Source of the DNA: Oscillospiraceae bacterium
Lineage (GTDB): Bacteria; Bacillota; Clostridia; Oscillospirales; Oscillospiraceae
Direction: 5' to 3'
NCBI GenBank assembly: GCA_009777775.1
Contig: WRLE01000006.1
Location: 1 to 64,000 of the forward strand
Length of the DNA: 64,000 nt
In this document: piece by piece, positions 1 to 64,000 of the stretch
Numbering within the stretch: position 1 is the first letter of the stretch
How the letters are laid out: each line of letters begins with the position of its first letter
Program-made: the position numbers and the translations under genes
The notes under the pieces: generated by a model
Databases searched by the model: none
Told to the model about the DNA's origin: nothing
What the model saw: only the letters and a program-made list of their open reading frames with translations

Positions 1-511
<511 letters not shown>

Positions 512-706
512 TTGGTATCTTGTCCAATGTGTGTTCAATGGTTACCCATCTCTCGCACATCGGCTAAAACCTAATTGATAAGCTAAATTCAAGCTCTCAA
601 AAGAATCTTGTGACCCGTCGGCTCTCGCCGACTTGTCTTTGGTGCGCATTTGCTTGCATTGTTTAATTTAAAAGGTACACTCCCACCGCTTCGGCGGTGG
701 ACTCTC

Positions 707-736
707 ATTCTAGCACAGGAGCATCGCCCCTGTCAA
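707..736 (-). promoter_or_regulatory. rRNA promoter, proximal
   Basis: On the minus strand a perfect -35 TTGACA (731-736) is followed after 18 bases by TAGAAT (707-712), preceded by TG one base away (extended -10). It points at the 16S gene about 195 bases downstream. A short perfect hairpin (683-700, CCACCGC/GCGGTGG arms) lies in the leader just after it. Confidence 0.75.
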
Positions 737-816
737 CACTTTTGCGCCTTTTTCCCACCTTTTTCCCAAGTCTTTTTTTTCACCCTCACACGGTGTTTCC
801 AAAAACGCGCTTGGCT

Positions 817-846
817 AATCTACCACATACACTCCTCCCTTGTCAA
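817..846 (-). promoter_or_regulatory. rRNA promoter, distal
   Basis: A second minus-strand TTGACA (841-846) is followed after 18 bases by TAGATT (817-822), again with an upstream TG. It lies about 110 bases upstream of the proximal promoter. Tandem promoters are usual for ribosomal RNA operons in Bacillota. The remainder of 512-1028 holds no supported gene. Confidence 0.65.
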
Positions 847-1028
847 TACATTTTTTTCCCTTTTTTCGTTTTTATGAAAATAACCGCAGGTTTATCAGAC
901 ACGGCGGGTATTTTCTATTGTCTTTATATGACTTCCACGCTATATAAGCTGCTAATACAGCACCACACACCTAAACTGGTATTTCCATTAATATAGCTAA
1001 TCTGCTACCTGTTTGATGAAGAATCCCC

Positions 1029-1067
1029 TTGACATTATGTGCATAACAGGTGTATAATAAGCACATA
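1029..1067 (+). promoter_or_regulatory. Promoter and operator-like repeat of the toxin-antitoxin operon
   Basis: TTGACA (1029-1034) and TATAAT (1053-1058) are separated by 18 bases. A perfect 7-bp inverted repeat, TATGTGC (1037-1043) and GCACATA (1061-1067), brackets the -10 box. RelB-type antitoxins repress their own operons by binding such repeats, so this is the likely operator (inference). The ribosome binding site AAGGAG follows at 1070-1075. Confidence 0.75.
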
Positions 1068-1085
1068 GTAAGGAGTTGATTAGTA

Positions 1086-1397
1086 ATGGCTACCACTAGA
1101 ATATCAGTAAATATTGACAAAGATATAAAACAAAATGCACAGCGCATATTCGGCGAAATGGGTTTGGATATGACCACCGCTATTGAATTGTTTTTAAGAA
1201 CGGCAATTATAGAGGGGCGTATTCCCTTTGAAATCCGCACAGAACGAGCTTTTAGAGAGGCTACTCATGCTGCATATATCTATGCAGCACTGGAAGATTC
1301 CGTACACGAAGCCAACGACCCCAACACTAAATGGCTATCCCAGGACGAGATGAAGACCAATCTAGCTAAACGCCGCGATAATAGAGCAAATGTATAA
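1086..1397 (+). CDS. relB: RelB/DinJ-family antitoxin
   Basis: A 103-residue protein. Its first 50 residues have the RelB/DinJ ribbon-helix-helix pattern: TRISVNIDKDIKQNAQRI, then GLDMTTAIELFLRTAI and PFEI. In this family the N-terminus binds DNA as a dimer and the C-terminus wraps the toxin. The start is set by AAGGAG ten bases upstream and a near-consensus promoter. The stop overlaps the toxin start by 8 bases, which implies translational coupling. It neutralises the product of the next gene and probably represses the operon. Confidence 0.9.
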   Translation: MATTRISVNIDKDIKQNAQRIFGEMGLDMTTAIELFLRTAIIEGRIPFEIRTERAFREATHAAYIYAALEDSVHEANDPNTKWLSQDEMKTNLAKRRDNRANV

Positions 1398-1689
1398 GCT
1401 CAGGTATCTTCCATCTGCGAATCTTGATATGATTGAAGCGGAGTCATATCTATTTGAATATAGTCCTCCGGCTGCCGATAAGCTATCGTTGGCGTTTGAG
1501 GAGAATACAGATGCTCTCATAGGCCATCCTTTTATGTACCCGGTCTATAGGGGTAATCCATACTTCCGCTTTATAACACTACCATACGAATATCTCTGCT
1601 TTTACCATGTTGATGAAGAGGCAAAAATTATTAATGTACATAGGGTTCTGCACGGGATGCGTGATATTCAAAGCATCTTGTCCGAGTAA
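1390..1689 (+). CDS. RelE/ParE-superfamily toxin
   Basis: A 99-residue protein with the RelE/ParE layout: an N-terminal strand (YKLRYLPSANLDM), two helices, then GNPYFRFITLPYEYLCFYHVD and a late strand IINVHRVLHGMRD. That final 'v..I.RV.HgrRd' motif is typical of the plasmid-stabilisation (ParE/RelE) family. RelE members cut mRNA on the ribosome and ParE members poison gyrase; the sequence alone does not say which applies. RelB/DinJ partners usually go with RelE/YafQ-type nucleases. It overlaps the antitoxin gene and has no separate promoter. Confidence 0.88.
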   Translation: MYKLRYLPSANLDMIEAESYLFEYSPPAADKLSLAFEENTDALIGHPFMYPVYRGNPYFRFITLPYEYLCFYHVDEEAKIINVHRVLHGMRDIQSILSE

Positions 1690-1790
1690 ATACAATCTTT
1701 TATTTCCTTTTTTACCATACAAATCTACACAAAGGTCTTTTACCAAAACGGTTAGACGCTCGGTAAGCAATAGCTAAATCAAAATATAAT

Positions 1791-2249
1791 TCAAAACCTG
1801 AATAGTGAAATGAAGCCACATGCTAAGAAAAGTAATGCATATAATATCACAAACAGTGGTGCTTGTTGTGTTAAAATTGACAACAATACTTTATCTTCCT
1901 TACGATAATACATTGAAGTGCCAATGCATATAATAATTGAAATAGGTATGGACAAAAACAAAAAACCACTTGTACCAACAATCACTGCTATTATGGAGTA
2001 TCTTGATGCTTCGCCGATTGTTACAACAAGGTACATGCTAAAATATGAAATAATCAATACTGGGAATAACAGTAGCAACCAGATAATGTTTATTGTAATA
2101 CTAGTCTGTTTTGCTTTTTTTAAGTCAGCATATTCATCAACTAAATGCTGGTATTTCCCCTTGTCGTACCTTCTTGTAGCTCTTGAACAAGCCAGATAAA
2201 ACATGAAGCAGACAATAATGACACTTATTCCAATTTCTGATGAACTCAT
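1791..2249 (-). CDS. Small membrane protein of unknown function
   Basis: The start is placed at the ATG at 2249 because AGGAGG lies just upstream (minus strand); an in-frame ATG at 2291 lacks a good site. The 152-residue product has about four hydrophobic stretches: near the N-terminus (GISVIIVCFMFYLA), mid-protein (IIWLLLLFPVLIISYF and IIAVIVGTSGFLFLSIPISIIICI) and at the C-terminus. A short charged region sits between the first and second. No family is recognised. It faces the convergent toxin-antitoxin pair and seems to be a single-gene unit. Confidence 0.6.
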   Translation of the reverse strand: MSSSEIGISVIIVCFMFYLACSRATRRYDKGKYQHLVDEYADLKKAKQTSITINIIWLLLLFPVLIISYFSMYLVVTIGEASRYSIIAVIVGTSGFLFLSIPISIIICIGTSMYYRKEDKVLLSILTQQAPLFVILYALLFLACGFISLFRF

Positions 2250-2304
2250 ATTGTAAACCTCCTTAAGATCATTATGACAGTAATAATCCATTTGCTTTTA
2301 TGTT

Positions 2305-2342
2305 AAAAATCCCTCGTGCCGGATTTGGCATCGAGGGTTTTC
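2305..2342. terminator. Bidirectional terminator-like hairpin
   Basis: CCCTCGTGCC (2311-2320) pairs with GGCATCGAGGG (2327-2337) with one bulged base. The stem is flanked by AAAAA on the left and TTTT on the right, so it could terminate in either direction. Confidence 0.55.
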
Positions 2343-2516
2343 TGCATTTATGTCTGTATCACCCCTATGCATTACCGATAATTATACTTGGGTATTTTTT
2401 ATACGTCAAATAATATTTTTCCTATATATTTTACAACTTGCGGAAATTAAGGGTTTTTATTGTATATTTAAAACGATAGCTATACTATTTAATATTTTTC
2501 AATATTGGTGTAGTTA

Positions 2517-2546
2517 GATCCTTCGCATTCGCTCAGGATGACACGG
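2517..2546 (-). repeat. Intergenic short repeat (GTCATCCTGAGCG family)
   Basis: The minus strand reads CCGTGTCATCCTGAGCGAAT and continues to AAGGATC. The same motif recurs on the plus strand at 37648-37679 (nearly identical) and, diverged, at 46457-46496. It is a dispersed non-coding repeat found between genes. Confidence 0.6.
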
Positions 2547-2558
2547 GTAGTGCTTTCT

Positions 2559-2626
2559 GAACAAAGGAACGGTTCTTTTGTTCAGAGGGGTTGTTTCCTC
2601 TGAACAAAAGAACCGTCCCTTTGTTC
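2559..2626. repeat. Long near-perfect hairpin repeat (GGACGGTTCTTTTGTTC type)
   Basis: Two arms of about 30 bases (2559-2588 and 2597-2626) are almost perfectly complementary around a short loop. The arm contains ACGGTTCTTTTGTTC. A related partial copy is at 24522-24560. Hairpins with this type of sequence are common in Clostridia genomes and are often linked to REP-associated (Y1) transposases. No such transposase is in the window. Confidence 0.65.
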
Positions 2627-2638
2627 ATTGTTCAAATA

Positions 2639-2848
2639 CTAAATGTGCACATCGTATCCTACTTCTTCGATTTCGTTCTTTATTTTTACAAGATCTGTTA
2701 TGCTTGGATTATACACAACTGTTACTGTTTCTGTGTCTAAATCCACAACTACGCTTTCAATTCCGAGCATGGTGTTGAGTGCTTTCGTGACAGTCATGAC
2801 ACAATGATTGCATGTCATTCCTTCTACAGATAAAATAGCTTTTTCCAT
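2639..2848 (-). CDS. CopZ-like heavy-metal-binding protein
   Basis: A 69-residue single HMA domain with the metal-binding motif GMTCNHC near residues 9-15 and the ferredoxin-like strand/helix pattern ending EEVGYDVHI. The full length matches CopZ-type copper chaperones, which pass Cu(I) to P-type ATPases. GAGG lies upstream of the start. No copper ATPase or CsoR/CopY regulator is adjacent, so the partner must be elsewhere. The metal is inferred from the family. Confidence 0.88.
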   Translation of the reverse strand: MEKAILSVEGMTCNHCVMTVTKALNTMLGIESVVVDLDTETVTVVYNPSITDLVKIKNEIEEVGYDVHI

Positions 2849-2932
2849 TTGACGGGCCTCCTTTCGTAGATATTATAACAATATTTAATACTTTTATTTT
2901 CGCCCTAGCTCCATTACCAGCAACCATTAGAC

Positions 2933-3868
2933 TTAAAAATCCGTGCTGGATATACCCACTTGACTGATGTCGTAGGGTGTTGATTGATAGACATAATAAT
3001 TAAGCCAATTTGAATACATGAGCTGGGCATGGGCTCTCCAGTATACTGGGGGAACTGCTGTGGGGTCGTTGCCGGGAAAATAGTTTTCCGGCACATTTAT
3101 GGGTAAGCCCTTTTCCACATCGCGGAAGTATTCCAAAGCAAGGGTTTCGCCATCGTATTCAGGATGTCCTGTGATGAATACTCGCCGATTGTCAGTGGAT
3201 TTCACCGCAAAAACTCCTGCTTCTTCTGATACCGAAAGCAGCTCTAAATCTGGTACTGCAGATATTTCCGATTCCAGAACACAGGTATACCGTGAGTGGG
3301 GCATATAAAATACATCGTCAAATCCTCTGAAAAGATGAGACTGGGGCTTTAATACTGTATGGCTGTAAACGCCTGATATTTTTTGCGGAAGGGGATGCTT
3401 GTTGACACCATAATGATAAAACAAACCAGCCTGAGCTCCCCAGCATATATGAAATGTGGAGTGAACATTACTCGTGGACCATTCCATAATATTACAAAGC
3501 TCGTCCCAATAATCAACTTCTTCAAATTCCAAGTTTTCCACAGGAGCTCCTGTAATTATCATTCCATCATAATGCTGATTTTTCACATTTTCAAATGTTG
3601 TGTAAAAGGACGATAAATGCTCTGGGTCTGTGTTTTTCGAGGTGTAGCTAATTGTTTGCAAAAATTCCACTTCCACTTGTAGTGGTGAATTGGATAGCTT
3701 GCGAAGCAATTGGGTTTCCGTGACGATTTTCGTGGGCATAAGGTTTAGTATCAGTAAACGTAGTGGGCGAATGTCTTGATGAATCGCTCTGTACTCCGTC
3801 ATTACGAATATGCTTTCGCTTTCCAATATGCTTTTTGATGGTAATTGATCTGGGATTTTGATAGGCAT
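2933..3868 (-). CDS. metA: Homoserine O-acetyltransferase (MetA type)
   Basis: A 311-residue MetA-family enzyme. The start at 3868 ([11 protein letters not shown], the standard MetA N-terminus, with AGGAG upstream) is preferred over a 23-residue in-frame extension. Counting from it, the catalytic triad falls at Cys142 ([10 protein letters not shown]), His235 and Glu237 (GHPEYD), as in E. coli MetA. Residue 111 is Glu (TGAPVE). In this family Glu111 goes with acetyl-CoA use and Gly with succinyl-CoA. It therefore likely makes O-acetylhomoserine, the first committed step of methionine synthesis. No SAM riboswitch or T-box is visible upstream. Confidence 0.93.
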
Positions 3869-3993
3869 GTCTACTCCTGTGCTCCTTTTGTTTGTTGTAT
3901 GGAATGTTGTATGGAATTTATAAATCCAGTATATCACAAATTGAATATATTGAAAAGTTGAAATGCAATAAATAATATGTCTTATATAGCACC

Positions 3994-4761
3994 CTACAAG
4001 CGTTCGTTCATGGTGAGGCTGTTTGATCTTACCACACCATACATTGGTATCACCATTCCTCTGTCAAACAAATCCGCTCTGTAATATGCAATATTTGCAC
4101 CAAGCTGGTAATCGCCCAACCTGACAGGAACGCCATAATAATCCGACATCATTTCCGTCATTTCTAGGGCTATGGAATAAAGTTCATCTTTTGAAATAAC
4201 AGAATTATTAGTAGTATTTGTATTTGATTGGCTCGTATTTGATTGGTTTGTGTTTAACGCATTTCGCCGCTGATATATGAGCTTGAGTATGATTCCTGTC
4301 TCATCATCAATGCTAACATTCACTTCATTGCCATTGCCATCGAATACGCGAAATTCCCATATAATCAAATTCACAGTAGGATTGTCTGTTTCTATCACAA
4401 ATACAGCGTTTCCATCCTCAGCTGTGCAATCGTCCACATCAAATTCGATTAGTTTCCCACCAAAGAATCTTTGTAGCTCCCTTATGGCGCTTTCCCTAGC
4501 CAGTTCCATATTCATGGTTTGCCCAGTCGCTATGGACAGCATTTCCGTAAAGGGATTCGACAAAAGAGCAATCCTATCAGGGATGCTCATATTTAGCTCA
4601 GTTTCAAAGCTGATATTCTCCGCTTCGATAATCATCAGATTGTCTAAGGTTCGAGCATCCATGACATTGGCAACAGCATTTGGTAAATAAAAGCTTCCCA
4701 CCAAACTAATTCCAACAGCCACAATTGGCAAATATTTTGTTATATATTGCTTAACTTTCAT
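3994..4761 (-). CDS. Exported/membrane-anchored protein in the two-component operon
   Basis: A 255-residue protein with an N-terminal hydrophobic segment after a charged start ([20 protein letters not shown]), then an extracytoplasmic domain. Two segments look alike ([17 protein letters not shown] and [21 protein letters not shown]), joined by an Asn/Ser/Thr-rich linker near residues 170-190. It resembles the poorly characterised exported proteins encoded next to sensor kinases. Its start overlaps the histidine kinase stop by 4 bases (ATGA), so the two are translationally coupled. A sensory accessory role is inference. Confidence 0.6.
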
Positions 4762-6185
4762 GAAACCCTTTCTGCGACTATACTGGGCAACCGTACTATA
4801 ACTGTTGTTCCCACACCCAGTTCGCTTTCTATCATGATTTCTCCATCGTGCAATTCAGCAATTTCATCACATAAGCGCAGACCAAGCCCGACACCTCCCT
4901 GGGATCTGGACCTGGATTTATCTACTCTATAAAAAGCATCTTTGATTTTCGTTAGCTCTTCTTCTGGAATGCCTCTGCCATTGTCCGAAACTCGGATTTC
5001 GCAAAAATCGTCCAAAGTACGAGACTGGATAATGATTGCTCCAGAATCATCTATTGCTTTACGTGCATTATCGATTAAATTCACCAAAAGAGACATGAAC
5101 AAATCCGGTTCTATCATACACTCGGTTTCATCACATTCGTTCTTCATGCTAACCTCCCTTTTGTCTAGGGCAGGTTGTAAAAGGCGCGTTGTATCTTCCA
5201 CAATGTTTTTAATCTTTATGGGTAAAAAAGTGAAATCTCGTTTCTTTAAAACAATGAGGTCAAGCAGTCTCAGCGATAAAACTTCAAGTCTACGACCTTC
5301 TAAAAAAATATAATTAGCCGCGTCCACCCTATCATCTTCCGATAAAGAATGCCCTCTGAGCAAATCCGCATATCCGATTATGGAAGTCAAGGGAGTTTTC
5401 AGTTCATGGGCAAGCCCTCCCATAAATTCCTCTTGGCGACGCATGGTGTCACGCAATTCGTTGATATTTTCTTCCAAGCGGTCTGTCATATTATTAAAGT
5501 CAGTTGCCAATACCCCAATTTCATCTTTGCCATCGTGGTCTGCACGATAACTTAAATCTCCAGATGCTATCCTCCTGGTCACCCTGGAAAGTCGATGCAA
5601 TGGACGAGTCATAAGAAAGGATAAAATCCACGAAAGAGCCGCTCCCAAAAGCACAACTATAATAAGCATCCTCCGAAATACCAGCAATTGATATTGTCGC
5701 CCTGCAAAGACATGGGTGATGTCGTGGAGGCTCTCTAAATACATTAACTGTGAGCCAAATTGGAACTGTCCTGCGATTTGCAAATAATATTCACCGGTTT
5801 CGCTGCGAAAAGCAATCATCGAATATTTATCGCTTCCAACACTATTTACAAGATTATTGTTATATAAGCCTCGCTCTCGGCTAACATATATTTCTCCGTC
5901 GCTGTCCGATAAGCGCAAGGAACGCCAGCTTTTCCCGCCCTGGGCATCCATACGGGTTAGAGCATTTAAAAGCTCGTTGTAATCGCGTATGTGGGTTTCC
6001 ACTTGGGGCGCACTGGAAACTGCTGAAATTGTATAGAGTATGAGTGTATGGGCATTTGCGGCTGCGTCTTGGGATTGGCTCAAAGAGTTCCGTGTAGACG
6101 TAACGATGAGCAAGCTACCGCCTATACCGAAAGCTAATGCTAGCATAACGGTAAAAACAATCATGATTTTTGTGCCAAATCGCAT
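4758..6185 (-). CDS. Two-component sensor histidine kinase
   Basis: A 475-residue membrane kinase. TM1 is about residues 8-30, an extracytoplasmic sensor region about 31-170, TM2 about 172-192, then a HAMP domain (about 195-245, with DEIGVLATDFNNM). The HisKA phospho-acceptor is His260 (AHELKTPLTS). The ATPase domain shows the N-box (NLIDNARKA), G1 (DNGRGIPEE) and G2 (GGVGLGLRLC). It autophosphorylates and passes phosphate to the regulator encoded 5 bases upstream. The signal cannot be read from the sequence. Confidence 0.93.
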   Translation of the reverse strand: MRFGTKIMIVFTVMLALAFGIGGSLLIVTSTRNSLSQSQDAAANAHTLILYTISAVSSAPQVETHIRDYNELLNALTRMDAQGGKSWRSLRLSDSDGEIYVSRERGLYNNNLVNSVGSDKYSMIAFRSETGEYYLQIAGQFQFGSQLMYLESLHDITHVFAGRQYQLLVFRRMLIIVVLLGAALSWILSFLMTRPLHRLSRVTRRIASGDLSYRADHDGKDEIGVLATDFNNMTDRLEENINELRDTMRRQEEFMGGLAHELKTPLTSIIGYADLLRGHSLSEDDRVDAANYIFLEGRRLEVLSLRLLDLIVLKKRDFTFLPIKIKNIVEDTTRLLQPALDKREVSMKNECDETECMIEPDLFMSLLVNLIDNARKAIDDSGAIIIQSRTLDDFCEIRVSDNGRGIPEEELTKIKDAFYRVDKSRSRSQGGVGLGLRLCDEIAELHDGEIMIESELGVGTTVIVRLPSIVAERVS

Positions 6186-6190
6186 CGTCG

Positions 6191-6844
6191 CTACACCTCT
6201 AGCCTATAACCCACCTTATATACAGATTGAAGCTTATCTTCCCACTTTGCTTTTTTTCTAACACGTTGAACATGGAGGTCAATGGTTCTACTATCGCCGT
6301 AATAATCACCACCCCAGACTCTCTCATATATAGTTTCCCTATATAGGGCAGTTCCTGGATTTCGTGCAAAGAGCAAAAGAAGCTCATATTCCTTTCTGGT
6401 TAATGAAATTTCATCGCCATCACGCCGAACAACCATGGAGCGGGTGTCTATGGAAAGCCCTGCAATTTCAATCATACGGTCTAGTTTTTGATACCGACGC
6501 AAAACCGTCTCAACCCGTGCCAGTAGCTCAATAATTTCAAAGGGTTTGACTATATAGTCCTCAGCACCCATTTTCAGCCCCTTTACCCTATCTTCCACCA
6601 TATCCTTCGCTGTAATGAAAATGACAGGGATTTCCAAGGGTTTTATATATTCCATCAGCTCAAACCCATCTGCTCCCGGCAGCATAATATCCAGCAATAT
6701 CAAGTCAAATCGTTCGTTCTCAAGCAAATCGGCAGCGTCCAAGCCATCAAAAACGCAAGAGCAATCATAGCCTGCTTTCGTTAAGCTCATACGCAAAAGG
6801 TCCGATATTGGTTTTTCATCTTCAACAATTAAAATCTTTATCAT
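6191..6844 (-). CDS. OmpR/PhoB-family response regulator
   Basis: A 217-residue regulator. The receiver domain has the acidic pair (VEDE), phospho-acceptor Asp52 (LLDIMLPG) and a conserved Lys (FITAKD). A winged-helix DNA-binding domain follows (about 125-217: SLTRKEYELLLLFARNPG, then DSRTIDLHVQRVRKKA). It is the first gene of a regulator-kinase-exported protein operon and is divergent from mnmE across a 112-bp gap. Its targets are unknown; autoregulation is likely for this family. Confidence 0.94.
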   Translation of the reverse strand: MIKILIVEDEKPISDLLRMSLTKAGYDCSCVFDGLDAADLLENERFDLILLDIMLPGADGFELMEYIKPLEIPVIFITAKDMVEDRVKGLKMGAEDYIVKPFEIIELLARVETVLRRYQKLDRMIEIAGLSIDTRSMVVRRDGDEISLTRKEYELLLLFARNPGTALYRETIYERVWGGDYYGDSRTIDLHVQRVRKKAKWEDKLQSVYKVGYRLEV

Positions 6845-6956
6845 AGTGCCACCTTTGTTCCGCTTTTAGTATTATCATTTACATACATTACTTTTTCAAT
6901 TATAATACACGATAGCATCTAGGATGTAAACATTAGCTATAAGGAAATTATATGAT

Positions 6957-8333
6957 ATGTCAGATACGATAGCTGCCATCGCAACGGGCGATGCCATTTC
7001 TGCCATTGGTATCATCAGAGTCAGCGGAAGCGATTGCATAAGAGTTGGCGATTTGGTTTTTCGCTCCTTTACTGGTGTTAGTTTAGCCGATACGAAAGAC
7101 AGAATTATGTTGTATGGGATGCTACAGGATTCCGATAATACAGTACTTGACCTATGCTTGTGCATGATTTCACGCAGTCCAAATAGCTATACTGGTGAAG
7201 ATACTATGGAGTTTCATTGCCATGGCTCTCCCACTGTTCTAAGGGAGGTTTTGGAGCTTTTATTTAGACATGGCATTCGTCAAGCCGAAGCTGGTGAGTT
7301 CACGAAACGGGCTTTCCTCAACAATCGCATGGACCTGACCCAAGCCGAGGCTGTGATAGACCTAATCGAAGCCCAAACTCCCATCGCAGCAAAAAACGCT
7401 GCCGCACAGCTCCAGGGTGCCATTGGAACGAAATTGGAATCTCTATATAGCGAGCTGCTCAATATTATCGCCCATTTTCATGTGAAAATAGATTATCCCG
7501 ATGAACTTATTGATGAATTTGACCTGGAAAATTATACTGAGCTTTTGGACAACACATATAATGAATTATCAAAAATGCTGGCTACCCATGCCAGGGGTAA
7601 AGTCATGCTCGATGGCTTACCCACTGCCATAATTGGACGTCCCAACACTGGCAAGTCTTCTTTGTTGAACGCTTTGCTTGGTTATGAGAGAGCCATCGTC
7701 ACCGATATTCCTGGAACAACGCGGGATACAATCGAAGAGAGATTGCTCATTGATGATATGCTATTGCGAATTACCGATACAGCAGGGATAAGAATCAGTG
7801 ATGATGTCATCGAGAGCTTAGGGGTCGCACGAACCTTTGATGCGGTCATGCGTTCTAGCCTAGCAATTATAGTGTTTGACGGTTCTCAGTCCCTTTGCGA
7901 TGATGATTATGAGGTAATAAATAGCATTCCAGAGGATGTGGCAAAAATCATAGTGGTAAACAAATCTGACCTACCCCAAGTTTTAAATGACGATGAGCTT
8001 GACAAATTAGGTATATCATATTGTCGGTTATGCGCCATCAGTGGTGCTGGGTTAGTGGATTTGGAAGAGTTAATAAAAACAGCATATCCAAAAAACATAG
8101 CTGCTTCCATCGCTCCTGGTGAAATTATAACCAACGCCAGACAAGCCCAAGGCATATCGAAGGCGATGAACTATATAAAAAGTGCCATTTCCGCCATGGA
8201 AGCCTTTATCACAGCAGACGCTGTTTTGCTGGATGTGGAAGAGGCTTTAGCTGAAATCGGAGAAATCACAGGTAAAACAATGAGGGAAGACATCATCGAT
8301 AGAATCTTCCAACGCTTTTGTGTCGGTAAGTGA
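6957..8333 (+). CDS. mnmE: tRNA uridine-5-carboxymethylaminomethyl modification GTPase MnmE
   Basis: A 458-residue protein of normal MnmE length. The N-terminal folate-binding domain is followed by a helical domain holding a G domain: P-loop GRPNTGKSSL, G2 DIPGTTRDT, G3 DTAGI, G4 NKSD. It ends in CVGK, the family's C-terminal Cys-x-Gly-Lys motif. With MnmG it modifies the wobble uridine of certain tRNAs. In many bacteria it sits beside yidC/khpB and mnmG; here it is about 12 kb from that block, on the other strand and without mnmG. The codons for its last three residues and the stop belong to a tandem repeat. Confidence 0.96.
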   Translation: MSDTIAAIATGDAISAIGIIRVSGSDCIRVGDLVFRSFTGVSLADTKDRIMLYGMLQDSDNTVLDLCLCMISRSPNSYTGEDTMEFHCHGSPTVLREVLELLFRHGIRQAEAGEFTKRAFLNNRMDLTQAEAVIDLIEAQTPIAAKNAAAQLQGAIGTKLESLYSELLNIIAHFHVKIDYPDELIDEFDLENYTELLDNTYNELSKMLATHARGKVMLDGLPTAIIGRPNTGKSSLLNALLGYERAIVTDIPGTTRDTIEERLLIDDMLLRITDTAGIRISDDVIESLGVARTFDAVMRSSLAIIVFDGSQSLCDDDYEVINSIPEDVAKIIVVNKSDLPQVLNDDELDKLGISYCRLCAISGAGLVDLEELIKTAYPKNIAASIAPGEIITNARQAQGISKAMNYIKSAISAMEAFITADAVLLDVEEALAEIGEITGKTMREDIIDRIFQRFCVGK

Positions 8334-8357
8334 GTCGGTAAGTGAGCCGGTAAGTAA
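8322..8357 (+). repeat. Three tandem copies of a 12-bp unit over the mnmE stop codon
   Basis: The unit GTCGGTAAGTGA (8322-8333) encodes the last residues VGK plus the stop. It is repeated at 8334-8345 (identical) and 8346-8357 (GCCGGTAAGTAA). Each copy keeps the frame and ends in a stop, so the protein is unchanged and has two backup C-termini behind its stop. Confidence 0.85.
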
Positions 8358-8513
8358 TTCGGAAAATCATTTGTATCGTCATATTTGCAACATCATAGTT
8401 ATAGTAAATCAGCCTAGTTTATAAAATAAACGGTATTTATATGGAAAATCATTGAATATTATGTAAATTTTATGATTCAAGTCATTTTGAGTCTATACCG
8501 AAAATTAAATTAG

Positions 8514-8522
8514 TGATATAAT
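8514..8522 (+). promoter_or_regulatory. Extended -10 promoter of ppdK
   Basis: TGA followed by TATAAT (8517-8522) forms an extended -10 box 38 bases before the ppdK start. The -35 region is poor. The sequence between mnmE and ppdK (8334-8560) holds no other recognised element. Confidence 0.45.
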
Positions 8523-8560
8523 CGTTTTTACTTAAATTTTACTTTTGTGAGGTACCATGA

Positions 8561-11212
8561 ATGAGTCATAAATATGTTTATTTATTTTCCGAAGGAAACG
8601 GCGATATGAAGGCACTTTTAGGAGGTAAAGGTGCAAACCTCGCCGAAATGACCAATCTCAACCTTCCCGTCCCCCAGGGCTTCACAGTCACCACAGAAGC
8701 CTGCACGAAGTATTACGATGATGGGGAAGATATATCAGAGGACATCCAAAGGGAAATAATGGAGTACATCGACAAGCTCGAACAGATGACAAATAAGAAG
8801 TTCGGCGATGCGGAAAATCCTTTGCTTGTGTCTGTTCGCTCAGGAGCGCGAGCATCGATGCCAGGCATGATGGATACGATTCTCAACCTTGGCTTAAACG
8901 ACACTGTCGTAGAGTCCATGGCGCAAAAGAGTGGCAATCCCCGTTGGGCATATGATTGCTATCGGAGATTTATCCAAATGTACTCCGATGTTGTTACTGA
9001 AGTTGGCAAATCATATTTCGAAGAGCTAATTGACGAAATGAAGCATAAAAATAATGTCTCCGAAGACACAGAACTGACTGCTGACAATCTAAAGGAATTA
9101 GCACAACAATTTAAAGATGAATACAAGTCAAAAATCGGCGAAGACTTCCCAGTTGATCCAAAAGTCCAGCTAATGGGAGCAATCCGCGCCGTTTTTCGTT
9201 CCTGGAACAATCCACGAGCTATTTCATATCGTAGAATGTATGATATTCCCGGAGATTGGGGTACCGCTGTCAATGTGCAAGAAATGGTCTTTGGCAACCT
9301 TGGCGATACCTCAGGCACCGGAGTGGCATTCACCCGCAACCCTGCCACTGGTGAAAAGAAGCTCTTTGGTGAATATTTATTAAACGCCCAAGGCGAGGAT
9401 GTTGTTGCAGGAATCAGGACTCCTATAGATATAGAACAATTACGAACTGTCATGCCCCAAGTGTATGATGAGTTCGTAAAAATTTGCGATACTTTGGAAA
9501 AGCATTACAGAGATATGCAAGACATGGAATTCACCATCGAAGATAGCAAGCTCTTTATGCTGCAAACAAGAAACGGCAAACGCACTGCTGCCGCTGCATT
9601 AAAAATCGCTTGCGACTTGGTGGACGAAGGTGCCATCAGCGATAAAGAAGCTGTCGCCATGATTGATGCTAAATCCCTAGATGCTTTGTTGCACCCACAA
9701 TTTGACCCAGATGCTTTGCAGGCTGCAATCCCCATTGGCAACGGTTTAGCAGCGTCTCCTGGGGCCGCCACAGGGAGAGCTGTATTTACTGCTGACACGG
9801 CAAAAAAATGGGCTGACAATGGTGAGCAAGTAATCCTAGTCAGGTTGGAAACATCGCCTGAAGATATAGAAGGAATGGCTGCTGCTAAAGGAATCCTTAC
9901 TGCCCGAGGTGGAATGACTTCCCATGCAGCCGTGGTGGCGCGGGGAATGGGTACTTGCTGCGTTGCTGGCTGCAGTGCAATAAAAATGGATGAAAAGAAC
10001 AAGCAATTCGAGCTGGGCGGCAAGACCTATAGCGAAGGAGACTGGATTAGTCTTGATGGCTCCACAGGGAATATTTACGGCGAAACCCTCCCCACCATCG
10101 ATGCTGTTATAGGTGGCGAATTCGGTCGCATCATGGACTGGGCTGACAAATATAGAAAAATGGGAATTAGAACAAATGCAGACACCCCCCATGATGCCAG
10201 TGTTGCCAAAGGATTCGGCGCAGAAGGCATTGGTCTCACACGCACAGAGCATATGTTTTTCGATGCAGGCAGAATCGCCGCAATCCGCGAAATGATTTGC
10301 TCCGATACCACCGAGCAGCGGGAAAAAGCACTTGCAAAAATCGAGCCCATGCAACAGGCTGATTTCGAAGGCATCTACGAAGCCATGGAGGGTTTACCGG
10401 TCACGATTAGATATCTAGATCCACCCTTGCACGAGTTCTTGCCTACCGAAGAACATGATATTGAGGCTCTAGCAACTGCTCATGGTAAAACTTTGAATGA
10501 AATCAAAGCAATTATCACTTCTCTCCATGAGTTTAACCCCATGATGGGTCATCGTGGTTGTCGCCTTGCTATCACATATCCTGAAATTGCTGCGATGCAA
10601 ACAAGGGCAATCATCAAAGCTGCAATAAATGTCCAAAAAGCTCATCCCGAATGGGAAAACTTCGTTCCCGAACTCATGATACCCCTCATTGGAGAGGTTA
10701 AAGAATTCGTTTTCTTGAAAAACATCGTTGTTGAGACTGCTGATAAGCTCATTTCCGATGCCGGTAGCAATTTGAAATATATGGTGGGTACGATGATAGA
10801 AATCCCCCGCGCCTGCATCACAGCCGACGACATCGCAATGGAAGCCGAGTTTTTCTCCTTTGGCACCAACGATTTAACCCAAATGGCATACGGTTTTTCC
10901 AGAGACGATGCTGGAAAATTCCTAGATGACTATTATGAAAAGCAAATTTTCGAGTCAGACCCCTTTGCTCGAATTGACCAAGTCGGAGTTGGTAAACTTA
11001 TGGAAATGGCTGTGAATCTTGGGAGACAAGGTCGCACAAATCTCAAACTAGGCATCTGCGGCGAACATGGCGGCGACCCATCCTCTGTAGAATTTTGCTA
11101 CAGGATTGGTCTTGATTATGTTTCCTGCTCGCCCTTCCGTGTTCCCATTGCCCGCCTTGCAGCTGCACAAGCAGCTATTTCAGAAAGCGATGAAAAAGTT
11201 ATTCACGGTTAG
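8561..11212 (+). CDS. ppdK: Pyruvate, phosphate dikinase
   Basis: An 883-residue, full-length PPDK. The N-terminal ATP-grasp domain includes GGKGANLAEM, SVRSGARASMPGMMDTILNLG and FMLQTRNGKRT. The central swivelling domain carries the phospho-histidine in ARGGMTSHAAVVARGMGT. The C-terminal PEP/pyruvate TIM barrel has RTEHMFF, GTNDLTQM and GICGEHGG. It interconverts pyruvate, ATP and Pi with PEP, AMP and PPi, common in anaerobes with PPi-linked glycolysis. GAGGTACC lies upstream of the ATG. A strong terminator follows, so it is a single-gene unit. Confidence 0.97.
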   Translation: MSHKYVYLFSEGNGDMKALLGGKGANLAEMTNLNLPVPQGFTVTTEACTKYYDDGEDISEDIQREIMEYIDKLEQMTNKKFGDAENPLLVSVRSGARASMPGMMDTILNLGLNDTVVESMAQKSGNPRWAYDCYRRFIQMYSDVVTEVGKSYFEELIDEMKHKNNVSEDTELTADNLKELAQQFKDEYKSKIGEDFPVDPKVQLMGAIRAVFRSWNNPRAISYRRMYDIPGDWGTAVNVQEMVFGNLGDTSGTGVAFTRNPATGEKKLFGEYLLNAQGEDVVAGIRTPIDIEQLRTVMPQVYDEFVKICDTLEKHYRDMQDMEFTIEDSKLFMLQTRNGKRTAAAALKIACDLVDEGAISDKEAVAMIDAKSLDALLHPQFDPDALQAAIPIGNGLAASPGAATGRAVFTADTAKKWADNGEQVILVRLETSPEDIEGMAAAKGILTARGGMTSHAAVVARGMGTCCVAGCSAIKMDEKNKQFELGGKTYSEGDWISLDGSTGNIYGETLPTIDAVIGGEFGRIMDWADKYRKMGIRTNADTPHDASVAKGFGAEGIGLTRTEHMFFDAGRIAAIREMICSDTTEQREKALAKIEPMQQADFEGIYEAMEGLPVTIRYLDPPLHEFLPTEEHDIEALATAHGKTLNEIKAIITSLHEFNPMMGHRGCRLAITYPEIAAMQTRAIIKAAINVQKAHPEWENFVPELMIPLIGEVKEFVFLKNIVVETADKLISDAGSNLKYMVGTMIEIPRACITADDIAMEAEFFSFGTNDLTQMAYGFSRDDAGKFLDDYYEKQIFESDPFARIDQVGVGKLMEMAVNLGRQGRTNLKLGICGEHGGDPSSVEFCYRIGLDYVSCSPFRVPIARLAAAQAAISESDEKVIHG

Positions 11213-11238
11213 ACCCCTTTAGTTTATAAACACAAAAT

Positions 11239-11290
11239 AAAATCAACAAATCCTTTAATTGCTAAAATAAAAGGATTTGTTGATTTTTTA
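11239..11290 (+). terminator. Rho-independent terminator of ppdK
   Basis: AATCAACAAATCCTTT (from 11241) pairs with AAAGGATTTGTTGATT further on, followed by a T-run (to about 11290). Confidence 0.85.
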
Positions 11291-11371
11291 TTTGCACATG
11301 GATATACTCTGTGTTAAAATGTCGTATTCATTGGTATGATATTAAACATTAATCAAAACAGGAGGGCTATT

Positions 11372-12088
11372 GTGATAATTATAAGATGCGAAGATTATGA
11401 TGAAATGAGCTGCACGGCTGCCGAGTACTATGTGGAGCTGCTCCAAAAGAAACCAAATAGCGTTCTAGGTTTGGCAACTGGCAGTACACCCTTAGGTCTA
11501 TATGAGAAACTAGTGGAAGCATATGAAGATGGTGTCATCGACTTTTCCCAAGCACGTTCATTTAATTTAGACGAATACTATCCAATAGAAAAAAACCATC
11601 CTCAGAGCTATCATAGCTATATGTACGAAAACTTCCTTGGTAAAGTCAACTTTCAAGAAAGCCAAATACCCAACGGAGAAGCAGCAGACCCAGAAAACGA
11701 ATGTATTGAATTTGATAAAGCTATAAATTTAGCTGGTGGTATCGATCTTTTATTGCTGGGTATTGGAACAAACGGCCACATTGGATTCAATGAGCCCTCC
11801 ATCAGCTATACACTCGCTACCCATCTCACAGAGTTGGCTGAAAGCACCATTGAAGCAAATTCTCGTTTTTTTGCCGATGGCGAGCTTCAACCGAGAGCAG
11901 CCTTAACCATGGGCTTTGGCAATATATTCGCTTCAAAAAGTATCCTTATGCTCATCAGCGGAGCTTCAAAAAGACCAATCGTCCAAAGACTGCTTGATGA
12001 CAAAATACACACTGATGTCCCTGCTAGTCTCCTTTCCCTTCACCCAGATTTTACCATTATAATTGACCGCGAAGCCCTAGGCGATTAG
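11372..12088 (+). CDS. nagB: Glucosamine-6-phosphate deaminase
   Basis: The GTG at 11372 is chosen because AGGAGG ends six bases upstream; an in-frame ATG at 11336 lacks a site. The 238-residue product has the NagB motifs: GLATGSTPLGLYEKL, FNLDEYY, GIGTNGHIGFNEP and the later HLTELAEST and ALTMGFGNI. It converts glucosamine-6-phosphate to fructose-6-phosphate and ammonia, feeding amino sugars from cell wall or environment into glycolysis. nagA is not adjacent. lysA starts 36 bases downstream and may be co-transcribed. Confidence 0.95.
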   Translation: MIIIRCEDYDEMSCTAAEYYVELLQKKPNSVLGLATGSTPLGLYEKLVEAYEDGVIDFSQARSFNLDEYYPIEKNHPQSYHSYMYENFLGKVNFQESQIPNGEAADPENECIEFDKAINLAGGIDLLLLGIGTNGHIGFNEPSISYTLATHLTELAESTIEANSRFFADGELQPRAALTMGFGNIFASKSILMLISGASKRPIVQRLLDDKIHTDVPASLLSLHPDFTIIIDREALGD

Positions 12089-12124
12089 CCGCCGCTACGC
12101 GAAACATGAAACGGGGTTTATAAA

Positions 12125-13426
12125 TTGGAAAACATACTAAACAGCTTTAGCAATATAGATTCTCAAAACATCGCCCAGGCAGCAAATAACTATGGCACTC
12201 CTGTATATGTTTACGATGAAACTGCAATCCTTCAGCGTTGCAAGGAAGCTCTTGAAATGCCCAATGCATATGGATTAACAGTACGCTATGCCATGAAAGC
12301 CAATTCCAACCGCAGTGTTTTGAAAACAATTAGTGCTGCAGGATTACATATCGATGCCAGCTCTCTAAATGAAGTTATGCGCGCCCATATGGCAGAAATT
12401 CCTTACAACAATATAATGCTAACTACCCAAGAAATATACGAAGGCGCTGATAGATTGATTTTCGAAGAAATGCTACGTTCTGGTTTGAGCTATTCCGTAT
12501 GCTCTTTGCGGCAATTGGGAATAATACTAGATATGGAATCCGCTGAGCAATACGAAATAGGAATCCGCATCCATCCTGGAGTCGGTTCCGGAGAAAGCAT
12601 CACCCGCAACACAGGGGATGAATATGCTTGCTTCGGTGTGCATTTGATGGATATTGAAGAAGCAGTGAATCTAGCATCACAAAGGGGTGTTTTGTTTAAA
12701 TATGTTCATGTACACATCGGTTCTGGAGGAGACCCCTTGGTTTGGCAGCAAAATATCGACAACGAACTGTCAATCATAAAAAAATACTTCCCCCATGCCG
12801 AAACTGTCAACTTTGGTGGTGGCTTAAAGGTAGCAAGAATGCCCGATGAAAAAGCAGCTGACATCAACGAGCTCGGTCAGTATGCTAAAATGCGCATAGA
12901 AGAGTTTTTTGCGGATACTGGCAGGAAGCTAAAAATGGAGATTGAACCCGGAACATATATCATGGCAAATTCGGGATATGCTGTTACTCGGGTCATCGAC
13001 AAAAAAAGAACGGCTTTACTGGATTTTGTAATAATTGATGGCAGCATGGAAATAAACTCCCGTCCCCTTTTATATGGATCGAGACATCCAATCTATATTA
13101 TCGCCGCTGATGGAAGCCATGTAAAGTCTTCTGATTGGGGTGATATTCCAGGTGATTTTGAAGCTGTTGTTGCTGGTAGATGCTGCGAAAGCGGCGATTG
13201 CCAGACACTGGATTCCGAAGGAAAGCCAATCCCACGCTCCATGGTGGAGCCTGACATAGGCGACATAGCAGTCATCGGAGGTACCGGTGCTTATTGTTCT
13301 GCAATGACTCCATTTAATTATAATTCCCATACCCAAATAGCAGAATTGATGCTGACTTCCCAAGGGACACTGGAGATTATTAGAAGAAGACAAACCTTGG
13401 CGCAAATGCTTGAAAACGAGGTGTAA
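12125..13426 (+). CDS. lysA: Diaminopimelate decarboxylase-family enzyme
   Basis: A 433-residue PLP-dependent group IV decarboxylase starting with TTG. The PLP lysine lies in RYAMKANSNR (about residue 60). Also present are HIGSGGDP, the phosphate-binding FGGGLKVAR, EPGTYIMANSGY, and GRCCESGDC with the active-site cysteine. The C-terminal barrel ends with GAYCSAMTPFNYN. LysA makes L-lysine from meso-diaminopimelate. The related carboxynorspermidine decarboxylases are shorter (about 380 residues), so LysA is favoured. No other lysine gene is nearby. Confidence 0.85.
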   Translation: MENILNSFSNIDSQNIAQAANNYGTPVYVYDETAILQRCKEALEMPNAYGLTVRYAMKANSNRSVLKTISAAGLHIDASSLNEVMRAHMAEIPYNNIMLTTQEIYEGADRLIFEEMLRSGLSYSVCSLRQLGIILDMESAEQYEIGIRIHPGVGSGESITRNTGDEYACFGVHLMDIEEAVNLASQRGVLFKYVHVHIGSGGDPLVWQQNIDNELSIIKKYFPHAETVNFGGGLKVARMPDEKAADINELGQYAKMRIEEFFADTGRKLKMEIEPGTYIMANSGYAVTRVIDKKRTALLDFVIIDGSMEINSRPLLYGSRHPIYIIAADGSHVKSSDWGDIPGDFEAVVAGRCCESGDCQTLDSEGKPIPRSMVEPDIGDIAVIGGTGAYCSAMTPFNYNSHTQIAELMLTSQGTLEIIRRRQTLAQMLENEV

Positions 13427-13549
13427 AAAGCGTATATTATTACACATATAATTAACTAATGCGACCAGCTCCACTAAAGTTAATGGGAAAATAAACCGAT
13501 AGCAAATTTGAATAGATAAATTTAATTTAAACGGAGGTATTTATTACTA

Positions 13550-14251
13550 ATGAAGAAATTTGTATGTAGCGTATGCGGTTATATCCACGAAGGCGATGCG
13601 CCACCTGAAACCTGCCCCATTTGCAAAGTATCAGCTTCGAAGTTCAATCTTCAATCCGATGATTCCGCAGCCGCTACTCAAACCGCTGCAAATGCAACGA
13701 CAGCTGGCAAAAAGTTTGTCTGTTCTGTCTGCGGATATGTCCACGAAGGCGACTCCCCTCCCGACTCCTGCCCCATATGCAAAGTCGATAAGTCAAAATT
13801 TATCGAGCAAGGTGGTAGTGGAATGTCTTGGGCGGCAGAGCATATTGTTGGCATTGCACAAGGTGTTCCCGATGAAATAATTGCTGAGCTACGTGCCAAT
13901 TATGAAGGCGAATGTAAAGAAGTGGGAATGTATCTTGCCATGTCCAGGGTTGCCCATCGGGAAGGTTATCCCGAAATAGGACTCTACTGGGAAAAAGCAG
14001 CCTTTGAAGAAGCGGAACACGCAGCCAAGTTTGCTGAGCTCCTTGGCGAAGTTCTCACAGACAGCACAAAAACGAATCTCGAAATGCGTGTGGAAGCGGA
14101 AAACGGTGCCACCCTTGGAAAATTCAACTTAGCAAAACTAGCCAAAGAACTAAATTACGATGCTATTCACGACACAGTCCACGAAATGGCAAGGGACGAA
14201 GCAAGGCATGGCAAAGCATTCAAGGGACTTCTTGAAAGATATTTCGGCTAA
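13550..14251 (+). CDS. rbr: Rubrerythrin with two N-terminal rubredoxin domains
   Basis: A 233-residue protein. Two near-identical rubredoxin-type iron sites occur at about residues 1-33 ([17 protein letters not shown]) and 55-87 ([17 protein letters not shown]), separated by an Ala/Thr-rich linker. A ferritin-like di-iron domain follows ([41 protein letters not shown]). Rubredoxin-first ('reverse') rubrerythrins are NADH-linked H2O2 reductases in clostridia. Two rubredoxin units are unusual. GGAGG precedes the ATG. The role is protection from peroxide and oxygen in the cytoplasm. Confidence 0.93.
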
Positions 14252-14274
14252 TAATAAATAGATACATATTTAAT

Positions 14275-14316
14275 AAAAAAATAAACGGTGACCAAATGGT
14301 CATCGTTTATTTTTTA
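14275..14316 (+). terminator. Terminator of the rubrerythrin gene
   Basis: AATAAACGGTGACCA pairs with TGGTCATCGTTTATT around a two-base loop with one mismatch, then a T-run. Confidence 0.85.
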
Positions 14317-14343
14317 ATTATATATCTTCATGCATCTTCATGT

Positions 14344-14472
14344 GAGAGCAGAGCAATGTGTCTGTTTTTTAGTTCCGTCAAGCGAAACCAAGGACGGTGG
14401 AGCGCGCGAATTGACGCATGGATGCGTCAATGAGCGATAGAAACTAAAAAACAGACACATTGCTCTGCTCTC
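14344..14472. repeat. 129-bp palindromic element with perfect 31-bp arms
   Basis: The left arm 14344-14374 and right arm 14442-14472 are exact inverted repeats of 31 bases. The centre has its own stems: CCGTC/GACGG (14375-14397) and TTGACGCATGGATGCGTCAA (14411-14430). It lies between the convergent rubrerythrin and fakA genes, 20 bases from the fakA stop. It could be a small non-autonomous mobile element or a strong two-way terminator. No second copy was seen in the window. Confidence 0.8.
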
Positions 14473-14491
14473 ACCAGCAGGCAGTTACAAA

Positions 14492-16141
14492 CTATTCTGC
14501 TGAGATTATATAATGGTATATTGGCTGCTTGCCCATTATTAACATTGTTTCTGCACTTTGGAAATCGCGTCCCAATGAATCGGACACAGTTATTGCATCC
14601 TCCTCCGTCACATCGGCTCCAGCATATATGGTGATAAACTCAGGCACAGCCTTATTAAGCTCCCCTTTGACAATCTCCATCAAAGCATCGAAATCAGCAC
14701 CACTTGCTATTAACACATCATCAAGGAGAGCCAAATATTCACCCTCCATAATATCCATATCGTCAAAAACAGAATTTCTCGCCGCCACAGTAATGTGTAC
14801 TGTGCGAACATACTGCGCTGCTTCTGTCATTCTGGCAACAATTTCATCTGCATCTCTAATCGTATCTGCTGCCAGCATCGCAGCGACTCCTTGGGGAATA
14901 CTCCTTGTGGGAATGACTATTATGCGCTTATCCGATAAAGGAATACATTGCTCCGCCGCCATGATAATATTTTTGTTATTTGGAAGCACAAACACAGTTT
15001 CGGCAGGAGTATTTGCGATTTTTTCCAAAATATCCTGGGTTGATGGGTTCATCGTTTGACCACCAGAAATAAAGGCATCGGCCCCAAGGTCGGAAAACAG
15101 TTCTTCGATACCCTCACCAACACAGACCACAGCAAAGCCAATATCCTTTATTTGCGCCACTTCCGGCTCTTGACTTGTGGCTGTGATGTCGGCACCAGAA
15201 CCATCCATCGCTTCTGTGTGCTGTTCTCTCATATTTTCGATTTTTATCGACAATAAAGCTCCATATGTCAGTGCTTCAGTCAAAACAACACCAGGCTCAT
15301 TTGTATGGACATGGACTTTAATAATATCATCGTCATCCACAAGTACCACGCTATCTCCACGAGCATTTAAAAAAGCAGAGAACATTTCAACATCCGATTT
15401 ATGAGTCTTTTCCACGATGAACTCGGTGCAATAAGCAAATTTTATATCCTCCGATGTAAACTTTGTAAAATCTGCTTTTTCTGATACTTCGGTTTTTATG
15501 ATTAGCTTAGTCAGCATTTCCCCCTGCAATGCCAGTAGCATTCCCTGGAGAATATACATATATCCCTTAGCACCAGCATCCACAACGCCAGCTTTTTTAA
15601 GCACAGGATTAATATTCACTGTATCGGCTAAAGCGATGTCTCCCTGCTCAATGGCATGCTCAAACATGGTCTCTAAATCCATTTCGTTTTCCGCAGCTAA
15701 AACAGCAGCACTGGCAGCAAGCCTTGATACTGTTAAAATAGTTCCCTCTGCCGGTTTCATAACAGCTTTATACGCAGACTCCACCCCCCAGGTAAGAGCA
15801 GCGGCGAAATCCGTTGCATCTGCGCAGTCGCAATCTTTCAATCTGCGAGATAGCCCGCGAAACAAAAGAGACAGTATTACACCTGAATTCCCCCTTGCAC
15901 CTCGAAGCATAGCAGCTGCGGTTGCCTCTGCAGCTTGACCAATGGTGCCAGGAGAAATGCTCGCAAGAGCTTTTTCCGCAGCTCCGATGGTTAGGCTCAT
16001 ATTTGTGCCTGTGTCGCCATCTGGCACCGGAAAAACATTCAGATCGTTGATTTCTTGCTTGTTGTTTTCGATAGCAGCGGCAGCGTTCATAATCATGCAC
16101 TTAAACAACTCGCCGGTTATCTGCTGTGTCAAGCAGCCCAA
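14492..16141 (-). CDS. fakA: DAK2-domain fatty-acid kinase subunit FakA (YloV family)
   Basis: A 549-residue protein. The N-terminal DhaL/DAK2 ATP-binding domain (about 1-200) has NVFPVPDGDTGTNM and RGARGNSGVILSLLFRG. A middle and C-terminal domain of the YloV type follow. FakA phosphorylates fatty acids held by a DegV-type FakB protein, for phospholipid synthesis. A DegV protein is encoded at 33603-34508. It is last in the alaS-hinT-asp23-fakA run, 7 bases after asp23; asp23-fakA is the usual Bacillota pairing. Confidence 0.92.
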   Translation of the reverse strand: MGCLTQQITGELFKCMIMNAAAAIENNKQEINDLNVFPVPDGDTGTNMSLTIGAAEKALASISPGTIGQAAEATAAAMLRGARGNSGVILSLLFRGLSRRLKDCDCADATDFAAALTWGVESAYKAVMKPAEGTILTVSRLAASAAVLAAENEMDLETMFEHAIEQGDIALADTVNINPVLKKAGVVDAGAKGYMYILQGMLLALQGEMLTKLIIKTEVSEKADFTKFTSEDIKFAYCTEFIVEKTHKSDVEMFSAFLNARGDSVVLVDDDDIIKVHVHTNEPGVVLTEALTYGALLSIKIENMREQHTEAMDGSGADITATSQEPEVAQIKDIGFAVVCVGEGIEELFSDLGADAFISGGQTMNPSTQDILEKIANTPAETVFVLPNNKNIIMAAEQCIPLSDKRIIVIPTRSIPQGVAAMLAADTIRDADEIVARMTEAAQYVRTVHITVAARNSVFDDMDIMEGEYLALLDDVLIASGADFDALMEIVKGELNKAVPEFITIYAGADVTEEDAITVSDSLGRDFQSAETMLIMGKQPIYHYIISAE

Positions 16142-16148
16142 CTCCCTT

Positions 16149-16517
16149 CTACCCCAATAACATCGAATCGATAAATATATTTATCTGTCTAATCTGCACG
16201 CCCGTTCCTTTGGTCACTTGATAGTGTACCCTGTCTATTATGCTTTCACATATGGCAGGAATATTTACCCCTTGGTCAACGGCTATATGCAGATCGATGA
16301 TTATGCTATTGTCATCATTGTATGTTATATGGACGCCCTTGCCCATGTATTCTTTTTTCAGGAGATATACAAGCCCATCTGTCATAGACCTCACCGTCAT
16401 GCCTTTTACCCCGAAGCAATTGGTGGCTGCGTCTCCTGTTAGGATAGTAAATACTTCGCTTGCTATGGTGATACTGCCATTTTCATTTTGAAGTTTAACC
16501 ATCGAAGTTTTCCTCAT
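16149..16517 (-). CDS. Asp23/Gls24 (YloU) family protein
   Basis: A 122-residue protein with the Asp23 pattern: NENGSITIASEVFTILTGDAA, GMTVRSMTDGL, then DLHIAVDQGVNIPAICESII. These cytoplasmic proteins associate with the membrane or cell-wall stress response, and the yloU-yloV (asp23-fakA) order is conserved in Bacillota. It is separated by one base from hinT upstream and seven from fakA downstream, so all are probably translated from one message. Confidence 0.9.
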   Translation of the reverse strand: MRKTSMVKLQNENGSITIASEVFTILTGDAATNCFGVKGMTVRSMTDGLVYLLKKEYMGKGVHITYNDDNSIIIDLHIAVDQGVNIPAICESIIDRVHYQVTKGTGVQIRQINIFIDSMLLG

Positions 16518-16518
16518 T

Positions 16519-16860
16519 TCATGCTAATTGCTCGCTTAGTCCTTTGCCCGCTAGTAAATGGAAGTGCAAATGTAATACCGTCTGCCCTCCATCGGGTCCT
16601 GAATTTGTCACCACACGATAGCCCCTTGTCAAGTCCTCGCTAACTACCAGCTTTGCGATTGCCTCAAAGCATTTCCCTGCTAAATGGGAATTGCTTTCAT
16701 CAAGGTCAGCTGACGATGTAATGTGTTCTTTAGGAACTACTAATATATGAACTGGTGCTTGGGGTGCTATATCACGAAAGGCAAAGACATGCTCGTCCTC
16801 ATATACACATTGGGAAGGTATTTCTCCAGCAATTATCCTGCAAAATAAACAATCAGTCAT
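16519..16860 (-). CDS. hinT: HIT-family (HinT-like) nucleotide hydrolase
   Basis: The start at 16860 (MTDCLFCRIIAGEIPS) has GGAGG upstream and matches the family N-terminus; seven extra in-frame residues are rejected. The 113-residue product has the histidine triad in VLHLHFHLLAG, and FRDIAPQAPVHILVVPKEHI. HinT proteins hydrolyse nucleoside phosphoramidates. It starts 85 bases after alaS and leads directly into asp23. Confidence 0.93.
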   Translation of the reverse strand: MTDCLFCRIIAGEIPSQCVYEDEHVFAFRDIAPQAPVHILVVPKEHITSSADLDESNSHLAGKCFEAIAKLVVSEDLTRGYRVVTNSGPDGGQTVLHLHFHLLAGKGLSEQLA

Positions 16861-16945
16861 ATTGACACCTCCAAGAATCATTTAACTTGTCAATCAACGT
16901 AGCTATGTGCAAAGATCATAGCCATGACAGTAGGGTATATTTAAG

Positions 16946-19594
16946 TCAATTTGCCACTGCATCCGTGACAAGTTTTTCAACAGCTTCTAAAGCTTCTTTG
17001 AGCTTGTTAATGTCTTTTCCGCCTCCCATGGCAAACTCAGGTCTTCCTCCACCGGAACCACCGCAGATCTTTGAAACTTCACGTATTAAGTCTCCGGCTT
17101 TGACTCCCTTTTCCACAGCTTTTTTACCACAAGTTGCCATTATGGTGATTTTATCATCTTGCACGGTGGCTAAAACTGCAACTATACCGGATTCGTTGTC
17201 TCTGAGTACATCCTCGATTAGTCGCAATTTATCGGTATCCACTTCCACATCCTCTATTAACATGGAAATCACCCTCAACTCTCCAATGCTTCTGGCAGCT
17301 GTCATAATCCGTGCCGCATCGGAGCGGGATTCCCTTTGTATGGCGGCATCGAGCTTTGAACGTACTTCCCGAAATGCCGACAAGTTTTGCTCTACTTTAG
17401 CAGCCAATTCATCCGCTGTTCCCGCCTTTAGAATCGAAGACAAAACAGATAGTTGCTCCCTTGCAACAGTGAGCGCATCTAAGGTTGCTGCCCCAGTCAT
17501 TGCTTCAATGCGGCGCGTTCCCGCTGCAACTGAAAACTCTGATGTGATTGCAAAGGTCCCAGCTTTGGCTGTATTATCCAGATGGGTTCCACCGCAAAAC
17601 TCGATTGAATATTTCCCACCCATACTTATAACTCTCACCACATCACCGTATTTTTCACCAAAAAGTGCCACTGCACCCAATTCCCTTGCTTCTTCCAAGG
17701 GCATTTCCTGGGCTGTAACAGTCATTCCCTCCAAGATAGCTTCATTGACACGTCGCTCAATTGCCGTGAGTTCTTCCTTGGTGAGTGCGGTAAAGTGCGT
17801 GAAGTCAAATCTCAACTTGTCTGGTTCCACCAGAGAGCCAGCTTGTTTCACATGGTCGCCCAATACAGATGCAAGGGCTTCATGGAGTAAATGGGTAGCT
17901 GAATGGGCTCTCATTATCCCACGACGACGGGTTTCATCAATGGCTGCTTCCACATTGTCATCTACATTTAGTGTACCCTTTCGCATTATACCATGATGGA
18001 GGTATTTCCCCGAACTATTTTGGGAAACCCCTTGCACATCAAAGAATGCATCATTTGTGAAAATAGTTCCATAATCCGACGATTGCCCACCCATTTCTGC
18101 GTAAAATGGAGTCTTGTCTAGGACAATGGCTCCCTCATCACCTTCTCGCATGGATGAAGCCAATTCCCCTTGGGTGATAATTGCCAGCACTTTGCTAGTA
18201 TCTTGATGGTTTACATAACCCGTAAACTGCGTGGGCGTATGATCTAAACCCAAGTCAATCCCTGCCCAAGCAAGGTCGCCAAGAGCTTCCCGAGCCGTTC
18301 TTGCTCGAAGTCGCTGCTCTTCCATATGCTCATCAAAGGAGCTCAGGTCTGCTTCCATATCATTCTCGCTTAAAATTTCCACAGTTAAGTCAATGGGAAA
18401 GCCAAAGGTATCGTAAAGCCTAAAAGTATCGGCTCCTGAAAGTATTTTTTCATTTTTTTCGTTATATTCCTTAATCATGCCATTTAATATGGCAGTTCCG
18501 GAATCTATTGTCTTACCGAAGTTATCTTCTTCGATTTTAATAATGCGAGCTATGAACTCTGCTCTCTCTATCAAATCAGGATATGCGCTTTTGTTCTCTT
18601 CCACCACTGTTTCAGATAGTTCGTGTAAAAACACACCGGAAATACCCAGCAAACGACCATGCCTGGCAGCGCGTCTAAGCAATCGCCTTAAAATATATCC
18701 TCTACCTTCGTTGGAAGGTAGCACTCCATCACATATCATCATCGTTGCCGAGCGTATATGGTCTGTTATAACGCGAATGGAAATGTCGGACTTCTCATCT
18801 TCTTTATATTCCACACCGCTGATTTTGGAAATCTCGTTGATGATGGCTATTATCGTATCCACTTCAAATATACTGCCAACTTCTTGGCAAACCACCGCAA
18901 GCCGCTCCAGACCCATGCCTGTGTCTATATTCTTTTGACTCAATTCGGAATAATTTCCATTGCCATCATTGTCGAATTGGGTGAAAACATTATTCCATAT
19001 CTCGATGTATCTATCACAGTCGCAGCCTGGCGCACAATCAGGATCGCCGCAGCCGAACTCCTCTCCCCTATCGAAATAGACTTCGGAGCATGGCCCACAG
19101 GGTCCTGAACCCACATCCCAAAAGTTGTCATCCCTACCCAATCGAACAATTCGATTGGCGGGTACATTGATATGGTTTTCCCATATATCATATGCTTCAT
19201 CATCATCTTCAAATACAGAGGGGTACAGCAATTCTGGTTCCAATCCCAATCTATCGGTGAGAAATTCCCAGCACCATTCGATGGCTTCTTTTTTAAAGTA
19301 ATCGCCGAATGAAAAGTTGCCAAGCATCTCGAAATAGGTGCCATGTCTCGCTGTTTTGCCCACATTTTCGATATCGCCGGTACGTATGCATTTCTGGCAG
19401 GTGCATACGCGCTTCCTTGGAGGATCCTGCTCTCCGGTGAACCATGTTTTCATGGGTGCCATTCCAGAGTTAATAAGCAGAAGCGATGGGTCATTTTGCG
19501 GGATAAGTGAGTAACTCCCAAGCCGTAAATGCCCTTTCTCTTCAAAGAAAGACAAAAACAGTTCACGAAGTTCGTTTAGTCCATAAAATTTCAT
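16946..19594 (-). CDS. alaS: Alanyl-tRNA synthetase
   Basis: An 882-residue, full-length class II AlaRS. The catalytic domain begins MKFYGLNELRELFLSFF with INSGMAPMKTWF and RHGTYFEMLGNFSFGDYF. The editing domain has the zinc-binding HSATHLLHEAL and IEFCGGTHL. A C-terminal DHHA1/C-Ala region follows (GKKAVEKGVKAGDLIREV, CGGSGGGRPEFAMGGG). It charges tRNA-Ala and clears Ser/Gly mischarging. No T-box leader is seen upstream. It heads the run into hinT-asp23-fakA. A long open frame on the opposite strand (16887-17996) is a shadow. Confidence 0.97.
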   Translation of the reverse strand: MKFYGLNELRELFLSFFEEKGHLRLGSYSLIPQNDPSLLLINSGMAPMKTWFTGEQDPPRKRVCTCQKCIRTGDIENVGKTARHGTYFEMLGNFSFGDYFKKEAIEWCWEFLTDRLGLEPELLYPSVFEDDDEAYDIWENHINVPANRIVRLGRDDNFWDVGSGPCGPCSEVYFDRGEEFGCGDPDCAPGCDCDRYIEIWNNVFTQFDNDGNGNYSELSQKNIDTGMGLERLAVVCQEVGSIFEVDTIIAIINEISKISGVEYKEDEKSDISIRVITDHIRSATMMICDGVLPSNEGRGYILRRLLRRAARHGRLLGISGVFLHELSETVVEENKSAYPDLIERAEFIARIIKIEEDNFGKTIDSGTAILNGMIKEYNEKNEKILSGADTFRLYDTFGFPIDLTVEILSENDMEADLSSFDEHMEEQRLRARTAREALGDLAWAGIDLGLDHTPTQFTGYVNHQDTSKVLAIITQGELASSMREGDEGAIVLDKTPFYAEMGGQSSDYGTIFTNDAFFDVQGVSQNSSGKYLHHGIMRKGTLNVDDNVEAAIDETRRRGIMRAHSATHLLHEALASVLGDHVKQAGSLVEPDKLRFDFTHFTALTKEELTAIERRVNEAILEGMTVTAQEMPLEEARELGAVALFGEKYGDVVRVISMGGKYSIEFCGGTHLDNTAKAGTFAITSEFSVAAGTRRIEAMTGAATLDALTVAREQLSVLSSILKAGTADELAAKVEQNLSAFREVRSKLDAAIQRESRSDAARIMTAARSIGELRVISMLIEDVEVDTDKLRLIEDVLRDNESGIVAVLATVQDDKITIMATCGKKAVEKGVKAGDLIREVSKICGGSGGGRPEFAMGGGKDINKLKEALEAVEKLVTDAVAN

Positions 19595-19659
19595 TTTTTA
19601 CTCCTCCATAAATACTGATTTTATAGTGGAGCAGGGCAGTTGTCAAACATTTTTTTAAA

Positions 19660-19702
19660 AAAGCAAACCGCTTTCTCCCATTTGGTTAAAGCAGTTTGCA
19701 TA
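19660..19702 (-). terminator. Terminator after acpP
   Basis: GCAAACCGCTTT and AAAGCAGTTTGC (about 19663-19699) form a stem with one mismatch, next to an A-run that reads as a U-run on the minus strand (AAAAAAGC at 19656 onward). It separates acpP from alaS. Confidence 0.7.
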
Positions 19703-19734
19703 TTGGCTTTATTATCAATGCCGATGAGATTTTG

Positions 19735-19968
19735 CTACGCAACGATCATAGCTTCAATATAGTCGGCAATTTCTCCCATGGTTTTGTGTTCAAAAACTGA
19801 ATCGTCTTCTACAGTAATCCCATATTCCTCTTCCAGTTCAATGATAAGTTCCACTAAATCAAGGGAATCAGCTCCCAAATCGTTCATTATATCGGTGTCT
19901 CTGTTTATTTCATCAGGGTCGATATCGAATTGCTCCGCTAGAGCTTCCCGCATTTTTTCGAATACCAT
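19735..19968 (-). CDS. acpP: Acyl carrier protein
   Basis: A 77-residue acidic protein with the phosphopantetheine site GADSLDLVELI (Ser about residue 37) and the family pattern VFEKMREALAEQFDIDPDEI...DTDIMNDLG. It carries acyl chains in fatty-acid synthesis. It stands alone here, between khpB and alaS, without plsX, fabF or rnc, which are usual neighbours. Confidence 0.95.
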   Translation of the reverse strand: MVFEKMREALAEQFDIDPDEINRDTDIMNDLGADSLDLVELIIELEEEYGITVEDDSVFEHKTMGEIADYIEAMIVA

Positions 19969-20035
19969 ATTAGTCTCCTTGTAATCATGCTCCCATAAAA
20001 ACTATGTGTAATTTATTGAACCGTCTGCCAATTAA

Positions 20036-20884
20036 CTAGCTCCATTCCCGATGTCTCGGTTGTTGCTGCTGACTATTGGAAGAAGCTTCGTTTTCATCAT
20101 TGCGGCTTACATTGCTGTCGCTAGTATTTTGGTTCTGATTACGGTTATCATAGCTTCTGTTGTCATTACTACGGCTATTGTTATTGTTGTTGCTTCTATT
20201 GTTGTTTCTGTTATCAGGTCTATCACTACTTCTGCCATCGTTTTCCCTAGCTTCACCATTACGGCTGTATGCAACCACAATGCGCCTGTTGGGTTCGGCA
20301 CCCACCGAATAAGTGGAAATGTTTTCATAGCTTTGTAATGCGGAATGTATCACATGGCGCTCATAGGCGTTCATAGGATCTAGGGTCATGTTTCGACGAT
20401 ACTTCATTACCCTTCCAGCTGTTCTAGTGGCTAGATTTTCCAAAGTCTCATTTCGACGCTGCCTATAGTTTTCTGCATCAATGTTCACCCTGGTACGGTC
20501 GGCACCAGTTCTATTTAAGGAATAGTTTGCCAAATGCTGAATAGCATCCAAGGTTTCGCCCCTACGACCTATGAGTGCACCAGGCTCACTGGCTCTGATG
20601 ACCACATCAACGGAGCCTTCGCCTTCGCCTATTTCCATGGTCGCTTCGACACCCATTCTTTCAAACAGCCCCGATAAAAAGTTTTCCACTTGAGCCGCGG
20701 TATTGTCCTTTTCTTCATACATCACCCTTACAATCGCTGGAGTGTTCTTTAAACCGAGAAAGCCCGATTTTGCTCGCTCAATTATTTCAACTGAAACATC
20801 ATCTCTGGTTAAATTTAGTTGTTCTAGGGCTGATTCTATCGCTTCATCTTCTGTCTTTCCTGATACTTCGATTGTTTTCGTCAA
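20036..20884 (-). CDS. khpB: RNA-binding protein KhpB (Jag/SpoIIIJ-associated)
   Basis: A 282-residue protein. A Jag_N domain (residues 1-50: KTIEVSGKTEDEAIESALEQ), a KH domain (about 70-145, with IRASEPGALIGRRGETLDAI) and an R3H domain (about 146-208, ending RRIVVAYSR) occur in the usual order. The last 70 or so residues are a low-complexity tail rich in Asn, Ser, Arg, Asp and Gln. KhpB with KhpA binds RNA and affects cell division in other Bacillota. It follows yidC by 26 bases, the conserved spoIIIJ-jag pairing. The Asn-rich tail is odd. Confidence 0.93.
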   Translation of the reverse strand: MTKTIEVSGKTEDEAIESALEQLNLTRDDVSVEIIERAKSGFLGLKNTPAIVRVMYEEKDNTAAQVENFLSGLFERMGVEATMEIGEGEGSVDVVIRASEPGALIGRRGETLDAIQHLANYSLNRTGADRTRVNIDAENYRQRRNETLENLATRTAGRVMKYRRNMTLDPMNAYERHVIHSALQSYENISTYSVGAEPNRRIVVAYSRNGEARENDGRSSDRPDNRNNNRSNNNNNSRSNDNRSYDNRNQNQNTSDSNVSRNDENEASSNSQQQQPRHREWS

Positions 20885-20910
20885 TTTCTTTCCTCCTTTA
20901 ACCTCATCGG

Positions 20911-22233
20911 TTAATTTTCTTCGTTATCATCCTTATCATCAAATTCATCTTCGTATTCATCATCTTCATCGTAGGCGTATCTATCTGGATCATATGCTCG
21001 TCCCCGGGCATAACGCCTGTCGCTTACTCTGCCTGGTTCGGGTACAGGCTCTGAGGGTGGTTCGTTTCTTCTCGCCCACTCCACCGACCTGCCGATTTGT
21101 TCTTGTTTTTCGTTTGCTTGAATTTTGCGTTTTGATGTGTTTCGGTTTCTCGCTGCGATTCCTTCTGCTTTTCTCCGCTCCGTTTCCAATCGTTTTGCTT
21201 CCAGCTCTGCGGCTCTTTCTTCCCTGGCAGCAATTCTAACAAGCTCCTCTTCATCCACAATCTTTGTATAAACTTTGGTCAAAATAACATCCTGTATCAC
21301 TTGAAACAATGTACTTATTGTCCAATAAAACCCGAGAGCAGCAGGAAAAGTAAAACTAAAAACCACCGACATCAGCGGCATTACCTTAAACATTGTATTC
21401 ATGGAACTAGTTTGATCTCCACCAGCTGCCTGGGGTGTCAGTTTTTGAGTAATCGCTGTTGATAGATATTGCGATCCTGCTGATAAAAAAGGAATGAGAA
21501 AGAGAACAAAACCAGCAATCCATGTTCCATACAAAGCTCTGTTGGGATTCCAAAGATAGTCCCATTGAGGTTGGTGTCCAAGATTAATGTTATTGAAAAA
21601 GCCAAAATTTATTGCTTGCAATTTTGGACTAATGTGCAAAAATTGGTTGAGATTTGCCGTTATTGTCATGGTTTGGGTAATTTGTATGTGGGCACTCAAT
21701 CTTCCAGGGTCGAAATTTAATCCTGTTAATATAGTCGAAAAATATGTCACAAATTGCTTTGCGGTATGGGGTATGAAGCTGGCATTGCCAAATTGCGCTC
21801 CGATTGTCTGGAACAAATGGCTAACTCTGTCCCTATTTTGAAATATGTTGCTTATGATAGCATATTCTTCTTGAGAAAGCCCCATCATCATGGTTATGGG
21901 TTGGCTGACAACACGAATAAAAGCTATGAGTATAGGTAGAGGAATGAATGCCCAGATACATCCGGATGCAGGGCTAATGCCTTCTTCCTTATATAGCTTC
22001 ATCGTCTCTTCTTGCAGTTTGTTTTGGTTCGCTCCATGCTTTCTTTTTAAATCATCGAGCAATGGTTTGAGTTTCGTTTGCTGAAGCTGACCACGCTTCG
22101 CTTTCATTTGAAATGGCAAAAGCACAAGTTTAATAATCAAGGTGATTAGAATAATGGCAACACCGTAATTATTAACATAATTATATATTATCATTAACAA
22201 TAGTCCAAATGGTCTAGCTATTGCATCTAGCAT
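20911..22233 (-). CDS. yidC: Membrane protein insertase YidC/OxaA
   Basis: A 440-residue insertase of the Gram-positive type. The core shows the conserved Arg-bearing groove region near LVLLPFQMKAKRGQ, the coiled cytoplasmic loop (LLDDLKRKHGANQNKLQEET), then GCIWAFIPLPILIAFI and later VFSFTFPAALGFYW. There is no obvious lipobox at the N-terminus. The C-terminus is a long charged tail, basic then Asp/Glu-rich (DEDDEYEDEFDDKDDNEEN). It inserts membrane proteins with or without SecYEG. It follows yidD by 40 bases. Confidence 0.95.
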   Translation of the reverse strand: MLDAIARPFGLLLMIIYNYVNNYGVAIILITLIIKLVLLPFQMKAKRGQLQQTKLKPLLDDLKRKHGANQNKLQEETMKLYKEEGISPASGCIWAFIPLPILIAFIRVVSQPITMMMGLSQEEYAIISNIFQNRDRVSHLFQTIGAQFGNASFIPHTAKQFVTYFSTILTGLNFDPGRLSAHIQITQTMTITANLNQFLHISPKLQAINFGFFNNINLGHQPQWDYLWNPNRALYGTWIAGFVLFLIPFLSAGSQYLSTAITQKLTPQAAGGDQTSSMNTMFKVMPLMSVVFSFTFPAALGFYWTISTLFQVIQDVILTKVYTKIVDEEELVRIAAREERAAELEAKRLETERRKAEGIAARNRNTSKRKIQANEKQEQIGRSVEWARRNEPPSEPVPEPGRVSDRRYARGRAYDPDRYAYDEDDEYEDEFDDKDDNEEN

Positions 22234-22273
22234 ACAAACTAACTCCTTTATGCAGCATTATCATGCAGCAAAA

Positions 22274-22483
22274 TTATGGAACCGGGTCATATCCGCTCTT
22301 AGAAAAGGGATTGCAACGAAGCAATCTACGAAGTGCCATAAATCCACCTTTGAGAGCACCGTATTTTTCAAGGGCTTCCAAAGCATATGCCGAACAGCTG
22401 GGAGAATATCTGCAATTTGGAGCAGACATTGGAGAAATACGTTTCCTATAAAACTTCACTATAGAGATGAGAATTCGCTTCAT
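22274..22483 (-). CDS. yidD: Membrane protein insertion efficiency factor YidD
   Basis: A 69-residue protein with the YidD signature: [48 protein letters not shown]. It is thought to aid YidC-dependent insertion. Its start overlaps the rnpA stop by 4 bases. Confidence 0.96.
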
Positions 22484-22863
22484 ATGACAGCTACCTCATT
22501 ACTGCTCCCTCTCCCTGATTTGGGAGAGGGGTTGAGTATGCTTAACTTCTCCATCAGCGATAACACAGACTTTTCTATCTCCTGAAATGTCGCATATCGG
22601 CTCTTTACCCTTGCAACAACGATTATGTCGTAGCCTTTTTTCATTTGCTCCTCGTTGATTCTGTATATCTCTTTTAGTCGTCGGCGGATACGATTACGAA
22701 TAACAGCACCGCCGATTTTTGTGCTGACTGTTATACCCAGGCGATTTTCCTGGGTATTATTTCGTCTGCAATAAACAACAGCATATGAAGAGACTTCACT
22801 TTTCCCCCTGTTGTATAGCCTTCGAAACTCATGGTTCTTTTTTAGGGAAGTTGTAAATTTCAA
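22480..22863 (-). CDS. rnpA: Ribonuclease P protein component
   Basis: An RnpA protein with [15 protein letters not shown], the conserved basic motif [13 protein letters not shown] and [10 protein letters not shown]. The start is set at a TTG at 22863 (giving the typical M-KFTTSL N-terminus, with GGGGAG upstream). An ATG at 22881 would add six residues and cannot be excluded. It is the protein cofactor of RNase P for tRNA 5' processing. The C-terminal extension, about 20 residues after the core, is longer than usual. Confidence 0.93.
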
Positions 22864-22942
22864 AGACCCCACTCCCCACATTGAAATACGGAGTATTCAT
22901 GTTTCGTTTTGTTTGGCAAGCTACTTGGCAAGCAAAAATTAA

Positions 22943-23077
22943 CTAAGCCGAAAGCTTCGCTCTACCTTTTGCTCTTCTTCTCGCTAGGACCTTGCGCCCG
23001 TTTCTATCAGACATTCTTTTCCGAAATCCATGAACTTTAGAACGATGTCTTTTCTTTGGTTGATATGTTCTGTACAT
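22943..23077 (-). CDS. rpmH: 50S ribosomal protein L34
   Basis: A 44-residue, very basic protein. Translating the minus strand from the ATG at 23077 gives [20 protein letters not shown] and, further on, [19 protein letters not shown], ending KLSA at a TAG (22943-22945). This is the standard L34 sequence. GGAGG lies just upstream of the start. It is first in the rpmH-rnpA-yidD-yidC-khpB block. dnaA, its usual divergent neighbour, is missing and Rhs scars lie there instead. Confidence 0.97.
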
Positions 23078-23227
23078 TACTGCACCTCCTTGCTTCTTTG
23101 TACACGATGTACACGGTTATACGGTATTAAATTATATAACACCGCCACACACCCTGTCAACCACGATTCTCGTTATTTATGTGTTAAGTGTGCAAAGCAA
23201 TAAAGCAACCAGTACTATCATAACCAA

Positions 23228-23256
23228 ACAAGAGGTGCGAATTTCGCACCTCTTGT
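23228..23256. terminator. Perfect hairpin, terminator-like
   Basis: ACAAGAGGTGCGAA pairs perfectly with TTCGCACCTCTTGT around a single base. TTTT follows within six bases on the plus strand. It lies upstream of rpmH and may close off transcription from the right. Apart from it, 23078-23361 shows no gene and no cluster of DnaA boxes. Confidence 0.65.
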
Positions 23257-23361
23257 ATTTTGGAATAGATAAGCACAGTAGCGGTTCTATGTACATAAGA
23301 AACACGCTCTACTAAGCGTTTCTTTCCAACTATATGTTGCTCTCTGCCGTATACCTGTCAA

Positions 23362-23560
23362 GTCTTTGTCTCGTCATCCCAATACTCCCAGCAGTAGCGG
23401 AAGAGGTTCGCATCGTCAATGGGAGCAGTCAGCAGGTTACCAAAAGCATCGTAGCCACTGATCTCGAACGTGATTTCATCATCGTTACCGCTAGTCCCAG
23501 CTAAACAAAGTCCGAGTATTGCAAGTTCTGCTCCAGCATCCGCAATTATTGAAACCATCT
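23362..23560 (-). pseudogene. Rhs remnant with an internal deletion
   Basis: The minus strand is similar to two separate parts of the large Rhs gene: 23362-23455 matches 61590-61683 and 23456-23560 matches 61997-62105. The join falls at a copy of the short sequence AGCATCGTAG. In the intact gene this is present at both flanks as AGCGTCGTAG, so about 310 bp were lost between direct repeats. It encodes scraps such as FRYCWEYWDDETK. It has no ribosome binding site and is dead. Confidence 0.85.
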
Positions 23561-23651
23561 ATCTTATAATGATTTAGCACTTATGAGTTTGCACCCTGAT
23601 TGTTTACAAAACAAGCTAAAAAGGTTATAATACGTGCATGAGGTGAGACTG

Positions 23652-24140
23652 ATGCAGATTAATATTGTTATTGATAAATTAACCCCATGCCTTGTGGAAA
23701 TAGAAACGGGTGCGGTTCATCAAACTTCATTTTCTGTAGCAAAAGATGAAGAGCTACATAATCTTCAATCACTTGGATGGAATTTTGATTGGGCTGATGT
23801 GGATTTAGCATATTGCAATATATATAAGCTGCAGATAGAGGGCGATGAGGAAGTTCAAGGGCTTGTCGCTGCTGAAGTTGTTCGAGGAGCAGTATACATA
23901 CACCTCGCTGAAAGTGCTCCTCATAATCTACCGCCTAACAAGAAGTATGACGGTGTTGGGGGACATTTGTTTGCAATAGCCATCAAACTATCATTAGCTA
24001 TGGGATTTGGTGGATACGTATACTTTGAAGCAAAGAATCTTGAATTGGTTGAACACTATACAAACAGTTTTGGAGCGCGGTTGCTGAGGACACGAATACA
24101 TGAATATCGCATGGAAATTGACGAGGAATGCGCTCAATAA
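23652..24140 (+). CDS. GNAT-like acetyltransferase, uncertain
   Basis: The ATG at 23652 is chosen because AGGTGAG lies five bases upstream; an upstream in-frame ATG at 23634 has none. The 162-residue product has a GNAT-like plan. VQGLVAAEVVRGAVYIHLAES would be the central strands, YDGVGGHLFAIAIKLSLAMG the acetyl-CoA-binding loop and helix, and ELVEHYTNSFGARL the final part. No characterised relative is recognised. A small gene follows 34 bases downstream, forming a two-gene unit. Substrate unknown. Confidence 0.65.
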   Translation: MQINIVIDKLTPCLVEIETGAVHQTSFSVAKDEELHNLQSLGWNFDWADVDLAYCNIYKLQIEGDEEVQGLVAAEVVRGAVYIHLAESAPHNLPPNKKYDGVGGHLFAIAIKLSLAMGFGGYVYFEAKNLELVEHYTNSFGARLLRTRIHEYRMEIDEECAQ

Positions 24141-24174
24141 TTAATCGAAAAATATACTCTAGAAGGTGATTTAA

Positions 24175-24405
24175 ATGTTCGATGAGAAGCATAATGGAAA
24201 GACCTTGGACGAGGCTGCTGCAATAGCCGGAGGTTATGTTGCTTATACGCCTGGGAAAAAACTGATTATTGATTATGACTATAGGGAACTCAGTAGATAT
24301 TGTCGCGAAAGAGGTGTCGAGCCTATCGATTTACCAGAGGATGAGCTTGAAAGATTCAGAATCACCCCTCCATTAGTCTACCCCAGAGCGCAGAGAAACA
24401 CGTAG
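24175..24405 (+). CDS. Small protein paired with the GNAT-like gene
   Basis: A 76-residue protein, not recognised: FDEKHNGKTLDEAAAIAGGY, then YDYRELSRYCRERGVEPIDL and a Pro/Arg-rich end. GAAGGTGATTTAA precedes the ATG. The ordered spacing suggests co-transcription with the upstream gene. The pair could be a GNAT-type toxin-antitoxin system, but neither protein shows a clear DNA-binding domain of a known antitoxin family, so that is only a possibility. A hairpin follows 30 bases after the stop. Confidence 0.6.
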   Translation: MFDEKHNGKTLDEAAAIAGGYVAYTPGKKLIIDYDYRELSRYCRERGVEPIDLPEDELERFRITPPLVYPRAQRNT

Positions 24406-24435
24406 TAATATAAGAATAATATCCTTATAAACAAC

Positions 24436-24481
24436 AAGCGCAAACTTGTTGAGTTATCATCAACTCAGCGAGTTTGCGCTT
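24436..24481 (+). terminator. Hairpin after the GNAT-like pair
   Basis: AAGCGCAAAC and GTTTGCGCTT form the outer stem and GAGTT/AACTC an inner stem. There is no long T-run, so termination efficiency is uncertain. Confidence 0.6.
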
Positions 24482-24521
24482 ATCATTATGCTTGTAGTAT
24501 TATTACGTGCTATTGTTGTTG

Positions 24522-24560
24522 TGAACAAAGGGATGAACAAAGGGACGGTTCTTTTGTTCA
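24522..24560. repeat. Partial copy of the GGACGGTTCTTTTGTTC hairpin repeat
   Basis: GGGACGGTTCTTTTGTTCA matches the right arm of the 2559-2626 hairpin (in reverse complement), and TGAACAAA at the left can pair with TTTTGTTCA. It looks like a shortened copy. Confidence 0.6.
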
Positions 24561-24732
24561 AATACTTAGCAGATTCATTGCAAAACTCACCTGCATCAAA
24601 AACAATATTTTATGCTGCTCGTATTAATATACCTTGAAAGCTTAAGGAAAAAAATCGATTACATTGTAAATATGCACATTTTGATAATCTGTTGAGTTAT
24701 CTTCAATTTCAACCCTGTTTCGTTTGTCTCAA

Positions 24733-24770
24733 ACATATATGGTAATTGTATCAGAGTTGTCAAAGTTGAC
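24733..24770 (-). pseudogene. Minute Rhs remnant
   Basis: 22 of 23 bases at 24741-24763 match 62217-62239 of the Rhs gene, and the minus-strand frame reads DNSDTITIY where the Rhs protein has DNSDTITVY. No wider similarity is obvious. It is probably the last trace of a decayed copy; chance is less likely given the same strand and frame. Confidence 0.5.
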
Positions 24771-24774
24771 AACC

Positions 24775-25110
24775 TTTGAAGCTTTGATCTTGAAGTGGAA
24801 GATGAATTATATTCATTCCATAGTTGTAAATATACTGTGAGTATTAAATAGTTTTCACCATATTTTTCACCGTTTATCAAAGGTATGTGTATATTTATCA
24901 TTAGAATCCATTTTTATATGCATAAGATTGTTATATTATATCATAATATATTACCAAATATAAATCTGTGAAATTATCTTTGCATTATCATAAATATATG
25001 ATAAAATTACGTAGGTATTAGCCCAGAGCATTTATTTTTACCATCGAAAAAATACAAAAGCTAAACAAACTCGCATATTTCAAAGCAAAACTATCAGCAA
25101 TAATTCCGAA
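24775..25110. other. AT-rich stretch without recognised genes
   Basis: Very AT-rich sequence with no convincing open frame, ribosome binding site or RNA structure. An 80-codon open frame on the minus strand (24659-24901) overlaps the Rhs trace and is not considered a gene. Confidence 0.5.
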
Positions 25111-25113
25111 AGG

Positions 25114-25764
25114 GTGTATCCATTGGCGCAACTCTCGAATCTCACCGGGTTATCCAGCTTGGAACAAGCATTGGCACCCAACATCATTATGACCGACGAT
25201 CCGATGCGAACAAAAATGCTGGCTGCTCATTATTTGGAAAACAGCGAAATTATCTACGAATTGCGTGGCTTAGTCGGCTATAATGGGAGTTACAAGGATG
25301 AAAATATCTCCCTCGTTTCAACTGGTTATGGTGAGAGTTCGGCTTTGCTGCATTTGTATGATGCCATGATTCTTGGAGCGAAACGCATTGTATACATGGG
25401 AGAGTGCATATCAACAACGGCTGATGTTGGGCTCAGAGATGTTATACTTTCTGATTCTGGTGATAAGCTTCTTATTGAACAAACCCTTGCTTCGGCAAGG
25501 GTTTTAGCGATTGATGTCAGTAAGCGAAAGGTACTCACCAATGATCGTTTTCCACTTTTAAATGAAAGTCTCATGGGTGATATTATCGATTTCGCTTCTG
25601 CTTCAATAGCTACATTTGCTGCTTTGAATCAGATTGCCTTGGTGGCTATACTCACCGTCACTCGCAATCTTGCCACAGGCGAATCCCTGGAGGAACATGA
25701 GCGCCAAAGCCGTATGAATAATGCAGCACGATTAGCCTTTGAAACTTTGGCATCAAGGGAATAA
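25114..25764 (+). CDS. Nucleoside phosphorylase-superfamily protein
   Basis: A 216-residue protein with the PNP_UDP fold pattern of DeoD-type purine nucleoside phosphorylases. It shows MTDDPMRTKMLA, then ELRGLVGYNGSYKDENISLV and STGYGESSALLHLYDA. GAKRIVYMGEC follows, then late ILTVTRNLATGE and EHERQSRMNNAARLAFETL. Such enzymes cleave purine nucleosides with phosphate. The usual TGMG and RVGTCG motifs are altered here (TGYG, YMGECIS), so activity may differ. The GTG at 25114 or the TTG at 25123 could start it. It stands alone between repeats. Confidence 0.7.
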   Translation: MYPLAQLSNLTGLSSLEQALAPNIIMTDDPMRTKMLAAHYLENSEIIYELRGLVGYNGSYKDENISLVSTGYGESSALLHLYDAMILGAKRIVYMGECISTTADVGLRDVILSDSGDKLLIEQTLASARVLAIDVSKRKVLTNDRFPLLNESLMGDIIDFASASIATFAALNQIALVAILTVTRNLATGESLEEHERQSRMNNAARLAFETLASRE

Positions 25765-25853
25765 TTCGTCTTTCGTAAAATTGACATAACTGTTGTTGGG
25801 CATGACATCTTTTGCGCGTTGGCTGTTTGCGTTGGATGCCTTGCGTTGCCATT

Positions 25854-25930
25854 GTAGGGCGCGGCATCCTTGACGCGCCGCCTGGGTTGCAGTGGATGCC
25901 TTGCGGCGCGTCAAGGATGCCGCGCCCTAC
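25854..25930 (+). repeat. Palindromic repeat with 27-bp arms, copy 1
   Basis: Exact inverted arms at 25854-25880 and 25904-25930, starting GTAGGGCGCGGCATCC. A second copy lies at 34598-34674 in the opposite orientation, judged by the centre sequence CCTGGGTTGC. The GC-rich sequence stands out from its AT-rich surroundings. It is probably a small non-autonomous mobile repeat. Confidence 0.85.
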
Positions 25931-26008
25931 GAAAGACTTTATGTTCTGTTAAATATTTTTAACATTGCCTAATGCGAAACTGAATAAATTATAATTGGAG
26001 GAAATACT

Positions 26009-29000
26009 ATGAAAAGCAATCTGAAAAAAGTTTTGTCGGTGATGCTGGCTCTTGTCATGCTAGTGAGCTTCATTCAATTCAATGCAGCACCAGCAAAAGC
26101 CGCACCTGAAACTTTGGTGGAGTGGAAACCTACTTCATCACCAGCTGGGTCAAGCTCCCACTTAGCAACAGGAGGCATTACAGCAAACTCTTCTGCAACG
26201 CTTACATTGTCAAGCGGAGGAAATATCACCGGCGTTGGCACTGGAGATGGAACAAATCCATATGCTTACACATACAACACTTGGCAAACTGGTGGCATAT
26301 GGTGGCAACTAGGCGACATATCAACAACTGGATATGAGGATTTGGAAATCAGTTTTGCTGTACAAAGCTCAAACACCGGACCCAGGGATTTTGCTCTTGA
26401 ATATAGCATTGACAATGGTGCTACCTGGAATCCAGTCATGTCATCGGGAACTACGGTTGCTATCACATCAGCTAATGCTTACACACCCATAGGTCCATAT
26501 ACACTGCCTGTAGAAACGGAAGACTGCGCCTCATTACAACTTCGTACAATAAATACCAGCAACACATCAGTAGGCGGTGGTACCGTTGGATCTGGGGGAA
26601 CCAGTCGCATCAGCAACATATCTCTCATAGGCACTTCAACAGGAGGGAGCATCCAACCACCCGAAATTGATGGTTCAGGTATCCTCGCCAGCTGGAGCCT
26701 GTCAACTGTAAATGGAACAAGTATCCCAGCAACTGGCGGCGACTACATGTCACTGTCCAACTTGCAATTTATCAAAGGCAATACACCACAAAATCTCAAT
26801 TTTTCATCAGGTGGTGCCAACCTGAATGGATTGAATGGTTTTACCAATGATGCATATTGGTATGCTCAATTATCCAGCGATGGTTTTGCCAATATGGAAG
26901 TCACCTGGAATATGCGCTCCTCTAGCACAGGTCCCAGAGATTTCAAATTGCAATACAGCATTGATGGTACAATATGGCTTGATGCTATCAATCCTAATAT
27001 TGTAGTTCCCTCAGCTGTAGCCATTGGTAACACAAGCTACACGAAAAACCTCCCGCTGGATGCAATGAATCAAAGCGACCTCTACCTGCGTTGGCTATTG
27101 GTCAGCGAAGTCTCAGCAGGTGGTGGCGTAATCGGATCTGGAGGAACTCATCAAATCAACAATATCGTGATTAGCGGTGACTATATCCTAGCTGCTGACC
27201 AATTGAGAATGCCCACCAGCGACTACGAAAGCGGTGCTATCCCCCTGGGGAGCATCATCACCTTTTCTCCAGGCTCTCCCGATGATGCCGCTGCGACAAA
27301 CTATGCAATCCTGACCTCAAGCGATGGCGGAGGAACATGGAACGAAGCTACTGCTAATCAATACACAGTGGTAAGTCTACCATTAAACCTACAGGTTAAA
27401 GCAAGTGCCAGCGGCAAAACCGACAGTCGCATATCAAGTTATGAGTTCACCCATGCAAAGCTGCCCATGGTAACTTCCAGCAGAAACTCAGGTGCTATAA
27501 TCCCTGGAGCAACAATCAGGCTGGAAACCACAGTAGCTGCAGCGACAATTATGTATAGGCTTGGTGGTGCTGCCGCTGAAATATATACCCAACCCATTGT
27601 ACTTGATGAGCAATTGTTTGTTGGCGATCCAGCGACCCTTACCGTGGAAGCGTGGGCAACCGCTACTGGCTATATAACAGGCGATGCAACTATTTTCACT
27701 TATACAATAGCAGCAAGCGGAGGCGAGAGGGTTTACTTTGGTCAGCTCCATTCTCACACCACTAATTCCGATGGCATCGGTAGCCTGACGGAAGCATATA
27801 ATTATGCTAAGAATGTCGCTGGCTTAGATTTCTTTGCAATCACCGACCATAGCAACAGCTTCGACGAAACAGGAGCCAGCAGCGACAATCCAGCTAGCAT
27901 CGACCTTGACACATATAATATTGCAAGTTTGAAATGGCAAGCCGGACTCGATGCTGCACAAGCAGCCCGCACTACTGATTTCATCAGTGTTTACGGTTAT
28001 GAAATGACTTGGTCGGGTGGACCTGGGCATATGAATACATTTAATACAGATGGATTCGTTAGCCGCAACAATGCGACACTCAATGGGAAAGCTAATGACT
28101 CTGGACTGAGAGCATATTATGAAATACTCACAAGACATCCAGATTCAATTTCCATGTTCAATCATCCTGGTACAACATTCGGCAACTTTTCCAACTTTGC
28201 ATACTATGATCCAGTCATTGACCAAAGGATAAGCCTCATCGAAGTGGGCAATGGGGAAGGTACCATCGGTTCTGGCGGTTACTTCCGCTCCTATGAACAA
28301 TACACCCTCGCCCTTGATAAAGGCTGGCATCTTGCACCCACCAATAATCAAGACAATCATCTTGGCAAATGGGGAGACTCTAATACAGCTCGCACAGCTA
28401 TTTGGACTAACGACCTTTCTGTGGAAGGCTTATACCAAGCACTACGAGATATGCGGGTCTATGCAACGGAAGTCGCTGACTTGGAAATCGTCTATAAAGT
28501 GAATGGACAACCACTCGGCTCTATCCTAGATGTGGTGCCCCAGAGTGCGAATTTCACAGCGGAAATAATTAACCCAACCAATGGTAATTACGTGAAATCC
28601 GTAACCCTCGTAACAAACGGTGGAGTGGAGATACTGCGAGATACGCCAAATACACAAAACTACAACTATAACAAAACCATTAGCAACCCAGTTGCAGGCT
28701 ACTACTATCTGAGAGTTATAGTTTCGACACCTGAGGGCGACCGCACAGCGGTGACAGCTCCTGTATGGCTTGGGGAAGGAAAAGCTGCTGGCTTCGTGGA
28801 AGTTGGTAAAAGTACCGTAATGCCAGTCACTGGGGAGAGCTTGATAATCTCTGCCAGTCTATTTAATAATGAAAGCCAATCTGTCACTTTGCTATCTTTG
28901 GAATATACAGACAAGAGCGGAACCGTCCTCGCTTCATACCCCAACCTGAACATAAACATCGCATCAGCTGGAGAAGCTACCCATTCCTTTACCTACACAC

Positions 29001-31582
29001 CAACGCAAGCGGGTAACGAAACCATTACAGTTTCAGCTCATATGCTATTTGCTGACGGTAGCGACCTTAATTACTCATATGACATTTCTTATGAAGTCTG
29101 GGATGCTGATAAACTGGTATATATAGGTGTAGATGCCTCCCACTATAATGAATATGTCGATGGAAATTACAAAGACAATATGGAAAACTTCACAGCCATC
29201 GCTGGTCTATACGGAGTTCGGGTGAATATACTCTGGACAAGTCAAGAACTGATTGATGCCTGCGCTAACCTCAAATACCAAGCAATGATTTTCACCGCTC
29301 CAAGCAGGCGCGTTGACCCAGCGGCAATGAATCCAACCACAGGACAAATATATGGCAGCCATCGTTCATACTCTCAAGCCGAGCTTGATGCAATCGCTCA
29401 GTTTGCACAAAGGGGCGGAACCGTTGTGCTGACAGGCTGGAGCAATATATACGAAAACTACAATTATAATTTAAATATGCCCCTCGATGAGCATATGTCA
29501 TCACAGCAAAACAAGGTATTAGCTGCGATTGGCTCCACACTACGCCTTTCAGACGATGCATCCATGGATTCTCTCCAATGGTCCTCACAAAGCGATCAAT
29601 ATAGGCTATATCTCACCGATGCATATGATTCATACAGTTGGACAAACCCGCTTCTCAGTGGAGTCGATAACTCCCAGATATATAGCCATTACGGGGGCTC
29701 GACGATTTATACAGTCAATCCAGGTGACGTAGCAAATTGGAGTGCGACACCATCTTCCCTCGTTCCATCATCTGTGCTACCCGCTGTGACACTCTCCACT
29801 TTGGGCGGCGAATCTATAAATAGAGAAACTGCAATCATCGGCAGTGGAAACACCAATTACAGAACAGATTATACAAAGCATGACGGAAAATTTATGATAT
29901 TAGCTTCGGAAACCCTTGACTACGGAAATGGCATCACCTCTCAGGTCATTGCATCTGGTGGAGCTTTTATGTCTAACTTCGAAGTGAAAATTGAGATGGA
30001 AAATTCGGCAACTCTCCAGTATAGCAATTATAATGTGGCTTTGAATCTGATTATGTCCATCGCTCCCCAAGCGGAAATAACAAGCATAGCCGATGCTAAA
30101 GTGCTTCCCCAAGGCACGGTGGTCACCATCGAAGGCATAGCCACCAGCAATGTATACTCCGGTAACAGTGCTAGCAATACAGGCTTTTTCGACTGCATTT
30201 ATGTCCAAGACACAACTGGTGGAATAAATCTTTTCCCTGTCTCATCAGGGGTAAGCGAGGGTCAAAAAATCCGAGTCACAGGCACAGTGAGCGCATATCA
30301 AGGGGAAACCCAAATCGCAGTTACAAAGCTTGAGCTCATAGACGGTAGCATTAATCTCCTCAGCCCAACAGTGCTGACAACAGCAGATTCCATGGCAGCA
30401 GCAAACACAGGCTTGCTGGTAAGTGTCACGGGTACTGTTTCTGATATAGTAAGCACAGCAGGCGTAGTTAGCCAATTTACGCTAACAGATTCATCAGGCA
30501 TCGCTGCCTTGGTCTTTATAAACGCATATATCACCGATACTGTTGATCTTTCCTTTATCGAAGATGGAGCTACCGTAAGCGTAATTGGACTTGCTTCCAT
30601 TGGGGAGAACAATACAAGCAGCAATCCGCTTCCAAGAATCAGGGTGAGAGACCGTAATGAAATCACTCTAGTAACCTCACCACCTGTGACATATACCATA
30701 ACTTTTGATGCAAATGGTGGTACTGTCAACCCTGCAACTGCTCAAACAGGCATTGATGGAAAATTGGCAACACTCCCAACACCCACAAGGAGTGGAAGTT
30801 ATAGTTTCATCGCTTGGTTCGACAGCCTAAGCGGTACTACAGCCATTACAACTGACACCGTATTCACCGCAAATACAACGATATATGCCAGGTGGAATTA
30901 TACTGGCGGAGGTGGTGGCGGTGGCGGACAGCCATGGAATCCATCTCGCCCAGATACACAGGAAACTCCACCAATCAACGAGCCGGAAACCCCCTTGACA
31001 GAGAAACCTTGGCCTGTGTTTACTGACTTGGCGGAAACAGACTGGTACTATGAAGCTGCCAAGTATGTATACAACCTTGACATCATGATTGGCGTTGCAG
31101 ATAACCGCTTTGGTGGAGAATCTACACTAAGCCGAGCAATGATTGTTACAATCCTCCATCGACTTTCCGGAGAGCCTAGCGCAGATGGTTTTGTCAACGA
31201 TTTCACCGATGTTGTGGCAAATGCATGGTATACCGATGCCATCAATTGGGCTGTGAAAAATAACATTGTTCTAGGATACGGCGATGGCAGATTCGGTCCC
31301 AATGACCCTGTGACAAACGAGCAGCTGGCAGCACTTTTGTACAGGTTACAATTGGAAAACTCAGTAAATCCGCTCCCAGACATAGAAGATATTGATATGG
31401 ATCATCCAAAACTAGCTGATGTACACGACTACGCCATTATCCCCATTTATACCTTGATAGAGCAGGGCTTCCTTGATGATTTACCAGCAGGACAATTCAT
31501 CGGAAAAAACCTTGCCTCCAGAGCAAGCGTAGCATCGATACTATATAGATATTTATGCGAGATTGATGATTCAATAGACTAG
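26009..31582 (+). CDS. Giant secreted surface protein with PHP/CehA-like and SLH domains
   Basis: A 1857-residue protein with a signal peptide (cleavage near AKA-APE, residue 31). Two similar domains at about 35-210 and 225-395 share SSNTGPRDF/SSSTGPRDF. A CehA/McbA-like PHP metallo-hydrolase domain (about 575-830) has FGQLHSHTTNSDG and AITDHSN. A GATase-like fold is at about 1040-1150 and two OB-fold-like modules at about 1355-1540. A Listeria-Bacteroides repeat (ITFDANGGTV...TIYARW) and a Gly-rich linker lead to SLH repeats (about 1668-1857). It is likely anchored to cell-wall polymer via SLH and hydrolyses phospho-compounds outside. Exact substrate unknown. Confidence 0.88.
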   Translation: MKSNLKKVLSVMLALVMLVSFIQFNAAPAKAAPETLVEWKPTSSPAGSSSHLATGGITANSSATLTLSSGGNITGVGTGDGTNPYAYTYNTWQTGGIWWQLGDISTTGYEDLEISFAVQSSNTGPRDFALEYSIDNGATWNPVMSSGTTVAITSANAYTPIGPYTLPVETEDCASLQLRTINTSNTSVGGGTVGSGGTSRISNISLIGTSTGGSIQPPEIDGSGILASWSLSTVNGTSIPATGGDYMSLSNLQFIKGNTPQNLNFSSGGANLNGLNGFTNDAYWYAQLSSDGFANMEVTWNMRSSSTGPRDFKLQYSIDGTIWLDAINPNIVVPSAVAIGNTSYTKNLPLDAMNQSDLYLRWLLVSEVSAGGGVIGSGGTHQINNIVISGDYILAADQLRMPTSDYESGAIPLGSIITFSPGSPDDAAATNYAILTSSDGGGTWNEATANQYTVVSLPLNLQVKASASGKTDSRISSYEFTHAKLPMVTSSRNSGAIIPGATIRLETTVAAATIMYRLGGAAAEIYTQPIVLDEQLFVGDPATLTVEAWATATGYITGDATIFTYTIAASGGERVYFGQLHSHTTNSDGIGSLTEAYNYAKNVAGLDFFAITDHSNSFDETGASSDNPASIDLDTYNIASLKWQAGLDAAQAARTTDFISVYGYEMTWSGGPGHMNTFNTDGFVSRNNATLNGKANDSGLRAYYEILTRHPDSISMFNHPGTTFGNFSNFAYYDPVIDQRISLIEVGNGEGTIGSGGYFRSYEQYTLALDKGWHLAPTNNQDNHLGKWGDSNTARTAIWTNDLSVEGLYQALRDMRVYATEVADLEIVYKVNGQPLGSILDVVPQSANFTAEIINPTNGNYVKSVTLVTNGGVEILRDTPNTQNYNYNKTISNPVAGYYYLRVIVSTPEGDRTAVTAPVWLGEGKAAGFVEVGKSTVMPVTGESLIISASLFNNESQSVTLLSLEYTDKSGTVLASYPNLNINIASAGEATHSFTYTPTQAGNETITVSAHMLFADGSDLNYSYDISYEVWDADKLVYIGVDASHYNEYVDGNYKDNMENFTAIAGLYGVRVNILWTSQELIDACANLKYQAMIFTAPSRRVDPAAMNPTTGQIYGSHRSYSQAELDAIAQFAQRGGTVVLTGWSNIYENYNYNLNMPLDEHMSSQQNKVLAAIGSTLRLSDDASMDSLQWSSQSDQYRLYLTDAYDSYSWTNPLLSGVDNSQIYSHYGGSTIYTVNPGDVANWSATPSSLVPSSVLPAVTLSTLGGESINRETAIIGSGNTNYRTDYTKHDGKFMILASETLDYGNGITSQVIASGGAFMSNFEVKIEMENSATLQYSNYNVALNLIMSIAPQAEITSIADAKVLPQGTVVTIEGIATSNVYSGNSASNTGFFDCIYVQDTTGGINLFPVSSGVSEGQKIRVTGTVSAYQGETQIAVTKLELIDGSINLLSPTVLTTADSMAAANTGLLVSVTGTVSDIVSTAGVVSQFTLTDSSGIAALVFINAYITDTVDLSFIEDGATVSVIGLASIGENNTSSNPLPRIRVRDRNEITLVTSPPVTYTITFDANGGTVNPATAQTGIDGKLATLPTPTRSGSYSFIAWFDSLSGTTAITTDTVFTANTTIYARWNYTGGGGGGGGQPWNPSRPDTQETPPINEPETPLTEKPWPVFTDLAETDWYYEAAKYVYNLDIMIGVADNRFGGESTLSRAMIVTILHRLSGEPSADGFVNDFTDVVANAWYTDAINWAVKNNIVLGYGDGRFGPNDPVTNEQLAALLYRLQLENSVNPLPDIEDIDMDHPKLADVHDYAIIPIYTLIEQGFLDDLPAGQFIGKNLASRASVASILYRYLCEIDDSID

Positions 31583-31611
31583 TTTACCATTCATGAAAAC
31601 CTTACTCGCTA

Positions 31612-31639
31612 TTGACATTTATACATCATCGTGATACTC
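31612..31639 (+). promoter_or_regulatory. Promoter of the thrS leader
   Basis: TTGACA (31612-31617) and TACTCT (31634-31639) are 16 bases apart, with a TGA extended -10. Transcription would begin near 31646, directly before the structured leader. Confidence 0.6.
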
Positions 31640-31654
31640 TTTTTTAAATTTATA

Positions 31655-31796
31655 AGAGCGAAAAGATTCGTAGATTAATTGCGCTGGATTTTTGTTGCCA
31701 TATGGTGTTGGAAATCCGCAGGAATGCAAGCGCATTTCAAGGATTAAACGTAGATAATGGCAATAAGATTAGCGAAAACTGCGAATCTTTACGCTT
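31655..31796 (+). ncRNA. Structured RNA leader upstream of thrS (unassigned)
   Basis: The ends pair over long range: AGCG and AAGATTCG (31656-31669) with CGAATCTT and CGCT (31781-31794). Inside, TTGCCAT (31693-31700 area) can pair with ATGGCAA (31756-31762) and TGCGCT with AGCGCA. The T-box consensus AGGGTGGAACCGCG is absent and no terminator precedes thrS, so it is not a standard T-box. It could be an unknown regulatory leader or a stand-alone small RNA. Pairing was found by eye. Confidence 0.5.
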
Positions 31797-31838
31797 TCTC
31801 ATTATTATTTTGAAATAGTCATTTGGAGGTTAATAATT

Positions 31839-33587
31839 ATGTCAAACAACCAATATACGTTTGAAAACGAAGAATACAAAGATGCCTATAGACATACAAC
31901 CTCACACATACTCGCCCAAGCCGTTAAGCGGCTGTATCCTGAGGTAAAGCTTGCCATTGGACCATCAATAGCAGATGGATTTTATTACGATTTCGACACC
32001 CCAGAGCCTTTCACTCCCGAAACCCTTGAAATGCTGGAAGATGAAATGCGAAAAATCAGCAAAGAGGCATTTCCCCTAGAGCGTTTTGAACTCAGTCGGG
32101 ATGAAGCACTAAAACTGGTGGAAGAATTGGGCGAGCCATATAAAATTGAGCTTATTAGAGATATGCCCGAGGACGAAATCATCAGCTTTTACAGACAGGG
32201 TGAATTTGTCGATCTTTGCGCCGGTCCCCATGTGGACACTACGGGTAGAATCAAGTCTAACGCTTTCAAGCTCACCAGCTGCACTGGAGCATATTGGCGC
32301 GGCAATTCCGATAATAAGATGCTCCAAAGGGTTTATGGCACATCATTTCTAAGTAAAGATGAACTAGATGCTCATCTCAAGCAACTGGAAGAAGCAAAAC
32401 TCCGCGACCATAGAAAACTAGGGCGAGAACTGGACTTGTTTGCGTTATATGATGAAGGTCCTGGTTTCCCATTTTTCTTCCCAAAGGGTATGATTCTGAA
32501 AAACAATTTGATTGATTTTTGGCGAGATGAGCATAAACTCGCAGGATATGAAGAAATCAGTACTCCCCTCATATTAAATGAAGAGCTTTGGCATCGCTCA
32601 GGGCATTGGGACCATTATAAGGATAATATGTACTTCACGAAAATCGATGAAAACGATTATGCTATAAAACCCATGAATTGTCCTGGTGGGATGCTTGCTT
32701 TCAAGCGTCGAATGTGGAGCTATAAGGAGCTGCCTGTTCGCACGGCGGAATTGGGACTTGTCCACAGACACGAACTGTCCGGTGCTCTTCATGGATTGAT
32801 GCGCGTGCGAAACTTCACCCAGGACGATGCTCATCTATACATGACTCCCGACCATATCACCGATGAAATATCTGGAGTTATCAATTTAATCGACAAAATC
32901 TACAAAGTCTTCGACTTTGAATATCGAGTGGAACTCTCAACTCGACCCGAAGATTTCATGGGTGAAATTGAAACATGGAACATGGCAGAGAAAATCCTAG
33001 AGGATGTGCTTATTGACAAAAAAATCAATTACCGCATCAATCCTGGAGACGGAGCTTTCTATGGTCCTAAAATAGATTTTCATTTGGTGGATTGCATCGG
33101 ACGCACATGGCAATGCGCCACCCTCCAGCTGGATTTTCAAATGCCCGAGCGTTTTGAATTGGAATATGTGGGTGCCGATGGAGAAAAGCACCGTCCAGTT
33201 ATGATACATCGCACTGTCTTTGGCTCTCTGGAACGCTTTATTGGCATATTGATAGAGCATTATGCCGGAGCTTTCCCCATGTGGCTTGCTCCTGTACAAA
33301 TTGCAGTTTTACCCATTACAGACCGCACTCAGGAATATGCTCAAAGCATCGCAGACAAGCTATCTAGTATGGGATATCGAGTGGAGACGGATTTCAGAAG
33401 CGAAAAAATCGGATATAAAATACGAGAAGCCCAGTTGCAAAAAATACCATATATGTTAGTATTGGGTGACAAAGAGGCCGAAAGTGGTCTGGTCACTGTT
33501 CGTGACCGCAGCGAAGGCGACCTGGGAGAAATGACCTTAGAAGATTTCGTAGAAAGAATCGCAAATGAAGTAAGCGCACGAAAATAG
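31839..33587 (+). CDS. thrS: Threonyl-tRNA synthetase lacking the TGS domain
   Basis: A 582-residue ThrRS. It starts directly in the editing domain (YRHTTSHILAQAVKRLYP, with FVDLCAGPHV). The class II catalytic domain has MNCPGGMLAF, HRHELSGALHGLMRVRNFTQDDAH and IHRTVFGSLERF; an anticodon-binding domain ends the protein. About 60 N-terminal residues (the TGS domain of E. coli ThrRS) are missing. The ATG has a good GGAGG site. No TGS-coding sequence is seen upstream, where the RNA leader lies. It charges tRNA-Thr. degV follows 15 bases later. Confidence 0.95.
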   Translation: MSNNQYTFENEEYKDAYRHTTSHILAQAVKRLYPEVKLAIGPSIADGFYYDFDTPEPFTPETLEMLEDEMRKISKEAFPLERFELSRDEALKLVEELGEPYKIELIRDMPEDEIISFYRQGEFVDLCAGPHVDTTGRIKSNAFKLTSCTGAYWRGNSDNKMLQRVYGTSFLSKDELDAHLKQLEEAKLRDHRKLGRELDLFALYDEGPGFPFFFPKGMILKNNLIDFWRDEHKLAGYEEISTPLILNEELWHRSGHWDHYKDNMYFTKIDENDYAIKPMNCPGGMLAFKRRMWSYKELPVRTAELGLVHRHELSGALHGLMRVRNFTQDDAHLYMTPDHITDEISGVINLIDKIYKVFDFEYRVELSTRPEDFMGEIETWNMAEKILEDVLIDKKINYRINPGDGAFYGPKIDFHLVDCIGRTWQCATLQLDFQMPERFELEYVGADGEKHRPVMIHRTVFGSLERFIGILIEHYAGAFPMWLAPVQIAVLPITDRTQEYAQSIADKLSSMGYRVETDFRSEKIGYKIREAQLQKIPYMLVLGDKEAESGLVTVRDRSEGDLGEMTLEDFVERIANEVSARK

Positions 33588-33602
33588 AAATGAGGTTTGA
33601 TT

Positions 33603-34508
33603 ATGAGCGATTTTACAATATTAACAGATACCAACACTGACTTACCCGCTGACTATTTTTCCCAGCACGAAATAATGATAGTTCCAATAGCTTTTCAACT
33701 TGACGGAAAGTTTCATAATAGCGGAAATTATGAAGAAATCACAGCAAAGGATTTTTATTCTGCTCTGCGAAATGGCAGCACTGCAGGAACTGCCCTTGCC
33801 AATGTGGAAACATTCACCGAAGTTTTCACCGATCACGCCCAAAAAGGCAAAGCTATATTGGCGATTACCCTCAGTGGCGAGTTATCGGGTACATACCAAA
33901 ATGGTGTCATAGCACGAAATGATGTAAAAAGCCAATATCCAGATGCTGAGATTTACGTTGTGGATAGCATTAATGCAGCCGGTGGAGCTGGTGTTGTGAC
34001 TGCATTAGCTGTGGAAAAGCGCAGCGAAGGGCTTACTGCTGGACAAACCGCAGCATGGCTCGAGGAAAAAAAGCACAGCTGTATTGCGCTCTTCACAGTG
34101 GATGACCTGATGCACCTCCATCGTGGCGGTCGCCTTAGCAAGCTTTCGGCGATTGCAGGGTCAATAATTGGTATCAAGCCTCTTCTAAATGTAGCTCCAG
34201 ATGGCTCGTTAAAGCTCAAAGATAGGGCAAGGGGTCGCAGTAATTCCATAAATACGCTATTTAGCCAAATGCAGCGCAGCCTCAATCCCGATACTAAACT
34301 CAATTATGTCATAATCAGCCATTCCGATTGCTATGATGATGCAAAGAAACTTGCTGATTTGATTGAAAATGCATATGAAGTTAATAATTTAATGGTGGAA
34401 ATGATGGGTCCTGTCATTGGCACCCACGTAGGTCCCGGTGCCATAGCACTCTTCTTCGAAGGAGACATGACCCGCCGCGAATACGAAAGCAAATACTACC
34501 CGGCTTAG
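33603..34508 (+). CDS. DegV-family fatty-acid-binding protein
   Basis: The ATG at 33603 (MSDFTILTDTNTDLPADYF), with GAGG upstream, is preferred over a TTG two codons earlier. The 301-residue product has both DegV motifs: TDTNTDLP, TLSGELSGTYQN, LHRGGRLSKLSAI and IGTHVGPGAIALFF. DegV/FakB proteins bind one fatty acid and present it to FakA for phosphorylation; FakA is encoded at 14492-16141. It is probably co-transcribed with thrS. Confidence 0.93.
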   Translation: MSDFTILTDTNTDLPADYFSQHEIMIVPIAFQLDGKFHNSGNYEEITAKDFYSALRNGSTAGTALANVETFTEVFTDHAQKGKAILAITLSGELSGTYQNGVIARNDVKSQYPDAEIYVVDSINAAGGAGVVTALAVEKRSEGLTAGQTAAWLEEKKHSCIALFTVDDLMHLHRGGRLSKLSAIAGSIIGIKPLLNVAPDGSLKLKDRARGRSNSINTLFSQMQRSLNPDTKLNYVIISHSDCYDDAKKLADLIENAYEVNNLMVEMMGPVIGTHVGPGAIALFFEGDMTRREYESKYYPA

Positions 34509-34597
34509 TGGAGTTAGGAAATCGTAATTCTCCAGGATAATATTAGTCGGTGCAGATTAAAAACTGTGTAAAACATCATTTGTTGAGCACGGCTTCT

Positions 34598-34674
34598 GTA
34601 GGGCGCGGCATCCTTGACGCGCCGTTAAGTATCCAGCGCAACCCAGGCGGCGCGTCAAGGATGCCGCGCCCTAC
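34598..34674 (-). repeat. Palindromic repeat with 27-bp arms, copy 2
   Basis: Exact arms at 34598-34624 and 34648-34674, identical to those at 25854-25930. The centre is related to that copy only in reverse complement, so the element is inverted relative to it. It sits between the convergent degV and pnp genes. Confidence 0.85.
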
Positions 34675-34798
34675 ACACGTATCTCTAATTTTTCGAAATT
34701 CGAATCATGACCTAAAAATAACAGCCAATGGAACACATTTCCACTAGCTGTAATTTTTGTATATATAGTTAACTCCTAATTCCTCACTCCTAATTCCG

Positions 34799-36913
34799 TC
34801 AGGCTTGGCGTTCTCTTATGGCGTCTCTTCTGGATAGGTTTATTCTTCCTCTGTCGTCTATGTCCATGACTTTTACCCAGGTCATATCGCCTTCGTTGAG
34901 GACATCCTCTACCTTTTCCACTCGGCGGTTTTCCAGCCTAGAGATATGAACCATTCCATCTTTACCAGGAGCAAGCTCCACGAAAGCACCGATTGGTATA
35001 ACACGGACAACCTTACCATAATACAGAGCGCCGATTTCAGGTACAAAGACGATATCATCTATCATTCTCTTTGCTGCGCGGCAAGCTTCGATATCGATGG
35101 AGGCGATGTAAATACTTCCATCGTCTTCAATGTCGATTTTGGCTCCAGTCTCTGCAACGATTTTTTGAATAACCTTACCACCAGAACCAATGACCTCTCT
35201 GATTTTATCAGGATTAATAGTCATCATAATCATCTTAGGTGCTGTTGGTGCAAGCTCGCCCCTAGGCTCTGCTATACAAGTAAGCATGATTTCATCAAGA
35301 ATTAAAATACGTGCTTCCCTTGTCATATTCAAAGCGGATTCGATGATGTCAAATGTGAGCCCATCATTTTTTAAGTCCATTTGAATAGCAGTGATTCCCT
35401 TTTTCGTTCCACCGACCTTGAAGTCCATATCACCGTGGAAGTCTTCCACGCCTTGAATATCAATGAATGTTGTCCAGTCATCACCATCGGAAATTAGTCC
35501 GCAAGAGATTCCAGCAACCGGAGCTGTAATTGGAACACCAGCGTCCATCAGCGCAAGGGTTGAGCCGCAAATTGCGCCCTGGGATGTGGAGCCGTTTGAA
35601 GCAAGCACTTCTGAGACAACACGGATTGTATAGGGGAAATCCTCCAAAGTTGGAAGCACTGGCTCCAGTGCTTTTTCAGCCAAAGCACCATGTCCATATT
35701 CCCTCCTGGAAGTTGACCTCGAACCCCTTGCTTCTCCCACGGAAAATGAAGGGAAGTTATAGTGATGGATATATCTTTTTGATTCTTCCAAATAAATTGT
35801 ATCGAGCCTCTGGGCACTTGACAGCGTTCCCAGCGTAGCCACTGATAAGACTTGCGTTTCTCCCCGAGTAAATAAGCCAGAGCCATGCACCTTTGGCAAT
35901 ACAGCTACTTGGGCATCACTGGGTCTAATTTCGTCCATATCTCTGCCATCGACACGTTTTCCTTCAAAAAGCATTGCCTTTACAACCGCTTTTTGCAGTT
36001 TATATGTGATTTCTTCCAACTGTGAATTAATCTCAGGATAATCCGTAGAAAACTCGTTTAGCATATTGGCGACAACTGCATTATAACGTTCTTCCCGAAT
36101 GTTTTTATCATCTGTATCCATTGAATGTCTGACATCACCCAGGTATTTATCTTTGATTTTAGCGTAAAGCTCTTCATTAAAAGCTGCCTGCTCGATTACA
36201 AGCTTTTGTGCTCCCATATCTGCCACCATTTGATTGATGAGAGCGACAATTGGTTGAATTGCTTCATGGGCATGGATAATGCCGCCGAGCATGATGTCTT
36301 CGGGTATTTCCTTACCTTCTGCTTCAATCATGACGACCTTTTGACCAGTTGATGCGATGGTGCAAAACATTTCTGTGACCTCGCACTGGGCAGCGGTGGG
36401 ATTGATGATATATTGCCCATCGATATAGCCGAGGGAAACACCGCCAATGGGTCCGTTAAATGGCACTTCTGATATGGATACTGCTGCTGAAGCTCCTATC
36501 ATACCGGCGATTTCCGGAGAGCAATCATGGTCAACGGCGATTATTGTACAAGTAATGACCACTTCGTTACGCAGTCCGTCTGGAAACAGCGGTCGCATGG
36601 GTCTGTCAATCATTCTTCCAGCCAGCACCGCTCTATCAGAGGGTCTGCCTTCTCTTCTGAGATAGCCCCCAGGGATTCTACCCACTGAGTATAGTTTCTC
36701 TTCAAAATCCACATTCAGAGGGAAATAATCCAGCCCATCACGAGGTCTAGGAGACACAGCGACTGCTACCAATACCACAGTTTCTCCATAGGTAACAAGG
36801 ACAGAGGCATTGGTCAGTTCCGCAAGCTTCCCCGTTTCCAATTTGAGGGGTCGTCCCCCCAGTTCAATTTCGTATTTCCGTTCATTCGGAAATGTTCTTC
36901 TAGTGATTTTCAT
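34799..36913 (-). CDS. pnp: Polyribonucleotide nucleotidyltransferase (PNPase)
   Basis: A 704-residue PNPase. Two RNase PH domains (first ELGGRPLKLETGKLAELTNA; second with GSGLFTRGETQVLSVATLG, FPSFSVGEARG and QGAICGSTLALMDAG) are followed by a KH domain (VIGSGGKVIQKIVAETGAKI) and an S1 domain (YYGKVVRVIPIGAFVELAPG). It degrades RNA 3' to 5' with phosphate. It lies downstream of rpsO on the same strand, the widespread rpsO-pnp order, with a terminator-like hairpin between. Confidence 0.97.
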   Translation of the reverse strand: MKITRRTFPNERKYEIELGGRPLKLETGKLAELTNASVLVTYGETVVLVAVAVSPRPRDGLDYFPLNVDFEEKLYSVGRIPGGYLRREGRPSDRAVLAGRMIDRPMRPLFPDGLRNEVVITCTIIAVDHDCSPEIAGMIGASAAVSISEVPFNGPIGGVSLGYIDGQYIINPTAAQCEVTEMFCTIASTGQKVVMIEAEGKEIPEDIMLGGIIHAHEAIQPIVALINQMVADMGAQKLVIEQAAFNEELYAKIKDKYLGDVRHSMDTDDKNIREERYNAVVANMLNEFSTDYPEINSQLEEITYKLQKAVVKAMLFEGKRVDGRDMDEIRPSDAQVAVLPKVHGSGLFTRGETQVLSVATLGTLSSAQRLDTIYLEESKRYIHHYNFPSFSVGEARGSRSTSRREYGHGALAEKALEPVLPTLEDFPYTIRVVSEVLASNGSTSQGAICGSTLALMDAGVPITAPVAGISCGLISDGDDWTTFIDIQGVEDFHGDMDFKVGGTKKGITAIQMDLKNDGLTFDIIESALNMTREARILILDEIMLTCIAEPRGELAPTAPKMIMMTINPDKIREVIGSGGKVIQKIVAETGAKIDIEDDGSIYIASIDIEACRAAKRMIDDIVFVPEIGALYYGKVVRVIPIGAFVELAPGKDGMVHISRLENRRVEKVEDVLNEGDMTWVKVMDIDDRGRINLSRRDAIRERQA

Positions 36914-37067
36914 TAATACGCTCCTTAAATTTTATTTTTCGGAGCCGCTTATCTCTTAGCACTTGAAAACACCACCGAGACTAACTAAATCGTAGATTTT
37001 TCCGAGTATCGGAGACATTTTCAACTGCTATGGGAAAGCAACCCCGGGTTAATTAATAATTAATCAA

Positions 37068-37112
37068 AAGCCGGCTTGATTTGTAGGCTTAATTAGCCTT
37101 CAAGCCGGCTTT
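37068..37112 (-). terminator. Hairpin between rpsO and pnp
   Basis: AAAGCCGGCTTGA and TCAAGCCGGCTTT form a 13-bp perfect stem just after the rpsO stop, followed on the minus strand by TTTTGATT. It may terminate or stabilise the rpsO message. Confidence 0.8.
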
Positions 37113-37115
37113 GGT

Positions 37116-37382
37116 TTATCTTCTGATGCCAAGTTTAAGTATACATGCTCTGTATCGTTCGATGTCTTTTTTCGCTAAATAGTCAAGGAGGCTTCTTCGT
37201 TTACCAACCATTTTTAAAAGACCAAGTTCGCTGTGCTTGTCTTTTTTGTGGATTCTCAAATGAGCTGTCACTTGTCTGATTCGCTCTGTGAGTATGGCGA
37301 TTTGCACCTCCGGTGAACCTGTGTCCGTATCATGGGTGCGGTTATCCTCGATGACTGCGTTTTTTTCGTCTTTTGTAATCAC
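37116..37382 (-). CDS. rpsO: 30S ribosomal protein S15
   Basis: An 88-residue protein with the S15 sequence [34 protein letters not shown] and [15 protein letters not shown]. It binds 16S rRNA early in 30S assembly. AAAGGAAAT lies upstream of the start. Confidence 0.97.
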
Positions 37383-37548
37383 GTAGTTTGTATTTCCTTT
37401 CTTTTAATTATTCTCCATTGGCTGAGTATCAGGCGGAAAAGATACCGGCTTTCTCCCGGCTATATCCCAAAACCAAGCACAAGGAAACCAGCGCACAAAG
37501 TGTACGCTAATGCATACTAGCACAAATCACGAAAGTTGTAAAGCACAA

Positions 37549-37890
37549 ATGTCATATCGTGCAATATACGGGATGCTAACTGTTACAAGTCACGGGGGTG
37601 CTAGAATCCTATATTTCGCTATTCATTGCATACATAGTACGCACCAACCGTGTCATCCTGAGCGAAGCGAAGGATCTTATTACGCCGTAATTGCTGACTA
37701 AGAAGATTGCCACGTCGCTGCGCTCCTCGCAATGACGCTGGATTGTTACCCCGTGACTTGTAACGCTGAACTTGTCTTTTCGTGCAATATGCGGGATGCT
37801 GAGCTTGTCTTTTCGTGCAATATTTAGGTTGCTGAGGGTGTCTTTTCGTGCATAATCGCTACTCATTTGCTTGTCTTTTCGTGATAAGTA
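37549..37890 (+). repeat. Cluster of GTCTTTTCGTGCAATAT short repeats
   Basis: Copies of a unit like CTTGTCTTTTCGTGCAATAT plus GCGGGATGCTGAG begin near 37549, 37771, 37804, 37838 and 37871. The last four are spaced 33-34 bases and progressively degenerate. The first is separated from the rest by an inserted palindrome-flanked segment. The units directly abut one another, with no unique spacers, so it is not a CRISPR array. The stretch 37383-37548 shows nothing else. Confidence 0.75.
37582..37764. repeat. Inserted segment bounded by a 16-bp inverted repeat
   Basis: GTTACAAGTCACGGGG (37582-37597) and CCCCGTGACTTGTAAC (37749-37764) are exact inverted repeats. The inside holds the GTGTCATCCTGAGCG-type repeat (37648-37679) and an AGATTGCCACGTCGCTGCGC-type sequence near 37700, both of a kind common between genes. 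It interrupts the short-repeat cluster. Confidence 0.7.
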
Positions 37891-37970
37891 TGCTAAAATG
37901 GTTGCAATGTAATCGTTCTGTTGTGCATGAAGCAGCTCCGACAGCACGAGCTTACCTGGGAGATTATGAT

Positions 37971-39317
37971 ATGAAAACTCTAAAGAGAAAAATATACGAT
38001 GACCTATTAGCATGGAAAAGTAATAGCAACGGAGCTACTGCTTTGATGATTGATGGCGCAAGACGCGTAGGCAAGAGCTTTCTTTGCGAGCAGTTTGCAA
38101 AAAACGAGTATAAAAGCAGTATCATTATAGATTTTGGAAATGCTCCGCCAGATATTCTGAGCTTGTTTGAGAATGAAAGCTCCAATCTTGACTTGTTTTT
38201 TTCAAAACTCTCGGCTTTTTATGCAACGACTCTCTACAAAAGGGAGTCTGTAATTGTTTTTGACGAGGTGCAGCAGTTTCCACGCGCAAGACAATTCATA
38301 AAGTATCTCGTAGCAGATGGTAGATATGATTATATCGAAACAGGCTCCCTAATTAGGCTGAAGAAAAATGTTCAAGACATTATAATACCATCAGAGGAAG
38401 AGCATATCGAGATATTTCCCCTTGATTTTGAAGAGTTTTTATGGGCTATGGGTGACAGTGTGACTATCCCATTCGTAAAGCAATGCTATGACACAAGGAT
38501 GCCGTTGGGGCAGGCTCTTCATAGAAAAATTATGAATGATTTTCGACAATACATCCTAGTTGGCGGAATGCCGCAATCGATATTGGAATATGATGAAACA
38601 AAAGATTTCGAAGCAGCTGATGTTGTAAAGCGGCGGATTTTAAAACTGTACAGAGATGATGTTTCTAAGTTTGCCCAAGGATATGAAGACAAGGTTTTTG
38701 CTATATTTGACGGTATTCCGGGGCAGCTTTCAAAAAAGGAAAAAAAGTTCCGTTTATCATCTCTATCAAAACAGGCTCGTTTCCGGAACTATGAGGACTC
38801 TTTTATCTGGTTGGCGGAAGCGATGATAGTTAATAATTGCTATAACACTACAGATCCAAATATCGGACTTGCACTGAGCGCAGACCACGCAACACAAAAA
38901 TGCTACATGGCTGATACAGGGTTGCTCGTCACACATGCTTTCATGGACAACCCATACGTTGAAAACGAGTTGTATAAAGCTATTCTTTTTGACAAACTAG
39001 GTATCAATGAAGGTATGATTATGGAGAATGTGGTCGCTCAGATGCTGCGTAGAAACGGACATAGACCATATTTCTACTCTCGAAATGATAAAGAACAACG
39101 TGAGAATCATATGGAAATAGATTTTCTCATTAGCGAAAAGAAAAAAATAGCACCCATAGAAGTCAAATCTGGCAATTATCGATCTCATTCTTCTTTGGAC
39201 AAATTCAGAAATAAATTTTCATCGAATCTGTCAAATGCATATATTCTCTACGACAAAGACCTAATGGTCAAAGATGGTATTATTCATCTGCCGTTATATA
39301 TGGCTATGTTTTTGTAG
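37971..39317 (+). CDS. AAA_14/DUF4143 family ATPase
   Basis: The ATG at 37971 (MKTLKRKIYDDLLAWK) is chosen because GGGAG lies ten bases upstream; an upstream in-frame extension runs into the repeat cluster. The 448-residue product has Walker A (IDGARRVGKSF), Walker B (VIVFDEVQQFP), then IETGSLI and the C-terminal DUF4143 nuclease-like fold (MEIDFLISEKKKIAPIEVKS, an E...D...E-x-K type motif). These proteins are common in anaerobes and archaea. Their role is unknown; defence or DNA-related roles have been proposed for relatives. It stands alone. Confidence 0.88.
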   Translation: MKTLKRKIYDDLLAWKSNSNGATALMIDGARRVGKSFLCEQFAKNEYKSSIIIDFGNAPPDILSLFENESSNLDLFFSKLSAFYATTLYKRESVIVFDEVQQFPRARQFIKYLVADGRYDYIETGSLIRLKKNVQDIIIPSEEEHIEIFPLDFEEFLWAMGDSVTIPFVKQCYDTRMPLGQALHRKIMNDFRQYILVGGMPQSILEYDETKDFEAADVVKRRILKLYRDDVSKFAQGYEDKVFAIFDGIPGQLSKKEKKFRLSSLSKQARFRNYEDSFIWLAEAMIVNNCYNTTDPNIGLALSADHATQKCYMADTGLLVTHAFMDNPYVENELYKAILFDKLGINEGMIMENVVAQMLRRNGHRPYFYSRNDKEQRENHMEIDFLISEKKKIAPIEVKSGNYRSHSSLDKFRNKFSSNLSNAYILYDKDLMVKDGIIHLPLYMAMFL

Positions 39318-39366
39318 CGAAGCTAATTATATCGCAATTGTGGTATATTGAGATAAAAAAATGCGG

Positions 39367-39395
39367 TTGATAAACATGGGGAAACCATGTATAAT
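39367..39395 (+). promoter_or_regulatory. Promoter of the SRP RNA gene
   Basis: TTGATA (39367-39372) and TATAAT (39390-39395) are separated by 17 bases. Transcription would begin near 39402, about 50 bases before the mature RNA, in keeping with processing from a precursor as in B. subtilis. Confidence 0.75.
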
Positions 39396-39450
39396 GTAAA
39401 ATACTGAGCAACTGATAGCAACTACGAAAACCATGAAATTGCTTCAGCGA

Positions 39451-39723
39451 AAGGCTGCACTAGTTGGGGAGTTAGCGGTGCCCTGTCACCTGCAACCCGC
39501 TACAGCAGGGATGAATTCCGATCCTAGGACTTTTGGTGTTTTGACAGCCCCTGATAAGCAGCGATGAAGAGCCGATCTTGCGCAACGCGAATTCGTGAAC
39601 CATGTCAGGCGGGGAACCGAGCAGCATTAAGCGAAAGCTCGCGTGTGCCGCAAGGCAACCGGTTCCGAGCCGGCTGTCAGGTTAGCGGGGGTATCACATT
39701 TTCAAAGAGCGGTGTGCAGCCTT
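39451..39723 (+). ncRNA. ffs: Signal recognition particle RNA, large (Bacillus) type
   Basis: The 5' Alu-like domain reads GTTGGGGAGTTAGCGGTGCC. The conserved S-domain helix 8 contains GTCAGGCGGGGAACCGAGCA followed by GCATTAAGCG, with the partner GAGCCGGCTGTCAGGTTAGC later. The ends pair (AAGGCTGCAC at 39451-39460 with GTGTGCAGCCTT at 39712-39723). About 273 bases fits the long 6S/7S-type bacterial SRP RNA. It lies immediately upstream of dnaX, a common Bacillota arrangement. With Ffh it targets membrane proteins to the translocon. Confidence 0.95.
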
Positions 39724-39755
39724 TCGGTGGAGCAATAATCAATATGGAGTAAACA

Positions 39756-41492
39756 ATGTATCAAGCACTCTATAGAAAATACAGACCACGGACATTCACC
39801 GATGTTATCGGACAGGAGCATGTCACCCATACCCTCCAGCGACAAATAACAAGCGACAGGCTTTCCCATGCATATTTATTCGTTGGCACCCGTGGTACGG
39901 GAAAAACTTCCTGCGCAAAAATTCTGGCAAAGGCTATTAATTGCGAAAACCCAAAGGGTGGTGACCCTTGTTGTGTTTGCCCTGCTTGCATCGGTATCGA
40001 AAACGGTTCCATATTAGACGTTTTAGAGCTTGATGCCGCCTCCAACAACGGTATCGATGATGTTCGCGCATTGCGGGACGATGCCATATATAGCCCTGCC
40101 GTTGTCAGTAAAAGGGTATATATCATTGATGAAGTCCATATGCTTTCCAATGCAGCCTTTAACGCTTTGTTGAAAATATTAGAAGAGCCACCGGAGCATC
40201 TTGTGTTTGTTTTGGCAACGACTGCTTTACACAGAATCCCCCCCACCATACTATCCCGTTGTCAAAGATTCTCCTTTAAGCGGATTTCTACCCAAGAAAT
40301 AAGTGAGCATCTAATAAATATCGCCAGCAAAGAAGACATGAGCATTACGGAACAGGCTGCATATGAGCTTGCTTCCTTGGCAGACGGTTCGCTGCGAGAT
40401 GGGATTTCGTTACTTGACCAATGTGCCAGCGACACTCTAATCGACATTGAGCGCGTATATGATATTATCGGGCTTTCAGGTTCATCTGAACTCGTGAGTC
40501 TTTTAAGCTCTGTGATAAAAGGCGACACCTTATCGACTTTGGACTTATTGGGTAGCATATACGACAATGGTAGAGATATGTCTTCATTTATGAACGAAAT
40601 GGCGGCTTTGGTTCGAGATATATTGCTGCATAAGCTATCTCCCCAATCTCCTCTACAAAGCGGTTCATATAATAATGATGATTTATCCACCCTCTCAGAA
40701 GCATTGTCAGAACAAACGCTTTTTTCATATATGGAACTCATTCGTGAGGCAATTAGCAATCTTTCCCGCAGTGCCAGCACATTGGGCTCTGGAACCAAGC
40801 TGACTGTGGAATTGGCTCTACTTAAAATGTGTAATAATCGTTTATCGGACGACCCAGCTTCTTTGCTTTCTCGTATTGAAATTTTAGAACAATTAGTTCA
40901 AAATGGAGCAGCTAATATAAATAATATAAACGAAAGTATAGAGCATAGAAACACATTTATTAATGAATCAACATCAAAGGATGAAGATGCTACCAAAACA
41001 ACAAATGAAACTTCGATAAATCAGAAAGTCGAAGACACAATCGGTGATAAGGATGAAACTTCTAAGGACGTTATTGAAGACGCTATTGAGGAAGCTACTG
41101 AGGAAGCAAACATAAACAGTCTCATTGATGCATCAAGCCCAGCAATTGAGCTTTCTTCCGATACAGAGCAAGAAAACACCGACACGAATTTTTGGGAAAG
41201 CATTATAGATGAAATGAAAGATGACATATCGATATATTCATTACTCAGCGACGGAAAACGAGTGAGTGCCAAACGAGATAGTGAGGGTCTCCTAATTCTC
41301 GCTGCCGATGCATTTACCATTGATCTCATCGAATCTAGCAAGTTTTCCAACCCTTTGAAAGCTGCTGTTCATAAATTTTTAGGAAATGATATTGTCATTC
41401 GCATCGAACAGGGTAGCATTCCAGTTGACGAAGGAAAAAGAAGCAAAATAGACGAACTGGATAAATTCGACATAGTGGAATTTGAGCAATAA
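39756..41492 (+). CDS. dnaX: DNA polymerase III subunit gamma/tau
   Basis: A 578-residue DnaX. The AAA+ clamp-loader domain has Walker A (GTRGTGKTSCAK), a four-Cys zinc module (CENPKGGDPCCVCPACIG), Walker B region (VYIIDEVHML) and the sensor LATTALHRIPPTILSRCQRF. The collar domain ends near residue 370. After it comes an acidic, Asn/Glu/Thr-rich region (about 390-490) and a C-terminal domain. It loads the sliding clamp. GGAG lies ahead of the ATG. No gamma-type frameshift signal was looked for beyond casual reading. Confidence 0.96.
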   Translation: MYQALYRKYRPRTFTDVIGQEHVTHTLQRQITSDRLSHAYLFVGTRGTGKTSCAKILAKAINCENPKGGDPCCVCPACIGIENGSILDVLELDAASNNGIDDVRALRDDAIYSPAVVSKRVYIIDEVHMLSNAAFNALLKILEEPPEHLVFVLATTALHRIPPTILSRCQRFSFKRISTQEISEHLINIASKEDMSITEQAAYELASLADGSLRDGISLLDQCASDTLIDIERVYDIIGLSGSSELVSLLSSVIKGDTLSTLDLLGSIYDNGRDMSSFMNEMAALVRDILLHKLSPQSPLQSGSYNNDDLSTLSEALSEQTLFSYMELIREAISNLSRSASTLGSGTKLTVELALLKMCNNRLSDDPASLLSRIEILEQLVQNGAANINNINESIEHRNTFINESTSKDEDATKTTNETSINQKVEDTIGDKDETSKDVIEDAIEEATEEANINSLIDASSPAIELSSDTEQENTDTNFWESIIDEMKDDISIYSLLSDGKRVSAKRDSEGLLILAADAFTIDLIESSKFSNPLKAAVHKFLGNDIVIRIEQGSIPVDEGKRSKIDELDKFDIVEFEQ

Positions 41493-41515
41493 AACTAAGA
41501 AGGAGTGGTCATAAC

Positions 41516-41860
41516 ATGGCGAAAAAAGGATTTCAAGGCGGTAGCTATAGCGGTGGTGGCGTTAATAAAAACACCATTAAACAAGCGCAAAAAATGCAAG
41601 CTGACCTTTTGAAAATGCAAACGGAAATGGAAGAGCAGACTTATTCAGCTAGTTCTGGCGGAGGAGTCGTTACAGCGGTGGTCAATGGAAAAAGCGAATT
41701 CACCGAGCTAATCATAGACCCTGATGCCGTTGACCCCGACGATGTGGAAATGCTCCAAGACTTGATAATCGCAGCCATAAACGAGGCTCTGCGTAAAGCC
41801 AACGCCCACGCCAGCGAGGCAATGTCAAAACTCACTGGTGGACTCAACCTTGGCTTCTAA
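41516..41860 (+). CDS. ebfC: YbaB/EbfC nucleoid-associated protein
   Basis: A 114-residue protein: QAQKMQADLLKMQTEMEEQT, then the strand region GGGVVTAVVNGKSEFTELII and DPDAVDPDDVEMLQDLIIAA. The N-terminus is Gly-rich. These proteins bind DNA as dimers. It follows dnaX by 23 bases, its usual place. recR, which normally comes next, is absent; an ogt gene overlaps its stop by one base instead. Confidence 0.94.
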   Translation: MAKKGFQGGSYSGGGVNKNTIKQAQKMQADLLKMQTEMEEQTYSASSGGGVVTAVVNGKSEFTELIIDPDAVDPDDVEMLQDLIIAAINEALRKANAHASEAMSKLTGGLNLGF

Positions 41861-42324
41861 TGATCAAATACATATGGAGTATCGAGTCCCCCATCGGCTT
41901 GATTTATTTAGCTGAAACAGATGGTGCCATATCCGACTTGAGTTTTAAAGCTATTAATGGTGGAGAAGAAAAAGAGACTCCCCTCATTTCCCTTGCTACG
42001 GAAATGTTGGGGGAGTACTTCGATGGTAAATTAAAAGTATTCGATTTGCCAATTAGCTTTAATATTGGCACCGAATTCCAGAAAAAATCCTGGTCTGCTT
42101 TACTTACCATTCCATATGGACAGACTCGGTCATATAAAGAACAATCTCTCGCCATTGGTAGTGAAAAAGCTTTTCGAGCTGTTGGTAATGCAAATGGCAA
42201 AAACCCCATAAGCATCATAGTACCATGTCACAGGGTCATTGGAACCGATGGCACTTTGGTTGGTTATGGAGGCGGTTTGGATATCAAACGCTATTTATTG
42301 GAATTGGAAGCCAAGCATAAATAA
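41860..42324 (+). CDS. ogt: Methylated-DNA-protein cysteine methyltransferase
   Basis: A 154-residue enzyme with the active-site motif IIVPCHRVIG (acceptor Cys about residue 122). FQKKSWSALLTIPYGQTRSY precedes it and GYGGGLDIKRYLLELE follows. It removes O6-methylguanine by transfer to its own cysteine. It starts within the ebfC stop codon (TAATG), so the two are coupled. Confidence 0.95.
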   Translation: MIKYIWSIESPIGLIYLAETDGAISDLSFKAINGGEEKETPLISLATEMLGEYFDGKLKVFDLPISFNIGTEFQKKSWSALLTIPYGQTRSYKEQSLAIGSEKAFRAVGNANGKNPISIIVPCHRVIGTDGTLVGYGGGLDIKRYLLELEAKHK

Positions 42325-42355
42325 GACCTGCAGCTCCTGTATAATCAGCTCCTGC

Positions 42356-43057
42356 TCAATTTGATACTGGTACCAGTTCCATGGAATCTAGTATTGAAAA
42401 GAGCAGATTTTTTTGCTCATTATAACGATATCGAACAACAAAAACCATCCCATACGCTTCCGCCTGATCCACATCATCTTTTGAAATCGTATGTATCCAG
42501 GCTTCATAAGTCTCGCCGCCATCGCTGGTACCGGTGACATAAACTCCCGTCAGCTCAGAGCCTCTAATTTGAACAAGCCCATGAACTGATGACTCGGCTC
42601 CATCCAAATACTCATTTAGAAAACCCTCCGCAAGCCTTTGGGCTCCCAAGGGTAAACCTAAAAAATGCAAAAGAAGCCATGAATCATCAGTGCTTTCAAG
42701 GGTAAACATGTGAGCCCACTCTGGTTCTGAGTGTAAAAATTGCTCATCATCGACATATACTACTAAATTCATATCTGCTGTGTATTGTAGTTCATATCGA
42801 GTTCCACTTGGTGGTAGAGTATTCTGGTTTCCTGTGCCGTTGTTAGGTGAATTGTCGCCAACTTGACCATTATTAGAATTGGACACGTCATCATTGTCCC
42901 CATCGTTTTCCGATGTGGAGTTCAAAGTGTCAGATTGCCTATTTTCACCGTCATCTCTCCCTCTATTGAGAGCAAAGAGTTGAATCGTAAAAACAAACAA
43001 AACAACCACACATAAAAGTGTTAATGCAACGAGCAATTTTTTAAACGTCTTGCTCAT
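42356..43057 (-). CDS. Membrane-anchored protein of unknown function
   Basis: The start at 43057 (MSKTFKKLLVALTLLC) has GGAGG upstream; nine further in-frame codons overlap gltX and are rejected. The 233-residue product has one N-terminal transmembrane segment (about residues 8-28), a Ser/Asn/Asp/Gly-rich linker (about 35-80), and an extracytoplasmic domain with YELQYTADMNLVVYVDDEQF and YEAWIHTISKDDV. No family is recognised. It lies one base after gltX and is probably in its operon. Confidence 0.65.
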   Translation of the reverse strand: MSKTFKKLLVALTLLCVVVLFVFTIQLFALNRGRDDGENRQSDTLNSTSENDGDNDDVSNSNNGQVGDNSPNNGTGNQNTLPPSGTRYELQYTADMNLVVYVDDEQFLHSEPEWAHMFTLESTDDSWLLLHFLGLPLGAQRLAEGFLNEYLDGAESSVHGLVQIRGSELTGVYVTGTSDGGETYEAWIHTISKDDVDQAEAYGMVFVVRYRYNEQKNLLFSILDSMELVPVSN

Positions 43058-43058
43058 T

Positions 43059-44567
43059 TTATATGCCTCCTCCCAGCTTTTCAATGCCAGATGAAATGCG
43101 CTTTAGGGTTTCTTCACGTCCTAGAATAGCACATATTTCCACAGCTCCTCCAGGAGTTACCGCTTTACCTGAAACAGCAATACGAACAGGCCACATTAGC
43201 GTTGCATTTTTCACAGCTTGTCTCTCAGCAAGGGCTATAAACTCATTGTGTAATGAATCATTAGTCCAATTAGAAAGCTCCGCAAGTGCGCTATATGCTG
43301 CGCTTAGCATATCCAACGAAATGCTTTCATCAGTTCCTGATTTCTTATGGACATACAATTGCTGGTCATACTCGGGCAAAGTATCAAAGAAATCAATTTT
43401 TTCTGGTATATCGCTTAATTTTTCGCAACGGGCTTGGAGTATCCTAGCGATTGCTTCAACGGATATATCCTCATTTTTCACAGCTTGTCTAATATACTCT
43501 TGTGCAATCTGTGCAAATTCCGAAAGGGGTAAGGCACGAATATATTCGCTGTTGAAATGATTAAGTTTTCCAATATCAAAAATTGATGGAGATTTCGACA
43601 AGCCTTTTATTTCAAAGACTTCAGTCAATTCCTGCAAAGAAAAAATTTCTTTCTCCCCACCTGGGCTCCAACCAAGGAGCGCAACATAGTTTAATATGGC
43701 TTCCGGTAGATAGCCTTGTTTTAGCAAGTCTTCGTAAGTGGGGTCTCCCCGACGTTTTGAAAGCTTGTTTTTACTATCTCGCATAATTAGTGAGACTGTA
43801 ATATATGCTGGTATATCCCAATCAAAAGCCTTGTATAATAGATTATATTTCGGAGCAGAGCTGATATACTCGCTACCCCTTAAAACATGGGTTACACCCA
43901 TAAGATGATCGTCGATGACATTGGCGAAATTATATGTGGGCATTCCATCGCTTTTCAATAGAATCATATCATCTAAAGTTTTATTTTGTGCAATAATTTC
44001 ACCAAACACCATATCAACCACCGTTGTTTCACCTTCTTTCGGGGCTTTCATGCGTATGGCAAAGGACTCACCCTCATCGACTCGCTTCTTTGCATCTGCA
44101 TAATTTATCTCTCTGCAAAGGTCAGCAATTGGTAAGCTGCTATGAGCTACAGCCTCTGGCTCATCTTCTTCCTCATCGATTTCATGGACATCGTGACCTT
44201 TGGAACAAAAGCAATAATATGCAGCTCCTTTTTCGCACAAAAGCTCCGCATATGGACGATATAGGGGTTTTCGTTCGCTTTGGGTATATGGAGCAACAGG
44301 ACCGCCAATAATAGGACCTTCATCGTAATGCAAGCCCGCTCCATTTAATGTGTCAATGATAATTTCAGTGGAACCTTCCACGAAGCGAGCGAAATCCGTA
44401 TCCTCAATTCGCAATATAAATGTTCCACCAAGTTTTTTTGCAACTAAATATGCATAAAGTGCAGTTCGTAAACCTCCAACATGCATATACCCGGTTGGAC
44501 TCGGCGCAAACCTTGTCCTGGCGACTCCTCGTGGGATTTTCGCCTCCATTTCATCAAAAAAGCTCAT
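43059..44567 (-). CDS. gltX: Glutamyl-tRNA synthetase
   Basis: A 502-residue class I synthetase. HIGH-type motif in RFAPSPTGYMHVGGLRTALY, KMSKS-type motif as KLSKRRGDPTYEDL (residues about 255). RIEDTDFARFVEGS and YNFANVIDDHLMGVTHVLRG are further family landmarks. It charges tRNA-Glu and, in many Bacillota, also tRNA-Gln for later amidation. It follows the acyl-ligase-like gene by 15 bases. Confidence 0.96.
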   Translation of the reverse strand: MSFFDEMEAKIPRGVARTRFAPSPTGYMHVGGLRTALYAYLVAKKLGGTFILRIEDTDFARFVEGSTEIIIDTLNGAGLHYDEGPIIGGPVAPYTQSERKPLYRPYAELLCEKGAAYYCFCSKGHDVHEIDEEEDEPEAVAHSSLPIADLCREINYADAKKRVDEGESFAIRMKAPKEGETTVVDMVFGEIIAQNKTLDDMILLKSDGMPTYNFANVIDDHLMGVTHVLRGSEYISSAPKYNLLYKAFDWDIPAYITVSLIMRDSKNKLSKRRGDPTYEDLLKQGYLPEAILNYVALLGWSPGGEKEIFSLQELTEVFEIKGLSKSPSIFDIGKLNHFNSEYIRALPLSEFAQIAQEYIRQAVKNEDISVEAIARILQARCEKLSDIPEKIDFFDTLPEYDQQLYVHKKSGTDESISLDMLSAAYSALAELSNWTNDSLHNEFIALAERQAVKNATLMWPVRIAVSGKAVTPGGAVEICAILGREETLKRISSGIEKLGGGI

Positions 44568-44582
44568 TTTAAACTCCCATTT

Positions 44583-46286
44583 CTAACTTCTAATTTTTAT
44601 TGCTTCTTCTTCCTCCAGGATGGTGTATGCCACTTTTCCCACTAGTGTGCGGGGTAATTCATCTCTATATTCAAACTCCCTTGGCATCGCATATCTTGCT
44701 ATATGCCTGCTGCAATGCTCCAATATTGATGCCTTTATCTCATCTGTGGGTGATAATCCCTCTCGTAACACTATGAAAGCTTTTATTCGCTGCATCCTAT
44801 AATCGTCTGGAACCCCGATGACGCAGCAAATGAGGACGCTCTCATGTGCCTCTATTTCATTTTCCAGCTGTGAAGGATATACGCTATATCCCGATGTGAC
44901 AATCATTCGCTTTATACGTTGGCGAAAATATACAAAACCCTCTTCATCTATGACTCCTAAGTCCCCTGTGTGTAGCCACACCAAACCATCTGAATGAAGT
45001 TGAAGTGCTTGAGATGTTTCCTCCTCGTTATTATCATACCCTTTCATAACAGTCGGACCTGTGAGGGTTATTTCTCCCTCTTCTCCATACGGGAGAGCTT
45101 CGGTGCTTCCCTGGCGAACTATTTTGTAAAAAGTATCAGGATATGGAATTCCAATGCTGCCTTCTTTATGAAAATCATGGGGAGTCAAACAACTAGCTGT
45201 AACACATTCTGTTAAGCCATAACCCTCCCTCACCTGTACCTTCGCTCCCCTTGCAATGAGAAAAGCATCCACTTTTCTTTTAAGCTCCACAGACAAGGAA
45301 TCTCCGCCACAAAAAACACCTTCCAACTGGGACATATCTAATTTATCAATATTTTCGAGTCTCAGCAAAGCTTCAAAGAGTGTCGGTACCCCAGCGATAT
45401 AATGGGGTTTGTATTTTTTTAATAGCTGAGCATATGACTTGATTGAAAACTGAGGAACCAGAATGGTCGTGCCACCAGCAACATAAGCTGTATGAATGCA
45501 AATCCCCAACCCGAAGCCATGGAATATGGGCATAATTGCAAGCATTTTATGGGTTGGAACAACGCATTTTGCAGCAGAAATAGTTTGCAAGGCAAGGGCA
45601 TTGAAATTGCGATTTGTCAACAATATACCCTTTGTTGTTCCCGTTGTGCCCCCGCTATATAAAATAGCAGCAATATCATCACCCGATGTTTCTTCAAAAG
45701 TTTCAACCTTTTTAGAATTTGCCTTTGCCAACATTTCGGAATATCTTAATATTTTTCCACTTGAAGGTCTCCGTGGGATTTTTCTACCCTGGGTTAATCT
45801 ATATAATGGTTTTTTTATACCTTTTAATCCATCTTCAATACCGCATAAAATGAGGGTGTTTACACCAGTTCTAGGGAGTATCTCAATAAGCTTATCGCTA
45901 AATTGGTCCAAGGTCAAGGTAGCCACACTTCTGCTGTCGTTTAAATAGCGCACAAGCTCCTCGCTGGCAGAGAGAGGATGCACCATATTCGCCACAGCAC
46001 CTATATGATTCAAAGCATAAAACATGACAACCGCCTGGGGTGTATTTGGCATACAAATCGTCACTCTGTCATGTTTTCCTATACCAATCATACGTAAAGC
46101 ATTAGCGCATAGATGAATCTCATCAGCAAAATCTCTATAGCTTTGTTTGCTTCCAAAGAAATCATAAGCTATCACATTTGGATATGTAAGTGCCGCATCA
46201 AAAACCAGCTGTGCCATGGAACAGTCTGGATATTCGATGCTACTTATCTCACTTCCATAATTTTGCCACAGAGTATCAATACTCAT
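44583..46286 (-). CDS. AMP-dependent acyl-CoA synthetase/ligase
   Basis: The ATG at 46286 (MSIDTLWQNYG) is preferred because AAAGGAAA lies eight bases upstream. The 567-residue product has the adenylate-forming motifs: ILYSGGTTGTTKGILLTNRN (P-loop), EGYGLTECV, WLHTGDLGVIDEEGF and a C-terminal lysine in LPRTLVGKVAY. It activates a carboxylic acid, probably a fatty or aromatic acid, to its CoA ester. The substrate cannot be read. It appears to head the gene run into gltX. Confidence 0.87.
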   Translation of the reverse strand: MSIDTLWQNYGSEISSIEYPDCSMAQLVFDAALTYPNVIAYDFFGSKQSYRDFADEIHLCANALRMIGIGKHDRVTICMPNTPQAVVMFYALNHIGAVANMVHPLSASEELVRYLNDSRSVATLTLDQFSDKLIEILPRTGVNTLILCGIEDGLKGIKKPLYRLTQGRKIPRRPSSGKILRYSEMLAKANSKKVETFEETSGDDIAAILYSGGTTGTTKGILLTNRNFNALALQTISAAKCVVPTHKMLAIMPIFHGFGLGICIHTAYVAGGTTILVPQFSIKSYAQLLKKYKPHYIAGVPTLFEALLRLENIDKLDMSQLEGVFCGGDSLSVELKRKVDAFLIARGAKVQVREGYGLTECVTASCLTPHDFHKEGSIGIPYPDTFYKIVRQGSTEALPYGEEGEITLTGPTVMKGYDNNEEETSQALQLHSDGLVWLHTGDLGVIDEEGFVYFRQRIKRMIVTSGYSVYPSQLENEIEAHESVLICCVIGVPDDYRMQRIKAFIVLREGLSPTDEIKASILEHCSRHIARYAMPREFEYRDELPRTLVGKVAYTILEEEEAIKIRS

Positions 46287-46456
46287 ACACAACGTTTCCT
46301 TTGATATAATTCATATATGCCCTGAGGAGTATTAATTGTAGCCTATCATCAATTGACATATCGGTCAAGCTAAAATATACTAACATAGTAAATGTTAAAG
46401 ATAGCTATTGGTCACGGAAAAAAATTTAGTATTATTGCAAGTAGCGTAGCGCCCCC

Positions 46457-46496
46457 CCGTGTCATTCTGAGGGAGCGTAGCGACCGAAGAATCTTA
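46457..46496 (+). repeat. Diverged copy of the GTCATCCTGAGCG intergenic repeat
   Basis: CCGTGTCATTCTGAGGGAGC continues GTAGCGACCGAAGAATCTTA. It matches the copies at 2517-2546 and 37648-37679 at both ends but carries extra bases in the middle. Confidence 0.55.
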
Positions 46497-46556
46497 ATAG
46501 CCAGCAATTTCAGTAAAAAACTATAGTTCAACGAAAACGAGCAGGAGGAAAAATAT

Positions 46557-47135
46557 ATGTGCGGAAGATATTTGGTCGATGATGATGCGGCTGATACAAT
46601 AGAAATGTGGATGAACAGCCTCACAGGAGGCTTGCCAAATTATACCACAGGTGAAGTATTCCCAACAAACATTGCAGCAGTTTTGACTCAAAATGGACCA
46701 GAAGCGGTGAAATGGGGCTTTCCCCATTGGCAAAACAGCAGTGTTATCATAAATGCCCGCTCAGAAACAGCATTAAATAGCAATATGTTTCGCAAGCCGC
46801 TCCAAAATCAACGCTGTGTCATACCATCAAGCGGGTTTTACGAATGGTCTGCTGTACCCGGCACAAAAAAGAAGGACAAGCACTTGCTTCGAATCACAGA
46901 AGATGAAATGCTCTTCATGGCTGGTATGTATAACACATTTCACGATAAAAACGGTAACGAATACAGCGCATTTGTCATACTCACCACCGATGCCCATGAA
47001 TCCATTGCCCATATACATAATAGGATGCCGCTTCTTTTGTTGCATGATGAAAACGATTTGTGGCTAGGGGACAACAGCTTCATGGAATTCGCCCTCAACC
47101 GCCCAGGACCTGAACTAATTAGCAAGCTAGTCTAA
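46557..47135 (+). CDS. SRAP-domain (HMCES/YedK) protein
   Basis: A 192-residue protein starting MCGRY, with the catalytic Cys2 exposed after Met removal. Other SRAP landmarks are KWGFPHW, IINARSET, RCVIPSSGFYEW and HNRMPLLL. HMCES/YedK proteins cross-link to abasic sites in single-stranded DNA and shield them. AGGAGG-type site upstream. A stand-alone gene after an intergenic repeat. Confidence 0.94.
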   Translation: MCGRYLVDDDAADTIEMWMNSLTGGLPNYTTGEVFPTNIAAVLTQNGPEAVKWGFPHWQNSSVIINARSETALNSNMFRKPLQNQRCVIPSSGFYEWSAVPGTKKKDKHLLRITEDEMLFMAGMYNTFHDKNGNEYSAFVILTTDAHESIAHIHNRMPLLLLHDENDLWLGDNSFMEFALNRPGPELISKLV

Positions 47136-47221
47136 TATGATATTGTTTCATATATTGTCCTTGCAATTTCCGCTGTATGTGTTATTATTGGTTTATTATA
47201 TAAGATAGGTGTTGATTCTTA

Positions 47222-48877
47222 GTGAAATCCATCAAAAATATACTCATCACCCTTGTAGTCGGTGTGGTCTATTTTTATTTCTCCCTACCGGCGATAAATT
47301 ACCAGAATCCAGATTTGTATATATTTCTCCTTGTTTTGACAGCAATTTACGCCTTATTGGAAATTAGAAGCAAAGGTATATTCCGCGGTGCAATGGATGA
47401 TCTCAGCAATTCCATTCCTTTGGATGTCGTAAACTCTGTTGTTAGTAGGCTTATAAAAGAAAGCAAAATACCTGTCATAATAGCAATTGCTTTGGTAGCG
47501 TTTCTATTTATTGGAAATGTTGTATCATCGCCCTTTTTCAGAGCCAATGCATATAGCAACTTGCTCCAAGTTATCCCTGGTGATTTTGCTGTTGAAGTTT
47601 CGGAAATTCAACTCAGCAGCCAAATCCCAATGCTAGATACAGACTCGGCACAAAGGCTCGGCGAACGTAAAATGGGAGAGCTTGCAGACATGGTTTCCCA
47701 ATATGAGGTGGCAAAGGATTACACCCAAATAAACTACAAAGGTACACCCGTCAGGACAACTTCCCTGGAATATGGCGACCTCATAAAATGGTTCAATAAC
47801 CGCTCCACGGGACTTCCAGTATATTTCATCGTCGATATGGTGACCCAAAACGTCGAAGTCATATGGGTTTCAGATGTGGTGGAAGGCGCAACAGGTATAA
47901 AATATGCGCCAGCTGAATATTTGAGCAGAGACTTAACTAGACATTTGCGCTTTAATTACCCCACATTCATGTTCGACACTCCGAATTTCGAGATTGACGA
48001 AGATGGCGTTCCCTACTGGGTCTGCCCCAGACTGGTCAGGCGCATCGGTATCTTCGGAGGCAAAGACATTCAAGGAGCTGTGCTTGTCAACGCTGTCACA
48101 GGCGAATGTCAATACTACGAAGACCTCCCCGTGTGGGTTGACAGGGCATATTCCGCTGACTTGATTATCCAACAATACGACTATTTCGGCAGATATCAAA
48201 ATGGTTTTTGGAACTCTATATTCGGTCAAAGGGACGTAACAGTAACCACAGAAGGCTATAATTATATCGCCATCAACGATGATGTGTATATGTACACGGG
48301 CATCACCAGCGTGGGTACCGATCAATCGAACATCGGTTTTATTCTGACAAATCAAAGAACAAAACATACATCATTTTATTCTATTGCAGGAGCTACAGAA
48401 TTTAGCGCAATGGCTTCTGCCCAAGGTGCAGTGCAGCACTTAAATTATAGATCCACCTTCCCGCTCCTTTTGAACATATCTTCCCAACCTACATATTTCA
48501 GTGCATTAAAAGACTCAGCGGGTCTGGTGAAAATGTATGCCATGGTCAATGTCGAGCAATATCAAATCGTCGCAACAGGCGCAACCGTAACGGAGTGCGA
48601 CAGAAATTACAGAGAGCAGCTACGCATAAACAACCTTGCTGAGGAAGTTTACATTGTCACAACAGAAATCACAGGTTACATCGAAGAAATCCGCTCTGCA
48701 GTCATTAATGGTAACACGCAATATTACATCAGGCTCAGCGGTACGGATTATTTCTACAAGCTTTCAGCTAGTGAATCCGAAATAGCTGTTGTCTTAGATG
48801 TGGGAGATAGGGTCTCACTGAGTGCCAGCGATGACACAGGCACAGTAAGAGCAGCCTCTTCACTACGACTGAGATAG
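47222..48877 (+). CDS. Large membrane protein of unknown function
   Basis: A 551-residue protein with GTG start. Two hydrophobic segments near residues 6-22 and 32-45, and a third at about 86-106 (IPVIIAIALVAFLFIGNVV), then a soluble domain of about 440 residues that is presumably outside. The domain contains KDYTQINYKGTPVRTTSLEY, GLPVYFIVDMVTQNVEVIWV and TGECQYYEDLPVWVDRAYSA. A C-terminal OB-like strand-rich end is possible. No family is recognised with confidence. The ribosome binding site is weak. A hairpin terminator follows. Confidence 0.75.
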   Translation: MKSIKNILITLVVGVVYFYFSLPAINYQNPDLYIFLLVLTAIYALLEIRSKGIFRGAMDDLSNSIPLDVVNSVVSRLIKESKIPVIIAIALVAFLFIGNVVSSPFFRANAYSNLLQVIPGDFAVEVSEIQLSSQIPMLDTDSAQRLGERKMGELADMVSQYEVAKDYTQINYKGTPVRTTSLEYGDLIKWFNNRSTGLPVYFIVDMVTQNVEVIWVSDVVEGATGIKYAPAEYLSRDLTRHLRFNYPTFMFDTPNFEIDEDGVPYWVCPRLVRRIGIFGGKDIQGAVLVNAVTGECQYYEDLPVWVDRAYSADLIIQQYDYFGRYQNGFWNSIFGQRDVTVTTEGYNYIAINDDVYMYTGITSVGTDQSNIGFILTNQRTKHTSFYSIAGATEFSAMASAQGAVQHLNYRSTFPLLLNISSQPTYFSALKDSAGLVKMYAMVNVEQYQIVATGATVTECDRNYREQLRINNLAEEVYIVTTEITGYIEEIRSAVINGNTQYYIRLSGTDYFYKLSASESEIAVVLDVGDRVSLSASDDTGTVRAASSLRLR

Positions 48878-48916
48878 TGAAAATCGATTAAACAAAATTT
48901 CTCGTATAAAAGCATA

Positions 48917-48966
48917 ATAAACCCCTTTCCGAATTCCTTTCTGGAGTACGAAAAGGGGTTTATTTT
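48917..48966. terminator. Bidirectional terminator
   Basis: AATAAACCCCTTT and AAAGGGGTTTATT form a 13-bp stem between convergent genes, with a TTTTG run after it on the plus strand. Confidence 0.85.
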
Positions 48967-49049
48967 GTTACTAGTCATGTGATATTTAATATCGTCTTTA
49001 CGAGTCGCGAAGAAGCAATCCAATCCTTTTTGTAAAAAAACACTTTGTA

Positions 49050-50363
49050 TCAAGTCTCAGTTCCGCTTCTTTTGAGTCCTATCATAACAAAGCCTGCAAT
49101 CGCCATGCACACAGCTGGACAAAGAGTATACAAAGCTCGCAAAGAAAATATCGCACCAGGAGTCTGCACAGAAACCATCGGGGAATAGCCTGATATACCC
49201 ATAACAAAAGCAGATGAACCCCCAGCAATTGCAGCTCCGAGATTCGAGCTTAGATTCATAGTTGATGATAATATTTCGCTCATGCTAAGACCTTCCTGAG
49301 CGCGTAATTCATCGGACAAGGATGCCACAACAGTATAGACAAGATTGGCGACTATGGCTGTGAATACCCCATATAAAACAACGCAGACCACCAGAGCCAC
49401 AGGTCGGTCACCAATGAAAAGCATCAATAAGCATACGCATGCGGTGGCAAATAAACCAAATACAATCAAGCTTTCTTTTTTAGCATATTTCAAAAGCGAA
49501 GGTATAATTGTTTGGACAGCCAAGGGTGTAATTAAACCAAAAAATATGAAGATAGGTAACAAATCACCACGCTTTAATACATGGCTCAAAAAATGATATG
49601 TAGCAGAGTTTTTGAAGGAATCTGCTATGGAATATATGCAAAAGCCAGTCATAAACAAAATAACCCGTTTGTTGCGACCTATTGCAACAAAAATATCTTT
49701 CAAAGAAGGTTTTCCACGACTTTCGCTATAATGCCGCTCATTTAAACGAAAATATGCATTGAACAAAAGCGGAATCGTAATGATAGCAAATAGTACAAGA
49801 GTCAATGCAAAACCTTTTTCCATGTTTCCAGATCCAAGGAACCCTGCCAAAGGCAACATAAAAGTACCGATGGCGATATATGCCAAAATTGCGCTACTAT
49901 TTGAAAATGACATGAACCTGGAGCGGCTAAAATCGTCTTGGGCTAAGTAAGGAAGCAGGGAAATTGATGCAGTATTCAGTACAGTCCAGCTCAATTCGCA
50001 AAATATCAGCATCGCGGCTACATAAGGAAGGCGAAAGCCAGTATTTATTTTTGTAGTCACCCCAATAGCCGCCATACTCAATGAAAAAGGTAAAGTACAC
50101 CACTTGAAATATGGTCTATACTTACCGTCTTTAAATTTCATCCTGTTAATGAAAATGCCCACAAATTGTGCATCGACAGCACTGATAATGCGAAATATCA
50201 AAAGCAAAACCGCAGCGTATGCCGGTGGTATCATCACCACATCAGTGAGAAACATAAGTAGATAATAAGACAAAAACGCCATGAAGATGCTGGTGGAGAA
50301 CTGCGCTCCGCCAAATGCAAGCATCTCTGAGGCGTTTGCTCTTTTTATATTATTATCTCCCAT
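49050..50363 (-). CDS. GPH-family sugar/cation symporter (MFS)
   Basis: A 437-residue protein with about 12 hydrophobic segments and the GPH (MelB-like) layout: YYLLMFLTDVV near the N-terminus, MKFKDGKYRPYFKWC after the second helix, and FVAIGRNKRVILF in the central loop. GPH transporters import glycosides or glucuronides with Na+ or H+. No glycosidase lies next to it, so the substrate is unknown. A TetR-family regulator is encoded 31 bases upstream on the same strand and probably controls it; a drug or lipid substrate is therefore also possible. Confidence 0.88.
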   Translation of the reverse strand: MGDNNIKRANASEMLAFGGAQFSTSIFMAFLSYYLLMFLTDVVMIPPAYAAVLLLIFRIISAVDAQFVGIFINRMKFKDGKYRPYFKWCTLPFSLSMAAIGVTTKINTGFRLPYVAAMLIFCELSWTVLNTASISLLPYLAQDDFSRSRFMSFSNSSAILAYIAIGTFMLPLAGFLGSGNMEKGFALTLVLFAIITIPLLFNAYFRLNERHYSESRGKPSLKDIFVAIGRNKRVILFMTGFCIYSIADSFKNSATYHFLSHVLKRGDLLPIFIFFGLITPLAVQTIIPSLLKYAKKESLIVFGLFATACVCLLMLFIGDRPVALVVCVVLYGVFTAIVANLVYTVVASLSDELRAQEGLSMSEILSSTMNLSSNLGAAIAGGSSAFVMGISGYSPMVSVQTPGAIFSLRALYTLCPAVCMAIAGFVMIGLKRSGTET

Positions 50364-50394
50364 CTATATATTTCCTTTATAGCTCATACTCTAC

Positions 50395-51030
50395 TTATTT
50401 AGTTCCATGAAGCTCAAGCATCAAATTAAATGATTCTCTAAGCAATCCTTCCATTCCCTTCCCAGTAAACTCAGGTTGATTATCGCCAATCCCCAACATC
50501 ATCCTGAGAGCAAAAGTATAAAACAAACTAGATACGATTTTAGACCAATAATCGGAGTCGATGTTATCGTCAATTATTTCAAGCTTGATGAGCGCATCAA
50601 TGATTTTTCCAAAGTTGATTTCCGCTCTCAAAACAAGCTGGTCGGAAATATATCTACCCACATTCGGGTTTCGCAGTTGCTCTTGGAGCATCACGCATAA
50701 TACATTCATATAATAAGCGATTTTGTCTGCGGGAAATGCAGTTTGCAAACAAGCCAATATCCCATCGGCATTTGGTTTTTCCAGCAAGATTCCGTCAATA
50801 TTTCGCATTTCGAATATATCTGTATTATCTACCGCATATTCCTCCATCATCTCTTCCAAAATAGCATTTTTAGATGGAAAATGATGATAAAGGGAAGCCG
50901 GATTCTTCAGTCCCGCTGCAATAGCCAATTCGCGAACAGAAGTATCCGCAAAACCTTTTTTCGCAAAAATGCTAGCAGCACATTCAAGAATCCTTTGCTT
51001 CGTCATACTGCTATGAATATAACTGCTCAT
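50395..51030 (-). CDS. TetR/AcrR-family transcriptional regulator
   Basis: A 211-residue regulator. The N-terminal helix-turn-helix is typical: TKQRILECAASIFAKKGFAD, TSVRELAIAAGL, PASLYHHFPSKNAILEEMME. The C-terminal ligand-binding domain is all helical. GGAGG precedes the ATG. It is co-directional with the transporter downstream, and a promoter with an overlapping inverted repeat lies upstream, so it likely represses both in the absence of an unknown ligand. Confidence 0.93.
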   Translation of the reverse strand: MSSYIHSSMTKQRILECAASIFAKKGFADTSVRELAIAAGLKNPASLYHHFPSKNAILEEMMEEYAVDNTDIFEMRNIDGILLEKPNADGILACLQTAFPADKIAYYMNVLCVMLQEQLRNPNVGRYISDQLVLRAEINFGKIIDALIKLEIIDDNIDSDYWSKIVSSLFYTFALRMMLGIGDNQPEFTGKGMEGLLRESFNLMLELHGTK

Positions 51031-51075
51031 ATTTCCTCCAAAAAACTATAATATTCCCGCTTCACCTTCAACCTC

Positions 51076-51122
51076 ACTAACGCTTGTTAGTCAATTATAC
51101 CAAATATAAACCATTGTGTAAA
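51076..51122 (-). promoter_or_regulatory. Promoter and operator of the TetR-transporter operon
   Basis: On the minus strand TTTACA (51117-51122) and TATAAT (51094-51099) are 17 bases apart. Directly after the -10 box lies the inverted repeat ACTAAC/GTTAGT (51076-51091, four-base centre), a TetR-type operator half-site pattern placed to block initiation. Confidence 0.75.
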
Positions 51123-51320
51123 CTTTTACAAGGATTTTTCAAAGTTTTGTATGAAGATTGTTGCATCCATTGACTAGTAACATATTAATACAATAGATAA
51201 TTAAATTCCAACTATATTTATTGCCATTAATGTAAAACCCATGGTAAAATGTATGTAAAATCTCATCACCCAACCAATTGGTATGAGGATATATCAAAAA
51301 CATTCCTGTATAGGAAGTAG

Positions 51321-51998
51321 GTGAAAAACATAAACGGCAGACATGAACTTAAATTTAATATCAATGAAACCGACATAGCAATATTGCGAGCAAGGCTTCG
51401 TATTGTTGCCAAGGCAGATGAAAACGCAATTGAAAACGGCAGGTATAAAATAAACAGTTTATATTTTGATAATTATAACGATAAAGCAGTATTTGAAAAA
51501 CTCTCAGGACAAAGCAAGCGCGAAAAATTCAGATTAAGATATTATAACAACGATACTTCATTTATTCGCCTCGAAAAAAAGAGTAAAATTAATCGTTTAG
51601 TCTTTAAGGAAAGCACTATGATAAACCAACAACAATGCGAAAGATTGTTAGATGGTGATTATAAAGTGCTTCTCGAGGGAAATGAGCAGTTGTTTTTAGA
51701 GCTGTACAGCAAAATCACATACCAAAATCTTCGTCCCAAAAGCATAGTTGTATATACAAGAGAAGCCTATACATATGAACCCGGAAACGTACGCATCACA
51801 TTTGATACAGATATTAGAGCATCAAACAATGTCTTGGGATTCCTGAACGAATACCATCCCACCATACCCTCTGCAAAGGCAATGGTGTTGGAGGTGAAGC
51901 ACGATGCTTTTCTTCCAAATGTCATACGAGATATGTTGCAAATCGGATGGCGCAATCAAAGCGAATTTTCAAAATATACCGCATCACGTATTATTTAA
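51321..51998 (+). CDS. VTC-domain protein (polyphosphate polymerase-like)
   Basis: A 225-residue VTC domain, GTG start. The tunnel-fold landmarks are RHELKFNIN, YKINSLYFDN, REKFRLRYY, FIRLEKKSKINRLVFKE, VVYTREAY, RITFDTDIRASN and VLEVKHDAFLP; these carry the basic and acidic residues that line the active tunnel of yeast Vtc4. It may make polyphosphate or bind a polyanion. It leads the VTC-DUF4956-CotH run, a grouping seen in many Bacillota. Confidence 0.9.
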   Translation: MKNINGRHELKFNINETDIAILRARLRIVAKADENAIENGRYKINSLYFDNYNDKAVFEKLSGQSKREKFRLRYYNNDTSFIRLEKKSKINRLVFKESTMINQQQCERLLDGDYKVLLEGNEQLFLELYSKITYQNLRPKSIVVYTREAYTYEPGNVRITFDTDIRASNNVLGFLNEYHPTIPSAKAMVLEVKHDAFLPNVIRDMLQIGWRNQSEFSKYTASRII

Positions 51999-52099
51999 TT
52001 GACATTTTGTTAGTGTTTTATCAATAATTGTAGTATTTTCAATATATCAGAATTTTTCCACAAAAGTATCACAGCTATTTTATTAACGGAGGCTATAAT

Positions 52100-52768
52100 A
52101 TGTTAGACCAATTATTCAGTTTCAACTTCCTGGACAAAGCAGCAAGCTTCTCCCTCATCGACATTGCAGTTGCAATGCTTATATCATTTTCCCTCGGTCT
52201 TTTCATTTACTTTATTTACACCAAAACATTTAAAGGAGTCATGTATTCATCATCATTTGGAATAACATTAATCACCATGACTCTCATCACCACATTAATA
52301 ATATTGGCTGTAACATCTAATTTGATAGCTTCCCTCGGAATGGTCGGAGCCTTATCAATTGTTCGTTTCAGAACCGTTATAAAAGAGCCACTCGATTTGG
52401 TTTATCTGTTTTGGTCAATAACGATTGGTATAGTTGTCGGTGTTGGACTTATTCCATTGGCGGTAATCGGGTCTTTAACAATTGGTTCGATATTAATTGT
52501 ATTTGTAAATCGTAAAGTAAACGAAACCCCCTATGTGGCTGTCATTAGCTGTGCGAGCGAGCAAGCGGAAGCACAGATATTGGGAATGCTCGGCGAGTAC
52601 ACTAAAAAACATATGATTAAAGCGAAAAGCATATACTCTGGTGGAATCGAGCTGACAGTTGAAGTCAGATTAATCGATTCATCCGTCCAATTTGTAAACT
52701 CATTACTTTCCATAGAAGGCGTAATTAATGCTTCGTTGGTTTCATATAATGGCGATTATTATATGTAA
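52100..52768 (+). CDS. DUF4956 membrane protein
   Basis: A 222-residue protein. Three or four hydrophobic segments lie at about residues 20-42, 52-74, 80-95 and 105-130. The conserved cytoplasmic loop SLGMVGALSIVRFRTVIKEP precedes LDLVYLFWSITIGI. A soluble C-terminal domain (about 140-222) follows. This is the DUF4956 family, regularly next to VTC-domain proteins. GGAGG precedes the ATG. A role as membrane partner of the VTC enzyme, possibly in polymer export, is inference. Confidence 0.9.
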   Translation: MLDQLFSFNFLDKAASFSLIDIAVAMLISFSLGLFIYFIYTKTFKGVMYSSSFGITLITMTLITTLIILAVTSNLIASLGMVGALSIVRFRTVIKEPLDLVYLFWSITIGIVVGVGLIPLAVIGSLTIGSILIVFVNRKVNETPYVAVISCASEQAEAQILGMLGEYTKKHMIKAKSIYSGGIELTVEVRLIDSSVQFVNSLLSIEGVINASLVSYNGDYYM

Positions 52769-52831
52769 ACTAGCAAACTAACATATAATGTTCACTAAAA
52801 CATTATATCATCGAAAAATGGAGACTTCGTT

Positions 52832-55798
52832 ATGATAACAAGCAGATATATCAAACTAGTAACTGCTTTATTAGTATGCATAAGCCTTCTAATATGCGCA
52901 TATATGGTTTTTGCTGCACAAACTAGGCAAATCGAACAAATATCCCAGACAGCGAAAATAACGGAATATCAAAAAAGGCTTTTCCAAGGAGAGCTCATCA
53001 TCATCGACATTCAAGTCCAGGAAGATGATTGGCAAACTTTGCTCGATAATGCCCGTGACAAAGATTGGATAAACGCAGATTTGATTATCAACGGCGAGTT
53101 TTTCAGTTTCGTTGGCATCAGGGTCAAAGGCAATTCCAACATCGCCAAAGTCATTTCTTCAGATAGCGATAGATTCAGTTTGCAAGTAAAGTTCAACAAA
53201 TATGTCAAGGGTCAGACATATTATGGTTTAGATACCTTCTGCCTCAATAATCTCATTTACGATGCAACATACATGAAAGAGTATATGGCATTTGAAATTA
53301 TGGACTATATAGGTGTACCAACACCCTTGCGAAATTATGCCAATGTATCGGTAAACGGTGAAAGCTACGGTTTGTACCTTGCCTTAGAAAGATATAACGA
53401 AGCATTTTTGGATAGGGTATATGGCAGCAGCTCGGGTCAGCTCTACAATGTTAAAAACACAAAAGGAAAAAACGATTTCTACGGTGGCTCACTACTCTAT
53501 AATGGTGATGATGTCAGTAATTATCCCGAAATCTTCAATAACAAAGTGTTTGGCAACAAATCCGATAAGCATGACAAGCTTGTTATTGAAGCCATTTTGA
53601 ATCTCAACGAGGGTGCAAACTTAAGCCAGCATTTTGATATAGATGAAGTTTTGCGCTATCTTGCAGCTCTATCTGTAATATCAAGCACCAACAGCTATGC
53701 TACTTACCAAGGACAAAACTATTATATCCATGTTCGAGACGGCAAGCTTTCCATATTACCTTGGAGCTTTGGACAGGCTTTTGGTGGTATACTACCCACT
53801 GATGAATTTTATGTATCTAAAATTATAAATATCCCAATAGACAGTCCTGTACTGGGTGTCGAAATGGTGGACAGACCTCTCATAAACAATCTTCTTGCTA
53901 TACCCGAATACAGAGACAGCTACCATATGTATCTTCGCCAAATAATCGATGGCTTTTTCGCGAGCGGGATTTTCGATGAAACAATAGCAATGCTGGACAA
54001 AAAAATCTCCCAACACATCATTGGAGATGACATTGGCTTTGCCTCATATGAAGCATATACATATGCAGTTGCTGCTTTGCATGAATTTGGAATACTGAGA
54101 AGCCTTAGTATCGAAGGTCAATTAAGTGGAATCATTCCATCAACTTTAGACAGCCAAAATATTGACAGGTCACTGTTAGTTGATGTTTCCCATTTCGATT
54201 ATTCGCCTTTAGCAGGTTCAAGCAGTTCATCTTCCTTGTGGTCTTTTGACAACATAAGCCAAATTATTAATCAGCATATAGGCGATATGAAGTCACAAAT
54301 ATTTTTAGAAAACGATGAAATCCGTTCCGACAATGCTGATATTATTATCTCAAATCAAACTGCAACGATAAAAAGCGGTGGTATTTACGAAATAAGCGGA
54401 ACGCTGGAAAACGGTCAAATTATCGTCAACGCAACTGCAGCGGATGTCGTTTTGATATTAAACAATGTGGATATTACCTGCACATATAGTTCACCAATTT
54501 ATATCTACGATTGCAATACAATAACCATATATACGCCCGAAAACACCATAAACATCCTCACCGATGGTGCGAAATACAACTTTGACAATAGACTCTTTTC
54601 CCAAAGTAACGACGAACCCAATGCCTGCCTATATAGTAAATCCGATATGTTCATTACCGGTGGTGGCACTCTCCATATCTCTGCAAATTATAATAATGGC
54701 ATCACTAGCAAAGACAATCTAAAAATTGAAAATGCCACTATACACCTATTAGCAAAGAATAACGGCATAAATGGCAGAGATAGCTGTGAAATAATCGACT
54801 CGGACATATTGGTGCAATGCGGGGGTGATGCGATTCGTTCCACATATGATATGGACGATACTCGCGGTATAGTTTCGATATCAAATTCCACTCTAAACTT
54901 GAATGCAGGCAAAGACGGCATATCCGCACAAACTCATTTGTCGATTTTCAGCGGCGACATAAAAATCATAAGCGGTGGCGGTAGCACAAATCGCACTTCA
55001 TCTTCATATAGCACAAAAGGCATGAAAGCAGGTAAGATTATCGAAATAAGCGGAGGTGTAATATCAATCGATAGTTCCGATGACGGTATACACTGCGATG
55101 ATACTATAGATATTTCCGAAGGGCATATCACGATTTCAGCAAAGGACGATGGAATTCACGCAGATAAGATAATAAACATATCAGGCGGTTTTATTGATAT
55201 AGTCACATCATATGAAGGTATCGAAGGTAGAGAAATTAACATTTCTGGCGGCTACATTAAAATTTTTGCTATCGACGATGCGATTTCCTGTGCCAGTCCG
55301 CAAGTATCACATAGCGGTTTTTTTGACATAACCCGCTATCAGCCAACAAATAACGAAAAACTCTCAGTTCACATCAGCGGAGGTTATGTAGAAATATATT
55401 CCACAGGCGACGGTATAGATTCCAATGGTTCTCTCATTATAAGCGGCGGTACAGTTATCTCGATTATAAATGCCGCTGGTATCCCAGGCAGTTTCGCCAT
55501 AGATACCGATGGTGGTTTCACCCTAACCGGCGGAACGGTTATAGCTGGAGGTACAGCAGCAATTTATCAATTTCCAGTCAATTCGCCTTTAAGCTCCATC
55601 AGCGTTCCCAATGTAACTGAAGGTATGCATATACTGATAAAATCTCCCTCCGAAATCATATTCGACTACACAGCAGACCACGATGCTACCTCAACAATCT
55701 TTTTCCACGAAAAACTAATTGACGGTGATATATACACTGTTGTTTTAAACGGCATAGAGTCAGAAACAACAGCCGGAACCAGAAGACTCCCTCGATAA
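52832..55798 (+). CDS. CotH-kinase-family protein with beta-helix/carbohydrate-binding region
   Basis: A 988-residue protein with one N-terminal membrane segment (residues 8-28). A CotH-like domain (about 50-400) has FVGIRVKGNSN, YGLDTFCLNN, YMKEYMAFEIMDYIGVPTP, VSVNGESYGLYLALERY and ILPWSFGQAFGG. The C-terminal 500 residues are repeat-rich with ISGGxIxI, SSDDGIHCDDTIDIS and AKDDGIHADKIINISGG, as in DUF4353/right-handed beta-helix proteins. CotH kinases phosphorylate spore-coat proteins in Bacillus. Here it is probably outside the cell and acts with the VTC and DUF4956 products 64 bases upstream. Confidence 0.88.
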   Translation: MITSRYIKLVTALLVCISLLICAYMVFAAQTRQIEQISQTAKITEYQKRLFQGELIIIDIQVQEDDWQTLLDNARDKDWINADLIINGEFFSFVGIRVKGNSNIAKVISSDSDRFSLQVKFNKYVKGQTYYGLDTFCLNNLIYDATYMKEYMAFEIMDYIGVPTPLRNYANVSVNGESYGLYLALERYNEAFLDRVYGSSSGQLYNVKNTKGKNDFYGGSLLYNGDDVSNYPEIFNNKVFGNKSDKHDKLVIEAILNLNEGANLSQHFDIDEVLRYLAALSVISSTNSYATYQGQNYYIHVRDGKLSILPWSFGQAFGGILPTDEFYVSKIINIPIDSPVLGVEMVDRPLINNLLAIPEYRDSYHMYLRQIIDGFFASGIFDETIAMLDKKISQHIIGDDIGFASYEAYTYAVAALHEFGILRSLSIEGQLSGIIPSTLDSQNIDRSLLVDVSHFDYSPLAGSSSSSSLWSFDNISQIINQHIGDMKSQIFLENDEIRSDNADIIISNQTATIKSGGIYEISGTLENGQIIVNATAADVVLILNNVDITCTYSSPIYIYDCNTITIYTPENTINILTDGAKYNFDNRLFSQSNDEPNACLYSKSDMFITGGGTLHISANYNNGITSKDNLKIENATIHLLAKNNGINGRDSCEIIDSDILVQCGGDAIRSTYDMDDTRGIVSISNSTLNLNAGKDGISAQTHLSIFSGDIKIISGGGSTNRTSSSYSTKGMKAGKIIEISGGVISIDSSDDGIHCDDTIDISEGHITISAKDDGIHADKIINISGGFIDIVTSYEGIEGREINISGGYIKIFAIDDAISCASPQVSHSGFFDITRYQPTNNEKLSVHISGGYVEIYSTGDGIDSNGSLIISGGTVISIINAAGIPGSFAIDTDGGFTLTGGTVIAGGTAAIYQFPVNSPLSSISVPNVTEGMHILIKSPSEIIFDYTADHDATSTIFFHEKLIDGDIYTVVLNGIESETTAGTRRLPR

Positions 55799-55865
55799 AT
55801 CCAAAGTTCACCCCAGTCACCAAAATAGAACATATCTGGTAGTACAATATCTAGCCTTTGTCTTA

Positions 55866-55963
55866 TCGTTCTAGTACTCCCCGCAGTAGCGGAAGATGCT
55901 TGCATCATCAATTGGAGCTGTCAGTTAGTTCCCGTAAGCATCGTAGTCATAACTGGTTGTGAC
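55866..55963 (-). pseudogene. Rhs core remnant with two in-frame stops
   Basis: The minus strand reads SYDYDAYGN-stop-LTAPIDDASIFRYCGEY-stop, matching the Rhs protein segment ASYDYDAFGNLLAAPIDDAN and FRYCGEYWDD. It lies after the second RsiV-like gene and is the third Rhs end in the 55.8-64 kb tract. Flanks (55799-56020) show nothing else. Confidence 0.85.
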
Positions 55964-56020
55964 ATAAAGATTAAGTTAAATTATTGTCATGTAACAAACT
56001 CTCCTGAATATAAATAATCG

Positions 56021-57487
56021 TCAGTCATGTCGTAAATTATTTTCCATTACGTTAATTGGCTCACTATCGTTTTTTCTATAAAAAGCAGAATAAAATTCAT
56101 ATATTTGGCTGCTAGGTCCCTCTACAATTATTATATTATCTTCATGAATAACGCTCCAACCAATCCATTCAATTTTCGTATCATAAGCATCATAAAAGTA
56201 TGTGATTATACCGTCCTTTATACCAACAATAGCAACTCTTGGATTAACGCGCTCATACTCCTCTATTGGTATATGCGAAATTTTACTTCCATCAAAATAC
56301 TCTGTTGCTCTTACCACTATTACTATATATTTATCTGTGAACGCATCATATTCAATATATTCAACTTGAAATGGCTTATGTGTTCGAGCCTTAAAATATT
56401 CTAATGCAGCTAATTCGGCAGCTTCTCGATTAATGTCGTTTATGCCACACATTGTAGCCAGATTACTTGCGTGTAATAAAATGTCTTCATCATAGCAATA
56501 ATATTTATTTAATATGCTCGTAGAGCTTACATCATTGCAACCATTTGCTAAAAGTATTTCATCCCATATATCATTATCTTTTTTCATAAAATCTTTTAGG
56601 TCATCAAAATCGATAACAATTTCAGCATAAGAACCAAGTGCATGTAGTGTTGCAATTTTTATACCAAGATAACTATCAGTAAAGTAGCAAGCATATTCGG
56701 TTTCCATACTCTCACCATTTTGAATATCAGATAACTTAAAATTTCGCATCAGCTCCTCATCTGTGTTATCCCATATTATATAATCGAATGCTTTTTGTAA
56801 AATGTGATTATTATCAAGATCGATTATAGCATTTGTTTTAAATGCTTCAATAAATTCCATGTTTATTTCTATGAAGTCATCAAGTATTAGCAGATTTCCT
56901 GTTCTAAGGTCAAGGTTCAATGTTTGTAATAAATGATTGTCATATGCTGCACTTTGTTTAAAAAAATAAATTCTTTGCTTTATGCTCATAAAATTTTCAC
57001 TTAACCATGCAATTTCAAATGATGAATATAATCGTAGTCCAGTAACATTCTCGCCATAACTTGTCAATAAGCCCAAGGCATTATCATATAATAATTTATT
57101 GATTGAATTTTGAACTCCTACATCAGCTATATTATTAATTTGTGGAAACACGATATTTATATAATTTTTTATATAGTTATCGTGTAAAAAATATTTATGG
57201 GATTCGATTGTATAACTAACACAATCAAAGTAAAACTCATTTACTTCGCAATCGCATTCCACGTGGTATATATTATTAATTGATAATAATTGCGATATAT
57301 CATTATTATTTGTTTCTTCAATTAATACTCTATTGTCAAACACGCTACTATCAAAAATAACATACTCTCTAATGCTAGTCTTGTCGAAAATATCTTCTTC
57401 GTTGGATATTAATTGTTTTTCTTGCTTCCCACAACCAACAGCCAAAAGGACACTTGCTAATACAACGAATAAGCTTGTCTTTTTCAC
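56021..57487 (-). CDS. DUF3298 (RsiV-like) lipoprotein, candidate immunity protein 2
   Basis: A 488-residue protein, GTG start with GGGAGG upstream. Lipoprotein signal with lipobox LLAVGC (Cys about 19). Residues about 90-310 fit the DUF4163/DUF3298 plan of RsiV and PdaC: NIVFPQINNIADVGVQNSIN, LDLRTGNLLILDDFIE, then YFTDSYLGIKI and YAEIVIDFDDL. A C-terminal region of about 170 residues is extra relative to the paralogue at 59031-59945. The broken Rhs tail originally ended 14 bases upstream, so toxin and immunity were nearly contiguous. The immunity role is inference. Confidence 0.75.
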   Translation of the reverse strand: MKKTSLFVVLASVLLAVGCGKQEKQLISNEEDIFDKTSIREYVIFDSSVFDNRVLIEETNNNDISQLLSINNIYHVECDCEVNEFYFDCVSYTIESHKYFLHDNYIKNYINIVFPQINNIADVGVQNSINKLLYDNALGLLTSYGENVTGLRLYSSFEIAWLSENFMSIKQRIYFFKQSAAYDNHLLQTLNLDLRTGNLLILDDFIEINMEFIEAFKTNAIIDLDNNHILQKAFDYIIWDNTDEELMRNFKLSDIQNGESMETEYACYFTDSYLGIKIATLHALGSYAEIVIDFDDLKDFMKKDNDIWDEILLANGCNDVSSTSILNKYYCYDEDILLHASNLATMCGINDINREAAELAALEYFKARTHKPFQVEYIEYDAFTDKYIVIVVRATEYFDGSKISHIPIEEYERVNPRVAIVGIKDGIITYFYDAYDTKIEWIGWSVIHEDNIIIVEGPSSQIYEFYSAFYRKNDSEPINVMENNLRHD

Positions 57488-57501
57488 AATACCCTCCCTA
57501 A

Positions 57502-58980
57502 TTATAACGTTTTTTTATCAACAATTTTACGGTAAACAACACATTGAAATCTAAATATCTCGATATTATCATATCCCATAGATTGGCTAGTTTCTATATT
57601 TCCGTTCATACCATTGAGTTCCCACCAAAATCCTGAAGCTTCCCAAGCTCAGTAGCTTGCTACATACATAGCTGGATCAGCAGAATAAAATATGCCTGGA
57701 TCACCATTTTCTGTATAAAACGCTTTATAGTTACCTTCTCCCGTAAGTTGAATAAATCCAGCACCTCTGTATTTGCTTGTGTGTCCATCCTGTGTTAACC
57801 CTGTTCTTGATTCATGCATCGCTACACCAAGGAAGAATTGAATAAATTCGATTGATGTTATCCCATATCTCCAAAGCGTATAGTTTAAGTCAGATACAGA
57901 ATTTAGTGTAGCTACGGCATCAGAACCATTTGTTGTTCTATTTGTAGCAACATATATAGCTTGTAGTTGGTTTTGAGAAAACAATGCACGGTATACTCCT
58001 TTATTATCTGCTTTATCATAAACAACATAATCAGAGCCTTCTGCCAAGGTGTGTCTCTCAATATATGCGACTGTTCTCAATCTGTTCTCATATGATATAT
58101 CGGCACCATATAATGAATGCATCGTAATCGCTCCATTGATTGCAAGCATCGTATAGATGTCGCAACCGATATATAACCCATTGCTGTCAAACAAGCTCTC
58201 TGCATCCATGTTCAAGTAAACGATTTGGAATCTCATCAGAGCTTCTGTTGTCGCAGGACCAAAATTTCCTGTCAACACAGTATTGGGATTAGCAAAATAC
58301 CCAAAGTCCATCAAAAATTCTTGAAGAGCCCAAACTTCGCGACTCCCATAGTTAGATGAGCTTGGTACTAAACTGTGCGTCATTTGAATTCCATACCGAG
58401 TAAAGTTCAAATTTGCCAGCACTGGTGAATTGCTTGTTGAATCTGTGTTATTTATACTGTTTGTCTCTTTTATCGTAACAAGCATACCATAGGGACCCAC
58501 TCCCCAAAACTCCTCGAAGGTCTTTCCAGAACCAGTCCGCAGCCAGTCTGCGCCTTCGTTTTCACCGAAGTTTACCCCATTGTTTCCACTGCTCTGCTGA
58601 GATGCTCCACTTGATATAGGTGACCCATATGGTCCGACACCCCAAAATTCCTCAAAGGATTTGCCCGAGCCAGTCCTGAGCCAGTCTGCGCCCTCGTTAG
58701 GTCCGAAGTTCACACCAGTCACTGAATACCCCATTGGATCTTTGTACTTGATGGGGCTGTTGTGCGCATAGGTATACCTGTTGAGACTGAGCGGGTCGGT
58801 GTACCTCCCTAGGTAGCTATCTCTCTGAGTAAACCTTCCGGTGGATGGCTTGTAATACCTAGCCCTTAGGTAGTAGTTCTTCGTCTCGTCGTCCCAGTAC
58901 TCCCCGCAGTAGCGGAAGGGGCTCGCATCGTCATTGGGAGCAGTCAGAAGATTCCCGAAATGTCGTAGCTGTAGCTTGCA
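57502..58980 (-). pseudogene. Orphan Rhs C-terminal module with lysozyme-like domain, broken
   Basis: It repeats the Rhs end: RYCGEYWDDETKNYYLRARY, SLNRYTYAHNSPIKYKDPMG, two GVNFG-x-NEGADWLRTGSGK units, a peptidoglycan-binding domain (REVWALQEFLMDFGYF...GNFGPATTEALMRFQ), then a GH19-like tip (FLGVAMHES, YRGAGFIQLTGEGNY). A TGA at 57649-57651 replaces a Tyr codon (YVASY-stop-AWEASGFWW against YVADYYAWEASGSWW in the intact gene). Reading on, the frame continues to a TAA at 57502. Upstream, a few bases are missing near 58960, shifting the frame, and similarity ends about 58980. No start site is visible. Confidence 0.85.
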
Positions 58981-59030
58981 CTTTCACTGCACTGTAGCAA
59001 TGGCGAATAATAAATCATATGTTCCAACTA

Positions 59031-59945
59031 TTATGATTCTATTAAGCCAATCTCTACAAGCATCTGAGTAAATATTTTATTATCTGTACGTGCATAATCT
59101 ATTAAGTCTTCATACATCAGTTCAAAATGCATAATGCCACCCATTACGTTACCGACTGTCATCGTTATTCCAACTCTGTCGATACAATAATATGTATTGA
59201 TTCTTGAATTTTCACCATCTGCGCCAAACAAATAGTCAGTTAATTGCTCATACCCATACTCACCGCGTGCGTTACTTCTAATAAGATACTCAAACGTCGA
59301 TTCGCTTAGCATATATTTATCATTATTAAAGACTGCTTTTTCAATCATGGTATCTATAAAATCATTATCAATAATATAGAAGTCTCGCAACCGTAGTTTA
59401 TCCACTGGATATTTAAGATAAATATTAGTTGTTTCGATGTAGCTAACTTGATATGATGCTAAATCAGAATACCTATTACCAAAAAACAAAATACTAACAA
59501 ATTGGTTGTCGCAGTATGTTATTGTATACGAAACGTTAAAGCAGAGTCCTTCTACACGAGATATGCTGTCGTTTATTATTTCATTATATAAAACAATTTT
59601 CATTAGAGTATTTATCTTTTTTTGCTGGATACTATCATTAGGAATAATAATTTGTGGATAATAAATTTCAATCTCACCTCGATTATTTTCATTAAATGCA
59701 AAGTATCTTCGATTTTCAAACAAATAACTTCCCTCAAAAACAGAAAAAGCATCACCAATACTTTCATCGATTTCCATTATATCGTTTGATGATGTTTTAT
59801 AAATGTATTCACGATTGGAGATGTTCATAATATTTTTATAAACAGTTTCATTTTGGTTATTCGAGTAGCATATCTGCCTAATTCCATTAATTGATATGAT
59901 TGTTAAAAGCAATAACGATATCATAATAAAATAAAATTTTTTCAT
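59031..59945 (-). CDS. DUF3298-like membrane-anchored protein, candidate immunity protein 1
   Basis: The ATG at 59945 (MKKFYFIMISLLLLTII) with AAAGGTG upstream is preferred over a start ten codons earlier. The 304-residue product has an N-terminal membrane segment without a clear lipobox, so it is probably anchored facing out. The body parallels the protein at 56021-57487: EIYYPQIIIPND...QQKKINTL, VDKLRLRDFYIIDNDFIDTM and a late IMHFELMYEDLIDYA. That is the DUF4163/DUF3298 plan. It lies 156 bases after the Rhs stop and is very AT-rich. Confidence 0.7.
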   Translation of the reverse strand: MKKFYFIMISLLLLTIISINGIRQICYSNNQNETVYKNIMNISNREYIYKTSSNDIMEIDESIGDAFSVFEGSYLFENRRYFAFNENNRGEIEIYYPQIIIPNDSIQQKKINTLMKIVLYNEIINDSISRVEGLCFNVSYTITYCDNQFVSILFFGNRYSDLASYQVSYIETTNIYLKYPVDKLRLRDFYIIDNDFIDTMIEKAVFNNDKYMLSESTFEYLIRSNARGEYGYEQLTDYLFGADGENSRINTYYCIDRVGITMTVGNVMGGIMHFELMYEDLIDYARTDNKIFTQMLVEIGLIES

Positions 59946-60101
59946 AATAGCACCTTTAGTAGTTAGTATTATCATTGAATATTAACATATGGTAAGTATC
60001 GGCGAGACGATAATTGCATTTACCAAATCGCAAATTCGTCTCGCCACACCACGCTCTATTGTTCTTTCGAAATACAAACTAGTATGTATGACCTTAATTT
60101 A

Positions 60102-63100
60102 TCAACCTGGAAATATTTTTATAACTTCGTCGAATCGCTCTTTTCGATCGCCCCAATCTTCTGGTTCATATGCTGCGTAATAACTACCACTATTTGTAGC
60201 ATTTGATACAGCGAAGAATATGTCAATAGTACTCATGTTGTTGTTTTGACTTTGCATAATTTTGCAATTCATGTTGTTAATTTTCCACCAAGATCCAGAT
60301 GCCTCCCAAGCATAGTAATCAGCTACATATTGTGGCCCACCTGTTCCGTTTCCATATATATCTATGTCTATTATTCTTGAATTACCCATTTCCTTTGAAA
60401 ATATTTCATAGTTTGGTTCTGTTGATAGTTGCAAATAACCAGCTCCATAAAAAGGCCAGTACCATTTCTCCATTAAATAAGCCATTTGTTGATTGTAAGA
60501 TAAATAACCTGCTTCTACTAAAGCATCACGAGACTCATGCATTGCAACACCTAAAAAATACTGTATCAGTTCGATTGATGTTATTTCATATTTCCACAAT
60601 GTATAGTTAAGTGCAGCAACGACATCCTTTGTAACCGACCCTGCTAGGTGATGTTGTGTTAATGTAAAAATATCTCTTAATTGGCTGCTTGTTACGAGAG
60701 TTTTATAAACTCCCACTGTGCCAGCTTTATCATAAACAACATAATCAGAGCCTTCTGTCAAGGTGCGTCTCTCTATATATGCGACTGTTCTCAATCTGTT
60801 CTCATATGATATATCGGCACCATATAATGAATGCATCGTAATCGCTCCATTGATTGCAAGCATCGTATAGATGTCGCAACCGATATATAACCCATTGCTG
60901 TCAAACAAGCTTTCTGCATCCATGTTCAAGTAAACGATTTGGAATCTCATCAGAGCTTCTGTTGTCGCAGGCCCAAAATTTCCTGTCAACACAGTATTGG
61001 GATTTGCAAAATACCCAAAGTCCATCAAAAATTCTTGAAGAGCCCAAACTTCGCGACTCCCATAGTTTGATGTGCTTGGTACTAAACTGTGCGTCATTTG
61101 AATTCCATACCGAGTAAAGCTCAAATTTGCATGCACTGGAGAATTGCTTGTTGAATCTGTGTTATTTATACTGTTTGTCTCTTTTATCGTAACAAGCATA
61201 CCATAGGGACCCACTCCCCAAAACTCCTCGAAGGTCTTCCCAGAACCTGTGCGCAGCCAATCGGCACCCTCATTCTCCCCAAAATTGACCCCATTGTTTC
61301 CACTGCTCTGCTGGGATGCTCCACTTGATATAGGTGACCCATATGGTCCTACACCCCAGAATTCCTCAAAGGATTTTCCTGAGCCAGTCCTGAGCCAGTC
61401 GGCACCCTCGTTGGGTCCGAAGTTCACGCCAGTCGCCGAATACCCCATTGGGTCTTTGTACTTGATGGGGCTGTTGTGGGCATAGGTGTACCTGTTAAGA
61501 CTGAGCAGGTCGGTGTACCTCCCTAGGTAACTATCCCTCTGGGTGAACCTGCCTGTTGATGGCTTGTAGTACCTAGCCCTTAGGTAGTAGTTCTTCGTCT
61601 CGTCGTCCCAGTACTCCCCGCAGTAGCGGAAGGGGTTCGCATCGTCAATGGGAGCAGCCAGCAGGTTTCCAAAAGCGTCGTAGTCGTAGCTTGCTATGAC
61701 GCTGCCTGCGCTGTCTGTTAGCTGCACCACATCACCCCTACCGTTGTAGAGGTAGTAGGCTATGCCTTGGGCTATCTTTCTGCTGATGATATTACCAGCA
61801 CCATGCACATTATGTGCCATCTGGTTACCTGATGCATCAAGCTCTAGAGTGATGTTACCGTTTTCGTAGAGGTACCTGGTGGTTACAGATACGCCGTCCT
61901 GAGTGACGGTTTTTTCCGACCTTAGACCGTCAGCACCATAACTGTATTCGGCAATATAGTGGTCGTTGCTGACAGTCGTAGTCCTACCCCAAGCGTCGTA
62001 GCCGCTGATCTCGAACGTGATTTCATCATCGCTACCACTAGTCCCTGCTAAGCGCAGCCCAAGTGTTGCGGGGTCTGCACCAACGTCAGCCATGGTGGAA
62101 ACCATCATGGAAATCTGGCTGCCGTTGTTGTCGTAGTGATACTCGGTTGTCTTCTCCCAATAGTCCGAAGTTTCTGTGCTATCCACGAGCCTGTTGCGGT
62201 TGTCGTAAGCATACACGGTAATTGTATCTGAGTTGTCAATTGAGACGGTCTGGGTTTCCCTGTTACCCGCCACATCGTAGGCATAGGAGGTTTCCCTGCC
62301 ATCTGGCTCGACAACCAGCTCTATCCTTCCAAGGTCATCGTAAGAATAGGTAGTCTCGCCCTTCATCTCCAGCTTCGCAGTCATGTTGCCATTTCCATCG
62401 TAGGCGTAGTTGAAGGTGCTGAGGTAGCTCCCGTTTTTTGAGTTCGCCAATGTATGGATTCTGTTGTCGGCGTAGTAGGTGTATGTAGCCACTACACCAT
62501 TGGGATAAGCCATTGTCTGACGGTTGCCGTTGGGGTAGTATGTATATGTTGTCGTGTCGCTTCCACTTTTAAGCTGCCAGAGCCTCCCCGCTTTGTCGTA
62601 GACCCTGGTAACTGCGTTGCCCTTGGGGTCCGTGCTAGTCTGTGCAACATAACCCGAAGACAGTCCCGCCGTTATGTCGAGAAGGTAGGTGCTCAGCCCA
62701 ATGCCCGGCACATTCCTAGATATCATGCGGTTAAGGGAGTCGTACTGCATGACTGTAGTTCCATTGGAGTCGGTAACCGTGAGTACGTTTCCGTTGTCAT
62801 CGTAGGTATACCCCATGGATTGTCCACCAGCAATTGCAGAGAATAGCCTGCCGTGGATATCATAAGTGTATAATGTTACCGCACCGTTCTGATCTGTTTG
62901 GGTCTCCACGCCACCATCGGCGTAGTAAGTATAAACCATTGAATAAGCTGAGTCGATACCCGATGATGTCAACCCTCCTGGCTCAATCCTATGAGTAGGC
63001 AGGTTTCTAGCGTTGTAAACTGTGGTCATTGTATTGCCAGCGGCATCCGTATGGGATGTCATGTTGCCCGCGTTGTCGTAGCCGTATGTAGTTATCTCGC

Positions 63101-64000
63101 CAAGTGCGTTCTCAACCTCATAGAGTCTGCCTTGCCCATTGTAGCGATACTGGGTAGATTTGCCGTTGCCATCGGTTTTTACAGTGATATTACCAGCACC
63201 GTCATACTGCTGCCCAAAGGAGTTGCCCTCGCCGTCTATCGTCAGCTTCAGCCTGCCGTTCCTGTCGTAGCGGTACTCTGTAGCGTTGCCCACCGCATCT
63301 ATCGACCAAGTCTGGGCATTGCCGTCATTGTACTTCAATTCCTCGATTAATACACCAAGCGGGTCTCGCCTTTCCACTAGCCTACCCAGTGCATCGTAAT
63401 TATAAGACCATACATTGCCCAACCAGTCGGTGACCGTCTTCAGGTTGCCGTTTTTATCGTAGCCGTATGCAGTGTTCTGGCTGCGAGTTATATTGTTGAC
63501 ATCTTTTACTGAAATGGACGACACTTGCTTCCTATTCAATGCATCATATGTGACGGTTACCATGTTTCCATTACCATCGATTGTGTACCTCGGGTTGCCA
63601 GCCAGGTCGTAGCGGGTGGCGACCGTGATTGCTTCCGAGCCGTTTGCCGCGCTTTCCGTCACGGTGAGAACCCTGCCTTGGTTGTTGTATGTTGTTGTAA
63701 TGCGCCTGCCCATGCCGTCCAAGGAAGATGCGGAGAGACCAAGCTTTGTATACCTGTATGAAACCGTATATGCAGGTATGGTGGCATCACCCATCAGAGT
63801 CGCGCTGCGGAGTCCATTCATGTTGTTAAACTCATAAACTGATGTATTGCCATTGCCATCGGTGGATGTCTTCAGATTGCCGAGGTAGTCATATGTACAG
63901 GTCAGCGACAATACCCCGCCAAGCGTTGTTGTTAGGGCATTCCCCCTAGCGTCGTAAGTGAATATACCTGCTACAGCGTTGGCCTCTGTAACGCTGGAGA
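60102..64000 (-). CDS. Rhs/YD-repeat polymorphic toxin with PG-binding and GH19-like lysozyme tip (5' part off the window)
   Basis: At least 1298 codons; the frame is still open at the right edge, so the true start is outside. Counting from 63911: YD repeats (many YDxxGRL/YDxxGN units) run to about residue 720. The Rhs core end follows (FRYCGEYWDD, YYLRARYYKPSTGRFTQRDS, LNRYTYAHNSPIKYKDPMGY at about 820). Two GVNFG-x-NEGADWLRTGSGK units come next, then a peptidoglycan-binding domain (about 940-1005). The tip has FLGVAMHES (about 1120, catalytic-Glu position of GH19 lysozymes) and YGAGYLQLSTEPNY (about 1155). It probably cleaves a neighbour's peptidoglycan. Confidence 0.88.
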   Translation of the reverse strand, partial: SSVTEANAVAGIFTYDARGNALTTTLGGVLSLTCTYDYLGNLKTSTDGNGNTSVYEFNNMNGLRSATLMGDATIPAYTVSYRYTKLGLSASSLDGMGRRITTTYNNQGRVLTVTESAANGSEAITVATRYDLAGNPRYTIDGNGNMVTVTYDALNRKQVSSISVKDVNNITRSQNTAYGYDKNGNLKTVTDWLGNVWSYNYDALGRLVERRDPLGVLIEELKYNDGNAQTWSIDAVGNATEYRYDRNGRLKLTIDGEGNSFGQQYDGAGNITVKTDGNGKSTQYRYNGQGRLYEVENALGEITTYGYDNAGNMTSHTDAAGNTMTTVYNARNLPTHRIEPGGLTSSGIDSAYSMVYTYYADGGVETQTDQNGAVTLYTYDIHGRLFSAIAGGQSMGYTYDDNGNVLTVTDSNGTTVMQYDSLNRMISRNVPGIGLSTYLLDITAGLSSGYVAQTSTDPKGNAVTRVYDKAGRLWQLKSGSDTTTYTYYPNGNRQTMAYPNGVVATYTYYADNRIHTLANSKNGSYLSTFNYAYDGNGNMTAKLEMKGETTYSYDDLGRIELVVEPDGRETSYAYDVAGNRETQTVSIDNSDTITVYAYDNRNRLVDSTETSDYWEKTTEYHYDNNGSQISMMVSTMADVGADPATLGLRLAGTSGSDDEITFEISGYDAWGRTTTVSNDHYIAEYSYGADGLRSEKTVTQDGVSVTTRYLYENGNITLELDASGNQMAHNVHGAGNIISRKIAQGIAYYLYNGRGDVVQLTDSAGSVIASYDYDAFGNLLAAPIDDANPFRYCGEYWDDETKNYYLRARYYKPSTGRFTQRDSYLGRYTDLLSLNRYTYAHNSPIKYKDPMGYSATGVNFGPNEGADWLRTGSGKSFEEFWGVGPYGSPISSGASQQSSGNNGVNFGENEGADWLRTGSGKTFEEFWGVGPYGMLVTIKETNSINNTDSTSNSPVHANLSFTRYGIQMTHSLVPSTSNYGSREVWALQEFLMDFGYFANPNTVLTGNFGPATTEALMRFQIVYLNMDAESLFDSNGLYIGCDIYTMLAINGAITMHSLYGADISYENRLRTVAYIERRTLTEGSDYVVYDKAGTVGVYKTLVTSSQLRDIFTLTQHHLAGSVTKDVVAALNYTLWKYEITSIELIQYFLGVAMHESRDALVEAGYLSYNQQMAYLMEKWYWPFYGAGYLQLSTEPNYEIFSKEMGNSRIIDIDIYGNGTGGPQYVADYYAWEASGSWWKINNMNCKIMQSQNNNMSTIDIFFAVSNATNSGSYYAAYEPEDWGDRKERFDEVIKIFPG

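Follow-up and report, generated by a model that had tools for sequence, protein, structure and literature searches.

RsiV-like proteins as probable immunity partners of GH19-like toxin tips at an Rhs locus of an Oscillospiraceae bacterium

At an Rhs locus of an Oscillospiraceae bacterium (assembly GCA_009777775.1, contig WRLE01000006.1), genes for RsiV-like proteins lie behind GH19-like toxin tips, and their products are most likely surface immunity proteins for these tips, in an interbacterial Rhs toxin locus with an exchanged tip. The lysozyme-binding fold probably doubles as the antidote of the toxin. This reading is drawn from gene order, a recombination boundary, the homology of the tip and partner families, their linkage across genomes and scaffolds, and their correlated divergence. 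The window, meaning the whole stretch of DNA analysed, comprises positions 1–64,000 of the contig, and the locus occupies 55,866–64,000.

The Rhs protein would be exported and would carry, besides a wall-binding domain, a C-terminal GH19-like peptidoglycan hydrolase. The gene directly behind each tip would encode a protein anchored at the surface and sharing the lysozyme-binding fold of RsiV. This partner most likely meets its cognate tip on the outer side of the membrane, binding it and obstructing the active site, by which the producer and its kin would be protected. On the arrival of a new tip, the older tip–partner pair would have stayed behind downstream; the old tip would then have decayed, while the old partner gene, still open, may continue to protect against kin carrying the old toxin. 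Export, toxicity, binding, active-site blockade and retained protection are the steps that we infer. No report of a GH19 tip paired with an RsiV-like partner was found in the open-licence literature.

The Rhs locus and its exchanged tip

On the minus strand, an intact Rhs gene is followed by the gene for RsiV-like protein 1, a displaced Rhs tail, the gene for RsiV-like protein 2 and an Rhs scrap (Table 1), and the ORF list agrees with the gene order and coordinates of the original prediction. The intact Rhs protein is 3739 amino acids long; the window holds its last 1298 residues, and the rest extends beyond it. The displaced tail contains an in-frame stop, its open frame ends at 57649 within the GH19-like domain, and its 3′-end is gone. 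The scrap is a trace of another displaced module.

Table 1. Features of the Rhs locus, with positions in the window.
Feature	Positions	Strand	Description
Intact Rhs gene, 3′ part	60102..63998	-	YD/RHS repeats, RHS core-associated domain, linker repeats, PG_binding_1, GH19-like tip
PG_binding_1 (putative peptidoglycan-binding), before the tip	60939..61052	-	Pfam PF01471, residues 983–1020, whole-protein E 1.1e-5
GH19-like tip (toxin domain)	60102..60749	-	Profile match to solved endolysins/chitinases; Foldseek
RsiV-like protein 1, membrane-anchored	59031..59975	-	Proposed immunity protein of the intact tip
Displaced Rhs tail (pseudogene)	57553..58979 (lower end approximate)	-	Rhs core end, linker repeats, PG_binding_1, broken GH19-like tip
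RsiV-like protein 2, lipoprotein by its N-terminus	56021..57487	-	Extra C-terminal region; proposed immunity protein of the displaced tip
Rhs core-end scrap	55856..55963	-	108 bp, 77% identity to the intact Rhs core end, E 2.7e-18

A stretch of 971 bp (61694–60724 versus 58979–58010) is 93.8% identical between the intact module and the orphan one. Past this shared stretch they diverge abruptly at the start of the tip, with no 60-column block above 68% identity. Because identity breaks off so sharply where the tip begins, as it does in exchanged Rhs tips, the tip was evidently exchanged by recombination. The sharp boundary and the core remnants bear out the earlier suggestion that displaced modules are present. 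By Pfam, RHS/YD repeats and an RHS core-associated domain precede the variable C-terminal tip, and together with the exchanged tip and the displaced modules they place the protein among the Rhs polymorphic toxins, which likewise combine a conserved core, an exchanged tip, a downstream partner gene and leftover modules (PMC3482391 and PMC3967940, both in part).

The intact toxin had been described as lysozyme-tipped; from the profiles of its relatives, the tip is GH19-like, that is, of the endolysin/chitinase family. A profile of six tips matched 38 solved sequences at E ≤ 0.01 (best E 1.3e-23), most of them named endolysin or chitinase and several GH19. The best three Foldseek matches of the window tip model (mean pLDDT 68) are phage-type endolysins, one of them named GH19, at E 0.05–0.4. 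Glu columns 72, 79 and 149 (window-tip numbering) are invariant in all six tips and are candidate catalytic residues; in GH19 enzymes a catalytic Glu lies within an HE motif. The Pfam GH19 model matches three of the six tips, the window tip not among them. As for the Pfam families expected in the original prediction, RHS repeats and PG_binding_1 were found, while GH19 was absent from the window tip and DUF3298 from all eight partners examined; the GH19 and DUF3298 links of the window genes rest on relatives' profiles and predicted folds, not on Pfam. A class-wide search for relatives of the tip matched 1 of 391, in its own genome only. Viral contigs held no relative of the window tip; when searched with the six tips, they yielded five GH19 genes, all without partners.

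Tips and partners across genomes

Directly after toxin-borne GH19 tips, an RsiV-like gene was found in 8 of 10 cases (at this locus and in five other genomes), whereas it was the next gene for 0 of 14 stand-alone GH19 genes, the sorting into toxin-borne and stand-alone being our own. The Fisher p value is 6e-5, or 0.003 when the four seed tips are removed (4/6 versus 0/14), and both values overstate independence, as the 14 stand-alone genes form few related groups and the two tips of the window are kin. All four non-seed partners were recovered by a profile built without them (E 4.6e-34 to 3.6e-10). The linkage recurs in six genomes, the window's included, and on three kinds of scaffold (Rhs, MuF and cassette). 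Wherever the tip is intact (seven pairs), tip and partner share a strand, with gaps of -20 to 168 nt. Tip and partner identities are correlated among the pairs with intact tips, the broken orphan pair being excluded (Pearson 0.78; relabellings as high, 13 of 5040). No RsiV-like gene was found beside seven named other tips in the same arrays.

Scaffolds were assigned in several ways. The G276 tip was judged by eye to belong to a displaced tail that retains the end of an Rhs core; Pfam finds only PG_binding_1 in it. The two G037 tips have no Pfam scaffold and were assigned through features that recur in other cassettes, an N-terminal stretch for C49 and a linker for C74. One L022 tip is accompanied by a MuF domain, and the other is borne on a similar tail without a Pfam match. 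A partial tip at a contig end (G037:C72, L025) lies outside the 10-versus-14 count. L063 was taken as the same as G037 C49 and L065 as G037 C74, L093 equals L069 in its GH19 protein, and each was counted once.

The proposal that the partners are immunity proteins thus agrees with most toxin-borne tips and with the differing tips that lack such a gene, but not with L022, where two GH19 tips have no RsiV-like partner and are accompanied by another lipoprotein instead, which counts against the immunity reading. The best solved match of this lipoprotein is XAC2610, a weak one (E 0.023), and its FDGY motifs are taken by us to suggest the same protein.

Partner fold and alternative roles

The designation of the partners as RsiV-like is upheld by profile and by predicted fold. 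The two partners in the window are homologous (26% identity, E 1.9e-9), and the only solved sequences matched by the partner profile at E < 0.5 are 3cyg (2.7e-5) and 5jen (0.0039), of which 5jen is RsiV crystallised with lysozyme and 3cyg the best structural match of RsiV (PMC5014341, in part). Six Foldseek matches at E ≤ 0.001 were obtained with the model of partner 1 (two RsiV, two entries titled “DUF3298” and 3cyg twice). This predicted model matches the RsiV ectodomain, and hence the RsiV/DUF3298 fold, with a Z of 12.0 to 5jen over 191 residues at 4.4 Å. For the extra C-terminal region of partner 2, sequence searches gave no relative in Pfam or among solved sequences. A loose lipobox, a pattern that marks lipoproteins, occurs in six of the eight partners. 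In the eighth partner, which adjoins the G037 C49 tip, the reading frame opens only partway along and is preceded by stops, which counts against the immunity reading.

The tip could instead work on the producer's own wall, for example in the release of the giant Rhs protein, with the partner acting as a brake on self-digestion rather than as kin immunity. Such a role is unlikely: protection from self-intoxication is what is emphasised for XAC2609/XAC2610 (PMC10933484, in part), but at the present locus tips are exchanged while an old partner persists beside a decayed tip, which suits immunity against rivals or kin, and the G037 cassette scaffold also bears a ribonuclease-family tip and others.

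The partners might also be general wall-protection or signalling proteins, such as RsiV-type sensors or PdaC-type envelope proteins, that are merely co-expressed with the toxin. RsiV itself is an anti-sigma receptor (PMC5014341, in part), and two tip-less family members (L061 and L062) adjoin a sigma-70-family (ECF-type) gene. The seven partners with a readable N-terminus, however, begin with a signal anchor or lipobox that leaves no room for a cytosolic sigma-binding part, and for want of this part they were rejected as anti-sigma factors; they differ from RsiV, the anti-sigma-V factor, also in lying behind toxin genes and apparently not with a sigma gene, none being recognised by eye beside them in the surrounding ORF lists. 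PdaC is the commonest Pfam family of the partners (5/8, best E 6.4e-6), and the peptidoglycan deacetylase PgdA appears in the Z list of partner 1 at 8.4, so the fold may act at the wall in some way other than by inhibition; yet no deacetylase catalytic family is among the Pfam matches at E ≤ 1, and on this ground the partners were rejected as deacetylases. With partner divergence in step with that of the tip, and with no partner beside the seven other tips, a general role is quite improbable. Chance adjacency or hitchhiking, in which a DUF3298 gene already downstream was carried along, fits the location of most DUF3298-like genes away from GH19 tips but is extremely improbable and was rejected on the linkage counts (six genomes and three scaffold types, against absence at the 14 stand-alone loci) and the short same-strand gaps.

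The wider DUF3298 family counts against surface immunity, the preferred reading. In the order search, 14 of 20 sites with DUF3298-like genes had no GH19 tip, as did 10 of 13 in the family search, the window and G276 sites appearing in both. The original prediction had counted regular occurrence of such genes without Rhs tails as contrary evidence; literally this is the case in the wider family, although the linkage as seen from the tip's side is unaffected. The ECF-type neighbours imply that this family includes sensors and other proteins, and given its tip-less members the fold alone proves less. The G276 partner matched nothing when the phage collection was searched. Among plasmids it had a single match, a distant Niallia taxi gene with a HEAT-repeat protein as its upstream neighbour. 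Pfam assigned a family to 13 of 20 upstream neighbours (19 from tip-less sites and the Niallia one) and none to 7; no toxin family was recognised among these 20, and the neighbours in G330 (L051) and G810 (L110) were judged by eye only.

The partner tree is poorly resolved and does not unite the partners in one clade, which counts against the immunity reading. The toxin-linked label needs 4 changes on it, against a mean of 6.6 over shuffled labels; 18 of the 500 shuffles gave a value as low. One change suffices in 0% of 200 bootstrap trees, while the starred branches are compatible with one origin; the tree may fit one or several recruitments alike.

Related systems and wider meaning

RsiV, a receptor for lysozyme, binds the active site and inhibits the enzyme; as also described there, it does not bind mutanolysin and inhibitors often fail across lysozyme classes, which counts against the immunity reading (PMC5014341, in part). 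XAC2609/XAC2610, a GH19 effector–immunity pair of the Xanthomonas citri type IV secretion system, resembles the present pairs in combining a GH19 peptidoglycan hydrolase that has a PG-binding domain with a partner-encoded inhibitor that has a lipoprotein box (PMC10933484, in part). Two differences are that the present toxins are carried by Rhs, MuF or cassette proteins in Clostridia-type genomes and that their partners show the RsiV fold; the weak likeness to XAC2610 is found beside other tips, in L022. Neither chitinase nor RsiV is mentioned in 300,000 of the 357,715 characters of PMC3482391, and the lysozyme-fold toxin in that part is a glucosaminidase.

If the RsiV-like proteins are antidotes of GH19 toxins, bacterial warfare would be a natural setting for the fold, a second immunity family for GH19 toxins would stand beside XAC2610, and clear toxin–antidote pairs would be available for testing in Gram-positive bacteria. 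A tentative and rather unlikely idea is that the RsiV fold itself serves as immunity to wall-cutting toxins of bacteria, or derives from a fold that did, and that the natural ligands of RsiV may include bacterial GH19-type toxins and not only animal lysozyme; in that event RsiV, the lysozyme sensor, would be related to toxin antidotes. In the MuF phage polymorphic toxin literature, the main text of PMC5576092 has 0 mentions of lysozyme, glycoside hydrolase, chitinase or peptidoglycan. L064 resembles the MuF toxins described in part of that source, joining a MuF domain to a GH19 tip that is followed by an RsiV-like partner.

Architecture of the Rhs tract and its GH19-like tip

The original prediction of an Rhs tract with an orphan tail and two RsiV-like partners was right in both gene order and sequence repetition. 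The full protein of the giant Rhs gene combines a subtilase domain, Kelch motifs, DUF6531, RHS repeats, PG_binding_1 and a C-terminal tip. In searches of its own genome, the orphan tail was the single further match of the Rhs C-terminal part and P0002 that of P0003, and the partner profiles recovered the same two genes. The extra C-terminal residues of P0003 had no relative in Pfam or among solved proteins by sequence.

Features of the Rhs tract and of related loci (window positions unless a locus is named)
Feature	Strand	Position	Description
Giant Rhs gene, 3′ part	minus	window end	full protein 3739 aa
P0002, RsiV-like partner of the intact tip	minus	59975-59031, directly after giant Rhs gene	314 aa, membrane-anchored
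Displaced (orphan) Rhs tail	minus	between P0002 and P0003	
P0003, RsiV-like partner of the displaced tip	minus	57487-56021, after displaced tail	488 aa, lipobox
P0003 C-terminal extension	minus	56021-56557	~170 extra residues
Rhs scrap	minus	last of series, after P0003	108 bp, E 2.7e-18
Three genes beside the Rhs tract	plus	51321-55798	225-aa protein, 222-aa membrane protein, 988-aa CotH protein
Gene upstream of giant Rhs gene		L005 16495-18387	630-aa protein
Second Rhs tail		L021 9126-12999	M23-like tip, then two other lipoproteins; adjoins GH19 module

A profile of six tips matched 38 solved sequences at E <= 0.01, the best at E 1.3e-23; most of them bear the name endolysin or chitinase. Three Glu columns are invariant in 6/6 tips. 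The Pfam GH19 model matches three of the six, the window's own tip not being among them. AlphaFold modelled the window tip with modest confidence (mean pLDDT 68); Foldseek returned no match at 0.001, its top three being phage-type endolysins, one named GH19, with weak scores (E 0.05-0.4).

Linkage of RsiV-like genes to GH19 tips

The first tip profile matched 7/394 genomes of the order and the partner profile 16/394, own genome included in each. Tips were also matched in 6/250 genomes of the window's family, 2/18 of the family of genome G037 and 1/391 of the class, and a scan of genome_contigs (84,980 species) gave seven loci, of which two were treated as G037 contigs already found. By our own sorting, toxin-borne tips occur twice in the window, on a displaced Rhs tail in genome G276, on cassettes in G037 contigs C49 and C74, on Rhs in genome G168 and locus L066, on MuF in L064, and twice in L022 (one on MuF, the other a tail like it). 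An RsiV-like gene directly follows 8/10 of these tips versus 0/14 in the loci of stand-alone GH19 genes (nine on chromosomes and five on viral contigs; Fisher p 6e-5), or 4/6 versus 0/14 with the four seed tips left out (p 0.003), values that overstate independence because the stand-alone genes form a few related groups. A profile built from the window and G037 partners only recovered the remaining four at E 4.6e-34 to 3.6e-10. The partner gene of the C49 tip is interrupted ahead of its readable part.

Among the seven intact-tip pairs, tip and partner identities are correlated (Pearson 0.78, Spearman 0.73), and 13 of 5040 relabellings reach the observed Pearson value. Together with the linkage, this correlation lends good support to the proposal, already made in the original prediction, that the RsiV-like (DUF3298-like) partners are immunity proteins. 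They would presumably act by binding the GH19 tip and blocking its active site.

Specificity of the pairing

The G037 loci L022, L023, L024 and L025 are toxin-cassette arrays on a common scaffold or MuF. Their tips are of TNT, DUF6883, ribonuclease, phage-lysozyme and GH19 type, and small lipoproteins come after several of them. Pfam names seven non-GH19 tips in L021-L025: a TNT and two DUF6883 tips (L023), a ribonuclease tip (L024), phage lysozyme tips (L022, L025) and an M23-like tip (L021), the last falling narrowly below the Pfam cut-off. RsiV-like matches in L021-L024 are exclusively genes adjoining GH19 tips, and the earlier partner profile found no RsiV-like gene in L025. The two L022 GH19 tips lacking an RsiV-like gene each have a lipoprotein beside them. 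When these two were aligned with a third from L025, the best solved match was weak (E 0.023): XAC2610, which a passage of PMC10933484 pairs, as immunity protein, with the GH19 effector XAC2609.

From the partner side, the association is looser. The original prediction named DUF3298-like genes regularly occurring without Rhs tails as grounds for refutation, and across the wider DUF3298 family they do occur without GH19 tips (14/20 sites in the order search, 10/13 in the family search); the linkage stands when counted from the tips. A Pfam scan of neighbours at the tip-less sites detected no recognisable toxin family, and two neighbours were ECF-type sigma factors. In a poorly resolved partner tree, toxin-linked partners do not form one clade, and their label requires 4 changes versus a shuffled mean of 6.6, a tighter clustering than in most shuffles. 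RsiV itself, a lysozyme receptor and inhibitor, does not bind mutanolysin according to a passage of PMC5014341.

Searches of open-licence papers brought to light no GH19 toxin countered by an RsiV-like protein, and no paper that combines RsiV with a polymorphic toxin. Among those papers, DUF3298 occurs together with "immunity protein" in PMC5014341 alone, where the term denotes SdpI, and polymorphic toxin, immunity protein and GH19 co-occur in PMC11253643 alone. The novelty lies in partners of RsiV-like fold being paired with GH19 toxin tips; the kind of system is already known.

Probable exchange of the tip, and neighbouring genes

The intact and orphan modules share 971 bp at 93.8% identity, spanning the core end, linker repeats and PG-binding domain; past about 60750, every 60-column block is at or below 68%. 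An in-frame stop interrupts the orphan tip, whose end is missing. This identity boundary and the broken tip fit a replacement, read from sequence, in which a new tip-partner module would have displaced the old one and left it downstream. The Rhs scrap points to a possible additional event.

Beside the tract, Pfam identifies the 988-aa protein as a CotH protein with a Cthe_2159 carbohydrate-binding domain. The 225-aa protein presumably resembles a VTC-domain protein; VTC-like, membrane and CotH proteins are a trio often met. The 630-aa protein of L005 appears to combine RCC1 repeats with segments resembling dockerin and cohesin.
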